Made by a program: the position numbers and the translations under genes | The notes under the pieces: generated by a model | The model's input: only the letters and a program-made list of their open reading frames with translations | Told to the model about the DNA's origin: nothing | Databases searched by the model: none | DNA from: Leptolyngbya sp. NIES-2104 | GTDB lineage: Bacteria; Cyanobacteriota; Cyanobacteriia; Leptolyngbyales; Leptolyngbyaceae | Reading direction: 5' to 3' | Assembly: GCF_001485215.1 (NCBI RefSeq) | Contig: NZ_BBWW01000001.1 | Location: 2,790,001 to 2,854,000 of the forward strand | Length of the DNA: 64,000 bases | Shown here: positions 1 to 64,000 of the stretch, in pieces | Position numbering within the stretch: position 1 is the stretch's first letter | How the letters are laid out: each line of letters opens with the position of its first letter

Positions 1-1116
<1,116 letters not shown>

Positions 1117-1142
1117 TTATAGCCAGTTCTCCACCTAGAAAT

Positions 1143-1169
1143 TTAGCACTCACTGAGCCAGAGTGCTAA
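1143..1169. promoter_or_regulatory. CIRCE operator (HrcA site) of groEL
   Basis: TTAGCACTC, nine bases, then GAGTGCTAA: a perfect match to the CIRCE inverted repeat bound by the heat-shock repressor HrcA. It lies 29 bases upstream of the groEL start, in the usual position in the leader. Confidence 0.97.
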
Positions 1170-1244
1170 ACGATTCATGATCGGAAAACCGTATGAAGGA
1201 ACGCGATCGCAACCATCAGACAGTCTCTTCGCTGCGTTGCGGTT

Positions 1245-1369
1245 CCGCCCTGAAATAAATTTCGGGCTAATCGGCGCAAGTCCATTGAAATGGACTAAGA
1301 ACTTCAAACTGGCTCCCAGTCTACTTCAGTAGACTTTCCACAATTAGCCCGAAATTCATTTCAGGGCGG
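1245..1369. repeat. Composite inverted repeat (dispersed family, copy 1)
   Basis: Outer 27-base arms at 1245-1271 and 1343-1369 match at 26 of 27 positions when one is reverse-complemented. The space between holds two smaller palindromes: TCCATTGAAATGGA near 1280-1293 and an 8-bp-stem AGTCTACT/AGTAGACT hairpin at 1319-1336. Related copies lie near 9064 and 39017. Flanks also resemble each other (a TCTCTTCGCTGCGTTG-like string). It sits between groEL and the end of uvrB and could also act as uvrB's transcription end. It looks like a REP/MITE-like non-coding element; no transposase is visible. Confidence 0.85.
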
Positions 1370-1404
1370 GGTATGGCAACAAACGAAGATATCTCAAACA
1401 GTCT

Positions 1405-3408
1405 CTAAGCCCGATTGCCCAACAATTTATCGCGCAAATGCTTAATCTTGTCGCGATATTTCGCTGCTTCCTCGAACTCCATCTTTTTCGCTGCGTCTTT
1501 CATCTGCGCTTCAAGCTGAGTGATCAGTGTCGGAATGTTCTCTAACGGAATCTCGTCCGATTTTTCGTAGGCTTGCTCTAATTCCTGCAAATTTAAGCGG
1601 CGAGAAACTTCCAAAAACGCCAAGATTGCATTACTTGACTTCTTGATAATCGGTTTCGGAACAATCCCGTGTTTCTCGTTGTATTCCAACTGAATCGTTC
1701 GTCGTCGCTCGGTTTCATCGATCGCGGCTGCCATACTATCGGTCAGGTTATCGGCATAAAGAATCGCTTTCCCTTCCACATGTCGCGCTGCTCGTCCGAT
1801 CGTCTGAATTAGCGATCGCTTCGCCCGCAAGAATCCTTCTTTATCGGCATCGAGAATCGCAACTAGGGAAACTTCCGGTAAGTCCAATCCTTCCCGCAGC
1901 AGGTTCACCCCGATCAAAACATCGAATGTGCCTTCTCTGAGTTCTTGAAGAATTTCGATTCGCTCGATCGAGTTAATTTCTGAGTGCAAGTATCTCACCC
2001 GAACTCCGCGTTCTTGGAAGTATTCGGTCAAATCTTCCGCCATCCGCTTTGTCAGCGTTGTCACCAGCGTTCTTTCGCGCTTTTCGACTCGCGTTTGAAT
2101 TTCATGCAGCAAGTCATCGACCTGTCCTTGAGTCGGACGCACATAGATTTCGGGATCAACCACTCCAGTCGGTCGAATCACTTGTTCGACGATGCGATCT
2201 TCAGAGATTTCTAATTCCCAATCGCCCGGAGTTGCTGAGATAAAGACGCACTGATTGACTCTTTCCCAAAATTCTTCAGCTTTAAGCGGACGGTTATCGG
2301 CAGCACTCGGTAAACGGAAACCGTGATCGATTAAAACCTTCTTCCGCGCTTGGTCGCCGTTGTACATCCCTCGGAGTTGCGGAATGCTGACGTGAGATTC
2401 ATCGATCGCCAATAACCAATCTTTCGGGAAATAATTCAGCAAACACTCCGGCGCATCTCCTGGATTGCGTCCGGCAAGATGTCTTGAGTAGTTCTCAACA
2501 CCGTTACAAAAACCAACTTCTCTCAAGACCTCTAAATCATACCGAGTGCGTTGCTCTAAGCGTTGTGCTTCGAGTAATTTTCCTTGCGATTCGAGTTCTA
2601 CTAAGCGCTGTTTTAGCTCTAGTTCAATCTCATCACAAGCAATCTGCAATCGATCTTCGGGAGTGACAAAGTGACGAGCCGGATAAATGCTGACCGCTTC
2701 CATACTTTGAAGCGTTGCGCCTGTGACCGGATCAACATAGCGAATGGCATCAATCTCATCGCCAAAGAATTCGACTCGAATAATTCGATCTTCGTAAGCT
2801 GGACCAATTTCTAAAACATCGCCTTTGACTCGAAATTTTCCGCGACCAAGATCTAAATCATTCCGCGAATACTGTACCGAGGCGAGATCGCGTAAGACTT
2901 GCCGCTGATTGATTTCTTCACCCACTCTCAGCCGAATCGACGCATTGAGGTATTCCGATGCAATTCCCAAACCATAGATACAGCTAATCGAAGCCACCAC
3001 AATCACATCGCGGCGTTCAAACAGCGATCGAGTCGCCGAGTGCCGCAACATATCAATCTCTTCATTGATCGAAGAGGTCTTTTCGATGTAGGTATCACTT
3101 ACCGGAATATAAGCTTCTGGTTGATAGTAGTCGTAATAACTCACAAAATACTCAACGGCATTGTGCGGAAAAAATTCGCGCAACTCATTACAAAGCTGTG
3201 CCGCAAGAGTTTTATTGTGTGCAAGCAATAAGGTCGGCTTGCCAACTTTGTCAATCACTCGTGCGATCGTATGTGTTTTTCCAGTTCCGGTCGCACCTTG
3301 CAGCGTTTGAAAACGATTTCCAGCATTGATACTCTTAACCAGACTTGCGATCGCGCTTGGCTGATCGCCCATCGGCTCAAACGGGGCTTGAATGTTAAAT
3401 TCTGCCAT
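1405..3408 (-). CDS. uvrB: Excinuclease ABC subunit UvrB
   Basis: UvrB is the damage-verifying helicase-like subunit of nucleotide excision repair; it receives DNA from UvrA and recruits UvrC. The 667-residue product has the usual family length. Visible motifs are Walker A GATGTGKT (residues about 38-45), the aromatic beta-hairpin [10 protein letters not shown] (about 91-100) that inserts into DNA, a DESH motif, the helicase segment [10 protein letters not shown], and a C-terminal UVR domain (about 625-660) that contacts UvrC. I chose the ATG at 3408 ([10 protein letters not shown]); a TTG two codons upstream is also in frame. It stands alone between the groEL-side repeat and csbD. Confidence 0.97.
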
Positions 3409-3580
3409 TTTCAAATCAGAGAGAGTTACCTCAATTTTAGCGTTTCTCTCTGGGGGATTGCGGTGTCGGGGACCGCGATTGATCGTTTCGGGGATCTCTA
3501 TCTTTAGGAAATGTTGTTCTGAATCGCAATCACCCTTCTGCTAGAGTTCTACCCCAGATAAAACCGTTAAATTCGATACA

Positions 3581-3598
3581 GTTGGTAGCGATACCAAC
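3581..3598. promoter_or_regulatory. Perfect palindrome upstream of csbD-like gene
   Basis: GTTGGTA-GCGA-TACCAAC, a 7-bp perfect inverted repeat with a four-base centre, 31 bases before the csbD-like start codon. It may be an operator or a stabilising 5' hairpin of the short transcript. No binding protein can be named from the sequence. Confidence 0.5.
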
Positions 3599-3629
3599 AA
3601 ACACTATCTAAAACTATTAGGAGAAAATC

Positions 3630-3818
3630 ATGAGCTTAGAAGATAAGGCTAAAGCTGCTGCTAAAAACATCGAAGGAAAAGCACAAGAAGCAATGGGTAA
3701 CGTGACTGGCGACCCTGGCGACAAGATGGAAGGAAAAGCAAAACAGACCGAAGCAGCAGCTCGCAATGCTAAGGAAGATGTGAAAGATGCAGCGAAAGAT
3801 GTTGTCGATCGTGCATAG
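3630..3818 (+). CDS. CsbD family stress-response protein
   Basis: A 62-residue, highly charged, Ala/Lys/Glu-rich protein starting MSLEDKAKAAAKNIEGKAQE, with the CsbD-like pattern of GKAQEAMGNVTGD followed by EGKAKQTEAAARN. Family members are small, abundant general-stress proteins, probably largely disordered or helical; molecular role unknown. A clear AGGAG ribosome site lies at 3620-3624, and a terminator follows the stop. A perfect palindrome precedes the gene, which suggests its own regulated promoter. Monocistronic. Confidence 0.9.
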   Translation: MSLEDKAKAAAKNIEGKAQEAMGNVTGDPGDKMEGKAKQTEAAARNAKEDVKDAAKDVVDRA

Positions 3819-3847
3819 TTAACGTCCCACCCCAATAACCTCAATCA

Positions 3848-3876
3848 GGCGATCGCTCAATACGATCGTCTTTTTT
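3848..3876 (+). terminator. Rho-independent terminator of csbD-like gene
   Basis: GGCGATCG / CGATCGTC stem (one G-T pair) with a 7-base loop, followed at once by six T residues at 3871-3876. Confidence 0.8.
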
Positions 3877-3884
3877 GCATGAAA

Positions 3885-3909
3885 AAACCGGGATAACTTA
3901 TCCCGGTTT
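3885..3909 (-). terminator. Terminator of the petC-petA operon
   Basis: A near-perfect hairpin, arms AAACCGGGATAA and TTATCCCGGTTT, begins 20 bases after the petA stop. Read on the minus strand it runs into a T tract, as expected for rho-independent termination. Confidence 0.85.
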
Positions 3910-3928
3910 AGCATTTGATTCCAATCGC

Positions 3929-4879
3929 TTAGAAGTTCATCTCGGCAGCTTGAACGCGCTCGACTTGTTTCTTCTTCAGCACCAAGAAAATTTGGGTCAG
4001 CGTGACGATCGCGAAGAACGCCAACAGTCCCTTAATCCGATCGGGGCTTTGCAGCACGATTTCCTTATCGATTTGACCAAATCCACCCACGTTCGGGTTA
4101 CCGGTCAACGGATCGCCTGCCTTCACTGCGTCACCTTGAGCAACTAACAGATCAGGACCCGCGGGAATTTCGTCGGTTGCGACGGTTCCGTTCTCTTCAG
4201 TGATTTGAACGCTGTAGCCGCCTTCTTCGGTTTTGTCGATCGCGCTAATCGTTCCCGACACCGAAGCGTTATAAACTGCGTTGTTGCTCTTTTGTCCGGT
4301 CGGATAAACCTGCCCGCGTCCACGGTTGCCGCCGACGTGAATCGGGTACTTTCCAAAACGCAGAGACTTATCAGCATTCGGATCAGGAGACAGCACCGGG
4401 AATTCAATTTCCTGATACTGTTCGCCCGGAATTGGACCGACGACAAGCCAGTTCGGGTGAGCATCGCTGTACGGCTGAATGTAAAGTTCTTCAGCTTTTG
4501 CTTTTTGCTCTTCGGTCATGCGGTCTTCAGGAGCCAGCTTGAAGCCATCCGGCAGCATCAACACTGCACCGACGTTGAGCGGTCCTTTACTTCCGTCACC
4601 TTGAACTTGTTGAACACTGGTGTCGTAAGGGATTTTCACCACTGCTTCAAACACGGTGTCCGGCAGAACCGATTGGGGAAGCTCTAATTCCGTCGGTTTT
4701 GCGCCTAAGTGACAGTTGGCGCAAACAATCCGACCCGTTGCTTCACGGGGATTTTCGTACTGGCTTTGAGCAAAAATGGGATATGCAGAAGCCGCTTGAG
4801 GGAGGGAAAAACTTCCGGCAAGGAAGGTCGCGATCGCGGCAATCGTGACGATCGCTTTACGTAAAAAACTGGTTCTCAT
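3929..4879 (-). CDS. petA: Apocytochrome f precursor (cytochrome b6f)
   Basis: Cytochrome f passes electrons from the Rieske protein to plastocyanin or cytochrome c6 on the lumenal side of the thylakoid. The 316-residue precursor has a signal peptide ending SA before Tyr33 (mature start [14 protein letters not shown]; the free alpha-amino group of this Tyr is the haem ligand in the family), the covalent haem motif CANCH at residues 53-57, the lumenal beta-rich domains, and one C-terminal membrane anchor (about residues 284-302, [18 protein letters not shown]). It follows petC by 36 bases on the same strand, the standard cyanobacterial petC-petA operon, and ends at a strong terminator. Confidence 0.98.
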
Positions 4880-4915
4880 CTCTGGTTTCTCTGTTGTGCA
4901 AGGGTTCTCAACGGC

Positions 4916-5455
4916 TTAAGCCCACCAAGGATCGTCGCCGGTACGGAAGTCGGTTTCTGTCCAAGATGTAAACGCGATTTTGTCGTTGTCTACATTCGCG
5001 TGAACCAGTGCCAAAGACAACGGAGCGGGACCGCGAACGACCTTTCCGGTGTTGTCATACTGTGAACCGTGGCACGGACACATAAATTTGTTTTCGTTGG
5101 CGTTCCAGGGCACTACACAGCCGAGGTGAGTACAAACGGCGTTAATCCCGTAGTTCTCGATCGCGCCTTCGTTCGTCACAACGACATAGGTCGGATCGCC
5201 TTTTAGCCCTTGAGCGAGATTGCGATCGCCTGCGGGATGGGACTTGAGATATTCGCTGACCACGATATCGTTACCGAGCGCGTCTTTTGCCGTGACTCCA
5301 CCGGATGCGCCACCCGACGACGGCGGAATAAAGTATTTGACGACTGGATATAAAGCACCGAGCGCGACCAACGCTTCAGAGCCAAACATCAAGGCGTTCA
5401 TAAATTGGCGACGACCCATGCTTGGGACATCAGAAGATTCAGATAATTGAGCCAT
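4916..5455 (-). CDS. petC: Cytochrome b6f Rieske iron-sulfur protein
   Basis: The Rieske [2Fe-2S] subunit oxidises plastoquinol and hands the electron to cytochrome f. The 179-residue protein has an N-terminal twin-Arg-like MGRRQFMN segment followed by a single uncleaved membrane anchor (about residues 21-43), a Gly-rich flexible hinge (SSGGASGG), and the two cluster motifs CTHLGC (108-113) and CPCHG (126-130), which contain the two Cys, two His ligands and the disulfide Cys pair. First gene of petC-petA. Its promoter must lie in the 254-base gap shared with the divergent DUF3067 gene. Confidence 0.98.
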
Positions 5456-5709
5456 GACTTCTTCTCTAGGGATTGCGAATGCAAGATGACAAAAGATTTC
5501 GCGCAGAACTGCTTTGAGAGCACTGTGTTTAAATCAATTTACATGGAGGTGCTACACTGTGACGCTCCAAGTTTGTCTAAACTGTCTGTCCAGAGATCCC
5601 TTAGAGTCCGCCATTCGTAGCGTTTCTTAGGTGTATTATACATTTCTTGACATTCACATTTGCGAGTGAATTGAATTAACAAAGTGTTACAAATAACGAT
5701 TGCGCCATC

Positions 5710-6027
5710 ATGACAGGACAAGAGCTAAGGCAACTTCTTTTGAATAAGTGGGGGCGATCGTATGACATCCAGGTCAGACGGACGCAAGGAAAGTTTTTTG
5801 TCCAGGTGATGTGGAAGTATCTGGAGCAGTTATCGTTTCCATTGTCTGAGCCAGAATATTTGGAACATCTGGATCAGGTGGCGGAATATTTGGCGGGCTG
5901 GGGCGCGATCGAGCAAGTCGAGTCCTACATTCAGAAAACCCGTGAACGTCCAAGACAAGGAAAAGCGGTAAGTATCCCGATCGATTTAGGCGATCGAGCT
6001 TCGGAGTGGTTACTAGAGGATTTTTGA
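5710..6027 (+). CDS. DUF3067 family protein
   Basis: A 105-residue soluble protein starting MTGQELRQLLLNKWGRSYDI, with the pattern of the DUF3067 family found in cyanobacteria and plants: the N-terminal LLLNKWGRSYD(I/V)QxRRTQGK segment, a PLSExEYLEHL helix and a C-terminal SIPIDLGDRASEW strand. No biochemical function is established. It is divergent from petC, an arrangement I recall as recurrent in cyanobacteria and suggesting a link to photosynthetic electron transport or Fe-S biology, though this is inference. Convergent with thiD with a 21-base gap. Confidence 0.85.
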   Translation: MTGQELRQLLLNKWGRSYDIQVRRTQGKFFVQVMWKYLEQLSFPLSEPEYLEHLDQVAEYLAGWGAIEQVESYIQKTRERPRQGKAVSIPIDLGDRASEWLLEDF

Positions 6028-6048
6028 GGTGAAAGCGAGAGCACTGAA

Positions 6049-6861
6049 TCACGCTTGCTGTGTGCGAATCAACGGGAAAAAGTGACCGACCGGACCTTGC
6101 CCCTGTCCGATCGCTAATGAATATTCCAAAGCAGTCGTGACATATTGTTTTGCGGCTTGGATGGACGATCGCAAATCTTTCCCCTGTGCCAAATTTGCCG
6201 TAATCGCTGCCCCAAGAGTGCATCCGGTTCCATGCGTGTGCTTTGTATCCACTCGCTCAGTTGCCAGCGTTTCACAGTGAGTTCCATCAAACCAAACATC
6301 GACTCCACGCAGTTCATCCCGCATTCCGCCACCTTTGACGAGAACCGACTTCGCACCCAGTTCAAAAATGCGCTGAGCGGCTTTCTGCATATCTTCGAGC
6401 GTATTAATTTCGATACCGCTGAGGAGTTGAGCTTCGTAGCGATTGGGAGTCAGAATTAGTGCGTGTGGAATCAGGAGCGTTTTGAGAGCCGCGATCGCTG
6501 AATCATCAATTAACTGCGCTCCCGTTCTCGACACCATCACGGGATCAACGACTAAGTTTGAAATCTTTGAAGCTTGTTCGGAAACGGCTGTGATAATTTC
6601 TTCATTCAACAGCATTCCAGTTTTTGCCGCTTGTACACCAATATCTTCAAGGACGGCTTCAATTTGTGCGGTGACTGCTTCTGGAGGTAACGCATCGACT
6701 CGCGTCACACCAAGCGTGTTTTGTGCAGTGATACAGGTGAGGGCGCTCGTTCCATGGACACAATGAAACGCAAAAGTTCGTAAGTCGGCTTGAATTCCTG
6801 CACCGCCGCCACTGTCAGAACCTGCGATCGTTAATGCGATCGGAATCGAAGGAAGGGGCAT
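6049..6861 (-). CDS. thiD: Hydroxymethylpyrimidine/phosphomethylpyrimidine kinase
   Basis: ThiD phosphorylates HMP and then HMP-P to give HMP-PP, the pyrimidine half of thiamine. The 270-residue protein is full length for this ribokinase-superfamily enzyme: substrate loop ALTIAGSDSGGGAGIQADL (about 9-27), the HMP-site GVTRVDALP region, and the anion-hole/ATP motif HGTGCTLGAA at 210-219 with the conserved Cys214. It stands alone, not in a thi operon. I see no TPP-riboswitch-like sequence in the short gap upstream. Confidence 0.96.
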   Translation of the reverse strand: MPLPSIPIALTIAGSDSGGGAGIQADLRTFAFHCVHGTSALTCITAQNTLGVTRVDALPPEAVTAQIEAVLEDIGVQAAKTGMLLNEEIITAVSEQASKISNLVVDPVMVSRTGAQLIDDSAIAALKTLLIPHALILTPNRYEAQLLSGIEINTLEDMQKAAQRIFELGAKSVLVKGGGMRDELRGVDVWFDGTHCETLATERVDTKHTHGTGCTLGAAITANLAQGKDLRSSIQAAKQYVTTALEYSLAIGQGQGPVGHFFPLIRTQQA

Positions 6862-6911
6862 CGTTTCGGTTTACCAAGAGGGGGCATTTCTATGGTAAAC
6901 GGTGCATTCGC

Positions 6912-7196
6912 TTATCTCGACATGCACGCTTGACGGTTCGCTTTCACTCGGCAGATTTCTTCATCGGCGTAGCACACCGAAATCGATTTCACACCGAGAA
7001 TAATCCAAGATGCTTTTGTGAGGCGATCGAGTTCTTCGATCACTTGATCGACACACCAGGGTTCAGAGCAGTGGATCAAAAGCGCGGCAAATTTCGTTTC
7101 TAGTCGGCAACCGGACAACGTTTGAGGATAGAGCTGTCTGAGTCGATCGATGCGGAAGTCTGCTAGCATCGACAAGTCTTGAGTAGTGAATTTCAT
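6912..7196 (-). CDS. Conserved hypothetical protein, 94 aa
   Basis: I do not recognise this protein. It is soluble, starts MKFTTQDLSMLADFRIDRLR, and contains four Cys, including a central CSEPWC segment and a C-terminal CYADEEIC pair, so metal binding or redox sensitivity is possible. I chose the second of two close ATG codons because the AAGGAAG ribosome site is eight bases from it but only two from the first. It lies 50 bases upstream of thiD on the same strand and may be cotranscribed with it. Confidence 0.65.
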   Translation of the reverse strand: MKFTTQDLSMLADFRIDRLRQLYPQTLSGCRLETKFAALLIHCSEPWCVDQVIEELDRLTKASWIILGVKSISVCYADEEICRVKANRQACMSR

Positions 7197-7202
7197 TTTC
7201 AT

Positions 7203-7650
7203 AACTTCCTTTTGAATATGTGTTGCACAGATTGAATCGGATTTGCCCAGGGATCTGTACGGTAGGATCTGGGATTTTTATTTTCTACTGTGAACACCAT
7301 TGCGTAAATGTACGGGTTCTACGAGCGACTTGTACGGAAGCTTACAGTTTAGTTACGGCGATCGTGTTCGCAGCTCCGGAGAGTTTTGAGCGGCGATTGT
7401 GTTGCTCTAAAATCGCTTGCTCTAAGTGATATTTCTTTAGTTTCGCACCTGTCTTTCTTGCGTGAGATGAAATTCTATGAAGCGGTTCGCTACCGTCATG
7501 CTAGAGTGACAGGCTAATTAGAAATTTCGATCATTCACCGGACATAAATCTATAAATTGGCTGATTTTTAAGAAATGACGTTGCTGCGATGCCACACTCA
7601 GACGGGGAATTCGTCACGGCAACGGTTAGATCGGAGGAGAGATAAGACGA
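7203..7650. other. 448-base intergenic region
   Basis: No convincing gene. A 69-codon plus-strand reading frame at 7220-7429 is Cys-rich and lacks a ribosome site or family resemblance. A 9-base direct repeat TTGCTCTAA occurs at 7402-7410 and 7417-7425. The region must hold the promoters of the flanking divergent genes. A GGAGGAGAG ribosome site for the acyltransferase lies at its right end. Confidence 0.5.
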
Positions 7651-9033
7651 ATGGCTAACGCGAACAAACTTAGACGATTAGCTTGGTTGGAAGGAATTCG
7701 GATTTTTGCAGCGGTGTTTCTGCTGTTCTATCACGCTCAACTTCTGTTTACAAAATACGCTTTTACGCCTCAGCCGACTGGCTTGATTGCAAATCTTCAG
7801 CAGCTTTTTTCGGCAACTCGTCAACTTGGGGACAGTTGGATCACTCAGGCGTTAAGCTTACCTGTTTGGTTCGGTTATCAGTTCGTTGATGTGTTTGTCT
7901 TGATTAGCGGCTTTAGTTTAGTGCTGTCGTTGAAAGGAAAACCGATCGAGGTCGGTCGCTTTCTCAAGCGCAGGTTACTCCGAATTTTGATGCCGTTTTG
8001 GACAGTGGCTTGGTTGTCGTATCCCGTGCTATGGATCATTGGGAAATGGACAAATAGCTATATTCCCGACGCGTGGCATACCTTTGCAGGAATGTCTTTT
8101 CCGATTTTGTTTGACTATGGTGGCGACCTGTTGCTTCCCACTAGTGGTCCTTGGTGGTTTGTGCCGCTGATTATTAGTTTTGCATTGATCTTCCCGGTAC
8201 TTTGGTATTTGATCAATCGTTGGGGTTCGCGCAACTTATTGATTGTCAGTACTGTGATCACGTTTGCCTATCGCGCCCTTGCCGTGTATGTGTTTCAGGG
8301 ACATCCGACTTACGCGATCGTATCTGCTGCCGCAGGTTGGCAACCATTCGTACACTTCATTGCAAAACTCAGTACTTTTGTTCTGGGCATGATTGTTGCA
8401 CGTCAGTATTCACAAGGTAAAGGAGTCATTTTCTGGCGATCGTCTAGAGCTTTGATTGTTGGAGTTGCGATTTATGCGATCGGCTTTGTGGCACAGTTCT
8501 ATCGATTCGGCTGGATTTTCGATGATTTCTTGCTTGCAGTCGGTTTAACACTTTGCTGTATGGTGGTGTTCCGATTTTTCAGCGATCGCTTAAATCTCGG
8601 TGCGGTGATGGTGTGGCTCGGACTTCATAGCTATAGTTACTTTCTGATTCACAACTTTGTCATCGATCGGACGTTGAATCTCTATGTGCAGAATCAGCTT
8701 CCGCTGTACTATCAAGTGCTACCTTGGATGGTATTTGGAACATTGGGATTGGCTGTGATTGCCGATCGGATTACGCCTTGGATTGAGCGAAGTGCGATCG
8801 CGCTTTGGCACTATACAGATGCTCGATTAACACCGATCGCCAAGATCGGATCGTGGGTTCCGAAAATTGGCGAGGCGGTGCTTTACCGTGGAAAACCGGG
8901 CTGGACGATTCAGAAAGTCGAGCAGGTTATCCACGATAAAGCGTTTTATCTGTGCCGGATCTCGAATGGTCAAAGAACGATTTGGGTCAATCAAAACGAT
9001 TTGAAACAAGATCAGGCGTTACAGGTGAAATAG
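7651..9033 (+). CDS. Acyltransferase 3 family membrane protein with C-terminal extension
   Basis: An integral-membrane O-acyltransferase of the acyltransferase-3 (OafA/YrhL-like) family, which acylates sugars or other surface molecules. It begins with the typical LEGIRIFAAVFLLFYHAQLL helix, whose His is the family's catalytic candidate, then about ten membrane helices, with PWWFVPLIISFALIFPVLWY near residues 170-190 and a SYSYFLIHNFVIDR helix near 330-343. After the last helix there is an unusual soluble tail of about 80 residues (VLYRGKPGWTIQKVEQ... FYLCRISNGQRTIWV) resembling a small beta-barrel/SH3-like domain. A strong GGAGGAGAG ribosome site precedes the start. Substrate unknown. Confidence 0.88.
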   Translation: MANANKLRRLAWLEGIRIFAAVFLLFYHAQLLFTKYAFTPQPTGLIANLQQLFSATRQLGDSWITQALSLPVWFGYQFVDVFVLISGFSLVLSLKGKPIEVGRFLKRRLLRILMPFWTVAWLSYPVLWIIGKWTNSYIPDAWHTFAGMSFPILFDYGGDLLLPTSGPWWFVPLIISFALIFPVLWYLINRWGSRNLLIVSTVITFAYRALAVYVFQGHPTYAIVSAAAGWQPFVHFIAKLSTFVLGMIVARQYSQGKGVIFWRSSRALIVGVAIYAIGFVAQFYRFGWIFDDFLLAVGLTLCCMVVFRFFSDRLNLGAVMVWLGLHSYSYFLIHNFVIDRTLNLYVQNQLPLYYQVLPWMVFGTLGLAVIADRITPWIERSAIALWHYTDARLTPIAKIGSWVPKIGEAVLYRGKPGWTIQKVEQVIHDKAFYLCRISNGQRTIWVNQNDLKQDQALQVK

Positions 9034-9063
9034 AGTATTCAAAGTCTCTGCGCTCCGATTCCA

Positions 9064-9092
9064 TCCCGCCCTGAAATAAATTTCGGGCGGGA
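9064..9092. repeat. Dispersed hairpin repeat (copy 2)
   Basis: TCCCGCCC-TGAAATAAATTT-CGGGCGGGA forms a strong hairpin, and its left half is identical over 20 bases to the outer arm at 1247-1267. It lies between two convergent genes and may terminate both. Flanks (AAAGTCTCTGCGCTCCG left, CAACGAAGTGAGCCATC right) resemble those of copies 1 and 3. Confidence 0.85.
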
Positions 9093-9123
9093 GTACAACG
9101 AAGTGAGCCATCTTCAAAGCATC

Positions 9124-9588
9124 CTACGCGATCGCTTTCATCATCAATTGATAACCGCGATCGTCATACCCTGCCTTGCGATAGACCTTGTAGGCGCGTT
9201 CATTGTCTTCATGCACCGAGAGCGCAAGGGTCGGAATATTGAGCGATCGACAATATTGCTCAACAAACTTCAAGGTTTGACTTCCGATTCCTTGTCCGCG
9301 ATGAGCAGAACGCAGATACAACTCATCGATATACGCACCTAGCCCACGAAACTCAATACTGTAGCTGAACGTAACGGCAACGTAACCAATAACGCGATTG
9401 CGCTCGGTAATGAGCCAGACTCGTCCTAGTGCGGGATTACTCAGAAATTGCTGGAGTGAAACGCGATCGAGAACTGGATCAAATGGGAGTTTTTCAATTT
9501 TGTGAAACTCCTCGACCAATTCAAGCAAAACATCAACGTCTTTGGATGTTGCAACACGATAGGCAACATTTACATCAACGGATAACAT
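9124..9588 (-). CDS. GNAT family N-acetyltransferase
   Basis: A 154-residue GCN5-related acetyltransferase. The fold markers are in order: N-terminal YRVATSKDVDVLLELVEEF (motif C/D), the central beta strand GYVAVTF, AYIDELYLRSAHRGQGIGSQ (motif A, about residues 84-103, with the acetyl-CoA pyrophosphate loop RGQGIG), and motif B (ALSVHEDNERAYKVYRKAGY). The substrate cannot be read from sequence; this subgroup includes amino-acid and protein N-acetyltransferases. It is monocistronic, convergent with the acyltransferase gene. Confidence 0.9.
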   Translation of the reverse strand: MLSVDVNVAYRVATSKDVDVLLELVEEFHKIEKLPFDPVLDRVSLQQFLSNPALGRVWLITERNRVIGYVAVTFSYSIEFRGLGAYIDELYLRSAHRGQGIGSQTLKFVEQYCRSLNIPTLALSVHEDNERAYKVYRKAGYDDRGYQLMMKAIA

Positions 9589-10000
9589 GCAAAATTTTTC
9601 CTTTTTAAGTGCGACAAAGAATCAAACTTGGAACGTGAAAACGATTCGATCGCACAACAAAGCGTCGGATGCAATACAACATTACACCGAATCAGAACAA
9701 ACACTAAAAACCCATCGGTTCCGATCTGTTATCTAGAACACATCAGAATACAACGATTCAAATTGTTTTAATTCCAACTGCAAATCACTAAATTGTGCTT
9801 CCTGACAATGCCCGCTATATGTCTGGAACTTCTTTTAGATAGTGCATAAAATCACCGTGTTTACTGCCTTTGGGCGTGAAAGCAATTTCAAAAACCAAAC
9901 TAAAATTGCTTTTTTGCTTATAGAGCGATCGGAATTCAAAACTCTCAAATTTTGGTTATTCCTATTTCCAGGGTAATCTGTACCCCGCAGTTTAGTCAAC
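9589..10000. other. 412-base intergenic region with an orphan terminator
   Basis: AT-rich, no convincing gene; a 74-codon minus-strand frame at 9835-10059 overlaps the Trm1 gene and looks spurious. The only clear structure is a plus-strand terminator-like hairpin at 9881-9915. Confidence 0.5.
9881..9915 (+). terminator. Orphan terminator-like hairpin
   Basis: AGCAATTT (9881-9888) pairs with AAATTGCT (9903-9910), followed by a T run. No plus-strand gene precedes it, so it may end a small RNA transcribed from the left part of this gap, or be chance. Confidence 0.45.
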
Positions 10001-11104
10001 TTAACTTCGACGAAAGGCGAATGATTTTGCCGCTCGAATACAAGTCGGTAAATCGGCATCGGTTTTAATCGCTTCTCGATCGATGTGCGTCAAACTCGCC
10101 CGGTGTCCCCAATCCCGCAAGGTTTGGATCAAATAATTCGATTTTGGAATGTCTAATTTTCCGCGTCGTCCAATCTCGCCCAATGTATAGAAGTACGGCG
10201 GCATTTCTGCTTCCATAGACATCAGTTCTAATAATCGAATCTGTGCTGTCCAGTTCCAATCTTTTGCCAATTCGATCATTTGGGCAATTTGACCCGCATC
10301 ATGCAGATGACCTAACCACATTGCACCACTCAGAACCAGCGATCGACTATCTAACGAACACTGCGATCGACCTAGTTTTCGCCACTCGACTTTCTGATAA
10401 GTGCCGCACTCATGACAAAACCCTAAAAATCCATAGTTCTGCTCAGTCAATTGAATCGAGGAAACTAACCGCACCATCACGCGATAAGTTTGACCTGTGA
10501 AATAGGAAAACACGGGGATGATACCCATTCCGCGTGATGCGGCTTGTTGTTGCACATTGCCTAGAATTAGTCGCAATCCTTGTTCATGCGCGGCGGGATG
10601 AATTCGAGCGATCGCGCCATAGTCCGCCACACAATTATCCGGGGCACGTCCGGTTACAGTTCGTCCATCGGTGCTCGTTAGATAGATCAGTCCATTAATG
10701 GCACAAGCGCTTAAACTCGCATGAACATACGGAACCGGAGAACCAAAGCCATCCACATCGACTAAGTCATAGTAATTCTGATGGTTATAGCAATCGAAAA
10801 ACACTCGGATTGCATCTCGATCGCTAATTTGATATTGCTCCGGTGGTAATTGCGCTAAGTTCTCCCGCAGTACTGTTTGAGTGTCCGAATTACTATCATT
10901 TGCACAGACAAAATCAGCTTGACTTTCAATCGCGTATCTCAGCGATCGAACTCCGCATCCTGCCATCGCGTCTAACACTCGTAAAGATCCGCGATCGCGC
11001 CGATAGACCGCTGCTGCAAGAACCGCTAAATCTCTCACCGTTTCAGCATTGGGATTGTAGAATGCACTACCGATCGTGAACGTGGCTTTTCCTTCGATCG
11101 TCAT
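10001..11104 (-). CDS. trm1: tRNA (guanine-N2)-dimethyltransferase Trm1
   Basis: Trm1 uses SAM to dimethylate N2 of G26 in tRNA; it is common in archaea and eukaryotes and known from a few bacterial groups including cyanobacteria. The 367-residue product has GKATFTIGSAFYNP at the N-terminus, SAM motif VLDAMAGCGVRSLRYA (about 44-59), the catalytic-loop motif DVDGFGSP, and a C-terminal zinc-like pair (FCHECGTYQK). I chose the ATG at 11104; a TTG two codons earlier overlaps the preceding stop. It is the third gene of a tight operon (TM2/SHOCT - HhH - trm1), with the gaps between genes only 0-2 bases. Confidence 0.94.
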   Translation of the reverse strand: MTIEGKATFTIGSAFYNPNAETVRDLAVLAAAVYRRDRGSLRVLDAMAGCGVRSLRYAIESQADFVCANDSNSDTQTVLRENLAQLPPEQYQISDRDAIRVFFDCYNHQNYYDLVDVDGFGSPVPYVHASLSACAINGLIYLTSTDGRTVTGRAPDNCVADYGAIARIHPAAHEQGLRLILGNVQQQAASRGMGIIPVFSYFTGQTYRVMVRLVSSIQLTEQNYGFLGFCHECGTYQKVEWRKLGRSQCSLDSRSLVLSGAMWLGHLHDAGQIAQMIELAKDWNWTAQIRLLELMSMEAEMPPYFYTLGEIGRRGKLDIPKSNYLIQTLRDWGHRASLTHIDREAIKTDADLPTCIRAAKSFAFRRS

Positions 11105-11106
11105 GT

Positions 11107-11625
11107 TCAAAATCGGAGATAGTGCATCAATTCAGCGATCGCAGAACTCGGAAGTGAAAGCCGCTGTTGCAAATCGACTAGGTTTTTGTAGTTGCCTTGA
11201 ACTTGACGATTTCTCACGATCGCTCTTGCCAACACCGATCGAATATTTGGAATCTGCAACAGTTCATTCACCGTTGCTGTGTTCAAATTTACGCGCTGAA
11301 TCTGCTGCAAACTTTCTGGATCGTAGTAGCAAAACTTCATCACAGGTTCTAACGGTTTCATTCGCTGCAACGAAACTCCGATCGCTGCGGCAACATCCTC
11401 GATACAGAGAAATTGCACCCCGAATTCGCTCAATTGCGTCAATGTTTTCGCCTGATGAATCGATAATCCGGGCAATCTCAACCAATCATCGACACTTGCC
11501 TGATTCACATCGATTTGAATTCCTAAATCTGCTGCAATCCGAATCTCCGCCAACGATTGAAAGCGATAATACGGATCGTTTTGGATTTTAGATTTCAGTA
11601 GCGCGTTCGAGAACCAATTGAGCAT
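11107..11625 (-). CDS. Helix-hairpin-helix domain protein
   Basis: A 172-residue protein with two ComEA/T2SK-like helix-hairpin-helix units: DVNQASVDDWLRLPGLSIHQ (about 39-58) and VNLNTATVNELLQIPNIRSV (about 112-131). HhH units bind DNA backbone or other proteins. There is no signal peptide; the N-terminus (MLNWFSNALLKSKIQNDPYY) is soluble. The gene directly abuts the upstream TM2 gene (TAA then ATG) and ends two bases before trm1, so the three are surely cotranscribed. A nucleic-acid role next to a tRNA methyltransferase is plausible but unproven. Confidence 0.85.
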   Translation of the reverse strand: MLNWFSNALLKSKIQNDPYYRFQSLAEIRIAADLGIQIDVNQASVDDWLRLPGLSIHQAKTLTQLSEFGVQFLCIEDVAAAIGVSLQRMKPLEPVMKFCYYDPESLQQIQRVNLNTATVNELLQIPNIRSVLARAIVRNRQVQGNYKNLVDLQQRLSLPSSAIAELMHYLRF

Positions 11626-12063
11626 TTATTTAATTCGATCGAGCAATTTCCGGCGTTTTTGTTCAAATTCGTATTCTGAAATTAAACCATCTTCTCGAAG
11701 CTGATCGAGTTCACGCAAACTTTCCGACACACTCACAACGGGATTGGCTGACACATCGAGCGCGATCGCTTCATCATTAAAATTCACATCGAACTCATCA
11801 GGATTCTGAATCAGATAGAATACCGCATCAAATAGCGCTGCAATCCACGCGATTTTGCTGCCTGTGAGTGCCAGAGCTAAATAAATCAAGCACCACCAGC
11901 GCTGTCCTAAATAGAGCTTGTGCAAGCCGACCAGATGAAAGCCACCAAACACCGGAACGGCTCCCACGATCGCTAACAGTGCCGCAACTCTTCGACTTTT
12001 CGCATTCCCCAGCATAAAACCCACTGCGATTCGGTGGCTTTCACTATAACGAAGTTTTGCCAA
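11626..12063 (-). CDS. TM2 and SHOCT domain membrane protein
   Basis: A 145-residue small membrane protein. The TM2 domain spans about residues 24-86: two membrane helices around the hallmark GLHKLYLGQ and a second helix ending in DAVFYLI. The C-terminal 30 residues (LRELDQLREDGLISEYEFEQ) are a SHOCT domain, a short helical module seen at protein termini. Function unknown. First gene of the operon with the HhH protein and trm1. An internal ATG at residue 17 is an alternative start. Confidence 0.85.
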   Translation of the reverse strand: MAKLRYSESHRIAVGFMLGNAKSRRVAALLAIVGAVPVFGGFHLVGLHKLYLGQRWWCLIYLALALTGSKIAWIAALFDAVFYLIQNPDEFDVNFNDEAIALDVSANPVVSVSESLRELDQLREDGLISEYEFEQKRRKLLDRIK

Positions 12064-12160
12064 GTCGCGACCGTTCGCAATTATCCACAGAGGGAAATTC
12101 GCTCGAAAATATCAAGACGCATATACCATTCAAAGAAGGGGCAGTTTCTCAAATTGTGTT

Positions 12161-13567
12161 ATGAAGTTGCAGTCACCGAAAGGTAAAGTTCCTTGGAGAT
12201 CGATCGGGGTTTTTTGTGCGATCGCATCCGCAGCGGGTTTAGTGGCATCGAGTGCGTGGCTCAGTACCCAGTTCATCATCGATCCGCGATCAGTTGTGTG
12301 GATGAACCGCTATCTACCCAAACAAGCCCGAATCCCGGTCAGTGCTTGGGATGACCCGAAAACAATTCAAGAGATTCATTCGGATCTTCGTAAATCGGGA
12401 TTGTTTGCAGGAGAACCGATTCAGGTCGAGACTGCCCTCAAAGACAAGAAGAAACAAACAGACTTGCTCATTCCCATTTTCAAACCGGGACAGGATGGAG
12501 ACGATCGCTTAACAGAACTGCGTGCATACCGATTAGTTCTCAATCCCACTCCGAACAAAAAAGAAGCCCTTCAGTTCGTCAATCAAATCGAGGTGCGGGA
12601 ACTGCGCGAAGATTTTGTTACTGAACCGCTCGTTCGCGCTCGTGTGATTAATCCGAGTTCCGATCGCCCAGTGCCGTTCACAACGGTCTACCGCTTTGAA
12701 GATCGTGCACCTCGAAATGGAGCTTGGTTAACTCTAAACGGCAAATTAAAACAGGGCGATTCGTCGATCGCTTATGGTCAAGTGGTCTATTACAATCCGA
12801 CCACCACGGCGATGAGCGTGATGCTGTCTTGGACAAGTCCTGATGGTGAACTTCCAAGCTGGCAAGCCGTTCCAAAAGGTCGTCCAGCGGAAATGGTCAT
12901 CAATCAGACGGTTGGATTAGAGCCAGATTTTCAGGTGTATCAACTGCGATCGGTAAAGCGTAAAAATATTCCGTTTCAACTCCAGCCGATTTCTCTAAGC
13001 GAAAGCGGACTGAAGTCGAACAATGGAGCCTTTGTAGACGCTTTATTTCTCGCTCGAAGCGGTCTTTGGTCAAACGCTTTGGAATATATGCAATCCGTGA
13101 AGCGTCAGATCGGTTCTGATTGGACAATGAATGCTCAAGCCCAGATGGATCTCGTGGCGCGTCATGCCAAAGTTACGAAAACCCAAGCCGACCAACCTTG
13201 GGCAAATTCAGGACAGCAAGTTTTAGCAAATCTACTCGACGGACGCTGGGAACGGGCAATTCAATTTGTACAGAATCGAGAGAGCGATCGTACTGAAGTG
13301 CTAGACATGCTCAAGTTCGATCCGGGTCGAGTGCAAAAACGCATCAATGCCGCACTTAACTTTGATCCTGCGCGATCCGATGTGCAGATGTGGGCAGCGT
13401 TGCGGTTGGCATCTCAACAAGGAAAACCGAGTGCGATCGCTTGGTTAGCAAAACAGCCCTCAGATTCCAATGTTCGCCGCACTCAAACGCTGAAATTGAT
13501 CAATGAACTCGATTCGATGACGTTTGGCACTGTGACACCTTCTGCAATCTCTCAAAACAAGAATTAA
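12161..13567 (+). CDS. Conserved hypothetical membrane-anchored protein
   Basis: I do not recognise a named family. The 468-residue protein has one N-terminal membrane anchor (about residues 15-38, IGVFCAIASAAGLVASSAWL) and a large outside domain. Residues about 90-260 are beta-strand-rich with motifs LRAYRLVLNPTP and SIAYGQVVYYNP; residues about 285-450 are helical and Trp/Ala-rich (ALFLARSGLWSNALEYMQSV, MWAALRLASQQGKPSAIAWL), reminiscent of TPR-like helical repeats. It stands alone, divergent from the TM2 operon. Confidence 0.8.
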   Translation: MKLQSPKGKVPWRSIGVFCAIASAAGLVASSAWLSTQFIIDPRSVVWMNRYLPKQARIPVSAWDDPKTIQEIHSDLRKSGLFAGEPIQVETALKDKKKQTDLLIPIFKPGQDGDDRLTELRAYRLVLNPTPNKKEALQFVNQIEVRELREDFVTEPLVRARVINPSSDRPVPFTTVYRFEDRAPRNGAWLTLNGKLKQGDSSIAYGQVVYYNPTTTAMSVMLSWTSPDGELPSWQAVPKGRPAEMVINQTVGLEPDFQVYQLRSVKRKNIPFQLQPISLSESGLKSNNGAFVDALFLARSGLWSNALEYMQSVKRQIGSDWTMNAQAQMDLVARHAKVTKTQADQPWANSGQQVLANLLDGRWERAIQFVQNRESDRTEVLDMLKFDPGRVQKRINAALNFDPARSDVQMWAALRLASQQGKPSAIAWLAKQPSDSNVRRTQTLKLINELDSMTFGTVTPSAISQNKN

Positions 13568-13677
13568 TGAAACTAATTCTCAAAAGATGTGGTGTTTAGT
13601 TTTACAGCCTGTCGTATTAAAGTTCTTATTCAAACTAAGAAAAAATTAAGGCAAAGCAAATTTATTGCGATTCATTT

Positions 13678-13696
13678 GACAATAAGACCTATTATC
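13678..13696. promoter_or_regulatory. Candidate Fur box upstream of iron porin
   Basis: GACAAT-AAGACCT-ATTATC has the 6-7-6 layout of the classical 19-bp Fur box (GATAAT-7-ATTATC) with 11 of 12 outer bases matching. It extends to the inverted repeat TTGACAATA / TATTATCAA and overlaps a TTGACA -35-like hexamer at 13676-13681. It lies 60 bases before the start of an iron-uptake porin. Confidence 0.6.
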
Positions 13697-13755
13697 AAAA
13701 TGATCTTGCGTGTCGAGATCGCCATTTCTAGTTATTGGTGTAAGGAAAACTGGTC

Positions 13756-15402
13756 ATGCCAAAATTTTTAATTCATTCCCTAGTCTTAGCAGCGGGTGTC
13801 AGCATTGCGTCGAGCGCTACCGCAAATGAAACTCCGAACGTTGCAGACTTGAGCAAACCCGAACCGTTATCACAAGTCACTTCAGTTTCTCAGCTTTCTG
13901 ATGTGCGCCCGACCGACTGGGCATTTCAAGCATTGCAATCTCTAGTAGAGCGCTATGGCTGTATTGCAGGGTATCCCGATCGCACTTATCGAGGAAATCG
14001 GGCGCTCACTCGATTTGAATTTGCAGCGGGATTGAATGCGTGTCTCGATCGCGTCAACGAACTGATCGCCGCTTCGACCGCTGATCTGGTGAAAAAAGAA
14101 GATTTAGCCACGCTGCAAAAACTTCAAGAACAATTCGCCGCAGAACTCGCAACGATTCGCGGTCGCGTTGATGCCTTAGAAGCAAGAACAACCACACTCG
14201 AAAAACAGCAATTCTCGACCACGACTAAACTAAACGCTGAAGTCGTCTTAGGAATCACTGGAGCCGCCGCAGGTCGGGACTTTATCCGCCGGGAATTTGT
14301 CCCTGGAGTTGGTAGCGTCGAAGTTGCCGATCGCGTTTCTCGTAATACGATCGTCGGCAATCGAGTTCGCTTAAACTTTGATACAAGCTTCACCGGACGC
14401 GACAATTTAAGAACGCGATTACAAGCAGCAAATCTTTCAGGACTACCCGCGAATTTGAACGGCGACCAATTGACTAATGAAGGCTCATTACGATTTGCGG
14501 GCGGAGAAAATAATGAGATCGGGCTGGATGCGTTGAACTACACATTCCCGATCGGCGAAAATACAACCGTCGTGCTCGAAGCGAATGCAGGCGCGATCGA
14601 TGACTTTACCGATACGCTCAATCCCTTTCTCGACGGCGATGGTGGCTCCGGTGCGCTGTCACACTTTGGCACCCGCAACTCAATCTACTACCTCGGTAAT
14701 GGCACCAGTGGAACTGGATTAGGACTGCGCCACAAATTCGGAGAAGCTCTAGAACTGAGTTTGGGTTATCTCTCCGGTGAGCCGAATTCTCCGGCAGCAG
14801 GCAGCGGATTATTTAACGGCTCTTATGGGGCAATGGCTCAACTCACGTTCCGTCCGAGTGAACGTCTGGGAATCGGTTTAACCTATATCAATGCCTACAA
14901 CGTTGATTACTCTGGAAATGGTGCGGTTGGAAGTACTCGCGCCAATTTCCGATCGCTGGCTGAAACCGGATTTTTAGCAGACAACGTACCGACGATCGCG
15001 AATGCGTACGGGGTTTCTGCGACCTTCCAAATCGCGCCGCAATTAGTACTCAATGGCTCAGTTGGCTATACAAATGCTCGATCGTTGCAATCGGGTGCAC
15101 GCGGAACGCTCGATATTTGGAACTGGGCAGTGGGTTTAGCGGTTCCTGACTTTCTCAAAAAGGGCAGTGTTGCAGGTGTGATTGTCGGGATGGAACCGAG
15201 AGTAACGGGAGCGAGAGGCGCATTTGGGTCTGCGGTGGGACGCGATCGAGATACTTCACTGCACGTTGAAGGTTTCTATCAATTCCAACTGAACGACAAC
15301 ATCGCCATCACGCCTGGAATCATCTGGTTAACGGCTCCAAATCATGACAACCGCAATGATGACATTGTGATTGGTACGATTCGGACAACGTTTACGTTTT
15401 AA
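13756..15402 (+). CDS. Iron uptake porin (SLH domain, OprB-type barrel)
   Basis: An outer-membrane porin of the cyanobacterial SomA/Slr1908-like group, several of which pass inorganic iron. The 548-residue precursor has a signal peptide (VLAAGVSIASSATANE), an SLH domain (about 50-105, VRPTDWAFQALQSLVERYG and GYPDRTYRGNRALTRFEFAA) that anchors to peptidoglycan-linked polysaccharide, a coiled coil (about 110-155), and a beta-barrel ending in the aromatic IGTIRTTFTF. The candidate Fur box upstream fits iron-repressed expression. A perfect bidirectional terminator follows. Confidence 0.93.
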   Translation: MPKFLIHSLVLAAGVSIASSATANETPNVADLSKPEPLSQVTSVSQLSDVRPTDWAFQALQSLVERYGCIAGYPDRTYRGNRALTRFEFAAGLNACLDRVNELIAASTADLVKKEDLATLQKLQEQFAAELATIRGRVDALEARTTTLEKQQFSTTTKLNAEVVLGITGAAAGRDFIRREFVPGVGSVEVADRVSRNTIVGNRVRLNFDTSFTGRDNLRTRLQAANLSGLPANLNGDQLTNEGSLRFAGGENNEIGLDALNYTFPIGENTTVVLEANAGAIDDFTDTLNPFLDGDGGSGALSHFGTRNSIYYLGNGTSGTGLGLRHKFGEALELSLGYLSGEPNSPAAGSGLFNGSYGAMAQLTFRPSERLGIGLTYINAYNVDYSGNGAVGSTRANFRSLAETGFLADNVPTIANAYGVSATFQIAPQLVLNGSVGYTNARSLQSGARGTLDIWNWAVGLAVPDFLKKGSVAGVIVGMEPRVTGARGAFGSAVGRDRDTSLHVEGFYQFQLNDNIAITPGIIWLTAPNHDNRNDDIVIGTIRTTFTF

Positions 15403-15407
15403 CCTTA

Positions 15408-15443
15408 AGGAAAACGATCGAAGAATTCTTCGATCGTTTTCCT
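15408..15443. terminator. Bidirectional terminator between porin and TldE
   Basis: A perfect 36-base palindrome with arms AGGAAAACGATCGAAGAA / TTCTTCGATCGTTTTCCT between two convergent genes; each strand ends in a TTTTCCT tract. Confidence 0.9.
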
Positions 15444-15452
15444 ATCAGTCAC

Positions 15453-16793
15453 CTATTCGCCAGTAATCGACAATTCATCCACCCAAACTCTCGGAGCCAC
15501 TCCTGAGCCTGTGAATTCTGTCTCTTTCTCGACATAGATAATCGACTTCAGCACCTCGCGAATATCACCTGCAACCGTCGCCGATTCGATACTGGTACGC
15601 TTACCATCCTGAATCAACCACCCATCAAACGGCAGCGAGAATGAACCCTGTAGTGCCTGAACTCCCGCATGAAGCGCACTCACATCATCAATCAAAATCA
15701 AGTTGTCTGCATTCTCTAAACTATATTCCTGTGCTGCGGGTTCCCCTGCATACACATGAAAGAAATGCGGACTTACTGTAACTTTTGCGCCCATATTCGC
15801 GTGTCCGGTCGGCTGAGCATTCATTCGTTTCGCCGTTCCTGAACTATGTAGAAAGTTCGACAACACACCATTCTTAATCAAAGGAATAGCGCGAGTCGGA
15901 GTCCCTTCGCCGTCAAACGCCTCTACACCAATATTTTCAGGATGCAAAGCATTGTCATCCAAACACAGGAGCGGAGACGCGATCGCACTTCCCAACGATT
16001 CCACAGTCGAAAGACTCTGCTTATCTAAAATGCTCTGAGCATTAAACAGATTAGAAAACGCCCCGATCAAACTCAAAAAGGCTTCCGGCGAAAATACTAC
16101 CCGATATTTACCCGTTTTCACCTTGTCATAGTTCAAGTGGCTGATCGTCTTTTCTGCGGCTTCTTTGAGACAGCCTTCGACATCGAGCTTTTCGATTCCC
16201 GGACTCACCCGAAACGCGCCTGCACTTCTAGGTTTGCGACCTTCTTCCTCGGTCTTGGTGTACAGGTACAACGACGCATAAGAATGTGCCTCATGCCGCA
16301 GTGCACCCTGACTATTGAGATAAAAGCGATCGATATCCCGTTGCGCCAATCCGTTGTAGGGAACACCCGCGATCGCGGGATGCGCTTCTAATAGTTCTTT
16401 TTCAGCTTTAATCAGCGTTTCCAACAGTTGAGAAACCGGAGCTTGGGGAAGATGTTCGCTTTTTACTTCAGCCGTTTGGGCTGTCGATTCCGGGCTGAAA
16501 TCGGGCACGTTGTCCTTCACGCCAAAATAGCTAGCTTCTTTCGCAGTCTTTAATGCAAGTTCTAATCCGATCGGATCAACATCCGTGGTCGAAGTCACGC
16601 CAACCGTATGATCTTCATTCCAAACGCGCACCGTCACGCCCGATCGCTGAGAGGCTTTCATCTGTTGCGGTTCGCCTTGATCGACTTGCACACTGGTTTC
16701 ATCGATCGACGATCCGTAAATATCGAATTTCTCAATTCCAAGTTTCTTCGCGGCTTCTTGGGCTGCCGCTGCAATGTCTTGAACCTTTGCCAT
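15453..16793 (-). CDS. tldE: TldE/PmbA family protease subunit
   Basis: The non-metal-binding partner of the TldD/TldE heterodimeric metalloprotease, which degrades unfolded peptides and matures some RiPPs. The 446-residue protein matches the family: N-terminal QVDQGEPQQMKASQRSGVTVRV strand pair, YASLYLYTKTEEEGRKPRSA and a C-terminal half with LIKNGVLSNFLHSSGTAKRM and HFFHVYAGEP. It lacks the HExxxH site found in the gene next door. It is downstream of tldD on the same strand, 177 bases apart, separated by an inverted repeat. Confidence 0.93.
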   Translation of the reverse strand: MAKVQDIAAAAQEAAKKLGIEKFDIYGSSIDETSVQVDQGEPQQMKASQRSGVTVRVWNEDHTVGVTSTTDVDPIGLELALKTAKEASYFGVKDNVPDFSPESTAQTAEVKSEHLPQAPVSQLLETLIKAEKELLEAHPAIAGVPYNGLAQRDIDRFYLNSQGALRHEAHSYASLYLYTKTEEEGRKPRSAGAFRVSPGIEKLDVEGCLKEAAEKTISHLNYDKVKTGKYRVVFSPEAFLSLIGAFSNLFNAQSILDKQSLSTVESLGSAIASPLLCLDDNALHPENIGVEAFDGEGTPTRAIPLIKNGVLSNFLHSSGTAKRMNAQPTGHANMGAKVTVSPHFFHVYAGEPAAQEYSLENADNLILIDDVSALHAGVQALQGSFSLPFDGWLIQDGKRTSIESATVAGDIREVLKSIIYVEKETEFTGSGVAPRVWVDELSITGE

Positions 16794-16907
16794 GTTTTAT
16801 GCTCCAGGGAATTTGTCTACCTGTTCAATTTTTGAATGCGATCGATTCTGCGTTTACCCGACGACGTAGAGACGGGGTTATGTAAGTTGCTGAAATAGCT
16901 GCATCAT

Positions 16908-16962
16908 TGTGGGGTGGGCATCTTGCCCGCCACCGGGGATCAGGCAAGATGCCTGCCCCACA
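16908..16962. repeat. Inverted repeat between tldD and tldE
   Basis: 20-base arms at 16908-16927 and 16943-16962 pair at 18 of 20 positions (TGTGGGGTGGGCATCTTGCC / GGCAAGATGCCTGCCCCACA). This sequence type is a common dispersed non-coding repeat in filamentous cyanobacteria. It would form a strong hairpin in a tldD-tldE transcript. Confidence 0.85.
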
Positions 16963-16970
16963 GTTATTTT

Positions 16971-18443
16971 CTAACGCCCGCCCACGGTAATCGAATCCAC
17001 CTTCAAATGCGGTTGTCCGACCGTGACATACACGCTACCGCTGACCGATCCACAGAAACCCGCCGCCAATCCCAAATCCTTAGAACACATCGAAATCTTA
17101 TCCATGATTTCGGTCGCTTCCCCGATCAAGGTGGCTCCTTTCAGCGGTTTCGTCACTTTGCCGTTTTCGATCAAATACGCTTCATCCACCGCAAAGTTAA
17201 ACTGTCCGGTCGCGCCAACACTACCGCCGCCCATCTTTTTGCAGTAGATTCCTTTCTCGATCGACGCAAACAAGTCATCAATCTCATACTCACCCGGAGC
17301 AATATAGGTATTCCGCATCCGGCTTGCAGCAGCGAAAGTATATCCTTGACGGCGACCGCTTCCGGTTCTCGGATGTCCGGTTCGTACTGATCCTGCGCGA
17401 TCGGAAATAAAGTTCTTCAGAATGCCGTTCTCGATCAGCAACGTGCGCTGAGCGGGCATTCCTTCGTCGTCCATATCGATCGTGCCAAACGCATCAGTCG
17501 TAATGCCTTCATCCCAAGCGGTCAGATTTTCGTGGGCAATCTTTTCGCCTTTCTTCTCAGCAAACGGAGTCGTCTTCCGCTCGATCTGAGTCGTTTCGAG
17601 CAAATGACCACACGCTTCATGGAAAATCACGCCGCCGAATTCGTTCGCCATAATGACCGGATAATTACCCGACTCAACATACTCCGCGTACAGCATTTTC
17701 GCGGCGGATTCTGCCACTTCTTCAGCATCGATCGCATAATTCCAAGTTCTGAGAAAATCCGGTTCGCTCGTGCTGCCAACGCGCTTATTGATCGACGATC
17801 GATTCGTCCCATCCGCACACAGCAAGCTATATCCCACCGATTGCGTCAACCGAATATCCCGCGCAAACGTGCCATCACTTGCCGCAACTAAAACTTCTTG
17901 CCAATCGCGGAAATACACCGCCCGACGAGATTGGACATGATTTGCTTTCTCAGAAAGCGATCCATTCGCTGCCAGCAACACATCGCCCATTTCCCGCATC
18001 GAACTCGACTGACCGAGCCACGCCTCTTTGCCTTTCTTGGTGGCATAGTCGCGCAACAGTTCGAGGTGAATTTCTGGAATGAACGAATTCGGAGCAGGCA
18101 AATGCAAGCCCATAATCGACAACCCTTTTTCCAATGCGGCTTTCAGTCCGTTAAACGATAAATCGTTCGTCGAAACGTAGCAATCCGCCTTACCGCGAAA
18201 GACTCGTACCCCTGCACCCGTCGCCAATCGCGGCGAAATACTGGTAATCGCGTCATCTTCTGCCATGCAGCTAATGTAGTTGACACGCTCCAAGAAAAAT
18301 TCAATAAAATCTGCTCCAGCCGCTCGTCCCAATCCAAGCAGAATCGACAAGGGAGCCTCCCACGTTTCGTCGAACCGATCGGGGGTGTAGGAATAGTTCA
18401 AGCTGGGTAGCTCTTTAGAGATTAAAAGAGTCGGTGATTGCAT
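16971..18443 (-). CDS. tldD: Metalloprotease TldD
   Basis: Catalytic subunit of the TldD/TldE protease. The zinc site HExxxH is visible as [10 protein letters not shown] in the central [11 protein letters not shown] segment; other family motifs are [10 protein letters not shown]-like ([20 protein letters not shown]) and the C-terminal [19 protein letters not shown] followed by [13 protein letters not shown] chose the ATG at 18443 ([17 protein letters not shown]), giving 491 residues, because the extra 20 residues of the longer frame are charged and unlike the family start. Divergent from a small membrane protein. Confidence 0.94.
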
Positions 18444-18501
18444 CAAGCAAGCCTCGCGCTGGTTTTCATCTATTTTAGCGAAGTCGTTTCGTTTCCGGGT
18501 C

Positions 18502-18873
18502 ATGTGTGATTTGGCTCAGTCCGTATTCACAGTGTCTCTCATTGGTGAGATGTGTAAATTTTCGGAGTTCGGTAGATCTAGTACGGGCTGGATTCCTGAG
18601 TTGCGGTGCGAGTATGACGAGAATCTTCACGAAGACTTAATCGATTCAGTCGAAATTTTGTCTGAGCGTTCAGTAAGACTGCTGAAGAATAAAAATATTC
18701 CCTGGAAATCACCGAGGTACTCAATGCGTGATCTTCTCGCCCTGTTCAGCTTGATTTGCTGGCTGGTTCTCATGATTTGGGTCTACCGAAATTCACCGGA
18801 TTGGTTTTTCGTGCCGTTCTTCTTTGTGGCGACCTTTATGTTCCTTCGATTGATGGAGCCAAAAAGCTCGTAG
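18502..18873 (+). CDS. Small putative membrane protein
   Basis: Unrecognised, 123 residues. The first half is soluble ([20 protein letters not shown]), the second half has two adjacent membrane helices ([18 protein letters not shown] and [18 protein letters not shown], about residues 78-118). There is no clear ribosome site at the first ATG; an internal start near residue 17 or 74 is possible. It lies between the divergent tldD and the NnrD/E gene. Confidence 0.5.
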
Positions 18874-18961
18874 AGTTTCAATTTGCTTGGTAGCCTGAGA
18901 GTGCTGTGATTGGATTTGGATTGTGAGTTCTCCAGAGTTCAGGCTAGAGCAAATTCGCCGG

Positions 18962-20473
18962 ATGATTGTCACTGCGGATCAAATGCGCTCGATCGAGCAA
19001 CGTCTATTCGATGCGGGGATGCCCGTTGCGGCTCTGATGGAAAAAGTCGCGGGACGATTGAGCGATCGCATTACCGAACTCTTCCCACCTTGCAAAGTTG
19101 GAATTCTCGTCGGCTCCGGTCACAATGGCGGAGATGCCCTCGTCGTGGCGCGAGAGTTACATTTCCGAGGCTATGAAGTGCGGTTGTGCTGTCCCTTTTC
19201 CCACTGCAAAGACTTGACCGCCAGCCATTTACAGTATGCAAAAAGCCTAGGAATTTCCTGTGAATCAGAGATTGAAAGTTTGCGATCGTCCAATTTCCTA
19301 ATCGATGGCTTATTCGGATTTGGATTAACGCGATCGCTTGAAGATCCAATCGCTGCGATGGTCGATCGCATCAATGAATGGAATTTACCGATCGTCAGCA
19401 TCGATCTTCCCTCTGGGTTGCACACCGATACAGGTCAAGCCCTCGGAACTGCCATCAAAGCAACTCATACCCTTTGTCTTGGCTTATGGAAACTCGGTTT
19501 ACTTCAAGACAACGCCTTAGAATTTGTCGGACAAGCTGAACTGATCGATTTCGATATTCCACTGGCTGACATTGCTGCAATTCTGGGCGATCCGGCTCCA
19601 ATTCAGCGCATCACTCCAGACTGGGCAATGTCTGCTCTACCGCTGAAACGTCCCGCCTCGACTCACAAATATAAGATGGGGCACTCGCTCTTAATCTGCG
19701 GTTCGCGTCGATATGCGGGTGGGGCACTTCTCACAGGATTGGGAGCACGATCGAGCGGGGTTGGGATGTTGTCGATCGCAGTTCCCGAATCGCTCAAACC
19801 GATGCTCTCTTCTCACCTTCCCGAAGCTCTGATTATCGGCTGTCCTGAAACTGAATCGGGCGCGATCGCTCATCTTCCTGACCTCGATTTGAGTGCGTTC
19901 GATGCGATCGCTTGCGGTCCCGGTTTAACCTTAGATGCCGCGCCAATTGTCGAGAAGATCTTAAACAGCGATCGTCCAATGGTGCTGGATGCTGATGGAC
20001 TCAATGGCTTGTCTCAGCTTGGAACTGTTCCAACCTTACAGAACCGCCAAGCTCCAACGATTTTGACTCCGCACTTGGGAGAATTCAAGCGGTTATTTCC
20101 AGAAATTGAAATTGAATGTCGATCGACTGCGGTAAGAGAAGCCGCGAAATCGACGGGTGCGATCGTGCTATTGAAAGGGGCGAGAATTGCGATCGCGGCT
20201 CCAGAAGGACAAGTCCGCATTAATCCCGAAAGTACGCCTGCGCTGGCTCGTGGTGGCAGTGGCGATGTTTTGACCGGGCTACTCGGTGGGCTTCTGGCTC
20301 AAAACCTAGCGGCTCAAAGCAAGATTTCGCTGTTAGATTTAACTCAAACCGCTGCTTGGTGGCACGCTGAAGCGGGCATTCTGGCGGCTCAACACCGCAC
20401 AGAACTTGGGGTCGATGCTCATACCTTGACGCAATTTTTGATTCCAGCGATCGCAGTATCTAAAAAATCCTAA
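18962..20473 (+). CDS. nnr: Bifunctional NAD(P)HX epimerase/dehydratase
   Basis: Repairs damaged NADHX and NADPHX: the N-terminal YjeF domain epimerises R- to S-forms, the C-terminal ribokinase-fold domain dehydrates S-forms using ADP. The N-terminal domain (about 1-215) begins IVTADQMRSIEQRLFDAGMP and has VGSGHNGGDALVVAREL; the C-terminal domain (about 225-503) has HKYKMGHSLLICGS, ILTPHLGEFKRL and ALARGGSGDVLTGLLGGLLA. I chose the ATG at 18962 because family members start at this MIVTAxQM motif; a GTG at 18923 would add 13 residues. Confidence 0.94.
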   Translation: MIVTADQMRSIEQRLFDAGMPVAALMEKVAGRLSDRITELFPPCKVGILVGSGHNGGDALVVARELHFRGYEVRLCCPFSHCKDLTASHLQYAKSLGISCESEIESLRSSNFLIDGLFGFGLTRSLEDPIAAMVDRINEWNLPIVSIDLPSGLHTDTGQALGTAIKATHTLCLGLWKLGLLQDNALEFVGQAELIDFDIPLADIAAILGDPAPIQRITPDWAMSALPLKRPASTHKYKMGHSLLICGSRRYAGGALLTGLGARSSGVGMLSIAVPESLKPMLSSHLPEALIIGCPETESGAIAHLPDLDLSAFDAIACGPGLTLDAAPIVEKILNSDRPMVLDADGLNGLSQLGTVPTLQNRQAPTILTPHLGEFKRLFPEIEIECRSTAVREAAKSTGAIVLLKGARIAIAAPEGQVRINPESTPALARGGSGDVLTGLLGGLLAQNLAAQSKISLLDLTQTAAWWHAEAGILAAQHRTELGVDAHTLTQFLIPAIAVSKKS

Positions 20474-20530
20474 ATTTTTAGACTGAGTTCGCCACAATCC
20501 TGTGCTATGATAAATACCTGTGAATGGCAA

Positions 20531-20612
20531 GGGTCGATGCCCGAGTGGTTAATGGGGGCGGACTGTAAATCCGCTGGCTACGCCTACGCTGGTTCAAATC
20601 CAGCTCGGCCCA
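20531..20612 (+). tRNA. tRNA-Tyr (GUA)
   Basis: An 82-base class II tRNA. The acceptor stem GGGTCGA pairs with TCGGCCC, the anticodon GTA is at 20565-20567 in loop CTGTAAA, there is a long variable arm and T-arm GGTTCAAATCC; discriminator A. No encoded CCA. Confidence 0.97.
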
Positions 20613-20622
20613 TTCACAGTTT

Positions 20623-20694
20623 GCCCGTGTGGCTCAGTGGTAGAGCACACCCTTGGTAAGGGTGAGGTCACGAGTTCAATCCTCGTCACGGGCT
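20623..20694 (+). tRNA. tRNA-Thr (GGU)
   Basis: A 72-base tRNA ten bases after tRNA-Tyr. The acceptor GCCCGTG pairs with CACGGGC, the anticodon GGT is at 20655-20657, T-loop GTTCAATCC, discriminator T. The Tyr-Thr pair is probably cotranscribed. Confidence 0.97.
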
Positions 20695-20744
20695 TGTTAA
20701 AGGAGATTGCGATCGCATTTTGAAATAGACGATCGCACGATAGC

Positions 20745-20945
20745 TCACCTGGTCAGCAAGCTAAACAAACTATCTGAGTTTGGTAACGGCAAGACTGGAC
20801 TCCAATCATTCACATCTGCAAAGCCTAAACTATGCAGTTGATGAATCGTTTGAACAATCTGAGCATTCGTCCCGACTAAAATCATTCGCAAGCGTCCATC
20901 ATTGCTATCAACTCTCGATAGCAATGCTTCAAGGGAATATTTCAT
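20745..20945 (-). CDS. Small conserved hypothetical protein, 66 aa
   Basis: Starts MKYSLEALLSRVDSNDGRLR and continues MILVGTNAQIVQTIHQLHSL with a C-terminal PVLPLPNSD segment. No named domain, but the amphipathic helix/strand alternation looks like a real small soluble protein. I chose the ATG at 20945 over an in-frame start 22 codons upstream, because a GAGGAA ribosome-like site precedes it and the longer N-terminus is implausible. It is convergent with the tRNA pair. Confidence 0.55.
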   Translation of the reverse strand: MKYSLEALLSRVDSNDGRLRMILVGTNAQIVQTIHQLHSLGFADVNDWSPVLPLPNSDSLFSLLTR

Positions 20946-21048
20946 CGTTTTTGGGTTCCTCTTTTGAACGGAGAAGAAAGCCCAAAAACAAAGCCGCCTG
21001 AATTGCAGCATGAATCAGGGCGGCTCAGAGATGCTATCATCCCTCAAG

Positions 21049-21079
21049 CCTCCTGTGCTGGTGCATACAGCATTGGAGG
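21049..21079. other. Hairpin in intergenic region
   Basis: CCTCC-TG-TGCTG with loop GTGCATA and CAGCA-TT-GGAGG: a 10-bp interrupted stem in the 234-base gap upstream of the small 66-residue gene. No T tract, so not an obvious terminator; role unknown. Confidence 0.4.
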
Positions 21080-21245
21080 TTAGTCGCTCAGAGTTGGTGA
21101 GACAACTTTGGGCGGCGCGGCTTCGTTTCTGGATCGGTCGTCACAGACGCAGCAGGACAACTTAATCCCAAACAGTAGTGGATTTATTTTTGCTAGTCAA
21201 GCAAATGTTAGAAGATGTTAGTGATCAAGAGGCGATCTCTATATC

Positions 21246-21593
21246 TCATAGGGGTAAGAATTCAATTCGATTCGCAAAATCTTCTAGCTCACCAGCAGTG
21301 GCAAGGAGTTCAAGATCTCTTACACAATCGCCAATGCTGGCAAGTTGCTGATGAGCGTAGATAATGCCACTGAAGGAAATTTCTGCTTGAAGATGAGTTG
21401 CAGCGATCGCGAAAAAATCATCGTCGCGGGTAAAGAGAACTCGTTGTAACTCAGTTGCTCTCGCAAGTACCTCTGGATCTAGAATGCTAGAGCGATCGTC
21501 TTCCTGAACAGTGAGCACATCAATTCCGCGTAGGCGCAGCCCAAACGTAATTTGCCGTGGAACGTTCTCATCCATGTATAGGTTTACAGGCAT
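21246..21593 (-). CDS. DUF5615 PIN-like putative toxin
   Basis: A 115-residue PIN-like protein of the DUF5615 (VapC45-like) type. The N-terminal YMDENVPRQITFGLRLRGID carries the first conserved acidic residues (D/E at about 8-9), ARATELQRVLFTRDDDFFAI the central acidic pair at about 58-59, as expected for a PIN ribonuclease fold. Proteins of this type pair with a DUF433 antitoxin-like partner, which here lies 15 bases upstream on the same strand. RNase activity is inferred from the family. Confidence 0.85.
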   Translation of the reverse strand: MPVNLYMDENVPRQITFGLRLRGIDVLTVQEDDRSSILDPEVLARATELQRVLFTRDDDFFAIAATHLQAEISFSGIIYAHQQLASIGDCVRDLELLATAGELEDFANRIEFLPL

Positions 21594-21608
21594 GGCAAAT
21601 TGTGGGGA

Positions 21609-21923
21609 TTACAGTTTCCCTTGGGCGCGTAGCTTAGCGACGATCGGGGAAGCTCCCGCAGCTTTGCGTTGTTCTTGAGCGAGTTGCAGGCGGCGGTTTA
21701 TATCTGCGTCGATTTCGGATTGGTGATCGCAATAGTAGGCAAGGGCGGAATAAATTTGGCTAAGGGAGATATGGGGATATTGAAAGTGCAGTTCGGCAGG
21801 ACTCCAGCCATAGGTAAGGTGAGCGGTAATGAGTTCGACGACTTTCATTGTGGTGCCAGCGATGTAGGGAATCTGGTCATCACTGAGGTTGATGTACTTG
21901 TAGTCGGTCGAATGGAAAGTCAT
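21609..21923 (-). CDS. DUF433 domain putative antitoxin
   Basis: A 104-residue protein with the DUF433 pattern: PYIAGTTMKVVELITAHLTY (HTH-like start), GWSPAELHFQYPHISLSQIY and a C-terminal ANRR-like helix ending VAKLRAQGKL. DUF433 proteins are predicted DNA-binding antitoxins of VapB45 type. I chose the ATG at 21923 (MTFHSTDYKYI); an in-frame TTG six codons upstream is possible. Forms a pair with the DUF5615 gene that follows 15 bases later. Confidence 0.85.
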   Translation of the reverse strand: MTFHSTDYKYINLSDDQIPYIAGTTMKVVELITAHLTYGWSPAELHFQYPHISLSQIYSALAYYCDHQSEIDADINRRLQLAQEQRKAAGASPIVAKLRAQGKL

Positions 21924-22229
21924 GGGGTGATGAAAGTGCAACTTGTCGCCATTTTAGCATTGCCATGTTTGACGAAGCGCGATCGCTGGCAGAGTGCGAT
22001 CGCAATGATTATCGATACATTTGCGGAAATGCGATCGCAGATTGCACCCTGTACGATCGCCCAATTAGCGAAAGATCGAGGTGATTGCGATCGCTGATTC
22101 AGGGCTTGTACAGTGAGTCGCGAAAAGAATCGAAATATTTTTCGTAATTCTCAAGCCTCAAGGAGATTTCTATGTTATCCCTGTATCTAATTTGACGAAT
22201 CATTTGTTCTGCTAGTCACTCGTTGCCCT

Positions 22230-23486
22230 ATGTCTCAGTTCATGACTCACGACGAACTCTTGAAGCTGATTGACCAAGCAGCGGCGGAAGATTGGGAGGT
22301 GCTTGATTTGTCGCAGCAGGGGCTGGAGTCGTTGCCATCGGAGATTGGAAAGCTGACCGGGCTAAAAATACTTGATCTTTCTGGCAATCAATTTACAGTC
22401 ATTCCAGAGGGGATTGCCCAACTGACCAATCTCACCCGGCTTTACCTCTCTGACAACCAAATCACGACCATCTCGGATACGATTGCTCAACTAACTCAAC
22501 TAATGAGTCTCATAGGGCTTTACCTCTCTGGCAACCAAATCAGAGTTATCCCGGATGCAATCGCTCAACTGACGAATCTCGCAGTGCTTCACCTCTCTGT
22601 CAATCAAATCACAATCATCCCGGATGCGATCGCTCAACTGACGAATCTCCCGGAGCTTTATCTTTCTATCAATCAAATCACGATCGTCCCGGATGCGATC
22701 ACCCAACTCACTAACCTTATACGGCTTGACCTCTATAGCAACCAGATCACAGAAATTCCTTCATCCATTACATCACTGCCTAAGCTAGAAGAACTTGACC
22801 TGCGTCGTAATCCGCTTAGCATTCCAAAGGACATTTTAGATTCTGATTCCTCCACACGAGAGAGACACAAACTTCCAGCCGCCAAACCCATCCTCGACTA
22901 CTACTTCACCACCCGCGACCCCGACCAAACCACCCACCTCCTCGAAGCCAAACTCCTCATCGTCGGTGAAGGAGGAGCCGGAAAAACCAGCCTCGCCCAA
23001 AAACTCTTAAACTCCGACTACAAACTCACTCCCGAAACCGAAGATACTTCCACCCAAGGCATCGACATCCTCAAATGGGAATTCACCGGAACCAACGGCA
23101 AACCCTACTGCATCAACATCTGGGACTTCGGTGGACAAGAAATCTATCACCAAACCCACCAATTCTTCCTCACCGAACGATCGCTCTACCTGCTCGTCGC
23201 CGATAGCCGCAAAGAAGACACCGACCACCCCTACTGGCTGAACATCATCCGCCTCCTCAGCAACAACAGCCCGATCCTCTTAATCCAAAACGAAAAACAA
23301 AACCGCACCTGCACCCTCAACCTGCGCGAACTCCGCGCCGAATTCGATGCCCTCCACACCCCCACCCCGATCAACCTCGCCGACAATCGCGGACTCTCAA
23401 CCCTCCGCAAAACCATCCAACACCACCTCGAAGCCCTCCTCGGCGACGGTCTCCCCTTCCCCAACAAATGGCTCAACGGGAGATAA
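22230..23486 (+). CDS. Leucine-rich repeat / Roc GTPase, truncated before COR
   Basis: A 418-residue N-terminal part of a bacterial Roco-type protein. Residues about 22-205 are seven leucine-rich repeats of 23 residues (consensus IPDAIAQLTNLxxLxLSxNQIT); one unit near 82-105 carries a three-residue insertion. Residues about 238-405 are a Roc small-GTPase domain with P-loop GEGGAGKTS (246-254) and G3 motif DFGGQE (299-304). Roco proteins continue into a COR dimerisation domain; here the frame stops right at the Roc/COR boundary (LPFPNKWLNGR). The DNA just after continues open in another frame and encodes a C-terminal module, so the gene looks truncated by deletion plus frameshift. The Roc half is richer in C-ending codons than the LRR half, suggesting a mosaic. 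Confidence 0.85.
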   Translation: MSQFMTHDELLKLIDQAAAEDWEVLDLSQQGLESLPSEIGKLTGLKILDLSGNQFTVIPEGIAQLTNLTRLYLSDNQITTISDTIAQLTQLMSLIGLYLSGNQIRVIPDAIAQLTNLAVLHLSVNQITIIPDAIAQLTNLPELYLSINQITIVPDAITQLTNLIRLDLYSNQITEIPSSITSLPKLEELDLRRNPLSIPKDILDSDSSTRERHKLPAAKPILDYYFTTRDPDQTTHLLEAKLLIVGEGGAGKTSLAQKLLNSDYKLTPETEDTSTQGIDILKWEFTGTNGKPYCINIWDFGGQEIYHQTHQFFLTERSLYLLVADSRKEDTDHPYWLNIIRLLSNNSPILLIQNEKQNRTCTLNLRELRAEFDALHTPTPINLADNRGLSTLRKTIQHHLEALLGDGLPFPNKWLNGR

Positions 23487-23817
23487 CAACCAAGTCAGCA
23501 ACAATACTTTCAATCAAATCAACAATGCCAGCACTGCTGAACTGTTACAACTGATTACCCAACTTCGAGAAAGCGCCACCACTTTCCCCGAAGAAACTCA
23601 GGATGCGATTTTGATCGACTTAGAAGATATCGAAACTGAAATCCAGAAACCAGAGAACGATCGCAACCCGAAAAAACTCAAACAGCGACTCATGGCAGTT
23701 CTCGCAGCCGCAGGAGTTGCCGCAGGGGGTATTTCTCAAGTCACCGACTTTGCCAGTAAAGCGATCGACCTTAGCAACAAACTCGGCATCGAACTCCAGC
23801 TTCCTGGTTCACCCTGA
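23347..23817 (+). pseudogene. Out-of-frame C-terminal module of the LRR/Roc gene
   Basis: The frame from 23347 to 23817 is meaningful only from about 23476 on: GDNNQVSNNTFNQINNASTA, then a helical block (LIDLEDIETEIQK, KLKQRLMAVLAAAGVAAG) ending DLSNKLGIELQLPGSP. This N-rich plus helical module is recurrent at C-termini of cyanobacterial multidomain NTPase, pentapeptide and LRR proteins. Upstream of 23476 the frame is an antiphase reading of Roc DNA (Pro/Ser-rich, no family). There is no good start codon or ribosome site close to the module, so it is probably a remnant of the original C-terminus. It could be expressed if ribosomes shift frame near 23470. Confidence 0.6.
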
Positions 23818-23873
23818 AACCCCTCTGATATTTCTCATGTCAAAATAACGGTAGATGTCACTCAATCTTCTGT

Positions 23874-24236
23874 ATGCAAATCACGCTCGACATTCCTGAA
23901 GCACTACTCACCAGACTGAATGCGATTGATCAAAGTCTGCCTCAAGTCCTGGAATTGGCACTAGACGAATTGACAGCTAGACCCCAATCCGGATTCACAG
24001 GATTTGCAGAAGTTTTAGAATTTCTTGCCAATCTACCAACTCCAGAAGAGATTCTAGCCTTGCGCCCTTCAGAAACACTACAAGCTCAAATCGATCAGCT
24101 TTCCGAGAAACATAAAGCCAATGCGCTGACACTTCAAGAGCAGCAACTCTGGCAACAGTACGAATACCTTGAGCATCTAGTCAGTTTGGCAAAAGCGAAA
24201 GCTTATCTGAAGCTTCAATCCAATTTGCATGAGTAA
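23874..24236 (+). CDS. Hypothetical partner of HNH nuclease (antitoxin-like)
   Basis: A 120-residue acidic protein. The N-terminus (MQITLDIPEALLTRLNAIDQ) resembles the beta-strand plus helix start of VapB-like and UPF0175-like small regulators; the C-terminal half is helical with LRPSETLQAQIDQLSEKHKA and WQQYEYLEHLVSLAKAKAYL. No named domain. It overlaps the next gene by eight bases (ATGAGTAA), so translation is coupled. I recall this small protein plus HNH pair as recurrent in cyanobacteria, which suggests a functional two-gene unit. Confidence 0.75.
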   Translation: MQITLDIPEALLTRLNAIDQSLPQVLELALDELTARPQSGFTGFAEVLEFLANLPTPEEILALRPSETLQAQIDQLSEKHKANALTLQEQQLWQQYEYLEHLVSLAKAKAYLKLQSNLHE

Positions 24237-24651
24237 AACCTATGTTCCAGCTTCATTGCGTCGCAACGTTGTAGAACGTGCAGGTAGCTGCTGCGAGTAC
24301 TGTTTGCGCCCAGAACTATTCTCGTTGAGCGTTCATGAAGTCGATCATGTGATTGCAGAAAAGCATGGGGGTACAACAACTGAGGACAATCTCGCGCTTG
24401 CCTGCAAACTCTGTAACACGTTCAAAGGAAGTGATATTGCGTCGATCGATCCAGAAACAGATGAAATCACTGCTCTTTATCATCCAAGACGCGATCGCTG
24501 GTCAGAGCATTTTCAATTGGAAAATGCAGCATTCATCCCTTTATCTGATCGCGCAAGAACCACGATCCGACTCCTTCAACTCAATCGCAGTCGAATTTTG
24601 AAGGAGCGATCGCTGTGGCTTGATTCTGGATTGATCAAGATTCCAATCTAA
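24229..24651 (+). CDS. HNH endonuclease
   Basis: A 140-residue HNH nuclease. The zinc-bound beta-beta-alpha-metal core is CEYC (about 22-25), VHEVDHVIAEKHGG (about 38-51, with the catalytic His) and the NLALACKLCNTFKG segment (about 56-69, with the Asn and second CxxC). The C-terminal half (ALYHPRRDRWSEHFQLENAA) is typical of the cyanobacterial subgroup. No intein, group II intron or phage context. The upstream partner overlaps it, so this may be a toxin or defence nuclease. Its stop overlaps the stop of the convergent nitrilase gene by three bases. Confidence 0.9.
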   Translation: MSKTYVPASLRRNVVERAGSCCEYCLRPELFSLSVHEVDHVIAEKHGGTTTEDNLALACKLCNTFKGSDIASIDPETDEITALYHPRRDRWSEHFQLENAAFIPLSDRARTTIRLLQLNRSRILKERSLWLDSGLIKIPI

Positions 24652-25457
24652 AACACGCGATGTTGCAGTGAAGGCATTTGTCGTCGGACTTGTTCTAATC
24701 GTCCGGGAACAATTTCTGCGATCGCGACTCCCGGCATTTCTCCCGCATCCGCCAAAATCACCCCCCACGGATCAATGATCATTGCATGACCGTGAGATTG
24801 TCTCAGTGAGTTGTGTCTTCCAGTTTGTGCGGGTGCAATCACATAACACGTGTTCTCGATCGCTCTTGCCTGTAACAACACTTGCCAATGATCTTTCCCG
24901 GTATGAGCGGTAAAAGCGGCGGGAACAAACAACACTTCTGCGCCCATCTGCGTCATTTGGCGGTAAAGCTCTGGAAATCGCACATCGTAGCAAACCGATA
25001 AGCCAATACTGCCGAGTTCTTTAGATGGATGAATCGGCGGCACTCTAGAACCTGCGACCACCGTTGCCGATTCGCGATAAGTATTGCCATCGGGCAAATT
25101 CACATCGAACAAGTGAACTTTCTCGTAACGTGCCAGTTCTTGACCGTTCGGAGCCACGAGCAGCGCCGTATTGTAGACCTTGCCTTGCTCGACGGGAACG
25201 GGATAGCCACCTCCCAAAATTGTCACTTGAAAGCGTTGTGCCATCATTTTGAGAAACTTCTCGCTCTCTACTGCGATCGACTCTGCCTGAGCAAGCTTCG
25301 CCTCTTCATCTCCTAAAAACGAAAAGTTCTCTGGCAAACCAATCAACTCTGCCCCCCGTCGAACAGCCAAATCGATCAATTCTTCCGCTTGCGCCAGATT
25401 TTTCTGCAAATCAGGCAAGCTATTCATCTGTACAGCGGCAGCTAGGTAAGACTTCAT
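24648..25457 (-). CDS. Nitrilase-superfamily carbon-nitrogen hydrolase
   Basis: A 269-residue amidase of the Nit1/Nit2 branch; relatives hydrolyse deaminated glutathione or omega-amides. The catalytic triad is visible: Glu43 (GLPENFSFLG), Lys113 (RYEKVHLFDV) and Cys156 (LSVCYDVRFPE). The segment FTAHTGKDHWQVLLQARAIE is typical of the branch. The best guess is deaminated glutathione amidase, a metabolite-repair role, but substrate cannot be fixed from sequence. Stands alone. Confidence 0.93.
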   Translation of the reverse strand: MKSYLAAAVQMNSLPDLQKNLAQAEELIDLAVRRGAELIGLPENFSFLGDEEAKLAQAESIAVESEKFLKMMAQRFQVTILGGGYPVPVEQGKVYNTALLVAPNGQELARYEKVHLFDVNLPDGNTYRESATVVAGSRVPPIHPSKELGSIGLSVCYDVRFPELYRQMTQMGAEVLFVPAAFTAHTGKDHWQVLLQARAIENTCYVIAPAQTGRHNSLRQSHGHAMIIDPWGVILADAGEMPGVAIAEIVPGRLEQVRRQMPSLQHRVF

Positions 25458-25509
25458 GACATCAACTCACGGGTTTCGCTGGAAAATTACCGGGATTTAA
25501 AACAGTTTT

Positions 25510-25539
25510 AAGTGAGCGACCGAAATCGATCGCCCACTT
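25510..25539 (-). terminator. Hairpin downstream of small membrane gene
   Basis: AAGTGaGCGA pairs with TCGCcCACTT; on the minus strand it is followed by a TTAAAACTGTTTTAAA tract. It lies 33 bases after the stop of the 62-residue membrane protein and probably ends its transcript. Confidence 0.55.
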
Positions 25540-25571
25540 ACTACTTTAAATCGCGTTGATCCTAAATCGAT

Positions 25572-25760
25572 CTAGGTTTGCTGAGAATCTGATCGCTCCG
25601 GCGGATTGTGATGCACGACCAGGTGCACCATCGAGTTAATCGTTCCTGCAATGCCGCCAATCAACAGAAACAACATCAACATCGCTAATGCGGAAAACGG
25701 GGAAAGGACAAACGTAAGCAGCAACGTCATTACTAAAAGCGATACAACTGCGCGATTCAT
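25572..25760 (-). CDS. Small membrane protein, 62 aa
   Basis: Two predicted membrane helices fill the protein (VVSLLVMTLLLTFVLSPFSA and ALAMLMLFLLIGGIAGTINS), followed by a short polar tail VHHNPPERSDSQQT. No named family. I chose the ATG at 25760 because a GGAG ribosome site lies six bases before it; an in-frame TTG further upstream overlaps that site. Function unknown. Confidence 0.7.
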   Translation of the reverse strand: MNRAVVSLLVMTLLLTFVLSPFSALAMLMLFLLIGGIAGTINSMVHLVVHHNPPERSDSQQT

Positions 25761-25978
25761 ATCAGTCTCCTGCAACTCTTGAAAGCTGTTTTTACATTAA
25801 CAACGCGGTTTTTCTGTTGACCTCTAACGAAAGCAGCAATTCAATTTATCCACGGACGGAAAGCGTAAAATTCCTTCATAGTTGTGTCACGAACATTCAA
25901 GTTATGATCACCACTAACGGTCGATTTGAGCGATCGTCTCAGTCATAGTTTCGTGCAATTTCCCCGGCAGTATCTGTT

Positions 25979-26431
25979 ATGAATGATTGGCAAAAGGACT
26001 GGTTTGAAATGTTTGACACGATCGCGGATCAAGTCGAAGGATTTTTGATTGATGTGGCTCAGGATATGACCGATGCCATGAACGATTTTGTTGAGTTTTC
26101 CGAAGAAGTGTCGATGCAACTCAATACGACGTTTATCGATGAACTGGAGCAATCGATTACGGTTTTAGTTAGTCCAATTTTAGAAGCTTATTTTGGGATC
26201 GGGGGCGCGATCGAAGAGATCACCCAACCCATGACCCAAACCGTTGAACCGATGTTGAAACAGCATCCCGCCTGTGTCGGTTGTCGCCATTTTCACGGGC
26301 AGTACTACGGAGATAGTTTATTAGTCTGCGGAATGCACCCGTACGGAATGGAGGCAGGGGTGGAAACTTGCCCGGATAAGGAAGCCGTGAATTGGGGGAT
26401 GTTCCACTCGGATGATTCTGAGCATTGGTAG
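25979..26431 (+). CDS. Conserved cyanobacterial Cys-rich protein
   Basis: A 150-residue acidic protein. Residues about 1-90 are helical and amphipathic (WFEMFDTIADQVEGFLIDVA, FSEEVSMQLNTTFIDELEQS). The C-terminal 50 residues carry a compact Cys/His cluster: CVGCRHFHG (about 99-107), VCGMHPYGME and a final CPD, i.e. four Cys and several His that could bind zinc or an Fe-S cluster. I recall it as conserved in cyanobacteria with no assigned function. A short overlapping gene boundary is not seen; the YgiT-type gene follows 43 bases later. Confidence 0.82.
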   Translation: MNDWQKDWFEMFDTIADQVEGFLIDVAQDMTDAMNDFVEFSEEVSMQLNTTFIDELEQSITVLVSPILEAYFGIGGAIEEITQPMTQTVEPMLKQHPACVGCRHFHGQYYGDSLLVCGMHPYGMEAGVETCPDKEAVNWGMFHSDDSEHW

Positions 26432-26474
26432 ATTGCCCAACCTGAACCCATGCTCTATTCCGTCAAAGAAAATA

Positions 26475-26723
26475 ATGCCTAAGTGCCATGTTTGTCATTC
26501 AGAAGGATCTCTTGAAGAATTAGTGGATGAGATTTTTGAAATCGATGGAAAGTTTTACCTAGTTGAGCAAATCCCCTCACTGGTGTGTTCTCACTGTGGG
26601 GAAGAAATCTTTAGTCGAGAAACGACTGAGCGAATTCGCGTCATGCTGCACAGTGAGGCAAAACCCATTAAATCCATTTCTGTGGATGTGTTCGCCTACC
26701 CACCAAAATCAAAGGCTTCTTGA
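26475..26723 (+). CDS. YgiT-type zinc-finger protein (antitoxin-like)
   Basis: An 82-residue protein of the YgiT/MqsA N-terminal type: two CxxC zinc knuckles, CHVC at residues 4-7 and CSHCGEE near 43-49, and the typical IPSLVCSHCGEEIFSRETTE strand-turn-helix. Such proteins are usually antitoxins encoded next to a short toxin (DUF4258 or MqsR type). No toxin gene is visible on either side, so this is a solitary copy. I chose the ATG at 26475; upstream in-frame residues overlap the previous gene and look non-coding. Ribosome site weak. Confidence 0.8.
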   Translation: MPKCHVCHSEGSLEELVDEIFEIDGKFYLVEQIPSLVCSHCGEEIFSRETTERIRVMLHSEAKPIKSISVDVFAYPPKSKAS

Positions 26724-26743
26724 GTGTGCAGCACGATCGAGCA

Positions 26744-27517
26744 TCACATCCGAGGGCGGGGAACTGAAGCCATCCGAGACACCGGAGCGGTCGCAGGTTT
26801 CCTCATATGCCCATTTTGAGCAGGCATTGCCACATTCAAAATCTCAAGATTTAGTCGATACCCAACATTCCGCACCGTCTGAATCAAATTCGGCTGACGC
26901 GGATCAATTTCGACCTTTTTCCGCAGCGACAAGACATGAGTGTCAACCGTCCGAGGATTGTCAATTTCATCGGGCCAAGCGCGTTCTAACAACTCCGATC
27001 GACTTAACGCTGATCCGCCCGCCTGCGCTAACACATACAGCAAGCTAAATTCCTGCGGCGTTAGCTCGATCAATTCCCCCTTAAATCTCACGCGACGATG
27101 CACGAGGTCAATTTTCAGATCGCCAAAATCGAGATTGATCGGAGGAGCGGCGACCCGTTGCCGTCGCATCAGAGCTTCCACTCGTGCGAGGAATTCCTGC
27201 ATTCCGAACGGCTTGGTTAAATAATCATCCGCGCCCGATCGCAGTCCTTCGACAATATCCGATTCCGCCGTCCGCGCTGACAGCATGAGAATCAAACACT
27301 GCTGCTGTTGGAGCCAGCGACAAAACTCCAACCCGTCGCCTGATGGCATTTCAGAATCGAGAATCACGAGATTGGGTTGCCGCAGCAAAAACCCTTCTCT
27401 AGCTTGATGTAAGTCGGCTGACTGGTGCACTTGGTAGCCCGCCTGCTGGAGATGCCATCCAAGCAGCGATCGCAGGTGCGGATTTCCTTCAACGATTTGT
27501 ATGTGAATGGCTCCCAC
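26744..27517 (-). CDS. OmpR-type response regulator
   Basis: A DNA-binding response regulator, about 257 residues. The receiver domain (1-115) has the phospho-acceptor Asp54 (LVILDSEMPSGDG), the Thr/Ser switch (LMLSAR) and Lys of YLTKPFG, but the usual acidic pair before the first helix is replaced by IVEGNPHL, with one Glu only. The winged-helix domain (about 130-225) has LTPQEFSLLYVLAQAGGSAL and RTVDTHVLSLRKKVE. A Pro/Arg-rich tail of about 25 residues follows. I chose the GTG at 27517, which gives the clean start MGAIHIQIVEGNPHLRS; a TTG six codons upstream is also in frame. No kinase gene is adjacent. A repeated motif upstream may be its own binding sites. Confidence 0.9.
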   Translation of the reverse strand: MGAIHIQIVEGNPHLRSLLGWHLQQAGYQVHQSADLHQAREGFLLRQPNLVILDSEMPSGDGLEFCRWLQQQQCLILMLSARTAESDIVEGLRSGADDYLTKPFGMQEFLARVEALMRRQRVAAPPINLDFGDLKIDLVHRRVRFKGELIELTPQEFSLLYVLAQAGGSALSRSELLERAWPDEIDNPRTVDTHVLSLRKKVEIDPRQPNLIQTVRNVGYRLNLEILNVAMPAQNGHMRKPATAPVSRMASVPRPRM

Positions 27518-27571
27518 GGGGGCTATTATCCTCAAAATGCTTGAGATAAGGGTATCAAAGCTTTATCCCTT

Positions 27572-27666
27572 CGATTTGTAACGGGTGCTACCCAGCCTCT
27601 CTCGGTTTGTACGACGAACCATTGCTGTGTATTCCGATTTGTAGAATTTCGATACAAACCGAGAGA
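27572..27666. promoter_or_regulatory. Four-copy CGRTTTGTA array in divergent promoter
   Basis: CGATTTGTA at 27572-27580, CGGTTTGTA at 27603-27611, CGATTTGTA at 27635-27643 and the inverted TACAAACCG at 27653-27661. Direct copies are 31 and 32 bases apart, close to three helical turns. Copies 2 and 4 belong to a perfect 14-bp inverted repeat (27598-27611 / 27653-27666). The array lies between the response-regulator gene and the DUF6761 gene. Confidence 0.6.
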
Positions 27667-27745
27667 CATCAAGCTGAAATGTTAAGCTTAGGTAATACCA
27701 AAGTGAGTCAGATGTCAAACGGCATCCTTTCATGTCGATCGCACT

Positions 27746-27988
27746 ATGCTTCAAGATTCTTTGACGATCCGCTACTACCAACGCCTCTCCGACAACCTTG
27801 TCGAACTCTGGAACCGTGGCTATCGCTTTGATGATATGCGGCTCTATTTAGACGGGTATTTGTCTGCCCTCAGACACGCGAGCGTGTTGGAACCCTACCA
27901 AATCAACCGTCTTGAGGAGGAAATCACGCGCTACATTTATGATCCGTCAAATTTTGACAGTGTGATGCCGGAACCTGATTACCGATAA
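27746..27988 (+). CDS. DUF6761 family protein
   Basis: An 80-residue soluble protein, starting MLQDSLTIRYYQRLSDNLVE and containing WNRGYRFDDMRLYLDGYLSA, then a helix and the C-terminal RYIYDPSNFD. I recognise the pattern of the cyanobacterial DUF6761 family; function unknown. It is divergent from the response regulator and shares the repeated-motif region with it. A terminator follows. Confidence 0.8.
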   Translation: MLQDSLTIRYYQRLSDNLVELWNRGYRFDDMRLYLDGYLSALRHASVLEPYQINRLEEEITRYIYDPSNFDSVMPEPDYR

Positions 27989-27995
27989 AGAATCA

Positions 27996-28019
27996 AAGGG
28001 GCGCTTGTGTGTGCCCCTT
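27996..28019. terminator. Bidirectional terminator
   Basis: AAGGGGC, ten bases, GCCCCTT between two convergent genes, followed on the plus strand by a CTTCTTCG tract and on the minus strand by TTTGATTCTTT. Confidence 0.7.
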
Positions 28020-28031
28020 CTTCGTTGAGAT

Positions 28032-28352
28032 CTAGGAAGCGAGGGCAACTTCTACGAGTTGTTGCAGTTCGCCCTTCTGGTACATCTCGATCATGATGTC
28101 CGAACCGCCGATAAATTCCCCGTTGATATAGACCTGGGGAATGGTGGGCCAGTTCGAGAATTCTTTGATGCCTTGGCGGATGTCGGGATTTTCCAGCACG
28201 TCTACGGTTTCGTAAGGGACACCGAGCGTGTTGAGAATTTGTACAACATTGTTAGAAAATCCGCACATGGGCATAAGCTTGTTGCCCTTCATGAACACCA
28301 TGATTTTGTTGCTATCAACCAGGCTTTTGATTCGTTCTTGAGCGTCTGACAT
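28032..28352 (-). CDS. grxD: Monothiol glutaredoxin, Grx4 family
   Basis: A 106-residue CGFS-type glutaredoxin that binds a bridging [2Fe-2S] cluster with glutathione and delivers or senses clusters. The CGFS motif is at residues 30-33 (MPMCGFSNNVVQIL); the GSH-site WPTIPQVYINGEFIGGSDIM is also present. It lies just downstream of a BolA gene on the same strand (23-base gap), and Grx4 and BolA form a well-known Fe-S heterodimer. Confidence 0.96.
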   Translation of the reverse strand: MSDAQERIKSLVDSNKIMVFMKGNKLMPMCGFSNNVVQILNTLGVPYETVDVLENPDIRQGIKEFSNWPTIPQVYINGEFIGGSDIMIEMYQKGELQQLVEVALAS

Positions 28353-28375
28353 AGGAGTTTAAGAGGGGGTAAACG

Positions 28376-28621
28376 TTAGTTTTTGGTTGCCCATTCTTCG
28401 GGCGTGAACGTGTTGAGAGAAAGCGCATGAATCGCCTCAGATGCCATCGCTTGCTTGACCGCACCGTAGACAAGTTGGTGCTGTTGAACGCGCCGTTTTC
28501 CAGCAAATTCAGAAGAGATTACCGTCACTTCAAAATGCTCACCATCCGGGCTAACGACCGCGACCTGGGCATCCGGCAATCCTGTTTTGATCATTGCCTC
28601 AACTTGATCCGGGCTAATCAT
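28376..28621 (-). CDS. bolA: BolA family protein
   Basis: An 81-residue BolA protein: helix 1 [20 protein letters not shown], the strand [20 protein letters not shown] with the conserved cluster-ligand His region, the VYGAVKQA helix and the [13 protein letters not shown]-terminus. BolA pairs with CGFS glutaredoxins to hold a [2Fe-2S] cluster. First gene of a bolA-grxD operon. Confidence 0.95.
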
Positions 28622-28687
28622 TCTTTCTCCTCATGATCGATTCGCGACTGTTACTTCTCTAGTCTAACGGGTGATGTTAGAGAATTT

Positions 28688-30184
28688 TTATCGCGATCGT
28701 CGCCATTGTTGGATCGCTTTTTGTGCTTCAGCGTAGATTTCCGGGCGATCTTTGGGAACGAGTTGTGCGGCTGCGATCGCTTGTTGAAATTGTTTCTGGG
28801 CGGCTCGTTGTCGAGCGATGTCAAGAATGTTCCGACTCCAGCGCTCGATGTCTTGTTGTGCCTGAGCGTAAAGGGGATCGCTTGGCGGAACTTCACGGGC
28901 ACGATTGATCGCTTTACTCGCATCAGAAGCAAGGGTCGGTTTGATGAGCGATCGCGCTTCATTCAGAATTTGGGCAGAAGATGCTGCTGTTGGACTGGGA
29001 GAAGTGACGACTGTTGGAGCGGGTTCTGTTTTTGCAGCCTGCTGCTGTCCGCCCATGAACGCTGACCAGTTGCGGAATAAGACACCGAGCAATAATACGA
29101 GCAGAATTGCGCTGCCTCCGAATAGAAGCCGTTCCCAAAACATTTGATCCTGACCTTCGGGTTCAGGTGGAATTGGAGAAGGATCATCGATCGGGTCAGA
29201 AAGGGTGAGATCCGGCACTGGATCGGAAATTGTTAGATCAGGTACCGGGTCTGGATCATTGATTTCTACAGGTTCAAGTCTGAATTGATCTGGAATTTCC
29301 TCTTGAGAGATTTCCGCAGTCGCGCCCATGATCGTCGGTTGAGCGGAGAAATCCCCAAACGGAGAATCGCTCTCAGCAGTGAGATAAAGATCATCTTCGA
29401 TCGCGAATGGATTCGATTCCGCCGCTGTCCAAGAATCGGTTTCTGCCCAGTTCACAGGCATGATCACTTGATAAAGCTGATCGGGATCAGAGACGACGAG
29501 AACCGGATCTTGAGTCGGTCGATCGCTGTGATCACACAATTCTGGTAAGCGCAGTTTGAGGAAATCTTCTAGAGCGGACAGCGTTGAACATTGATGCGAT
29601 CGCAATCCTTCTAATAATGCCTGTGTAAATAATCCGTGATTATATGCGGGTGCTTCATGAGAAAACTGCTCTGGACGACAAGACAGCGTGGTTGGAATGC
29701 CATATTCACGAGACAAAGCTGCTGTCTGAGTGCCAATTTTCTCATTAGAAACTGACGAAGAGCGATTGAAATCGAGCAGGACAAAAATCTTTTGAGTCGG
29801 AAGCGATCGCAAAGCTTGAAACAGCGATCGAACAGAGAATCCCGTTTCTTTGATGCGATTGGGATCGCCATCGATCGGTAATAAATAATCTTCACCATCT
29901 ACACAAATTCCGTACCCGCTGAAGTAGCACCATAAGCCATCTTCGGGCTGGAGTTTTTCTTTGAGAATTTTTGTCCAATACTGCAAATTTTCATGGTTCG
30001 GGTCGGTCGAACATCCGAATAATTCCGGAGAAGTATCGGTAAGCAGTAAGCAATGTTCTGGTAAAAACCCCGCATCGCTCACCAGACTTTCACAGAGAGA
30101 TTGGGCATCTGGCTGGGCAAAATGAAGAGGTTGAAGGAACTGATAGTGATTGATTCCGACTGCGATCGCCCAATAATTGCTCAT
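28688..30184 (-). CDS. Caspase-fold protein lacking catalytic dyad (pseudo-orthocaspase)
   Basis: A 498-residue protein with an N-terminal caspase p20-like domain (about 1-245), a proline/acidic linker with a PDLTISDPVPDLTLSDP repeat, one membrane helix (about 353-370, LLFGGSAILLVLLLGVLF) and a C-terminal helical region (about 395-498). In active orthocaspases the dyad His is in YFSGHG and the Cys in DxCRS; here these read YFSGYG (Tyr91) and LLDFNRS (Asn140), so the dyad is Tyr/Asn and protease activity is not expected. I chose the ATG at 30184: a GAGGTG ribosome site lies six bases upstream. The membrane helix suggests a scaffold or receptor role. Confidence 0.9.
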   Translation of the reverse strand: MSNYWAIAVGINHYQFLQPLHFAQPDAQSLCESLVSDAGFLPEHCLLLTDTSPELFGCSTDPNHENLQYWTKILKEKLQPEDGLWCYFSGYGICVDGEDYLLPIDGDPNRIKETGFSVRSLFQALRSLPTQKIFVLLDFNRSSSVSNEKIGTQTAALSREYGIPTTLSCRPEQFSHEAPAYNHGLFTQALLEGLRSHQCSTLSALEDFLKLRLPELCDHSDRPTQDPVLVVSDPDQLYQVIMPVNWAETDSWTAAESNPFAIEDDLYLTAESDSPFGDFSAQPTIMGATAEISQEEIPDQFRLEPVEINDPDPVPDLTISDPVPDLTLSDPIDDPSPIPPEPEGQDQMFWERLLFGGSAILLVLLLGVLFRNWSAFMGGQQQAAKTEPAPTVVTSPSPTAASSAQILNEARSLIKPTLASDASKAINRAREVPPSDPLYAQAQQDIERWSRNILDIARQRAAQKQFQQAIAAAQLVPKDRPEIYAEAQKAIQQWRRSR

Positions 30185-30274
30185 CCCAACACCTCGACTG
30201 TTTAGAAAGGTTCGCGCAAACACATCATAGAAAAAAACTGCTTTTTTGCAACAAAAACCTATTCCTTAACTAAC

Positions 30275-30700
30275 ATGATTCACAACTTTTCCCGTGTTGT
30301 TCGTTTTTTGACATCTGCTATGAATTTTCGTTCTTCGTTGGTTCTGAGTTTTCTCAGTCTTGGATGTGGTGCAACGGTTTGGGGAATCGATGCAATCGTG
30401 GCTCCGGTCGCGGTTCAAGCGTATACGGCTCGTGTTGAAGTGATCCTCGATCGAGCGGCGAATGAATCGTATGAAGGAATGGTGCGACGAGCGGAATTAG
30501 TCGCACGAACGGCGGCGCAACGGGGATTCGATCGCGATTTGTTAGCGAATGAAGTGTCGATTGTGGTGGTGGGGCGAAATGGTGGAATGGCGGCTCCGGT
30601 GGTCACGCTGTGGGTGACGCGATCGCAGTGGCAGCAACGCCCAGAAGCGCGACGATGGGCGACGTATTATCGGAATTCGTCGAGATTATTGGGATTTTAA
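30275..30700 (+). CDS. Secreted hypothetical protein
   Basis: A 141-residue protein with a signal peptide or anchor (about 19-48, SLVLSFLSLGCGATVWGIDA) and a basic, Arg-rich mature part (GMVRRAELVARTAAQRGFDR, VTLWVTRSQWQQRP) ending WATYYRNSSRLLGF. I recall similar cyanobacterial periplasmic proteins without function. The real start may be the internal ATG at residue 16. Divergent from the pseudo-orthocaspase gene. Confidence 0.75.
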   Translation: MIHNFSRVVRFLTSAMNFRSSLVLSFLSLGCGATVWGIDAIVAPVAVQAYTARVEVILDRAANESYEGMVRRAELVARTAAQRGFDRDLLANEVSIVVVGRNGGMAAPVVTLWVTRSQWQQRPEARRWATYYRNSSRLLGF

Positions 30701-30747
30701 CGATTAACAAGATTTCGCCCCGGATCAGAATCTAGGGCGATTTTTGA

Positions 30748-32004
30748 TTAATGTGCGTACATTTGATCCAACCGCAGAAACGTCTGTAACAAAACATTCG
30801 TTCCTTGAGCGCATTCTTCAGGCGAGGTGTATTCCTCTTCAGAATGACTAATTCCCGCCTGACTCGGAATAAAGATCATTCCCATATCCGTCACCCGTCC
30901 AATTTCTTGAGCATCATGCCCCGCTCGACTCGGAAGCTGCATACTCGGTAGTTTCAAATCGTGGCAAACTTGCTCGATCGCATTCATAATTCCCGGTGCT
31001 GCCAAGGTCGGAAGAATGTGCAACGTTTGACGCATCTCGATTTCGGTTCCGGTCGATTCGGCGATCGTAGAAATCTCCGCTTTCAACCGCTCAACTAATT
31101 CTTCTAAATGCGACTGCGACAAATCCCGTAAATCGATTCGCAAATCTACTTCACCCGGTACTGTATTCGTCGCATTTGGGGAAACCGTCAAATATCCCAC
31201 AGTTGCGACCTGATCGCCCGGTGTTTCTACTGCGATTCGATTCACCGCTAAAACAATTTGTGCGCCTGCAACCAACGCATCCTTTCTCATGTTCATCGGA
31301 GTCGTTCCCGCGTGATTCGGGCGACCTTTAATCTTGAGCGCGAATCGGTACTGTCCGACCACACCGCTCACAACCCCGATCGGCAATTTTGCATCCTCTA
31401 ACACGCCGCCTTGCTCAACGTGTAATTCAACAAACGCAGCGATATCACTCCGTTTTGCCGTCGCAATCTTTGACCAGTCGCCGCCGACCTTCGTTAAACA
31501 ATCCTGGATCGGTGTGCCATCCAAACGGACGTAATAAGCGGGATCTTCGTGGACTTCGCCCGCGATCGCTTTACTGCCAATCACCGATCGTTCTTCGTCG
31601 CTGAACACGATGACCTCGATCGGATGATCCAACCGAACGTCATTTTCCCGCAGCGTCCGCACCACTTCAATCCCAGCCAACACACCCAAACAGCCATCAA
31701 ACGCGCCAGCCACCGGAACCGTATCAATATGCGATCCCGTCGCCAACACAGGAGCATTCGGAAACTTGCCTTCATAGCGTCCGATCACGTTGCCAGCCGC
31801 ATCGATTCGAGTCGTCATGCCAGCGTCTTCCATCCAAGCTTGAACTTGGTTTCTCGCGCTCAAATCCGCATCGGTGAACGCAATCCGGCAGACTCCACCG
31901 TTTTCGAGTTTCCCGATCGCGGCGAGATCAGCAATACTTTGATTTAAGCGATCGCAATTAATCGTCAAACGTGCGGTAGATAAAGATACGGGGGTCATTG
32001 TCAT
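30748..32004 (-). CDS. M20-family amidohydrolase, allantoate amidohydrolase type
   Basis: A 418-residue dinuclear metal amidohydrolase of the hydantoinase/carbamoylase (AllC) family. Metal ligands are visible: GSHIDTV (about residues 91-97), GAFDGCLG (about 103-110), FSDEERS (about 137-143), ELHVEQG and the C-terminal RAGHDAQ. In this cluster the expected reaction is allantoate (or ureidoglycine/ureidoglycolate) to ureidoglycolate with release of ammonia and CO2. The family usually reads EEGxRF at the third site; DEERSVIG is a variant, so a carbamoylase is possible. Its ATG overlaps the uraD stop (ATGA), last of a three-gene operon. Confidence 0.88.
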   Translation of the reverse strand: MTMTPVSLSTARLTINCDRLNQSIADLAAIGKLENGGVCRIAFTDADLSARNQVQAWMEDAGMTTRIDAAGNVIGRYEGKFPNAPVLATGSHIDTVPVAGAFDGCLGVLAGIEVVRTLRENDVRLDHPIEVIVFSDEERSVIGSKAIAGEVHEDPAYYVRLDGTPIQDCLTKVGGDWSKIATAKRSDIAAFVELHVEQGGVLEDAKLPIGVVSGVVGQYRFALKIKGRPNHAGTTPMNMRKDALVAGAQIVLAVNRIAVETPGDQVATVGYLTVSPNATNTVPGEVDLRIDLRDLSQSHLEELVERLKAEISTIAESTGTEIEMRQTLHILPTLAAPGIMNAIEQVCHDLKLPSMQLPSRAGHDAQEIGRVTDMGMIFIPSQAGISHSEEEYTSPEECAQGTNVLLQTFLRLDQMYAH

Positions 32005-32501
32005 ACGGTTACCTGTTGTAGAAGTCGAAAGTAAGCTATCTGGGAAATTTCTGCGATCGCTTGTCGCATTTCGTCGGGTTGGGAATGCTGGAGACGGGTT
32101 TCAAATGCTTCGAGAATGCTGGTTTTCGTGTGATTTTTCACGGCAATAATGAACGGAAACCCAAACTGAGATTTGTACTGCTCATTTAAACGGTGAAAGC
32201 GATCGTATTCTTCAGCAGTTAATCGATCGAGTCCCGCTCCAGCTTGCTCCTGAGTGGATGCTTCCGCCATTTTTGCTTTGCTGCCTAAATCAGGATGGGC
32301 ACAAATCAGGGCAAATTGCTGCTCATCGCTCATCGCGTTCACAACTGTCAGCATTTTCTGATGCAAATCGTCCACATCCGTAAACGGGCGTTGCTCCCAC
32401 GCTTGAGATGCGATCGTGGGAGTTTGTTCAAAAATCTCGCCTAACGCTTCGGTAAAGGCGGATTGTTCCATCTGATTGAGGTCAAAGAGCGAATACGGCA
32501 T
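32001..32501 (-). CDS. uraD: OHCU decarboxylase
   Basis: UraD decarboxylates 2-oxo-4-hydroxy-4-carboxy-5-ureidoimidazoline to S-allantoin, the third step of urate breakdown. The 166-residue protein has the family signature HPDLGSKAKMAEASTQEQAG with catalytic His69, then Glu/Gln of STQEQAGAGLD, and FGFPFIIAVKN in the C-terminal half. It overlaps hpxO by one base (TGATG) and the amidohydrolase by four, so it is the middle gene of hpxO-uraD-amidohydrolase. Confidence 0.94.
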   Translation of the reverse strand: MPYSLFDLNQMEQSAFTEALGEIFEQTPTIASQAWEQRPFTDVDDLHQKMLTVVNAMSDEQQFALICAHPDLGSKAKMAEASTQEQAGAGLDRLTAEEYDRFHRLNEQYKSQFGFPFIIAVKNHTKTSILEAFETRLQHSQPDEMRQAIAEISQIAYFRLLQQVTV

Positions 32502-33661
32502 CAGTGTAAAGGTCCTGTCAGAATCGTTTTCGCGATCGCGCTTGTTACCGCCGTTGGGGATTCCGTCCGCAGTTGGTCATACCATTGCGCGGTGAGTTCC
32601 GGATCTTTGCCGTGAATCATTTCGGCGCGACTGCGGGCTTTTTCCACGATCGAACTGGTGCGATCTTTTCGAGCCTTTTCGTATCGCTTCAGAGCATCCT
32701 CAACGCTGATATTTGTTGTAACTAAGAAATGATTCAGCATATAGACATCTTCGAGCGCCTGACAGCCTCCTTGACCCAAATCCGGGCAAGTCGCGTGAGC
32801 GGCATCACCGAGGAGCGCAACTCGACCACGAACCATACGATCGACGGGTCCCACATCGGAAATTTCCAGACGATTTGTTTTTTCGGGATCAATCCGCTGA
32901 ATCAAGGTCTGAACAGGTTCCGCCCATCCTTTGAAATGTTCTACCAGTTCCGATCGAATTAATTCTGGTGGCGCACTCGTTCCCAGCGGCAAAGGCACAT
33001 CGAAGAAGAAATACAGCCGATTTCCGCCGACTGGCATCATCGAAGCCCGTTGATGATTCCCCACATAAATCGTCCAAGTATTCGGAGGCGTAATCGCTTC
33101 ATCCGCTTCGACCAATCCATTCCAGTTCACGTAATCGCGATATGTCGGTTGCACTTCACGTTCGAGAACATACTCGCGTAAGGTTGATCGCACTCCATCA
33201 GCCGCAATCACTAGATCCCCAGTCGCCTGATGTCCGTTCTCAAAGGTTGCCGTCACTCGATCGCCGTGTTCTTCCACACTGATGCAGCGATATCCCAAAT
33301 TCACTTCTCCAGGAAACGCCTCTAACAGCATCGCTTGTAAATCTGCGCGTGCTACCGGATAAGGACGCTGCCCAACTTCCTCGATCAAGGGTTGAAGGTG
33401 AATCTGATTCATCACTTCGCCATGAATGCCGAGGTACTGCATGTGATTCATCTGACCGCCGATCGCAGCAATTTTTTCTCCTAAACCAAAGCGATTCATC
33501 ACCTTGACCCCATTCGACCAGAGCGAAATCCCTGCACCACGGGGGCGAAGTTCTTGAGTGCGTTCGTAGACTTCGACTTCATAGCCCGATTGAGAAAGCG
33601 CGATCGCAGCGGTCAAGCCTCCAATCCCCGCACCGATCACCACAACCTTTAAGCGATACAT
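32501..33661 (-). CDS. hpxO: FAD-dependent urate hydroxylase
   Basis: HpxO is a flavin monooxygenase that oxidises urate to 5-hydroxyisourate with NADH and O2. The 386-residue protein has the Rossmann motif VVIGAGIGGLTAAIALSQSG (about 7-26), the family DG motif (GDLVIAADGVRSTL) and the second FAD motif ALLGDAAHATCPDLGQGGCQ. Related salicylate-type hydroxylases share the fold; the adjacent uraD and xdhAB genes support urate as substrate. First gene of the minus-strand arm; a CTGTATACAG palindrome lies 83 bases upstream. Confidence 0.92.
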   Translation of the reverse strand: MYRLKVVVIGAGIGGLTAAIALSQSGYEVEVYERTQELRPRGAGISLWSNGVKVMNRFGLGEKIAAIGGQMNHMQYLGIHGEVMNQIHLQPLIEEVGQRPYPVARADLQAMLLEAFPGEVNLGYRCISVEEHGDRVTATFENGHQATGDLVIAADGVRSTLREYVLEREVQPTYRDYVNWNGLVEADEAITPPNTWTIYVGNHQRASMMPVGGNRLYFFFDVPLPLGTSAPPELIRSELVEHFKGWAEPVQTLIQRIDPEKTNRLEISDVGPVDRMVRGRVALLGDAAHATCPDLGQGGCQALEDVYMLNHFLVTTNISVEDALKRYEKARKDRTSSIVEKARSRAEMIHGKDPELTAQWYDQLRTESPTAVTSAIAKTILTGPLH

Positions 33662-33743
33662 AACCCATTCCCCCTAGAATCTGACCGGACATTCAAGTAT
33701 TGCTGTTGCGGTTCGATCTTGATTGTCACAGAATTTAAGAATA

Positions 33744-33753
33744 CTGTATACAG
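33744..33753. promoter_or_regulatory. CTGTATACAG palindrome between divergent purine arms
   Basis: A 10-bp perfect palindrome in the 283-base divergent promoter region. The TGTATACA core is the type of site used by GntR/FadR-family regulators, which often control purine and organic-acid genes. No regulator gene is in the window. Confidence 0.4.
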
Positions 33754-33944
33754 ATAGATCTAGCAGTCAGCATTGAGAGAGATTGATACTGTGATTGATG
33801 CGATCGCACCCTGACAAAAATCCGACGCTGCGACCCAATCCATACGACACAAGGCTGTCAGAATGGAAAGTTGCCCGAATGGAGCGATTCGATCGGATCG
33901 TCTCTCTCAAAGTTCTATAACATTACAGAAGGAGCATTGGTATC

Positions 33945-34358
33945 GTGACGAGCAAAGTGACCCCCGGAAATCGGCGTGTATTTATTTGTGGTTCTGCTCT
34001 ACGTGGACAGCCCGACCACCAAAATCTACAAGGAGCGCAATTTGTTCGGACGGCTGCAACTCAACCCCGCTACCGCTTGCACGTTGCGGGTGAAGATTGG
34101 CATCCAGCCATTTACGAAACGGAATCCAGTGGCATTTCGATCCCTGGCGAGGTGTACGAAATGACACAAGAACAGTTTGACTATCTCGCTGCAAATGAGC
34201 CGCCAAATATGTATCCGGTTGAAGTGCATTTAGATAATGACGAGACTGCAACGGCGTTCCTGTATCCCAAAGCACTGATCGATGAGTACAATTTGCCCGA
34301 CATTTCTAATACTTATGGTGGTTGGGCAGCGTACAAGGCGAGAACTGCCACAGTTTAA
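33945..34358 (+). CDS. AtzF-C/gamma-glutamylcyclotransferase-like protein
   Basis: A 137-residue stand-alone protein of the gamma-glutamylcyclotransferase fold, close to the C-terminal domain of allophanate hydrolase (AtzF). Visible markers: RRVFICGSALRGQPDHQNLQ near the N-terminus, RLHVAGEDWHPAIYE, and the GEVYEMTQEQFDYLAANEPP segment with the conserved Glu. The frame starts at a GTG with an AAGGAG site ten bases upstream. It heads the plus-strand arm with xdhA and xdhB, so a role in processing ureido or allophanate-type intermediates is likely but not defined. Confidence 0.85.
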   Translation: MTSKVTPGNRRVFICGSALRGQPDHQNLQGAQFVRTAATQPRYRLHVAGEDWHPAIYETESSGISIPGEVYEMTQEQFDYLAANEPPNMYPVEVHLDNDETATAFLYPKALIDEYNLPDISNTYGGWAAYKARTATV

Positions 34359-34377
34359 ATTTCTTTTTTAACTCCTC

Positions 34378-35793
34378 ATGATGATTCAGGCGGCAGAGAA
34401 CCGATTGTTTTTCACTCTTAACGGCGATCGCATTTCCCTCAAAAATGTATCGCCTTCGATGACCCTACTTCAGTATCTCCAGCAATCTCGACGAACGGGA
34501 ACAAAAGAAGGCTGCGGTGACGGGGATTGTGGCGCTTGTACGGTAGCGATCGTGTCTCGCGATCCTGCTGGAAATCCGACTTATCAAGCGGTGAATAGCT
34601 GTTTGATTCCGTTGGGCGCGATCGCAGGGCGAGAAATCGTCACTGTCGAAGGAATCGCAAACGGAAAACTGCACCCAGTTCAAGCCGCAATGGTAGAAAC
34701 GGGCGGTTCTCAATGCGGTTACTGTACGCCTGGTTTCATCATGAGTATGTTCGCGGATTACTACACGGGCAAGGTCGATGACTATACCGTTGAAGGAAAT
34801 TTGTGCCGCTGTACTGGATATGTTCCAATTCGACGAGCCGCGCAGTTAGTCACGGGTGCGGAACCTTCCGATCACTTTTCAGAACGATTAAAGCAAGCAG
34901 AGCTAGATTTAACTTCGGTCACTTACTCGAATCAGGAACAGCAATTTCATCGCCCAAGCCAACTATCGGAAGCTTTGGAACTTTTGCAGCAACATCCGGA
35001 AGCAATCTTGGTCGCGGGTGCAACCGATTTAGGCTTGGAAATGAGTCATCATCGGCAGACGTTTCCAATTCTGATTTCGCTCGAAGGCGTTGCGGAACTT
35101 CGACAGATTGAACATACAAGCGATCGAGTCACGATCGGTGCTGCTGTTCCCCTTCATACGATCGAAACGAACTTACACGGCGTTTTCCCCAACCTCGACG
35201 AAATGTTGCACTGGTTCGCAGCAAAACAAGTCAGAAATAGAGCCACGATCGGCGGAAATATTGGAACTGCTTCACCGATTGGTGATTTGCCTCCGGTGTT
35301 GTTGTCGCTTGATGCAGAAGTGACGATCGCGAATCCAAATGAAACCCGAACAATTCCATTAATCGACTTTTTCAAAGGCTACCGTCAAACCGATCTAAAC
35401 CCTGGTGAAATCATTATTTCAGTCACAATTTCAAAAACTATCACTGAAGGTGCTGTAAAACGTCTCAGTCAATCTTACAAAATCGGCAAACGTGGAACCG
35501 ATGACATTAGCATTGTCGCGGCAGCTTTCGTGATTGATCTCGATGCAAATCACAACATTGTTCATGCTCGATTAGGATATGGCGGAGTCGCAGCAACTCC
35601 TGTAAGAGCGATCGCAGTGGAAAACGCTCTAATCGGTCAACCTTGGACGATCGAAACAATCCAACAAGTTAAACCCCTCCTAAGAGAAGCATTCACACCT
35701 TTGACTGATCTGCGTGGCAGTGCTGACTATCGAAAGCGATTAGTTGCAAATTTATTTGAAAAATTCTTTGCGGAAATGGAGGGTGAATCATGA
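34378..35793 (+). CDS. xdhA: Xanthine dehydrogenase small subunit (2Fe-2S, FAD)
   Basis: Electron-transfer subunit of xanthine dehydrogenase (hypoxanthine/xanthine to urate). The N-terminal ferredoxin domain has CGDGDCGAC (Cys46, 51, 54) and Cys75; the second cluster domain has CGYC (113-116) and CRC (143-145). The FAD-binding domain (about 190-365) has ILVAGATDLGLEM and ATIGGNIGTASPIGDLPP, followed by a C-terminal CO-dehydrogenase flavoprotein domain. Length 471 is normal. It overlaps xdhB by four bases (ATGA). Confidence 0.96.
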   Translation: MMIQAAENRLFFTLNGDRISLKNVSPSMTLLQYLQQSRRTGTKEGCGDGDCGACTVAIVSRDPAGNPTYQAVNSCLIPLGAIAGREIVTVEGIANGKLHPVQAAMVETGGSQCGYCTPGFIMSMFADYYTGKVDDYTVEGNLCRCTGYVPIRRAAQLVTGAEPSDHFSERLKQAELDLTSVTYSNQEQQFHRPSQLSEALELLQQHPEAILVAGATDLGLEMSHHRQTFPILISLEGVAELRQIEHTSDRVTIGAAVPLHTIETNLHGVFPNLDEMLHWFAAKQVRNRATIGGNIGTASPIGDLPPVLLSLDAEVTIANPNETRTIPLIDFFKGYRQTDLNPGEIIISVTISKTITEGAVKRLSQSYKIGKRGTDDISIVAAAFVIDLDANHNIVHARLGYGGVAATPVRAIAVENALIGQPWTIETIQQVKPLLREAFTPLTDLRGSADYRKRLVANLFEKFFAEMEGES

Positions 35794-38114
35794 GTGTAGG
35801 CAAACGTCGATCGCACGAAAGCGCAGAACTTCACGTCACCGGAAAAGCTATCTACACTGATGAACAGTGCCAACCTGCGGGAATGCTCTCTGTCTATCCC
35901 GTAATGGTTCCTTGTGCAAAAGCAAGACTTCTTAAAGTTGATAGCTCTGGTGCTTCAGAAGTTGATGGCTTTGTCACGGTCATTACTCCTGATGATGTTC
36001 CGGGTTTGAACAATACAGGCGTGATTATTCATGATGAAATCCTGTTACCCACTGAAGAAATTAGCTATTGGGGGCAAGCGGTTGTTTGGACAGTGGGAGA
36101 AACCGACGATGCAGCGCGGGAAGCCGCTTCCAAAATCAAAGTAGACTATGAGCCACTAGAGCCGATTCTGAGTATTAAAGATGCGATCGCGAAAGATAGC
36201 TTTCACTCCAAACTACCGACGATCAAGCGCGGAGATGTCCAAAGTGCTCTTTCTAGTTCTGATCACACTCTAAGCGGGGAAGTTTCAATGAATGGGCAAG
36301 ACCATTTCTACCTTGAGACTCAAGCCAGTTGGGTAATCCCAGACGGGGAAGGGAACTATCAAGTTTATTCCTCAACTCAGCACCCCACTGAAACTCAAAT
36401 CATTGTTGCTCAGGCGTTAGGATTGCCCTCGAATCGCGTGACTGTAACTTGTATTCGGATGGGCGGCGGCTTTGGTGGTAAGGAATCTCAGGCGAATCCG
36501 TACGCCTCGATCGCTGCAATCGCCGCTCATAAAACAGGTCGCCCAGTGCGGGTGAAATTAAAGCGATCGCATGACATGACCCTAACCGGAAAACGTCATG
36601 GTTTCCTTGGAACTTACCAAGTCGGTTTTACTGAAACTGGAAAAATCACAGCGCTCGATGTTGATCTTTATGCTGATGGAGGCTGGAGCCTAGACCTCTC
36701 GCCGCCTGTATTACTACGAGCAATGTTGCACGTTGATAATGCTTACTACATTCCAAACTTAGAAGTAAGAGGCGCGATCGCAAACACAAACAAAGTCTCA
36801 AACACTGCCTATCGCGGCTTTGGTGGACCTCAAGGAATGGTGGTGATCGAAGATATTGTCGATCGCATTGCTCGATCGCTCAATCTTGCTCCTGAAATTG
36901 TTCGAGAACGCAACTTTTATCACGGTTCCGGTGAAACGAATACAACCCATTATGGACAAGAGATTTTTGATAATCGAATCGATCGCGTTTGGAACGAAGC
37001 ACAAGAGCAATCCAACTTTTCAGAGCGGAAATATGCGATCGCTGGGTTCAATCAATCCCACCGTTACAAAAAACGCGGACTCGCGATCACACCCGTTAAG
37101 TTCGGCATCTCTTTCAACAAAACCCAATACAATCAAGCAGGCGCACTCGTTCACATCTACACCGATGGGAGCATTCAACTCAACCACGGTGGCACTGAGA
37201 TGGGTCAGGGCTTGCACACGAAAATGCTTCAAGTTGCGGCGAAGACTTTGGGAGTGAACATCGATCGCATTCGGATGATGCACACCAGCACCGACAAAGT
37301 GCCGAATACTTCCGCGACTGCTGCTTCGAGTGGTGCCGATCTCAATGGTCAAGCCGTAAAAAATGCTTGTGAAACCTTAAAAGCTAGAATTGCAACGGTT
37401 GCTGCACAATTACTCGAACTCGACACGCCTAATGATCTGGTATTTGAGGACGATTGGATCTATTGCAGAACCTATCCGAGTGCTCGAATTGAATTTGATA
37501 CTGCTGTCAAAGAAGCTTATGGCTATCGGGTTTCGCTCTCAGCAACCGGATACTATCGCACTCCAAACCTGTCTTGGGATGCTGCAACTGGCAAAGGTAG
37601 ACCGTTTTACTATTTTGCTTACGGTGCAGCCGTGAGCGAAGTTGAAGTCGATGGACTCACAGGAATGTTCAAACTGCGACAGGTTGATATCGTGCACGAT
37701 GTCGGTGAATCGCTCAATCCGTTAGTCGATCGAGGTCAAATCGAAGGCGGATTTGTTCAAGGAATGGGCTGGCTCACGATGGAAGAGTTAGTCTGGGATG
37801 CTCAAGGACGACTCCGCAGCGATGCCCCCAGCACTTACAAGATTCCGACGATTTGCGAAGTGCCTGAAGCTTTTAATGTTCATCTACTACAACGCGCTGC
37901 CCAAGATGGTGTCATCTATGGCAGTAAAGCCGTTGGAGAGCCGCCGTTTATGTTGGCGTTGTCAGTGCGTGAAGCAATTCGATCGGCGATCGCTGCTTTC
38001 GGTCAGGTCGATTCTGTGCCGCTCCCGTCTCCTGCCACTCCTGAGACGATTCTATGGGCGATCGAGCAAGTCCGGTCGAATTCAGTTCAACCTGCACTCA
38101 GCGAAGTTCGCTAA
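35790..38114 (+). CDS. xdhB: Xanthine dehydrogenase molybdenum-binding subunit
   Basis: The catalytic subunit that hydroxylates hypoxanthine and xanthine at the molybdenum cofactor. The 774-residue protein starts with the Ald-Xan-dh alpha/beta hammerhead domain (ESAELHVTGKAIYTDEQCQP) and continues into the Moco domain: CIRMGGGFGGKESQANP, TAYRGFGGPQGMVVIED, HGGTEMGQGLHTKM and the C-terminal SKAVGEPPFMLALSVREAIR with the active-site Glu. No xdhC maturation gene is adjacent. Its stop overlaps the convergent FkbM gene by four bases. Confidence 0.96.
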   Translation: MSVGKRRSHESAELHVTGKAIYTDEQCQPAGMLSVYPVMVPCAKARLLKVDSSGASEVDGFVTVITPDDVPGLNNTGVIIHDEILLPTEEISYWGQAVVWTVGETDDAAREAASKIKVDYEPLEPILSIKDAIAKDSFHSKLPTIKRGDVQSALSSSDHTLSGEVSMNGQDHFYLETQASWVIPDGEGNYQVYSSTQHPTETQIIVAQALGLPSNRVTVTCIRMGGGFGGKESQANPYASIAAIAAHKTGRPVRVKLKRSHDMTLTGKRHGFLGTYQVGFTETGKITALDVDLYADGGWSLDLSPPVLLRAMLHVDNAYYIPNLEVRGAIANTNKVSNTAYRGFGGPQGMVVIEDIVDRIARSLNLAPEIVRERNFYHGSGETNTTHYGQEIFDNRIDRVWNEAQEQSNFSERKYAIAGFNQSHRYKKRGLAITPVKFGISFNKTQYNQAGALVHIYTDGSIQLNHGGTEMGQGLHTKMLQVAAKTLGVNIDRIRMMHTSTDKVPNTSATAASSGADLNGQAVKNACETLKARIATVAAQLLELDTPNDLVFEDDWIYCRTYPSARIEFDTAVKEAYGYRVSLSATGYYRTPNLSWDAATGKGRPFYYFAYGAAVSEVEVDGLTGMFKLRQVDIVHDVGESLNPLVDRGQIEGGFVQGMGWLTMEELVWDAQGRLRSDAPSTYKIPTICEVPEAFNVHLLQRAAQDGVIYGSKAVGEPPFMLALSVREAIRSAIAAFGQVDSVPLPSPATPETILWAIEQVRSNSVQPALSEVR

Positions 38115-38974
38115 AGTCCCATCTTGCGTTTGATCGATCGAACATAGCTCCGAAAATTATTCGGTGTAAATCTGTGTTGATAAGACTCCCTGAATTGTTC
38201 AATTTGGCTCTCATCAAAAGCTGCTAAGAGATTCGGGAAGTTTCCTTGCAAGATGTGGTGATACATCACTGTGTAACTCTCATCTTGATTGTGTAAGTTC
38301 AGATAGTTTGAATCGTCGATCGCTAAAAGAATGGGAAACTGCGATCGTAAAAAATCAAAGAAATCTGGAATCGATGTTCGCTGAAACGCATTCAAACACC
38401 AATGATTCAGTTCCAACACCACAATAGGCTGATAAGTTGCAAGTGTTTGTGTTGCACCTCGAAGCACTTGCCCTTCAAATCCTTCGACATCAATTTTGAT
38501 GAAATCTACCTGTGACAGATTGAGCGATTGAATCACTTCGTCAAGCTGTCGGATCGTAATTTTCTCAGTGACATGACCCGCCTCGATCTGAGTTTGATTT
38601 GAGACGAAACCACCCGATCGATTAGCAGGCGAAAACGTTAACGTAAACTCACCCGATTCCTCTCCAAGCCCTGTATTTTGCAGAGCAATGTTCTCCAATC
38701 CTGAATTAAGAATGTTCTTTTCGAGTAACTGAAACGTAGTCGGAGAAGGTTCAAAAGCGTAAACTTCCTTTGATAGTTCACCAAACAGCAAAGCAGTACA
38801 TCCAATGTTTGCACCAATATCTAAAATAACTTCACTACCTGTTGCAACCGCTTTAAATAGCTGCACCATTTTCGGCTCAAAGCGCTTCTTGATCTGTTTC
38901 AGATAGTTGTCATCTGAAACGATCGTGTATTTCTTACCTCCGATTTCTACGATCGCTTGCGTCACATTTCTCAT
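38111..38974 (-). CDS. FkbM family methyltransferase
   Basis: A 287-residue SAM-dependent O-methyltransferase of the FkbM type, which often methylates sugars of surface glycans. SAM motif VILDIGANIGCTALLFGELS (about 50-69), acidic loop EVYAFEPSPTTFQLLEKN, and the post-motif DFIKIDVEGFEGQVLRGA are all present. I chose the ATG at 38974; an in-frame GTG eight codons earlier is possible. It is monocistronic and not part of the purine cluster. Confidence 0.92.
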   Translation of the reverse strand: MRNVTQAIVEIGGKKYTIVSDDNYLKQIKKRFEPKMVQLFKAVATGSEVILDIGANIGCTALLFGELSKEVYAFEPSPTTFQLLEKNILNSGLENIALQNTGLGEESGEFTLTFSPANRSGGFVSNQTQIEAGHVTEKITIRQLDEVIQSLNLSQVDFIKIDVEGFEGQVLRGATQTLATYQPIVVLELNHWCLNAFQRTSIPDFFDFLRSQFPILLAIDDSNYLNLHNQDESYTVMYHHILQGNFPNLLAAFDESQIEQFRESYQHRFTPNNFRSYVRSIKRKMGL

Positions 38975-39016
38975 CTCTTTTTGCCTACTCTCTATCACGA
39001 AAATATCTGTCTTTCA

Positions 39017-39070
39017 GTCCCCTTCAGCGGACTTCGCACTGTCAGCCCCGAATTCCATTCCGGGGCGGGA
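39017..39070. repeat. Dispersed hairpin repeat (copy 3)
   Basis: AGTCCCCT-TC-AGCGGACT (39017-39034), ten bases, then AGCCCCGAATTCCATTCCGGGGC (39044-39066) and GGG. It aligns without gaps in the first 28 bases to the right half of copy 1 (from 1319), and base changes in the first hairpin are compensated (T-A pair in copy 1, C-G here). It lies between the FkbM and antiporter genes. Confidence 0.8.
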
Positions 39071-39102
39071 TGGCAAGAAGCGCAAAGGCTTCAAAATGTC
39101 CC

Positions 39103-40701
39103 CTAATCATCCTCAACCTTCAGCAACTGTTCATCGATCGCCTTTAATCTCGATCGCACAATTTCCTCAGACAAAATCCGCTTTCTCAACGCATCATTCA
39201 GCGCATTTTTCTCAGCTAACAATAATCGCCTTCGCACTGCATCAAACCGCGAATCTCGAATCGCAATCTCGATCGCTTTTTCCGATCGACGATTATAAAA
39301 ATCTCTCAACGATCGTTCTGCCGCTGCAACTTTGATTTGATAGCTCGATCGCAGTTCTTCATACACCGATTTCGGCAACACTCCACTTTTCAGCAATGTA
39401 TCAAGCTCGTCCTGTGCTGCTTTCGCGGTCATTAACTGCGATTGCAATCCTTCGATCCACTGCTGTGTTTCTGAAGTGTGAGATAACTTTAATTTCTGAA
39501 CGACTAACGGAAGTCCAACGGCTTGCCCTACCAACGATAAAAGAACTGCTCCAAATACGATCGCAATCAATGATTCTCTTCCCGGAATATTCGATGGCAA
39601 ACTCAACACCAAAGCCATTGATAACGAGCCTTTAATATTGCCAAGAAACAAGACATGCTGCCACTTTAACGGAATCGGTCGATCGAACACTTTCACCAAC
39701 GCCAACAACGGATAGACCGCCAACAATCGCCCCATCTGATACGCCATCACCGCCAACAACACCGCTGGCAAAGTCCGCCCCAAAGTATCCAGCCGAAGTT
39801 CCAACCCAATCAGCAGAAAAATAAATGTATTGACTCCAAATCCTGCATATTCCCAGAAACTTAGAACCGTAATGCGACTCGATGCCGAAACACTCTGCGA
39901 TCGCTCCAAATTCCCAACCATCAATCCCGCAATCACCACCGCCACCACACCCGAAACCTGTAGAAATTGACAAAGCTGAAACGCACTCAGCGCGATCGCA
40001 ACCGTCAACAAAATACTACTGAGCGGATCATCTTCCGATTGCAAATACAATCCGACTCCTAAATAACCTAAGACCAACCCAACAACGACTCCGCCTGCAA
40101 TCACTACGACCAACTCGCGCACACCATCGACAAGCGTAATATTTCCAGTCGCATTAAACTTCAGAATCAAACTAAATAGAACCAGCGCGATCCCATCATT
40201 GAAAAGACTTTCACCTTCAACGATCGTGATTAATCGCGATGGAACCGCCACTTCCTTAAATACCGCAATCACCGACACCGTATCCGTAATCGCCAGAATC
40301 ACGCCCGCCAACAACGCCGGAACCCACGGCAACGCCAGCCCAAATTTTAACCCGATCGCCGTCACGCCCACCGCAATCAACACTCCCGGACCCGCCAGCA
40401 GCAAAATCGGTCTCAACGTACTCCGCAACCGTCGAATATCCGTATTAATCGCCGCCTCAAACAACAAAATCGGCAAAAACAAATTAATAATCAAAGCCGA
40501 ATCCAGCCCAACTTTCTGGGGCAAAAATTCCGCGATCGCCACCCCCGCCAAAACCAACCCCGTCACATACGGAACCCGCAACCGTCTCGACAACAACGCC
40601 ACGATCGTTGCCACCAGCAGCAAAATGATCAGCACCGTCACCAACTGCGCGAACTGACCCTGATCGCCTGTCGCGATCGCCAAAACTTGCTGTGTCATCA
40701 T
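39103..40701 (-). CDS. Cation:proton antiporter (CPA1/NhaP type)
   Basis: A 532-residue Na+(K+)/H+ antiporter. About twelve membrane helices occupy residues 18-400, with the functional motifs ITDTVSVIAVFKE (about 143-155; TDPVAV in relatives) and EGESLFNDGIALVLFSLIL (about 165-183). The remaining 130 residues are a charged, helical cytoplasmic tail (MTAKAAQDELDTLLKSGVLP, RLLLAEKNALNDALRKRILS) that may regulate transport. Likely role: pH and sodium homeostasis in the plasma or thylakoid membrane. Confidence 0.93.
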   Translation of the reverse strand: MMTQQVLAIATGDQGQFAQLVTVLIILLLVATIVALLSRRLRVPYVTGLVLAGVAIAEFLPQKVGLDSALIINLFLPILLFEAAINTDIRRLRSTLRPILLLAGPGVLIAVGVTAIGLKFGLALPWVPALLAGVILAITDTVSVIAVFKEVAVPSRLITIVEGESLFNDGIALVLFSLILKFNATGNITLVDGVRELVVVIAGGVVVGLVLGYLGVGLYLQSEDDPLSSILLTVAIALSAFQLCQFLQVSGVVAVVIAGLMVGNLERSQSVSASSRITVLSFWEYAGFGVNTFIFLLIGLELRLDTLGRTLPAVLLAVMAYQMGRLLAVYPLLALVKVFDRPIPLKWQHVLFLGNIKGSLSMALVLSLPSNIPGRESLIAIVFGAVLLSLVGQAVGLPLVVQKLKLSHTSETQQWIEGLQSQLMTAKAAQDELDTLLKSGVLPKSVYEELRSSYQIKVAAAERSLRDFYNRRSEKAIEIAIRDSRFDAVRRRLLLAEKNALNDALRKRILSEEIVRSRLKAIDEQLLKVEDD

Positions 40702-40835
40702 TTTGTGACTGTCTCACCCCGAATCGCCTCTAAAGACCATACTGGATCTAAGCGGAATTGCATCGATCGCATCCCCGCTCCCGAAAAACTTCCATTAAGA
40801 TGTTCTTTTCCCCGCTCAATTGAGGATTAAAAGCA

Positions 40836-42089
40836 GTGAGTCCAGAAACCCTTGTAAAATCTCCCACTCCCGTCCCATTTTCCACCGCAGAATTTGACGA
40901 ATACGTGATGACCACGTATGCCCGCTTCCCGCTGACGCTCGTTCGCGGCTCAGGCTCGACCGTGTGGGATGACCAAGGGCGAGACTATCTGGATTTCGTC
41001 GCCGGAATTGCCACTTGCACGCTCGGACACGCCCACCCTGCAATGATTGCCGCTGTCACCGAGCAAGCCCAAACCCTCGTCCACGTCTCTAACCTCTACT
41101 ACAACGAACCCCAGGGCGAACTCGCGAAGTGGCTCGTCGAGCATTCCTGTGCCGATCGCGCTTTTTTCTGTAACTCTGGAGCCGAAGCCAACGAAGCCGC
41201 GATCAAACTCGCCCGCAAATACGCTCACACCGTCCGCAACATCACAAATCCAGTCATCATCACCGCAAACGCCAGCTTCCACGGTCGTACCCTCGCCACA
41301 ATTACCGCCACCGGACAACCGAAATACCAGCAAAACTTCAATCCGCTCGTTCCCGGCTTCCACTACGTCCCCTACAACGACGCTGAAGCGCTGAAAAGTG
41401 CGATCGCTGACCTCGACCAATCCGAACCCCAAGTCGCCGCCATCATGCTCGAAGGCTTACAGGGCGAAGGCGGTGTCCGTCCTGGCGATCTCGCTTACTT
41501 CCAAACCGTCCGCCAATTCTGCGACGAAAAAGGCATTCTCCTGATCATGGACGAAGTGCAAGTCGGCATGGGACGCAGCGGCAAACTCTGGGGTTACGAA
41601 AATCTCGGCATCGAACCCGACATTTTCACCTCTGCAAAAGGATTAGGCGGCGGTGTTCCGATCGGTGCAATGCTCTGCAAATCTCACTGCAACGTGTTCG
41701 GACCCGGAGATCACGCCAGCACTTTTGGCGGTAATCCATTCGCCTGTGCGGTCGCTCTCGCGGTCTGTCACACAATCGATCGCGAAAATCTCCTCGCTCA
41801 CGTCCAAGCCCGTGGTGAACAACTCCGCTCCGGTCTCACTCAAATCGCCCACAAATTCCCTTCTCTCATCGCTGAAGTGCGCGGTTGGGGACTGATCGAC
41901 GGTCTGGAACTCAGCGCTGACAACACTTTCACCGCCCCTGACATCGTAAAAGTCGCAATTCAAGAAGGCGTTCTTCTCGTGCCCGCAGGTCCCAAAGTCG
42001 TTCGCTTTGTCCCCCCCTTAATTGTCACCGCTGAAGAAATCGATCGCGCTCTCACCGCTGTCGATCGTGCCCTCACCCTCTTGAGCTAA
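40836..42089 (+). CDS. argD: Acetylornithine aminotransferase
   Basis: A PLP-dependent class III aminotransferase of arginine biosynthesis that converts N-acetylglutamate semialdehyde to N-acetylornithine. The 417-residue protein has the substrate/cofactor residues CNSGAEANEAAIKLARKYA, the ILLIMDEVQVGMGRSGKLWG Asp motif, and the PLP-Lys in FTSAKGLGGGVPIGAML. The start is a GTG at 40836 with a GAGGA site ten bases upstream. Monocistronic, divergent from the antiporter. Confidence 0.95.
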   Translation: MSPETLVKSPTPVPFSTAEFDEYVMTTYARFPLTLVRGSGSTVWDDQGRDYLDFVAGIATCTLGHAHPAMIAAVTEQAQTLVHVSNLYYNEPQGELAKWLVEHSCADRAFFCNSGAEANEAAIKLARKYAHTVRNITNPVIITANASFHGRTLATITATGQPKYQQNFNPLVPGFHYVPYNDAEALKSAIADLDQSEPQVAAIMLEGLQGEGGVRPGDLAYFQTVRQFCDEKGILLIMDEVQVGMGRSGKLWGYENLGIEPDIFTSAKGLGGGVPIGAMLCKSHCNVFGPGDHASTFGGNPFACAVALAVCHTIDRENLLAHVQARGEQLRSGLTQIAHKFPSLIAEVRGWGLIDGLELSADNTFTAPDIVKVAIQEGVLLVPAGPKVVRFVPPLIVTAEEIDRALTAVDRALTLLS

Positions 42090-42097
42090 CCAAAATT

Positions 42098-42125
42098 TTG
42101 CCAAAAGTCCTCGATTGCCTATAAT
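42098..42125 (+). promoter_or_regulatory. Promoter of rpmB
   Basis: TTGCCA (42098-42103), 16 bases, TATAAT (42120-42125), a good sigma-70-type promoter 47 bases before the start. The -10 box sits inside a 7-bp inverted repeat, AGTCCTC (42106-42112) / GAGGACT (42127-42133). Confidence 0.7.
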
Positions 42126-42171
42126 AGAGGACTGTAACAAATCCTAATCTAAACACATCGGAGATCAACTC

Positions 42172-42408
42172 ATGGCACGTCGATGTCAACTCACTGGCAA
42201 AAAAGCCAACAACGCGATGGCAGTGTCCCACTCGCACCGCCGCACCAAAAAGCTTCAAGAAGTCAACCTCCAGGTCAAGCGCATCTGGTGGGAAAGCGGC
42301 AAACGCTTTGTAAAACTTCGTCTTTCGACCAAAGCAATCAAAACCTTAGAACACAAGAGCCTCGAAGCTTTTGCTAAAGAAGCAGGCATCGATCTCAGCC
42401 GCCTGTAG
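42172..42408 (+). CDS. rpmB: 50S ribosomal protein L28
   Basis: A 78-residue, strongly basic ribosomal protein beginning [20 protein letters not shown] and containing the L28 core [20 protein letters not shown] and [13 protein letters not shown]. Full length. Own promoter and own terminator; monocistronic. Confidence 0.97.
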
Positions 42409-42514
42409 ATTCGACTCACAACTCAGTAGGCAGATTCGCAATACTTGATTTTTACACCGCAAGGATTGATTCTCCGATCGCTTAGGTGTTCCTGCGGTGC
42501 TGTCTAAACTCTTT

Positions 42515-42548
42515 AAACTGGGGTAAGCCATAGCTTGACCCCAGTTTT
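42515..42548 (+). terminator. Rho-independent terminator of rpmB
   Basis: AACTGGGGT(A)AGC, loop, AGCTT(G)ACCCCAGTT, followed by TTTGTTG. Confidence 0.75.
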
Positions 42549-42725
42549 GTTGTCTTCAGGCTAAAATTTCCATCTTTGATACCATTCCCCGCTCAGATGG
42601 GTACTATATCCGCATTACACGTTTTCTCACTTTGACGAATTCGATTCACCGTCATCAGCACGGCGATCCTCGAACTCACAACTCCCGGAAACCTCTGAGA
42701 TTTGATCACGTCCTCCGTAGCCTAC

Positions 42726-42771
42726 CGGAGTCCCACTCCGAAGACCGCTAACGAGAAGCGCGTGACTTCTC
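42726..42771. repeat. Paired hairpins upstream of hpsA
   Basis: CGGAGT-CCC-ACTCCG (42726-42740) and GAGAAG-CGCGTGA-CTTCTC (42753-42771), separated by 12 bases; the preceding CTCCGTAGCCTACCGGAG can pair alternatively with the first. This resembles dispersed cyanobacterial repeats, but I see no second copy in the window. Confidence 0.55.
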
Positions 42772-43012
42772 GGATGCCCCTGCTTTCGATTATGAAGACA
42801 GTAGAAGGAGCAACTCAACAAAGATAGAGTTTTGATGAACTTCAAAATTTCTATCTTGACCATTTCACGGGCACTGATCGGACGATATCTAGTAATAGGT
42901 TTCGTCGATTTAGCATTAGTTGCCCTTGCGAATGCTCATCTTGCGATCGTGAATTCCCCTTCCGATCGAGTTTCGCACGATCGTCACTTTTGTTTCTGCC
43001 AACTCAGCAGCT

Positions 43013-46000
43013 ATGTCAAATCGCAAACTCTCCCTCCAGGGCTTCTTCCACAACTTGGGAAGACTCTACCGCAAGATTACAAAATCCTTTATTACCAGAG
43101 TTCTTCGCTACGTTCTCTTCTATCAACGTCGCGGCAAACTTTCGACCGCAGGTTTCATCTTGCCGACCACAGTTCTGCTGATTTTGGTCGTAGCGCTGAC
43201 TGTTGGCGCTCTCACCTTCCGCGCCTACAACCGCAACGTCCAGGTCATCGGGGAAGCGCAACAGCGAGTCATCTACAACGCTGCGACCCCCGCCATCGAT
43301 CGCGCCCGCTCCAAACTCGAATTCTTGTTCGATGCCACAAAAGACACCCGATTGCCAGGCGGTATCCCCTCGCAATCCACCTTAGAAGCCATGCTGCTCA
43401 ACAATGGCACGACCCGCAAAGATGGCGAGACCTTTTCGGTTCTTCCCTACAAGGATGCAGCGGGTAACCAAGTTGATGCTTACACCTTCCCAGACGAAAA
43501 GCGGATCGACATTAACAAAGATGGCAAAGAAGATAATGCTTGGTATTTCCGCTCCGACACCGACGGTAACGGTACTATCGACGACAAAGATTCCACGATC
43601 GTTTACTCAATTATTCTGAATTCGCCCTCAGATCCCACAAACCCCGCGAAGTCACTGGCAACAACACTACTTGAACTCGACGATACAGCCAAAGCAAACG
43701 GAAAATGGGTCAGACAAGCACCGCTCAGCGTAGACGGTGCATTAGGCTGCGTCACGAATCCAGGAGGTGGCAACGCAGGTCCTGATGGCTGGTTTGAGGA
43801 CAAAACTTCAACCGCGATTTTGCGAAAGAACTTCCAGGTAGATGCCCTCGTGGTTCCAGGTAATTCAGGAGGAACGAAAGCAACTTTGGAGTTCACTCAA
43901 GATCGTCAACTCGATCGAGGCAACAAATGGGGTGCTTGGTTCCGCCACGACTTGGAAATCTATCCGGGTGTTAACTTCAGATGGAACGGAGCGATGCACA
44001 CCGAAGGAAGCTTAATTGTTGGCGACAGCACCGTCACAGCTTACCTGATTAGTTCCCCAAATTCTTGTCTGTACAATCCACCTTCTAACTCTGAAATTAC
44101 GGTTACTGATGTACAGGGAGGCACCGCGAAAAACGACCTCCTTGGACTTGTGGCAGCAGGGAATGTGAAAAATGGAAATACAACAGGGAGTGCCAGCGTT
44201 CACCTTCACAGTAGTACTCCGGGTACAGGAAGCAGTGTAGCAACGCTTAACAACTCTACAGCTTCAAGCAAAGCTCCAAATCCATTCCACATCACTCTCG
44301 ATCCAGAGACTGTTCTGCTTGAGAATGGTTATACCAACGTTCCCATACCTACTAGCAAGACCGATCGTAACAATCGTAATGAGGGTACAAACGGTAATCT
44401 AAGTACTGCTAACAAAAACCTTCCTGAATTTGGAAAACAAGGTTTTCCACAGCGAATCTTCGCTCAGTCTGCACCAACTCCCTATGTCGATGACTTATAC
44501 CGAGCAGACGATCTTTGGGGTCCGAAGCCCAAATACGGTAGAGATTCGAGTGAAGCGGTGCCAGAGGGTCAGTCTGGTAAAGCCATTCCCGCAGATAAGC
44601 TCAATCTTATTAACAATGATGTTCCCTCTGAAGATACAGAGGCTTCTGGTGTCGGCTTAGACGGATACTGGGAACGCCGTGCACGAGTGCGGGGTCTGAG
44701 AATTCTCGTCGGACAGCGCCTAGAACTAGGCAATCTATTCACTTGGTACACTCCAACTAAAAGCAGCAGTAGTGATAATTACGTTGGCTACAGCGGCACT
44801 GCTGCGGCACAACTTGATCAAAACGCATATGAGTATGAGGGCGATCCGCTCTACCCCCCAACCGTCAAACCTTACCCTACCGCTTCTGCAACCGATCGTA
44901 CTTTTCACAGCGATCTCCAACGTCGAACCTTGAGAGATAACTTATCTGCGGTTCAGAGCACAGCAATCTATCATGCTTCTGCCGATGCTCAGAGAGACTA
45001 TCCCATCGCTTGTCTTGCAACAACTTCGCATCCAGGGACACTCTGGACGCTTCGGCAAGCAATTACTTTCCGCCCGTCTGTTTTCTCAGGCATGGATGCG
45101 AGTGGGGCACTGACCTCAGCTTCTCTTTTAACGAACTTCTTCACAGGAGTTGGAACAAACGGTTGGGAGTTTGAGCCGCCAGCCGGAACTTATGACAACT
45201 TCGTTACACAGGTACAATCCACGACATCTTCTCTCCGCAAAGCGCTACAAAACTTGGCGAACTTTGCAGGAGACCATCAAGAAATTCCCGGTAATGGTCT
45301 GAAAAGCGGAGCCTTCCCACCAACACCCAACGACACTATAATTCACCCTCATCCAGCGCTTTCAATGTGGGGGAATTATTCCAATCTGAAACGAGCACTC
45401 AAGAACTTGAGCGATCGTGGTAACGATTTTAACCAACTCAGCATTTCAGACAAAACCTACATTCAAACCGCAGCTTGTACGCTTGGGATGTTGGCTTACA
45501 ACATCAATGAGATTCAGAAGTTTGATCCAAGTGCAATTTCGGGAACCGAAGTTCCGAACGATCGAGCTTTGGGGGGGAACAGAGAAAGAAGACTCATGGC
45601 AAAGCTGGGACGCGATCTCTGGCAGCTAATGAATGGTAGAAACGATGGTTCCACAAGCGGTGATCCAGAAGTACTGCCTCGTGAGCAGCTTGCAACTTAT
45701 GCCTATAACCAGACTGGGAATTATGATGCCAACAAAGGCTCCTACAACCCAGCAGATTATGAAAAGGTTTCTCCTGAAGCATTTATCGCTGCCCTTAGAC
45801 AGTACTTACTCGCTACGGGCAGGGCATCGGACAATTCGCGACTGAGACCGGATCATCCGGAATTCATTGAAGAAATGCGGATGGCTGAGATTATCATGCT
45901 CAATCATCAGATTCGCCGCGATCGTACTTTTGGTTTCAAACCCTCGCGGAGATTCGGTAAGTATGCTGTCTCACCGTCAGGAGTACTCAAGCCAGTTGAA

Positions 46001-48703
46001 ATGGCAACGGCATGTGACCCTGATCAGTTCATCTTCAACAATAGAGATGCAAATAGAGATGGGGATCTTGAAAGTGATACGCGAAACGCTCTTGGTCTCA
46101 TCTCTACTCCCTCAACCGTGCTGAGTTCCGGTGGCTTAACTGCCGCTAACCCTACCGATTACTCCACGGTCTTCCCCAGACCTGTTCTTAGCACGAACCC
46201 TACTGACACTGTCGGTCGCTCTCTATCCCAGTACCGACTCGCGCTATCCAGGCTCTGTGGCACACTTGCACCTGACCCTTCTGTTCCTCCTGACCCTCCT
46301 AAGCCTCCTGAACAGGCTCTTGTGTTGCCTAAGTTCCCTGCACTCTACTATCTGTTTCCAGAAGTACCCCATGACTACAATGGTGACAACATCCCTGCTA
46401 GTCCCTATGACCATTCCCAACCGCAGGATGAGCCATACACCGCACCTTATGTTGCGGGTGATTCGACAAAAGATAACTATGTCGGATTGATTAATGCTCA
46501 GTTTGAGCCGATCGACAACACACGAGCAGCAGGTCGGGCAGGCTATCCGAGCGTACCCTTTACTATTCCTTCGGCGAATGCAACCTATAATGAATTGAGC
46601 CGTAAACCTGAGGCTAATCCAGGCAATCTCAACGAATCTATCCGAGTGTTTCCAGTTCCAGACTTGTCGGTTCGTGCGATCGCCCTAACTCCTCGCTCCC
46701 TCGACAACTCATCTCCGAACAAGTGGAGGCTTCCGTATCTCAATTCGCCTAGACAGTACAACACTACTACGGCAAGCAACACCTTTAGAACTTCTGCTAG
46801 TGCATCAGGCACTCACACAGACGACAAAGCAAACTTCTCAACGAATCTGATTCTGAAAGAAGATCTAACACCAATTGCAGTGCCATTCCTCGATCGAGCG
46901 TTCTTCGATGGACGACAGCTAATGCTAACCCGTACTTTAGACATTGATCTGGGTATGCTTCGTGGCACTAGATTGGGCTGGAGAGATGAAACTACGAGTG
47001 TTTGGACTCCAGCAAGAAATGATGTTTGGCTTCCAATTAGTGGGATCGTCTATGCCTTCCGAGAAGATGCGGTTCGAGAAGATGGGATCTCTAGACCGAC
47101 TTGTGCAGCCACAGCAACAACCTGTGACATGAACCTGCAAAATCCTGCAAGTCCAACTGATCCGAGAGTCAGACCGATTAACTCAACCAGAACGACGCTC
47201 AGTCCTGGTGAAAATGGCATCTCGACTAAATCGATCGACCCATTTCCCGATCCTGATCGGCGAATTTACGGCTTCCGCCTCCGCAATGGTGTTCAAGTGA
47301 TGCGAAACCGCGCCTTTGAAGGAACAGGCGGCTTCATCAATGCAGCTGACAATAACAAAGGTCTATCGTTCTTTACCGACCAGCCCGTCTACATTCACGG
47401 GAACTTCAACCTGCATCAGGATGGTAATGACAACACGATGGGCACGATTTTAGAGGAGTTCACTGATGTATTAGATGCAAATTACACCAACTTCTACACT
47501 CGTCGGACTCCAAGTAACGATTTTGCAAAGTCAGGTCGCGATCGCTGGCGACCCTCAGAAATCTTGGCAGATAGTATCACCATCTTGTCAAACGGCTTCT
47601 GTGACGGCTCGATCATTGATACCTTCCTACAATACAACAATACGGGCAATGCCCTTGTACAGGCATTTGGCACAGGTACATACCCTGTTCCTGACGCGGG
47701 AATGGTAAACGTTTCATCGATTACAGGTGCTGCTTCAAATCGAAGCTACTATCACATGCCCGATGAGGGACTGTTTGATCCAGGTTGTGTCAGGTCGAGC
47801 TACACGTCTTTTCACAATCAGAACCGTCCAGCTAACCAACTGGAAACTACAACGGGTAGCACTGTATTTAGATGGGATTGGGTGCGAGAAAACTCCCGGT
47901 ATGATGCAGTCGCAAACCGTCGTGCAAATGGTTCGGGTATGACAGACGACAACACAACTGGACATTGGGTTGATCTGACTGCTCCAGTAAAAATCTCGCG
48001 CTCTGGACAGCCTCTTGTTGTTCGTCCTAGCCAAATCACCGCACCTGTTAGCGATGTACGAATTAATGGACTTCGCCCACCGATTCCGCCGATTCCATAC
48101 AATGTTCTATTCCCCACGCAGGCATATTTTGGCTACGGAAACAATAACGGTGGATCTGGTGCGTCCTTTAACGACAACGATCGATACCTAGCCAATGTTG
48201 GTGCTCTCGAAACACGAGTCAACACGATCTTCGTGAGCGGTATCAGTCCATCTCGACCTAATCAAGGATACGGAGGCTTGCACAACTTCCCCCGATTCAT
48301 TGAGAACTGGGAGAAAAATGCGAGTGACAGCAGGATAAGCCCGCCAACCACTCTACACTTTGGAGGTTCGTTGATTCAACTGAGCTACACCAACTATGCG
48401 ACTTCTCCCTTTGAACTTGAAAATCTAGAGCCGTTGCGTAGTTCAGATCCATCGCCAGCGACCGCTACCAACGAAAACATCATGTACTACAGAGCGCCTA
48501 CACGACGCTGGGGGTACGATGTGGCTCTGCAATTTAGTCCAGCAAGCCCTGCCGCTGCTCGTTTTGTAACAGCAGGCAAAAATCGAAGCGAATACTACGT
48601 TGAACCTCCCGCAAACGACCCTTACATCGCGAATCTCTGTGAGGCTGTAAAAGCAAGAACCGAACTTAATCTCAATACCAATTGTCCGAGAAGAGGAAGT
48701 TAG
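43013..48703 (+). CDS. hpsA: Hormogonium polysaccharide biosynthesis protein HpsA
   Basis: A giant 1896-residue secreted protein of the HpsA family, required in filamentous cyanobacteria for hormogonium polysaccharide secretion and gliding. Residues 47-68 (GFILPTTVLLILVVALTVGA) form a prepilin-like helix after a basic stretch, but the Glu at +5 of pilins is Thr, as in GspK-type minor pseudopilins. Two EF-hand-like Ca-binding loops follow (DINKDGKEDNA at about 166-176, DTDGNGTIDDKD at about 182-193) and another, DANRDGDLESD, lies past residue 1000. Many Gly/Asn-rich blocks and beta-strand repeats fill the middle, and Cys pairs occur throughout. No ribosome site is clear before the ATG. It heads an operon with pseudopilins; hpsB starts two bases after its stop. 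Confidence 0.93.
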   Translation: MSNRKLSLQGFFHNLGRLYRKITKSFITRVLRYVLFYQRRGKLSTAGFILPTTVLLILVVALTVGALTFRAYNRNVQVIGEAQQRVIYNAATPAIDRARSKLEFLFDATKDTRLPGGIPSQSTLEAMLLNNGTTRKDGETFSVLPYKDAAGNQVDAYTFPDEKRIDINKDGKEDNAWYFRSDTDGNGTIDDKDSTIVYSIILNSPSDPTNPAKSLATTLLELDDTAKANGKWVRQAPLSVDGALGCVTNPGGGNAGPDGWFEDKTSTAILRKNFQVDALVVPGNSGGTKATLEFTQDRQLDRGNKWGAWFRHDLEIYPGVNFRWNGAMHTEGSLIVGDSTVTAYLISSPNSCLYNPPSNSEITVTDVQGGTAKNDLLGLVAAGNVKNGNTTGSASVHLHSSTPGTGSSVATLNNSTASSKAPNPFHITLDPETVLLENGYTNVPIPTSKTDRNNRNEGTNGNLSTANKNLPEFGKQGFPQRIFAQSAPTPYVDDLYRADDLWGPKPKYGRDSSEAVPEGQSGKAIPADKLNLINNDVPSEDTEASGVGLDGYWERRARVRGLRILVGQRLELGNLFTWYTPTKSSSSDNYVGYSGTAAAQLDQNAYEYEGDPLYPPTVKPYPTASATDRTFHSDLQRRTLRDNLSAVQSTAIYHASADAQRDYPIACLATTSHPGTLWTLRQAITFRPSVFSGMDASGALTSASLLTNFFTGVGTNGWEFEPPAGTYDNFVTQVQSTTSSLRKALQNLANFAGDHQEIPGNGLKSGAFPPTPNDTIIHPHPALSMWGNYSNLKRALKNLSDRGNDFNQLSISDKTYIQTAACTLGMLAYNINEIQKFDPSAISGTEVPNDRALGGNRERRLMAKLGRDLWQLMNGRNDGSTSGDPEVLPREQLATYAYNQTGNYDANKGSYNPADYEKVSPEAFIAALRQYLLATGRASDNSRLRPDHPEFIEEMRMAEIIMLNHQIRRDRTFGFKPSRRFGKYAVSPSGVLKPVEMATACDPDQFIFNNRDANRDGDLESDTRNALGLISTPSTVLSSGGLTAANPTDYSTVFPRPVLSTNPTDTVGRSLSQYRLALSRLCGTLAPDPSVPPDPPKPPEQALVLPKFPALYYLFPEVPHDYNGDNIPASPYDHSQPQDEPYTAPYVAGDSTKDNYVGLINAQFEPIDNTRAAGRAGYPSVPFTIPSANATYNELSRKPEANPGNLNESIRVFPVPDLSVRAIALTPRSLDNSSPNKWRLPYLNSPRQYNTTTASNTFRTSASASGTHTDDKANFSTNLILKEDLTPIAVPFLDRAFFDGRQLMLTRTLDIDLGMLRGTRLGWRDETTSVWTPARNDVWLPISGIVYAFREDAVREDGISRPTCAATATTCDMNLQNPASPTDPRVRPINSTRTTLSPGENGISTKSIDPFPDPDRRIYGFRLRNGVQVMRNRAFEGTGGFINAADNNKGLSFFTDQPVYIHGNFNLHQDGNDNTMGTILEEFTDVLDANYTNFYTRRTPSNDFAKSGRDRWRPSEILADSITILSNGFCDGSIIDTFLQYNNTGNALVQAFGTGTYPVPDAGMVNVSSITGAASNRSYYHMPDEGLFDPGCVRSSYTSFHNQNRPANQLETTTGSTVFRWDWVRENSRYDAVANRRANGSGMTDDNTTGHWVDLTAPVKISRSGQPLVVRPSQITAPVSDVRINGLRPPIPPIPYNVLFPTQAYFGYGNNNGGSGASFNDNDRYLANVGALETRVNTIFVSGISPSRPNQGYGGLHNFPRFIENWEKNASDSRISPPTTLHFGGSLIQLSYTNYATSPFELENLEPLRSSDPSPATATNENIMYYRAPTRRWGYDVALQFSPASPAAARFVTAGKNRSEYYVEPPANDPYIANLCEAVKARTELNLNTNCPRRGS

Positions 48704-48704
48704 G

Positions 48705-49493
48705 ATGTTACTAGATTTCACTGAGGAGAAGATGACTTCCTCTACCCAAGAACGGAAACCGCTGCTCGCCCTGCTTCAGAAAACTGCGATCGCGAAAAGC
48801 ACAAATCAGGGCTTAACGTTGATTGAAGGGTTACTAGCGATCGTCATTATTGCAATCACGATGGTCAGTATTACTCCACCGATCTTCTGGGCAGTAGCAT
48901 CACGGGTTCAAACGCAGCGAGCAGAGCAAGCTCTGAAACTTGCCCAGGGCGAGATCGATCGCGTTCGCACGATTATCGATCGCGGTAAAGACAGAACAAC
49001 AACGTTTCTGCCTCCTGTAGTAAGTGGCAATGTTAGAGACAGTGCCACGGTTGCGGCTCCCAATAATGCTGGAACAGGTGTGATATCCACAAGAAGTTGT
49101 AGCGGGACAGTTGCTACATTACCGCCAGCAAATGCTGCAACCTTTGTCCAAATCGATACGAACGGGGACTGCACCGCTGACTATCTCCTGCAAACGTTTC
49201 GTAGTCAAGGACTTGATGAAAGAGGAAACGCATTTACAGGAGCCAGCGGACAGACTCTCTCAGGCTTTGTTATGGGGGTTCGGGTGTATTCCACTGTCGC
49301 ACGAGCTGAACTGACTGCGGGAAGAGGCAGTACGCAACCTGCTTCTCTGCGAGGAACAAACGGGCTGGGCAATCAGCTTAACCGTCCATTAGCAGTTTTG
49401 TATTCCACGATCGTTCGCAGCAATGAAGGTCAGAACCTAGAAATCTACCGCAAACTCTGTCCAGCAAACAACCCAACAACTGGAAGCTGCTAG
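48705..49493 (+). CDS. hpsB: Hps pseudopilin HpsB
   Basis: A 262-residue type IV pilin-like protein. The prepilin cleavage site G36/L37 with LTLIEGLLAIVIIAITMV and Glu at +5 is followed by a membrane helix and a soluble domain with a RVQTQRAEQALKLAQGEIDR helix. It is cleaved and methylated by the prepilin peptidase and probably joins a pseudopilus for polysaccharide or HpsA export. A GGAAG site lies five bases before the start. Two bases after hpsA. Confidence 0.9.
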   Translation: MLLDFTEEKMTSSTQERKPLLALLQKTAIAKSTNQGLTLIEGLLAIVIIAITMVSITPPIFWAVASRVQTQRAEQALKLAQGEIDRVRTIIDRGKDRTTTFLPPVVSGNVRDSATVAAPNNAGTGVISTRSCSGTVATLPPANAATFVQIDTNGDCTADYLLQTFRSQGLDERGNAFTGASGQTLSGFVMGVRVYSTVARAELTAGRGSTQPASLRGTNGLGNQLNRPLAVLYSTIVRSNEGQNLEIYRKLCPANNPTTGSC

Positions 49494-49520
49494 TACTTTT
49501 CACTCTCTCATGGTAAGAAC

Positions 49521-50636
49521 ATGGTCAAAACACTCCTGAAGCGATATCGAAAGTTTCGCTTCCTTGCTACTCGCACAGAAAGAGGCTTTACTCTTTTAGA
49601 ACTTCTCGTTGCAATGGTTGTCGCTGGCTTAATTTCTGCTGGGTTGCTGTTTATGGTTGTGCAACTCATTCAGACGAATTTGCGCGAAGCTGCTCGCAGT
49701 GATACTCAGCGGGATTTGCAGTCTGCGATCGACTACATAGCCCGTGATGTTCGTGAGGCTGTATTTGTCTATGATGCGACTTGCCTTCTCGATCGACCTT
49801 CAGGGGCGGATGCTGCTCGCTGTCCAGGTCTAAGAAGCTATCTACCTGCTGCGATTACCGAGTCGAGTAACAACATTCCAGTTTTGGCATTCTGGCGACT
49901 TGATCCACTGCCGGGACAAAGTGCTCCGCCAACCGAATTTCGCAAGCTGTGTAAAGACCAAGCTGCTGCCTATTCACGATCTGGCAATTTGCCTACGGTG
50001 ATTGAGGGGGTGCCTTGTTTGTCTGGGCAAATATACACGCTGGTTGTCTACTCGTTGAACAATGATCCGAGTAGAACCATTTCACAAGGTCGCGCCAGAA
50101 TCATGCGATATGAGTTACCGCAATTTACATCCGGTAGCCTTCCGTCTAGCCCGACCTCCTCTCCAACTGCCACTCAGGGATGGGTTAGTCCGAGAGCAAG
50201 AGTCTTGACAAGTACCGGTTCAAAAGAAACAAGCTTTTTGTCTTGGCCCGTCAATAAGTCATCGCTTCTTGGTGGAACGCTAGATAGTTTACAAACAGCT
50301 AGACCCACTGGTTCGGGTGATCCGTTGACCGATTTTGTAGATTGGTTTGGACTATACGAGGCATCGAGTCGGGGACGCGCTCCAGAAATTTCGGAGATGG
50401 TGTTAACTCCAGCAAACGGAAGCGCAGTTGCAAACGATCCGCCGCGAGGGTTCTATGTCTATGTTAGAGGAGGAAATGAACAGGGCGATCTGAATCAGGA
50501 GGTTATCATTCGGATTCAGGGAGATGCAGCAGGCAGACCAGGCATTCCAAATATTGGCTCACTGAATCGTCCTATCGCGCCGATCTCTCTGGAAACTCGC
50601 GTCCTGACTCGTGGTGTCACCAACAAAACGCAGTAG
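49521..50636 (+). CDS. hpsC: Hps pseudopilin HpsC
   Basis: A 371-residue PilW-like pseudopilin. Prepilin site G22/F23 (RGFTLLELLVAMVVAGLISA) with Glu27 at +5; the soluble part starts with the SDTQRDLQSAIDYIARDVRE helix typical of PilW-type minor pilins and contains Cys pairs. In the hps operon it follows hpsB by 27 bases. Probably a pseudopilus component working with HpsA and HpsB. Confidence 0.88.
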   Translation: MVKTLLKRYRKFRFLATRTERGFTLLELLVAMVVAGLISAGLLFMVVQLIQTNLREAARSDTQRDLQSAIDYIARDVREAVFVYDATCLLDRPSGADAARCPGLRSYLPAAITESSNNIPVLAFWRLDPLPGQSAPPTEFRKLCKDQAAAYSRSGNLPTVIEGVPCLSGQIYTLVVYSLNNDPSRTISQGRARIMRYELPQFTSGSLPSSPTSSPTATQGWVSPRARVLTSTGSKETSFLSWPVNKSSLLGGTLDSLQTARPTGSGDPLTDFVDWFGLYEASSRGRAPEISEMVLTPANGSAVANDPPRGFYVYVRGGNEQGDLNQEVIIRIQGDAAGRPGIPNIGSLNRPIAPISLETRVLTRGVTNKTQ

Positions 50637-50660
50637 TGCCTCATACTCCATCTAAAATTT

Positions 50661-51266
50661 ATGAAAAGGCAAAGTTCTTTCAATCTCCGTCCTGTAACGA
50701 GCGGTTTTACCCTCATTGAAGTATTAGTGGTTGTCATACTCATTGGGGTGCTATTCGCGATCGCGGCTCCAAGTTGGGTGGCATTTCTCAATCAGCAACG
50801 AGTGGGATCGGCTCGAAGTCAAGTCTCTCAAGCGATTCGATCGGCTCAATCCGAAGCAAAACGCACGAAATCCAGTCGTGCGATTGTTTTTGATAATAAT
50901 AGTAATCGACCCCGGTATGCGATCGTTCCTGCACCGGACAGTCCTTCTCCGACGACTCCGATTGACATTTCCAGAATCACCAATTGGCAAAGTCTGGGAG
51001 ATGGAAACATTCAACGGGGTACGATTCGCCTCTCTGTTGATCAAGGATCTGATGCGGCTAGACCGCCACTCCTGGTTTTCGATGCTTATGGGAGTGTGGT
51101 TCTTACAGCTCTACCCAGTCGGTTGCCTTACACGATTACGATTGGTGCAACCTCTAGCACAAATCCGAGGCGGTGTGTTGCAGTTGCAACCATTCTGGGA
51201 GCGATGAGAGAAGGTGCAGACAAAACCGCAAGTGAGAGCGATGGCTGTCCACCAAATCGAGTCTAA
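50661..51266 (+). CDS. FimT/GspH-type pseudopilin (hps cluster)
   Basis: A 201-residue minor pseudopilin: prepilin site G15/F16 (TSGFTLIEVLVVVILIGVLF) with Glu20 at +5, then a FimT/GspH-like helix (RVGSARSQVSQAIRSAQSEA) and a beta-domain. The C-terminus (RCVAVATILGAMREG then a final Cys) closely resembles that of the next gene, so the two are paralogues. One of the two probably corresponds to Nostoc hpsD. Confidence 0.88.
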   Translation: MKRQSSFNLRPVTSGFTLIEVLVVVILIGVLFAIAAPSWVAFLNQQRVGSARSQVSQAIRSAQSEAKRTKSSRAIVFDNNSNRPRYAIVPAPDSPSPTTPIDISRITNWQSLGDGNIQRGTIRLSVDQGSDAARPPLLVFDAYGSVVLTALPSRLPYTITIGATSSTNPRRCVAVATILGAMREGADKTASESDGCPPNRV

Positions 51267-51342
51267 TCGTATTTGAAATGAAGGGTCTTGACAAGGCTCA
51301 GAATTGAGAGAATTTAGTGACATTGCTTGATTTGCTATTGTG

Positions 51343-51927
51343 ATGAACGACGATAGGGACAAGATTCGGATGAGACGATCGAGAGTTATTCAAGCAATGT
51401 TGCTCAGTTTAAATCAAGGGCAGTCCAAAGGATTCACGCTTCTGGAGGCGATCACCGCAGTCGTACTAATTGGGATTTTGGCTGCGATCGCGGCTCCAAG
51501 CTGGCAAGCCCTGATAGACGCTCAGCGGTTAAATGCAGCAAGAAATCAAGCCGTGACTGCTTTGAATGACGCGAAAACTCGTGCCAAGCGCCAGCATGTT
51601 ACTTACGAAGTCGGTTTTCGTCAACAAGAGCAGCAGGCGCAGTGGGCAGTCTACCCGGTTGGGGCAGATCCGTCCAAGCAGAATTGGCAGAATCTACAGA
51701 ATGGCGTGAAACTGCTGGACAGACCAGATACCACAATGGCGAAGAAAGATGAGATTTACCGGATTCAGTTTAATCATCAAGGGGAGACGAATGCACAATT
51801 GGGGAAAGTGACCTTTGCTGTGATGTCGGGAAGTTCGATTAAACGCTGCGCGATCGTATCTAACCTCCTCGGCACAATTCGAGAAGGCGAGAACAAGCCG
51901 AATCGACGCGATAATCCCTGTGAATGA
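51343..51927 (+). CDS. Second FimT/GspH-type pseudopilin (hps cluster)
   Basis: A 194-residue paralogue of the preceding gene: prepilin site G30/F31 (KGFTLLEAITAVVLIGILAA) with Glu35 at +5, shared AIAAPSW motif, a RLNAARNQAVTALNDAKTRA helix, and the matching C-terminus RCAIVSNLLGTIREGENK ending in Cys. I chose the ATG at 51343; a GTG directly before it is in frame. It is convergent with glgB with six bases between the stops. Confidence 0.86.
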   Translation: MNDDRDKIRMRRSRVIQAMLLSLNQGQSKGFTLLEAITAVVLIGILAAIAAPSWQALIDAQRLNAARNQAVTALNDAKTRAKRQHVTYEVGFRQQEQQAQWAVYPVGADPSKQNWQNLQNGVKLLDRPDTTMAKKDEIYRIQFNHQGETNAQLGKVTFAVMSGSSIKRCAIVSNLLGTIREGENKPNRRDNPCE

Positions 51928-51933
51928 TGGTTT

Positions 51934-54222
51934 TTACCGCTTCATGGTCTGCGTTTTTTGGCGATCGAGCTTGAATATGAGAGCGGAGAGCGGAGGAAGA
52001 CAGAGATCGATCGAGTAAGAGTGGTTGTGGTATGCCCATTCGTCCGTCCATTTGCCGCCAAGATTGCCCATGTTGCTGCCTCCAAATTCACGGGCATCGC
52101 TGTTGAGCAATTCAGTGTAGAAGCCAGGTTCTGGAACCCCGACGCGGTAATGGCTGTGGGGCTGGGGAGTAAAATTACAGACTGCGACAATGAAGTTGTC
52201 TGAGCCTTTATCACGACGAATGAATGAAACGACACTATGGCGATTGTCGCTACAGTCAATCCATTCAAATCCTTCTTCTGCAAAGTCTTGGGCGAAAAGT
52301 GAAGGTTCAGACTGATAGAGTGAATTCAATGCGGTGAGGAAGTGCTTCAGTTTCTCGTGAGGCTCGAATTGAAGAAGATGCCAGTCGAGATCGCCCCAAA
52401 CATTCCATTCGTTCCACTGTCCAAATTCCATGCTCATGAACAGGGTCTTTTTGCCGGGGTGAGCGAACATATAGCCGTATAAGCAGCGCAAATTGGCGAA
52501 CTTTTGCCATTCGTCTCCTGGCATTTTGCCGATCATGTTGCTCTTGCCGTGGACGACTTCATCATGGGACAGTGCCAGCATGAAGTTTTCGCTGTGGTGA
52601 TACCAGATGCTAAAGGTGAGATTGTTCTGGTGGAATTGGCGGAACCACGGGTCCATGTGGAAATAGTCCAGCATGTCGTGCATCCAACCCATGTTCCATT
52701 TGAGGTTGAAGCCTAAGCCGCCAACGTAGGTGGGCCAAGAAACCATGGGCCAAGAAGTGGATTCTTCAGCGATCGACAAACTTCCTGGAAAATAGCTAAA
52801 CACAAGATGGTTCATTTGCCGGAGAAAATCAGCCGCTTCGATGTTTTCTCGTCCGCCGTATTGGTTTGTAACCCATTCTCCGTCTTTACGGCAGTAATCG
52901 AGGTAGAGCATGGAAGCGACGGCATCAACGCGAATTCCGTCGATGTGGTATTTGTCGAACCAGAATAGAGCGTTGGCAACGAGATAGTTGCGAACTTCGT
53001 TGCGCCCGTAGTTGAAGACAAGTGTGCCCCATTCTTTGTGTTCGCCTTTGCGCGGGTCGGCGTGTTCGTAGAGGTGAGTGCCATCGAAAAAGGCGAGACC
53101 GTGACCGTCTTTAGGGAAGTGACCGGGAACCCAGTCTACGATGACTCCGATGCCGTTGAGGTGGCATTGATCGACGAAGTACATGAAGTCTTGGGGAGTG
53201 CCGTAGCGAGATGTGCAGGCGTAGTGCCCGACAACTTGGTAGCCCCAGGAACCGTCGAAGGGATGTTCAGCGATCGGTAAAAGTTCAATGTGAGTGAAGC
53301 CGAGTTCTTTGACGTAGGGGATGAGTTTTTCGGCGAGTTCTCGGTAGGTCAGGAAACGTGCGCCCGGTTTGAGTTCGGAGACGAGGACGGGGGGGAAGGT
53401 TTCTCCGCTGGCGAGTTTGGCGGGTTCGGCGGAAGAGGCATGAAGCCAAGAGCCGACGTGAACTTCGTAGACCGAGATCGGTTGGGTGAGCGGTTCGGTG
53501 TGGCGACGCTGTTCGAGCCAGTCTTGGTCGTTCCAGGTGTAATCAGTTAAGTCGGTGACGATCGAGGCTGTTTTTGGGCGAACTTCTTGCTGGAAGCCGT
53601 AGGGGTCGGATTTTTCGTAGATGTGTCCGGCTTGGTTCTTGATTTCATATTTGTAGTGGGTGCCGTAGCCGAGTTCGGGGATGAAGAGTTCCCAGACTCC
53701 GGTGGAGCCGCGCCGCATTTGGTGCTGTCGTCCGTCCCAGAGATTGAAGTCACCGAGGACTGAGACGTTACGGGCGTTGGGTGCCCAGAGCGCGAAATAG
53801 ACACCGGAAATGCCGTTTTGAGTGGTGACGTGTGCGCCGAGTTTTTCGTAGATGCGGTGGTGGTTGCCTTCGGTGAAGAGGTGAAGGTCGAACTCGGTTA
53901 GGAACGGAGAACGGAAGGCGTAAGGGTCGTAGATGACGCGATCGTGTTCGCCGTGTTTGATGCGAAGTTGGTAGTTCGCGAGTTCGGCAACCTCGATCGT
54001 GCATTCAAAAAAGTGGGGATGATGCAGCGATCTCATTGGGTATTCGGAACGCGATTCGGGCAGGATGACGGATACGGCTTCGGCTTGGGGTTGGTAGGCT
54101 CTGACGACCCAGACGGTTTTGCCGTCTTGCTCGATCGGATGCGGACCTAGCACTTCAAAGGGATCATGATGCTGGTTGCCTATAATCCGTTCAATCTGGT
54201 CTGGGGCGATCGTCATCGACAT
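51934..54222 (-). CDS. glgB: 1,4-alpha-glucan branching enzyme
   Basis: GH13 branching enzyme that makes the alpha-1,6 branches of glycogen. The 762-residue protein has an N-terminal N1 carbohydrate-binding domain, a CBM48 domain (about 110-215, VYFALWAPNARNVSVLGDFN), the TIM barrel with the catalytic motifs GIRVDAVASMLYLD (nucleophile Asp), IAEESTSW (acid/base Glu) and LALSHDEVVHG, and a C-terminal beta domain. Start ATG with an AAGGTAGG site upstream. Monocistronic. Confidence 0.97.
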   Translation of the reverse strand: MSMTIAPDQIERIIGNQHHDPFEVLGPHPIEQDGKTVWVVRAYQPQAEAVSVILPESRSEYPMRSLHHPHFFECTIEVAELANYQLRIKHGEHDRVIYDPYAFRSPFLTEFDLHLFTEGNHHRIYEKLGAHVTTQNGISGVYFALWAPNARNVSVLGDFNLWDGRQHQMRRGSTGVWELFIPELGYGTHYKYEIKNQAGHIYEKSDPYGFQQEVRPKTASIVTDLTDYTWNDQDWLEQRRHTEPLTQPISVYEVHVGSWLHASSAEPAKLASGETFPPVLVSELKPGARFLTYRELAEKLIPYVKELGFTHIELLPIAEHPFDGSWGYQVVGHYACTSRYGTPQDFMYFVDQCHLNGIGVIVDWVPGHFPKDGHGLAFFDGTHLYEHADPRKGEHKEWGTLVFNYGRNEVRNYLVANALFWFDKYHIDGIRVDAVASMLYLDYCRKDGEWVTNQYGGRENIEAADFLRQMNHLVFSYFPGSLSIAEESTSWPMVSWPTYVGGLGFNLKWNMGWMHDMLDYFHMDPWFRQFHQNNLTFSIWYHHSENFMLALSHDEVVHGKSNMIGKMPGDEWQKFANLRCLYGYMFAHPGKKTLFMSMEFGQWNEWNVWGDLDWHLLQFEPHEKLKHFLTALNSLYQSEPSLFAQDFAEEGFEWIDCSDNRHSVVSFIRRDKGSDNFIVAVCNFTPQPHSHYRVGVPEPGFYTELLNSDAREFGGSNMGNLGGKWTDEWAYHNHSYSIDLCLPPLSALIFKLDRQKTQTMKR

Positions 54223-54390
54223 GAAGCTACCTACCTTAAATCGGTTGTGTTAACGAATTTAGAATCGGAACGTTAAATGTAAAAGTTCTGTAATAAACCG
54301 TAGCAAATCCTTGCCAAAGTCTCAATTTATTTGTCTACTGCGTTCTTGTGCATCATAAACAGGATTGGGGAAGTTAATGCAGTTTCGCAT

Positions 54391-54429
54391 AAAAGAACTC
54401 CCAACTTGCACGATCGCAGGTCGGGAGTC
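54391..54429 (-). terminator. Terminator of ycf65
   Basis: GACTCCCGAC / GTTGGGAGTTC stem followed by TTTT on the minus strand, 25 bases after the ycf65 stop. Confidence 0.8.
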
Positions 54430-54453
54430 GGATTCAATCAAAATCGGATGAAA

Positions 54454-54753
54454 TCAGGCGCTACCCGTGAACGTCACTTCGGGAAACTTTGATTGTGCTT
54501 CTGCCATTGGGCGATTCTTGCCTTCTTCTTGCCAGTAGTTGATCACTTCGGTGGCTTTGTTGAGCAATTCCACTCGATCGACTTCTGTAATCCAATGCTT
54601 TTTCTCTAATTCGGTCTTGAGTTGTTCCCAGGCATCGTTGCGGGGCCAGAAGAAATAAGAAGTCAGCGGGCTAGTTCCCTTACCCACAACTTGATCCACT
54701 GCCAACGCAACATTTTCATCGAGCCACAGTACTTTTAGAATAAACTTCGTCAA
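54454..54753 (-). CDS. ycf65: Ribosomal protein PSRP-3 (Ycf65)
   Basis: A 99-residue small-subunit ribosomal protein specific to cyanobacteria and plastids. It starts [20 protein letters not shown], then [20 protein letters not shown] and [14 protein letters not shown], all typical. Full length; a clear terminator follows. Divergent from the HAD hydrolase gene. Confidence 0.95.
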
Positions 54754-54855
54754 ATCCTAACCTCCAGCGCAGTCCCAAGCTTGAAATATTACGATCAGCT
54801 ATTCTACCGCACAGTTTCGGTAGATGATGGAAATTGCTTAAAAGCGAGGGAAAGT

Positions 54856-55629
54856 ATGGTGGCGGCTGTGGTGTTTGATATTGATGGAGTGGTGCGAGAT
54901 GTGGGGGGATCGTATCGTCGGGCGCTGGCGGATACGGTCGAACATTTTACGGCGGATCGATATCGTCCTTCGTCGCAGGAGATTGATGCGCTGAAGGGTG
55001 AAGGAATTTGGAATAACGATTGGGAAGCGTCGCAGGAGTTGATTTGTCGGTATTTCGAGGCGCAGGGGGAGGATCGCGATCGCTTAGATTTGGCGTATTC
55101 GACGATCGTGCAGTTTTTTCAGTCACGGTATCGAGGGACTGATCCGATTCATTGGAATGGCTACATTTGCGAAGAGCCGTTGCTGTTGGAGAAGGCTTAT
55201 TTAGATGGATTGACCGCAGCAGGAATTCGATGGGGGTTCTTTAGTGGGGCGACTCAGGGATCGGCTCGGTATGTGTTGGAAAAACGGTTGGGATTAGAGG
55301 CTCCGGTGTTGATTGCGATGGAGGATGCGCCGGGAAAGCCTGACCCGACGGGGTTGTTTTTGACGTTGGAACGGTTGGGAGAGGCAGAAGACGCAGTGAT
55401 TTACGTCGGGGACACGGTGGCGGATATGTATACGATCGTGCAAGCGAGAGAAATTCAGCCAGAGCGATCGTGGATTGGAGTCGGAGTTTTACCGCCCCAT
55501 GTGCAGGGAACGGAGGCGCGGAAATCCGACTATCGAGAGACACTGTTGCAGGCAGGAGCGGCGATCGTGTTCGATAACGTGCAAGAATTAACGCCGGAAG
55601 CGGTGAAGCAGTTAGTTGCAAAGAATTGA
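54856..55629 (+). CDS. HAD-superfamily phosphatase (TIGR01548 type)
   Basis: A 257-residue haloacid-dehalogenase-type hydrolase. HAD motif I is VVFDIDGVVRDVGGSYRRAL (nucleophile and general acid Asp), motif II WGFFSGATQG, and motifs III/IV are GKPDPTGLFLTLERLG and YVGDTVADMYTI. This subgroup is found in cyanobacteria and some other bacteria; the substrate is unknown, possibly a sugar phosphate. I chose the ATG at 54856 because a GAGGG site precedes it and the protein starts just before motif I; the frame is open for 25 more codons upstream with a TTG. Confidence 0.9.
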   Translation: MVAAVVFDIDGVVRDVGGSYRRALADTVEHFTADRYRPSSQEIDALKGEGIWNNDWEASQELICRYFEAQGEDRDRLDLAYSTIVQFFQSRYRGTDPIHWNGYICEEPLLLEKAYLDGLTAAGIRWGFFSGATQGSARYVLEKRLGLEAPVLIAMEDAPGKPDPTGLFLTLERLGEAEDAVIYVGDTVADMYTIVQAREIQPERSWIGVGVLPPHVQGTEARKSDYRETLLQAGAAIVFDNVQELTPEAVKQLVAKN

Positions 55630-55706
55630 TTGCAATGGATATCGCATTTGATTTAACTAACGTGCTGCTTGTCGTTAGATCCGTCTGCCTGTTCGTAATG
55701 AAAATC

Positions 55707-55790
55707 GTTCCGTTCGTCACGACAGGCGTTTCATTCGTCACGACAGGCGTTTCATTCGTTACGACAAGCGTTCCGTTCCTTACGACAAGT
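55707..55790. repeat. 21-bp tandem repeat, four units
   Basis: Units at 55707-55727, 55728-55748, 55749-55769 and 55770-55790, consensus GTTYCRTTCGTYACGACARGC; differences are 2-5 bases. An inverted, partial copy precedes it (TGCCTGTTCGTAATGAAAAT near 55687) and GTCGTTACGACGGGC follows near 55817. Confidence 0.9.
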
Positions 55791-55920
55791 TTCGATTGAT
55801 TAGCTCTGTTAAAGCTGTCGTTACGACGGGCGCGATTTTTATCTAATTTGCTTATTCATCGATTGCAAATTGCTGTTTGAGCGGTTTTAGAATCGGTGAT
55901 TCGAGGAGGTACAAATCGCC

Positions 55921-55952
55921 AAAAAAGAACCCACAAGGTTTGATCTTGCGGG
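55921..55952 (-). terminator. Terminator of the TPR gene
   Basis: CCCGCAAG/CTTGTGGG stem followed by TTCTTTTTT on the minus strand, about 30 bases after the stop. Confidence 0.85.
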
Positions 55953-55982
55953 TCGCGATGCGATCGTATTGTTCTTCCGAAG

Positions 55983-56795
55983 CTAAGATTTCAGACTGAG
56001 GAATTTCTCTAATGCAGCGGTCATCGCGGGAGACCAACGGCGGACGTTTTTGACCCAATCGATGTCTTTATAGCGTTTGTCGAGTCCGACCGCAGACACC
56101 CACTGGCTCTCAGCTTCACCTTGTTTGCCTTGTACCCAGAGCGCAGCGGTTAGAGCGGCTCTCATGTCCGCGAATCTAGGATACTTGCGAACGAGGTTTC
56201 TCATCGTGCGAATCGCTTCCTCAGTTTGTCCGAGTTGGTATTGAGCTAAGGCGTAGTTGGCACGAGCGAAGGCGTAGTCTGGAGCGGAATCGGCGGCTTT
56301 GAGGAAGTCTTTGGCGGCAAGTTCCCACTGTCCGAGTCCGGCTTCGGCGTTCCCGCGATTGTTGTAGGCGGCGGGATCGGTTGGATCGAGTTCGAGAACT
56401 TTGTTGTAGTCCGCGATCGCATTTTCCCATTTGCCCAGTCCTTCGAGTGCGGTTCCCCGATTAAGGTAAGGATCGGGGGCTTTGGGATCGAGTTCGATCG
56501 CTTTATTGAAATCCTCGATCGCACTGTCGAGTTTGTTTTGGCTGACTCTGGCGTTGCCGCGATTGCTCCAGAGGGCGGGATTGTCGGGCATCAGTTCGAT
56601 CAGTTCTGTCCAGTAGGATTCTGCGCTGGCGAAGTCGCCTTTGTTGGTGGATTCAAAGGCTTGTTGACGCAGACCTGCTAATTTCTCAAATACGGATGTC
56701 ACTGACGGCATTTCGGAGTCAGCCAACACCGGACTAGATGCGATATTGAACGCGATCGCAATCACGAGCAGAAATTTGAACAGCGTGCGAACCAT
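55983..56795 (-). CDS. Secreted/lumenal TPR protein
   Basis: A 270-residue tetratricopeptide-repeat protein with a signal peptide (about 1-25, VRTLFKFLLVIAIAFNIASS). At least four TPR units follow: AFESTNKGDFASAESYWTEL, LWSNRGNARVSQNKLDSAIE, PYLNRGTALEGLGKWENAIA and AYNNRGNAEAGLGQWELAAK. It resembles the plant chloroplast-lumen TPR family, so a thylakoid-lumen assembly role is plausible. I chose the ATG at 56795 with a GAGAGG site four bases upstream; an in-frame TTG four codons earlier is possible. It follows ruvB by 18 bases on the same strand and may be cotranscribed. Confidence 0.88.
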   Translation of the reverse strand: MVRTLFKFLLVIAIAFNIASSPVLADSEMPSVTSVFEKLAGLRQQAFESTNKGDFASAESYWTELIELMPDNPALWSNRGNARVSQNKLDSAIEDFNKAIELDPKAPDPYLNRGTALEGLGKWENAIADYNKVLELDPTDPAAYNNRGNAEAGLGQWELAAKDFLKAADSAPDYAFARANYALAQYQLGQTEEAIRTMRNLVRKYPRFADMRAALTAALWVQGKQGEAESQWVSAVGLDKRYKDIDWVKNVRRWSPAMTAALEKFLSLKS

Positions 56796-56813
56796 GAAAC
56801 CTCTCAAGAAAAT

Positions 56814-57950
56814 TCAGGACAGAAGTGCCATTTGGCTATCGGGTGGCGTGTAGCCTAGATGTTTCCAAGCGGCTGCCGTGGCGATGCGACCACGGGGAGT
56901 ACGGCTAAGATACCCGATTTGCATCAGATAAGGTTCGTAGACTTCCTCGATCGTTTGGGCATCTTCTCCGGTGGAGGCGGCAAGGGTTTCAAGCCCGACG
57001 GGTCCACCGTTGTGCCGTTCGATCATGAAGCTCAAGAGGCGGCGATCCGTCCAGTCGAGTCCACACGGATCGACGTTGAAAAGTTGGAGGGCTTCAGCGG
57101 CGATCGTGCGATCGATATCTCGGAATGTTTTGACTTCGGCGTAATCACGAACTCGTTTGAGTAAGCGATTCGCAATCCGAGGCGTTCCACGGGAGCGGCG
57201 AGCCACTTCTTCGGCTCCGTCTGTGGTAATTCTCATTTTGAGCAAGGAAGCGGTGCGGATGACGATATTGGTGAGTTCGTCGATTTCGTAGAAGCGGAGG
57301 CGTTGGATGAGTCCGAAGCGATCGCGTAATGGAGAAGTTAACGCTCCGACTCGCGTGGTTGCGCCGACTAAAGTAAACGGCGGTAGCTTCATCGATTGAA
57401 TTTTTGCGCTCTTGCCTTTTCCAAGTGGGATGTCCACGCGAAAATCTTCCATCGCTGGATAAAGCAATTCTTCAGCCACTTTCGCGAGACGGTGAATCTC
57501 ATCGATGAAGAGAATGTCTCCGGGTTGCAGGCTGATGAGTAAGCCCATGATGTCACGCGGACGTTCTAGGGCGGGAGCGCTGGCAATTTTGCACTTTACG
57601 CCCATTTCTTCCGCCAGAATTAGCGACATCGTAGTTTTGCCGAGTCCGGGCGGTCCGTAAAGCAATAAGTGATCGATCGGTTCTTTACGGGATTTAGCGG
57701 CGCGGATGGCAATATCGAGGACATCTTTGAGATCTTTCTGTCCTACATATTCCATCAGCGATTGCGGACGGATTTTTTCTTCTAACTTGCTGCGTTCTTC
57801 AGGCTCTGGTTCGGATTGGAGAATTGCGGACTTTTTACATGGCGCGGATTCGCCACTGGAGACAGCTTGCACCATTAACGACAACTCGCCAGAGGATGCG
57901 TGAGCTTTATCTCGATCGTTGGGCTGTTTTTTAGATGAAATGATCGCCAT
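56814..57950 (-). CDS. ruvB: Holliday junction branch migration helicase RuvB
   Basis: The AAA+ motor that drives branch migration of Holliday junctions with RuvA. The 378-residue protein has an N-terminal extension of about 55 residues typical of cyanobacteria, Walker [11 protein letters not shown] (about 100-109), Walker B IDEIH, sensor 1 GATTR, arginine finger region SPLRDRFG, and a C-terminal winged helix. Divergent from the 180-residue unknown gene with a 33-base gap. Confidence 0.97.
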
Positions 57951-57983
57951 AATTTACGAGAACAGTCATACCTAGAGGTATTT

Positions 57984-58526
57984 ATGGAGATTCCGTCTAC
58001 CTTTTCCGTTCCTGATTCGATTTCGTTTGAAGGCGCGATCGAGTTGACTCAATCGGTGCTTTCTGAAGTCGAACAACGTCGTGTGCCGGAACCTGAACTT
58101 GAACGAATCATAACCGCATTAGTACAAAGTGAGAATGGCGCACGCGGATTTTTTGTCAGTTATTTAACCGACGATCGCGATTTTATCGATCAAATCCAAC
58201 CGACAGTAGTAGAAGCCTTACTCAAATCTGAGGGTACAGTTGGGGACTTATTGACCAAAAATCTCGTCATGTCTACCGCGATGATTTTGACGCATACTCG
58301 CAATCAGAACCCAGAACTGGCGGCGGGTTCAGCCCTGACACAGCGACGAACCAATGAGGTGATTCGACAGATGCGATCGAGCAAAGTTGATCAGCATTTA
58401 GAACAAATGAAACGCACGATCGAACAAGAAAATGGCGAATATCAAAAGTTTCTCGATCGCTGGAAATATGATGCGGAACAAAAGGCGGCGATGTTAGATG
58501 CGGTCAAACATGCGCTGCTAAATTGA
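57984..58526 (+). CDS. Conserved hypothetical protein, 180 aa
   Basis: A soluble, mostly helical protein starting MEIPSTFSVPDSISFEGAIE, with AELERIITALVQSE-like (PELERIITALVQSENGARGF) and a long C-terminal helix (SSKVDQHLEQMKRTIEQENG). I recall it as conserved in cyanobacteria but cannot name a family. A GAGG ribosome site precedes the ATG. Divergent from ruvB and 28 bases upstream of the ABC permease, so it could be the first gene of that operon. Confidence 0.75.
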   Translation: MEIPSTFSVPDSISFEGAIELTQSVLSEVEQRRVPEPELERIITALVQSENGARGFFVSYLTDDRDFIDQIQPTVVEALLKSEGTVGDLLTKNLVMSTAMILTHTRNQNPELAAGSALTQRRTNEVIRQMRSSKVDQHLEQMKRTIEQENGEYQKFLDRWKYDAEQKAAMLDAVKHALLN

Positions 58527-58554
58527 TATCCTGACAACAATCGATTTGCGGTGA

Positions 58555-59430
58555 ATGGAGTTGAGAAGAGTTGTGCTGGAGCCTGTGAAAGTAACGGCGC
58601 GGAAGTTAGGAAGAATTTTAGATCTACTGCCCATACCGCAGCATTGGCGGGTCAAACTCGACTTGCTGAAAACCTTAGTGCAGCGAGATTTAGAAGCGAA
58701 GTACAAAGGCTCAGTGTTGGGCAATGCGTGGTCAATTCTGAATCAGTTGGCGCAGTTGCTAGTATATACGTACTTGTTCTCGATCGTGCTTCGGGTCAAG
58801 TTGAACTTGCCGGGATTACCTGCAAATAATTTCACGTTCGGATTGTGGATGTTTGCGGGATTGATTCCCTGGATTGCTTTCACAGGTGGGTTGAGTGGCG
58901 CAGCGGTTTCAGTGATTGTTCAGCCGAACTTGATCAAAAAGGTCGTCTTCCCGGTGGCTCTGTTGCCGTTGGTTCCAATCTGCACAGCGTTTGTCGAAAG
59001 TACGTTTGGAATTGTGCTGCTGATTGCCTTCGTCGCGTTTAGTAGTCAGGTCATTCACCCGACGTTGTGGCTGTTTCCGCTGATTTGGTTGCCGCAATTG
59101 CTGTTCACAGCGGGATTAGGGTATTTGGTCGCAGCATTGACCGTTTTTCTGCGAGATATTCCCCAAACGATCGCGGTTTTGCTCAACCTCTGGTTTTATG
59201 TCACTCCGATCGTGTATCCTGCCTCGTTAATCCCGGAACAATGGCGATTCCTTGTGTTTTGGCTCAATCCGATGACGACGATCGTGGAAATCTATCGCGA
59301 TCTTGCCCTCATTGGAGAAGTGCAGCACTGGCAGGAATTCGGCGTGTTGTATGGCATTTCGGTGATTGTGTTTGCGATCGGCTTTGTGGTGTATCGAAAG
59401 CTGCGTCCGGCGTTTGCGGATGTGGTGTAA
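58555..59430 (+). CDS. ABC-2 type polysaccharide export permease (Wzm-like)
   Basis: The membrane subunit of an ABC exporter for O-antigen, teichoic acid or other lipid-linked polysaccharide. The 291-residue protein has an N-terminal amphipathic start with the family motif DLEAKYKGSVLGNAWSILNQ and about six membrane helices; LWFYVTPIVYPASLIPEQWR near residue 225 is typical. The ATP-binding subunit follows 41 bases later. Confidence 0.93.
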   Translation: MELRRVVLEPVKVTARKLGRILDLLPIPQHWRVKLDLLKTLVQRDLEAKYKGSVLGNAWSILNQLAQLLVYTYLFSIVLRVKLNLPGLPANNFTFGLWMFAGLIPWIAFTGGLSGAAVSVIVQPNLIKKVVFPVALLPLVPICTAFVESTFGIVLLIAFVAFSSQVIHPTLWLFPLIWLPQLLFTAGLGYLVAALTVFLRDIPQTIAVLLNLWFYVTPIVYPASLIPEQWRFLVFWLNPMTTIVEIYRDLALIGEVQHWQEFGVLYGISVIVFAIGFVVYRKLRPAFADVV

Positions 59431-59471
59431 ATCAGAACGCTAAGATGACGGAGTGAGTTGGAAGGAGTGCT

Positions 59472-60746
59472 ATGGGCGAGGTCGCGATTTCCCTGAAAAA
59501 CGTTTCAAAGTGCTTTAAGCGATATGCTCGTCCAGTCGATCGACTCAAAGAGATTTTGCTGCCCGGAAAAAGTCGAGCTGAGCCGTTTTGGGCAATTCAG
59601 AATGTTGATTTGGACATTCACAAAGGGGAAACGATCGGCGTTGTCGGACAGAATGGAGCCGGGAAAAGTACGCTTTTACAAGTGATTACTCAGACACTCA
59701 CACCCACTAGTGGAAGTCTGATTGTAAACGGACGAATTTCTGCCCTATTAGAGCTAGGAAGTGGATTTAATCCAGAATTTACTGGGCGGCAAAATGTATT
59801 TTTCAACGGTCGAATTCTCGGATTAAGTCAGGAAGAAATCGCGCAGAAATTTGACAAAATTGCTGAATTTGCTGATATCGGAGATTTTATCGATCAGCCT
59901 GTTAGAACCTACTCTAGCGGAATGTTTGTTCGGTTGGCGTTCGCGGTTGCGGTCAACACTGATCCAGATATTTTGATCGTCGATGAAGCGTTAGCGGTTG
60001 GAGATGTTTATTTTCAACAAAAATGCTTTACGCGACTTAAAGAATTGCGCGATTCAGGCGTGACATTGCTGTTTGTTTCGCATGATTCAGGCTTGGTGTG
60101 TAAATTGTGCGATCGTGCAATCCTGATGGATCACGGCAAACTTATTTTAGATGCCACTCCTCGCCAAGTTGTTGATTTATACGAAGCAAAACTATTACAA
60201 AAGCTAGACCATCAACCGAGCCGTGTTGATATTGCGATCATGAATTCAACCGAATCGCTCGATGCCTCTGTCGCGATTCGGTCTGAAGCCGTCAAGGTGG
60301 AATTTGTTCGAGTCTTAAACGAATCCGATCAAAGCGTACAATCGACGTTTAGCGATTCAGAAATCAAGCTTGCGATCGGACTTTTTCTTCTAGAGGCGGC
60401 AAAAGATTTGCATGTTGGCTTCAAACTTCGCAACCGAACTGGAGAAGTCGTGTTTGAATCGAACACCTTCTGTATGAATCAATCGATCGGTCGTGTGGAT
60501 GTCGGAAGTGCGATCGAAGCTCGATTTTTGTTCAAAGTCCCTTTGTTGCCCGGTGATTATACGATCATGGTCGGCGTTGCTGATGGTGGAATTGGTAGAG
60601 GTGGATTCGAGCGGGTGTGGGTGCTGCAAGAGTCGCTCACGCTCAAAGTTCTGCCGAATCCTGATGCAATTCTCTGGGCTGGAGTGATAAATTTAGCGCC
60701 CCAGTTTGAACTTCATTCCCTAACGCCAGGATTAAAACAAGTTTGA
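59472..60746 (+). CDS. ABC-type polysaccharide export ATPase (Wzt-like)
   Basis: A 424-residue ATP-binding subunit. The NBD (about 1-235) has Walker A GQNGAGKST, the signature YSSGMFVRLAFAVA, and Walker B DILIVDEALAVGD. The C-terminal ~190 residues form a Wzt-C beta-sandwich, which in O9a-type exporters reads the glycan's terminal modification (methyl or phosphate). The TylF-type methyltransferase downstream could make that cap. Pairs with the preceding permease. Confidence 0.94.
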   Translation: MGEVAISLKNVSKCFKRYARPVDRLKEILLPGKSRAEPFWAIQNVDLDIHKGETIGVVGQNGAGKSTLLQVITQTLTPTSGSLIVNGRISALLELGSGFNPEFTGRQNVFFNGRILGLSQEEIAQKFDKIAEFADIGDFIDQPVRTYSSGMFVRLAFAVAVNTDPDILIVDEALAVGDVYFQQKCFTRLKELRDSGVTLLFVSHDSGLVCKLCDRAILMDHGKLILDATPRQVVDLYEAKLLQKLDHQPSRVDIAIMNSTESLDASVAIRSEAVKVEFVRVLNESDQSVQSTFSDSEIKLAIGLFLLEAAKDLHVGFKLRNRTGEVVFESNTFCMNQSIGRVDVGSAIEARFLFKVPLLPGDYTIMVGVADGGIGRGGFERVWVLQESLTLKVLPNPDAILWAGVINLAPQFELHSLTPGLKQV

Positions 60747-60830
60747 AACCAGCATCTAATACAATGAAAAGCGATTCGTTCGCATCGTCACTCACCGCAC
60801 TGTGCGGAAAACACTTTTGAGCTAGAAAGA

Positions 60831-61661
60831 ATGCCACTCTCTTCATCCCTACTAGAACAGGTTCGACCTTATACCCTTTGTACCCCCGATCGACTGGAAA
60901 ATCTCGCAGCACTCTGTGAGGATCTCAACGCACAAAGAATTCCGGGTGATTTCGTTGAATGTGGAACTTACAAGGGTGGCTCGGCTGCAATTCTCTCGAA
61001 GGGGTTAGGCGAGAGGCGGCATCTTTGGTTGTACGACAGTTTTCAGGGATTGCCGCCGACGACTGAGAAAGATGGCGAAGATGCCAAATGGTGGGTCGGA
61101 GAATGTGTGGGCGCGATCGCGGATCTCAAGGCAGTGATGCAGGCAGTCGGCACGAGTGAAACTGCTTATACGATTAAACCTGGTTGGTTTGAGACGACGT
61201 TGCAACAGGACTTGCCCGAACAAATCGCACTGCTGCACTGTGACGCGGATTGGTACGACTCGGTAATGTTGGTGCTGGAAACGTTCTATCCACGCATTAG
61301 TCCGGGCGGCTGTATTGTGCTAGATGACTTCGGTTATTGGGAAGGCTGTCGTGAAGCGTTTTATGATTTTTGTCAGCGCTATGGAGAAAAGCCAGTTTTA
61401 GAGCGAGTTGGACCTGATCAAGCCTTTTGGTTTAAAGGTCGATCGCATAATCGTCAAGCGATTCCTCACATTCACGGTGATCAGCAAGTTCCAAAGCAGA
61501 TGACCGCAGCGACGATCGCAGACCTCGAATCGAAAATTGAATTTCTCACTGATCAACTCCAACAGACTCAAAACGAACTGCAATTCGTTAAATCGAGTCG
61601 GTTTTGGTGGCTAAGACAGCAGTGGTGGTCATTGAAGCAGAAAACTGGACAGATCAAATAA
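60831..61661 (+). CDS. TylF/MycF-family O-methyltransferase
   Basis: A 276-residue SAM-dependent sugar O-methyltransferase. DFVECGTYKGGSAAILSKGL (about 41-60) is the SAM loop, then LYDSFQGLPPT, and LLHCDADWYDSVMLVLETFY and GGCIVLDDFGYW carry the divalent-metal Asp residues. The last ~45 residues are a separate tail: a coiled coil (LESKIEFLTDQLQQTQNELQ) then SRFWWLRQQWWSLKQKTGQ. In this cluster it probably caps or decorates the exported glycan. Confidence 0.92.
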   Translation: MPLSSSLLEQVRPYTLCTPDRLENLAALCEDLNAQRIPGDFVECGTYKGGSAAILSKGLGERRHLWLYDSFQGLPPTTEKDGEDAKWWVGECVGAIADLKAVMQAVGTSETAYTIKPGWFETTLQQDLPEQIALLHCDADWYDSVMLVLETFYPRISPGGCIVLDDFGYWEGCREAFYDFCQRYGEKPVLERVGPDQAFWFKGRSHNRQAIPHIHGDQQVPKQMTAATIADLESKIEFLTDQLQQTQNELQFVKSSRFWWLRQQWWSLKQKTGQIK

Positions 61662-61676
61662 AGCCTTGATTGAACA

Positions 61677-63026
61677 ATGCCTGAAAGAATTTTTTGTACG
61701 ATCGTTACTAAGAATTATTTAGCTTATGCTCGAACTTTGGCGGAAACGCTGAAGGAACACCATTCAGAGAGTAAGCTTTTTGTGTTGCTTGCCGATCGCA
61801 TTGAAGATTACTTTGAGCCTGAATTAGAACTATTTGAGGTGATTCGGCTAGAAGAATTGCCGGATCAAAAAGCGATCGAACAAATGTGTTTCTATTACAC
61901 GCCGCTAGAATTGTGTTGTGCGCTGCGAGGCTTGTTGCACGAATATATTATTGAACATACAACGGCTGAAAATTGGGTCTTTCTAGACTGCGACATCATG
62001 GTTTGTCATTCCCTAGAAACGCTATTTGAAACATTATCTGAAACCTCAATTTTATTGACTCCCCATTCCAGTGTTCCGCTCGATGTAAAAGATGTGGATC
62101 ATGAATTGAGCATCTTAATGCACGGATTGAGTAATGCGGGGTTTCTAGGGCTGAGACGAACTGAGCAAACACGAGAATTCCTGAATTGGTGGAAGGATCG
62201 GTTAACGTATTACAGTTTTTTGGATTCTGCGATCGGTGATCCGAGAGGATTAAGTCTTGATCAACGCTGGCTAAATTTAGTTTTGCTTTATTTTCCAGAT
62301 TTTAAGTTTGTGAAACATCCGGGCGCGAATATCGGTCACTGGAATTTTTATGAACGAAAATTTGAACGGAATGCAGCAGGCGAAATTGTTGTAAATCAGC
62401 ATCCGGTTCTTTTCTTGCACTTTAGCGGTTGGGATATTAATAATCCTGAATATGTTTCAAAACATAGTCCGCTTTATCGAGAAAAAGATCAGTCACCTTG
62501 GACAGAATTAGCAAAGCTGTATCGTGAGAAGTTGCTAAAGAATGGATACGAGGAAACGCGGCAATTTCCTTACACATTTGCGACATTTAGCGATCGTACT
62601 CCCATCACTCAAGCAATGCGTCGCGGCTACTATGAAGAATTAAAACAAGGAACGGCTGTTGCAGGTTCACCCTTTGAACAACCTGAATATTTCCATTCTA
62701 GAAAGTACTCAATCCATTCGACTCAGTTTCTGCAAGAAGAAGTCCAAACTGCTTATCAACATCTCATTCACCTTCAGCAAGATTATCATCAGTTGTCTCT
62801 TGCTTTTGAACAAACCCAAACCACGCTGGAACAAACTAAGGTGAAACTAAAAGACACGCAGACCGTACTACTAGAGACTCAACAAAATGCAGATACTGAA
62901 CAAATTCGATTGAGACAGATCATTGAAGAAATGGAAAAAAGCATTTTTTGGAAAATGAGAACTGCCTGGTGGAAAATCAAGCGGCGGTTCGGTCAAGCTG
63001 ATATGAACGTGCTGCGAAAGGAGTGA
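61677..63026 (+). CDS. GT-A-type glycosyltransferase with coiled-coil tail
   Basis: A 449-residue putative glycosyltransferase. The N-terminal ~280 residues have a nucleotide-sugar fold: FCTIVTKNYLAYARTLAETL start, the metal DxD motif as VFLDCDIMV (about 101-109), SLDQRWLNLVLLYFPDFKFV and HFSGWDINNPEYVSKHSPLY. A long coiled coil follows (about 360-420) and the tail SIFWKMRTAWWKIKRRFGQ near 422-440, like that of the preceding methyltransferase. Donor and acceptor unknown. Sixteen bases downstream of the TylF gene. Confidence 0.85.
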   Translation: MPERIFCTIVTKNYLAYARTLAETLKEHHSESKLFVLLADRIEDYFEPELELFEVIRLEELPDQKAIEQMCFYYTPLELCCALRGLLHEYIIEHTTAENWVFLDCDIMVCHSLETLFETLSETSILLTPHSSVPLDVKDVDHELSILMHGLSNAGFLGLRRTEQTREFLNWWKDRLTYYSFLDSAIGDPRGLSLDQRWLNLVLLYFPDFKFVKHPGANIGHWNFYERKFERNAAGEIVVNQHPVLFLHFSGWDINNPEYVSKHSPLYREKDQSPWTELAKLYREKLLKNGYEETRQFPYTFATFSDRTPITQAMRRGYYEELKQGTAVAGSPFEQPEYFHSRKYSIHSTQFLQEEVQTAYQHLIHLQQDYHQLSLAFEQTQTTLEQTKVKLKDTQTVLLETQQNADTEQIRLRQIIEEMEKSIFWKMRTAWWKIKRRFGQADMNVLRKE

Positions 63027-63035
63027 ATTGAGGAG

Positions 63036-63461
63036 ATGAGTAATTCTGAACAAACGAGAGTCAATATCGATTTTCTAATTGAGAAAATTCGACAGGAAGC
63101 TGCCAAAAAACAATCGGTAGCGCAATATCAACCATCTGCAAATCTAGATACTGCCAGTCGAATTCGATCGAACAATATCGAAGCCCTCCTAAACGCCGCC
63201 AGCGCGAAATCTCAAATTAGAACCGAGCTACCTGGAAAGCTACAGCGGTTTCCTTGGAATGCAGGAAATGGATTTGGAAAAGTAGCGCTAAAGATTTATA
63301 GTTTTCTATTCAAAGAGCAGAGAGCCGTCAATCTTTCGCTGAATCAAGCGATTCGAGAAACCTTATTGCTAAATCAAAGTCTGATCAAAAAAGTATCGGA
63401 ACTTCAAGCGGAACTTCAGGACTTACAACTGCGAATCGATGCGCTAGAGAATAAAGAATGA
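63036..63461 (+). CDS. Small coiled-coil protein of the polysaccharide cluster
   Basis: A 141-residue protein with an N-terminal helix (VNIDFLIEKIRQEAAKKQSV), a central GFGKVALKIYSFLFKEQRAV segment, and a C-terminal coiled coil (LNQSLIKKVSELQAELQDLQ). No enzyme motif. Similar N-terminal segments precede glycosyltransferase and methyltransferase domains in other cyanobacterial proteins, so this could be a detached scaffold. Starts nine bases after the previous stop; its stop overlaps the next start (ATGA). Confidence 0.75.
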   Translation: MSNSEQTRVNIDFLIEKIRQEAAKKQSVAQYQPSANLDTASRIRSNNIEALLNAASAKSQIRTELPGKLQRFPWNAGNGFGKVALKIYSFLFKEQRAVNLSLNQAIRETLLLNQSLIKKVSELQAELQDLQLRIDALENKE

Positions 63462-64000
63462 GAATTGCGATCGCGACCGTTCAAGTGCCCTTTATTCGGG
63501 GTGGAGCAGAAATCTTAGCTGAAGGACTAATGCAGGCAATTCAGGCAGAAGGGCATTCTGTCGAGTTGATTGCGATGCCATTTCGATTTGCGCCTGTTTC
63601 CGAAATCCAGCGCAGCATGAAAATTTGGGCATCCGAGAATTTTGAAAGTCTGAACGGCTATCAGTGCGATCGAGTCATTTGTCTCAAATTTCCCGCCTTT
63701 TATTTGCAGCATCCAAATAAGGTCGCTTGGATTTTGCATCAACATCGATCCGTTTACGATCTATGGGATACAGAGTTTACAGGTGACTTTTCTCGAAGTG
63801 CAGAAGGAAAGCAACTCAAACAAGAAATTACCGAGCAAGATACGAAATCATTGAGTACTTTTCGGGGCGTTTATACGATCGCGAAAACCGTTTCAAGGCG
63901 CTTACAAAAATTCAATCAAATCGCTTCTACTCCGCTTTATCATCCACCCCAATTTGCAGATCAGTTTTATACAAAACCTGCGGAACCTTATATTTTCTTT
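63458..64000 (+). CDS. Glycosyltransferase family 4, cut by window end
   Basis: The first 181 codons of a GT4-type enzyme: IAIATVQVPFIRGGAEILAE start with the GGAE acceptor-loop glycines, AIQAEGHSVELIAMPFRFAP, the ICLKFPAFYLQHPNKVAWIL strand-loop, and HQHRSVYDLWDTEF. The C-terminal nucleotide-sugar domain is beyond the window. Its ATG overlaps the preceding TGA. Confidence 0.88.
   Translation, partial: MRIAIATVQVPFIRGGAEILAEGLMQAIQAEGHSVELIAMPFRFAPVSEIQRSMKIWASENFESLNGYQCDRVICLKFPAFYLQHPNKVAWILHQHRSVYDLWDTEFTGDFSRSAEGKQLKQEITEQDTKSLSTFRGVYTIAKTVSRRLQKFNQIASTPLYHPPQFADQFYTKPAEPYIFF

Follow-up and report, generated by a model that had tools for sequence, protein, structure and literature searches.

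A Roco gene of Leptolyngbya sp. NIES-2104, very probably inactivated by a single internal deletion with frameshift

Introduction

LRRK2, the Parkinson's-disease protein, is a large GTPase of the Roco family. Its group also holds the bacterial LRR-Roc-COR Roco proteins, such as CtRoco of Chlorobium tepidum, which are the nearest described counterparts of the gene analyzed here. COR is described in a passage of one paper as mediating the dimerisation of Roco proteins (PMC6337361), and passages of another state that Roc is “invariably followed by” COR and give no clear isolated examples (PMC4104024). Part of a 2021 eLife article presents prokaryotic LRR-AP-GTPase-COR proteins with variable C-terminal domains as predicted counter-invader systems (PMC8195603).

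Here, we describe a Roco locus in a 64,000-nucleotide stretch of the Leptolyngbya sp. NIES-2104 genome (hereafter, the window; genome G000). Like the CtRoco type, the window gene encodes an LRR array followed by Roc, and its intact relatives add COR-A and COR-B; unlike that type, it has lost COR, and its last module lies out of frame. The intact orthologue in a same-genus relative (G004) is also alike in architecture to the counter-invader proteins as that part of PMC8195603 presents them, having LRR, Roc, COR, and a C-terminal module that is also carried by pentapeptide-repeat proteins, whereas the window copy is broken and without COR, its module finds only a weak match in PADLOC, and a defence role is putative. 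A search for literature on broken cyanobacterial Roco genes or Leptolyngbya LRR pseudogenes returned nothing on the subject, as judged by title.

Results

The LRR-Roc frame (418 amino acids [aa]; C terminus ...PFPNKWLNGR-stop in the ORF list and translation) carried an LRR array (Pfam LRR_8, 5.6e-35) at its N terminus, as prokaryotic Roco proteins do, and then a Roc GTPase domain of the Roco family at residues 241 to 355 (Pfam, 1.6e-25), with P-loop and switch motifs that by eye appear intact. Directly after Roc, where a Roco protein has COR, Pfam found no COR domain in the 418-aa product. A second frame, +1 relative to that of Roc, was open from 23470 to 23817 (115 aa) and encoded an asparagine-rich stretch followed by a part that looks helical by eye. 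Since this tail was 80% identical to the C terminus of the intact Roco protein of G004 (2.0e-53), it is a coding stretch, on homology, and not one open by chance. The first-pass annotation had read the locus as a Roco frame ending at the Roc/COR border with a C-terminal module one frame over, and on this ORFs, Pfam, and homology agree. The features of the locus are as follows.

22230..23486 (+): LRR-Roc frame left over from a Roco gene, 418 aa; the stop is met just past the join
22950..23294 (+): Roc GTPase domain (Pfam PF08477, 93 bits)
23478..23479 (+): join left by the deletion; relative to G004, about 1076 bp are gone, comprising nearly all of COR-A, COR-B, and a linker
23484..23486 (+): TAA stop of the Roc frame, beginning at the sixth base past the join
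23479..23817 (+): what is left of the C-terminal module, +1 relative to Roc and unreachable from the LRR-Roc start
23347..23817 (+): mechanical ORF of 156 aa that includes the tail
23874..24236 (+): next gene, 120 aa, no assigned function; it also adjoins the intact Roco gene in G004

The 156-aa ORF is probably not a gene, since its first 44 codons are Roc coding sequence in the wrong frame; that this stretch is open is likely due to chance, given its composition of 41% C and 15% T.

The orthologue in G004 (L055:9108-12194) is intact, a single frame of 1028 aa in which Pfam placed LRR, Roc (382 to 496), COR-A (552 to 690), COR-B (702 to 850), and then the tail, with COR following Roc. Downstream of it lie the same 120-aa ORF, an extra 205-aa ORF, and the same 269-aa nitrilase-like gene (named by eye). 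On both sides of the gap the two loci align as DNA, window positions 22396-23473 and 23490-24309 with L055 positions 9706-10774 and 11867-12694, and homology runs on, with some insertions and losses, to window position 30417, where the fetched stretch ends. The break reported in the first-pass annotation is thus real, although its position had to be revised: split alignment places the join at 23478 or 23479 when G004 is the reference, and at 23478 with a second same-genus genome, G005. The length missing relative to G004 is 1076 bp, a multiple of three plus 2, a size measured mainly against this one intact same-genus relative. No exact 7-mer is shared between the 60-nucleotide (nt) neighbourhoods of the two deletion ends, in G004 or in G005, and the join looks illegitimate; in G005, the two deletion-end partners are imperfectly alike by eye, which hints weakly at a short-homology event.

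We consider it very probable that the window gene is a Roco (LRR-Roc-COR) gene inactivated by a single internal deletion with frameshift. One deletion would have removed about 1076 bp, from just past Roc up to where the C-terminal module begins. Because this length is not a multiple of three, the Roc frame runs into the stop that follows the join, and the C-terminal module goes untranslated from the start of the gene. The predicted product is an LRR-Roc fragment lacking both COR, the Roco dimerisation domain, and the C-terminal module.

An assembly or sequencing error at the join would be another account, and we regard it as very unlikely. The locus is known from a single assembly, and the other two deletions of this kind (see below) come from fragmented drafts (G005, 380 contigs; G016, 360 contigs), yet the contig that carries the window is 5.7 Mb long, in a genome assembled into five contigs. 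Repeat collapse would lack a substrate, as Roco and tail each match this genome once and the deletion ends share no exact 7-mer, and a homopolymer error could give a frameshift but not a loss on the kilobase scale.

Alternatively, the tail behind Roc might be foreign, brought in not by a simple deletion but by recombination with some other gene that bears such a tail. A G005 protein labeled by eye as a pentapeptide-repeat protein carries a tail that is 80% identical to the window's as protein, and just past the join the window is closer to this pentapeptide tail than to that of G004, with a local DNA identity of 79.8% over 317 bases. Over 333 ungapped bases, however, the window is 78.4% identical to the G004 tail and 75.7% to that of the pentapeptide protein (where a few bases beyond the stop are included), the downstream DNA matches G004 from 23490 through 24309, and the genome holds no second tail as donor, which leaves a foreign tail extremely unlikely.

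Upstream, homology to the G004 locus stops at about window position 22213, just ahead of the Roco start codon; DNA beyond that point finds no match in the fetched G004 stretch, and the upstream gene block lies elsewhere in G004 (C1:172333-174108). That side of the window also holds a DUF433 and DUF5615 (PIN-like) gene pair by Pfam (21246-21941, - strand), which we take to be probably a toxin-antitoxin pair, and, at 20632-20695, downstream of a 516-aa gene, a short dispersed repeat that recurs in several places in G002 and G004 (46 to 48 bp, 83 to 100% identity). An HNH gene that adjoins Roco (24229-24651) is intact in the window; its G004 copy (L055:12610-12930) has a small internal loss and a frame change.

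In relatives, the tail module occurs in more than one arrangement. Its frame is continuous with that of Roc-COR in G004, in G030, and in Pegethrix (L055, L058, and L041), and no tail match was found in L040, L042, or L043. In two metagenome assemblies with a Roc 72 to 74% identical to the G004 one, a 123-aa gene of its own encodes the tail (L045:2704-3075 and L046:2470-2841), downstream of a complete Roc-COR that ends in a short stretch containing asparagine and glycine. In L045, an HNH-like gene (2228-2692, by eye) sits between Roc-COR and the tail gene; the window Roco also adjoins an HNH gene. The module found no match above cut-off in Pfam or NCBIfam, and against PADLOC only weak candidate matches (PDC-M14B, 2.6e-5). 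By eye, it is also C terminal on pentapeptide-repeat proteins, and shorter relatives of it come after a small part that by eye is winged-helix-like (L023 and L028 to L031).

These arrangements bear on two further alternatives. The first, that the window has a natural two-gene layout, with a short Roco and, behind it, the tail as a gene apart, gains from L045 and L046, and separate genes in homologues were what the first-pass annotation had named as evidence against a broken gene. Separate tail genes do exist, so the tail can be a gene of its own, but none of these relatives lacks COR: Roc-COR is complete in L045 and L046, COR is missing in the window, and in G004, the closest relative, every part is fused at the corresponding place. 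Moreover, by eye, the window's tail frame offers no ATG, GTG, or TTG from the join until a TTG inside the module, and the ATG upstream of it, at 23347, sits inside Roc. We judge this layout to be exceedingly improbable.

The second, also raised in the first-pass annotation, is that programmed +1 frameshifting links Roc to the tail. The two frames do overlap, and the tail is intact as coding sequence; nevertheless, the same two parts lie in one frame in G004, G030, and Pegethrix (L041), where no shift is needed. The shift needed here is +1 (or -2), so a -1 slippery site would lead into the wrong frame, and the CCC-rich pyrimidine run CTCCCCTTCCCC ahead of the join is common to G004 and G005. 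Past the join, the RNA is no more stably folded than its shuffled versions (z 0.54); across the join, it is slightly more so (z -0.78), with 45 of 200 shuffles as good. No slippery site (motifs judged by eye), stimulator, or shift in relatives was found, and COR would remain missing in any event. The probability that we assign to programmed shifting is close to nil, and that suggestion is abandoned here in favour of deletion with frameshift.

Whether the missing domain could be supplied from elsewhere in the genome was addressed by profile search. The window's genome gave no match to COR-A (the one COR profile searched), a profile present in 21 of 42 genomes surveyed in its family, and it held no second match to the 418-aa Roco; two further Roc-profile matches fall below the Pfam cut-off. 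The earlier statement that COR is gone thus stands both for the product and, as regards COR-A, for the genome. Across the 42 genomes (the order-level survey comprised as many genomes as the family-level one and so did not widen the sample), a Roc-COR query gave 38 match rows, 31 of which span Roc and COR in one frame, counting as intact the rows with query start at or below 7 and query end at or above 417. The other seven belong to the window's genome, G005 (two), G016 (contig C64, and contig C97 at a contig start), and G013 (contigs C84 and C82, both at contig ends and probably one gene). Among the loci tested, Roc identity to G004 reaches 70% or more in eight distinct genomes besides G004 and the window's (L061/L040 and L056/L044 each counted as one genome); seven of them carry Roc, COR-A, and COR-B in a single uninterrupted frame, and in G005, the remaining one, the gene is itself broken.

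Roco genes of the window type are accessory, since among the eight genus genomes (G000 to G007) strong matches to the 418-aa query were found in three only: the window's genome, G004, and G005. A Roco in G001 is more distant, at 35% identity.

Could the truncated LRR-Roc still function as a GTPase without COR, or serve other proteins as a decoy? The open 418-aa frame, the seemingly intact P-loop and switch motifs, and the purifying selection on Roc described below would all suit such a role. A precedent of another architecture might be seen in three WD40-Roc proteins (G026 and G061) that, by Pfam and among the matches listed, have a strong Roc match (50 bits or more) without COR-A; they stand against COR “invariably” following Roc, as worded in the passages of PMC4104024 cited above, although the region after their Roc may be a diverged COR. 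The remaining strong Roc matches without COR-A give no precedent: four are small and, on reading, single-domain Ras-like GTPases, and the others are G013 C84, cut by a contig end, and the window gene itself. All LRR-Roc loci of the family survey have COR-A once those that are broken or cut by a contig end are set aside, and three distant relatives in which tblastn found no COR (L049, L052, and L054) do have COR-A by Pfam. Together with the lack of a second Roco and of any COR-A match in the genome, these observations make a COR-less function highly improbable.

Selection was gauged from substitutions. Roc gave a pairwise dN/dS of 0.24 between the window and G004, with 17.3 synonymous and 6.7 nonsynonymous changes private to the window. 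The tail has 8 synonymous and 2 nonsynonymous private changes and shows no sign of decay; these are low counts, obtained with three reference tails, of which one belongs to a different gene. Had the whole branch been neutral, 2 or fewer nonsynonymous changes among 10 would be expected with P = 0.0002; a neutral share of up to about a fifth of the branch is compatible (P = 0.07 at 20% and 0.03 at 30%). Because the tail has not decayed, the deletion probably came late. The lack of relaxed selection on Roc would fit a recent event and would equally fit retained function, yet the presumably untranslated tail looks as constrained as Roc, which argues that the time since the deletion is too short for selection to be read. 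In these terms, the proposal of a gene killed by recent deletion and frameshift is supported by the intact G004 orthologue, the 1076 missing bases, and the undecayed tail.

Roc dS between genus members is about 0.3, far below that of the tail (about 1.1), and Roc in the window (22881-23478) and Roc/COR in G004 (L055:10182-11672) contain about 40% C. High C and low Roc dS suggest that codons are constrained or that the history differs. The composition step at the LRR/Roc junction, seen earlier as a sign of recent recombination, is real (GC rises from 47.3 to 55.9% and C from 28 to 41%) but not recent, for G004 has the same step (GC of 46.9% in LRR, 54.7% in Roc, 54.4% in COR, and 47.9% in the tail); the composition mosaic is therefore older than the split of the window genome and G004. 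The LRR units, previously called near-identical, are only 65 to 75% identical as DNA over 134 nt, and with the step shared by G004 the case for recent recombination at this junction falls away.

Two other Roco genes in the survey are broken, each in its own way. In G005 (L056:1-1998), about 239 bp net are lost inside COR and the frame is changed; in G016 (L092:1215-2942), the LRRs lead directly into the extreme end of Roc; the domain is lost, and COR goes on in another frame. Misassembly is possible in both, these being the drafts of 360 to 380 contigs. Finding three distinct out-of-frame deletions in a single gene type suggests that turnover is fast, although three is few.

Discussion

With COR absent from the product, COR-A absent from the genome, and COR present in the intact orthologue, the window gene is the remnant of a Roco gene and not a complete Roco, and it is best called a pseudogene or decaying gene. 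We infer from these comparisons that function has been lost and that the event was recent: the 418-aa fragment is most likely nonfunctional and the gene on its way out. This looks like ordinary recent gene decay in a known family and not like a new mechanism, and as a decayed copy of a known kind of gene the locus has little importance by itself. It is useful for annotation, which should avoid entering the 418-aa product as a Roco that naturally lacks COR, or the tail as a frameshift product.

A broader idea, which we hold to be unlikely, is that Roco genes of the window type are repeatedly lost by internal out-of-frame deletions while their flanks are kept, and that the short LRR-Roc may act temporarily without COR. 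Such recurrent loss would be expected if these LRR-GTPases were switches for conflict or suicide and losing them were at times favoured. The additional pair of broken copies gives a hint that, in cyanobacteria, predicted immune-type GTPases like these turn over fast.
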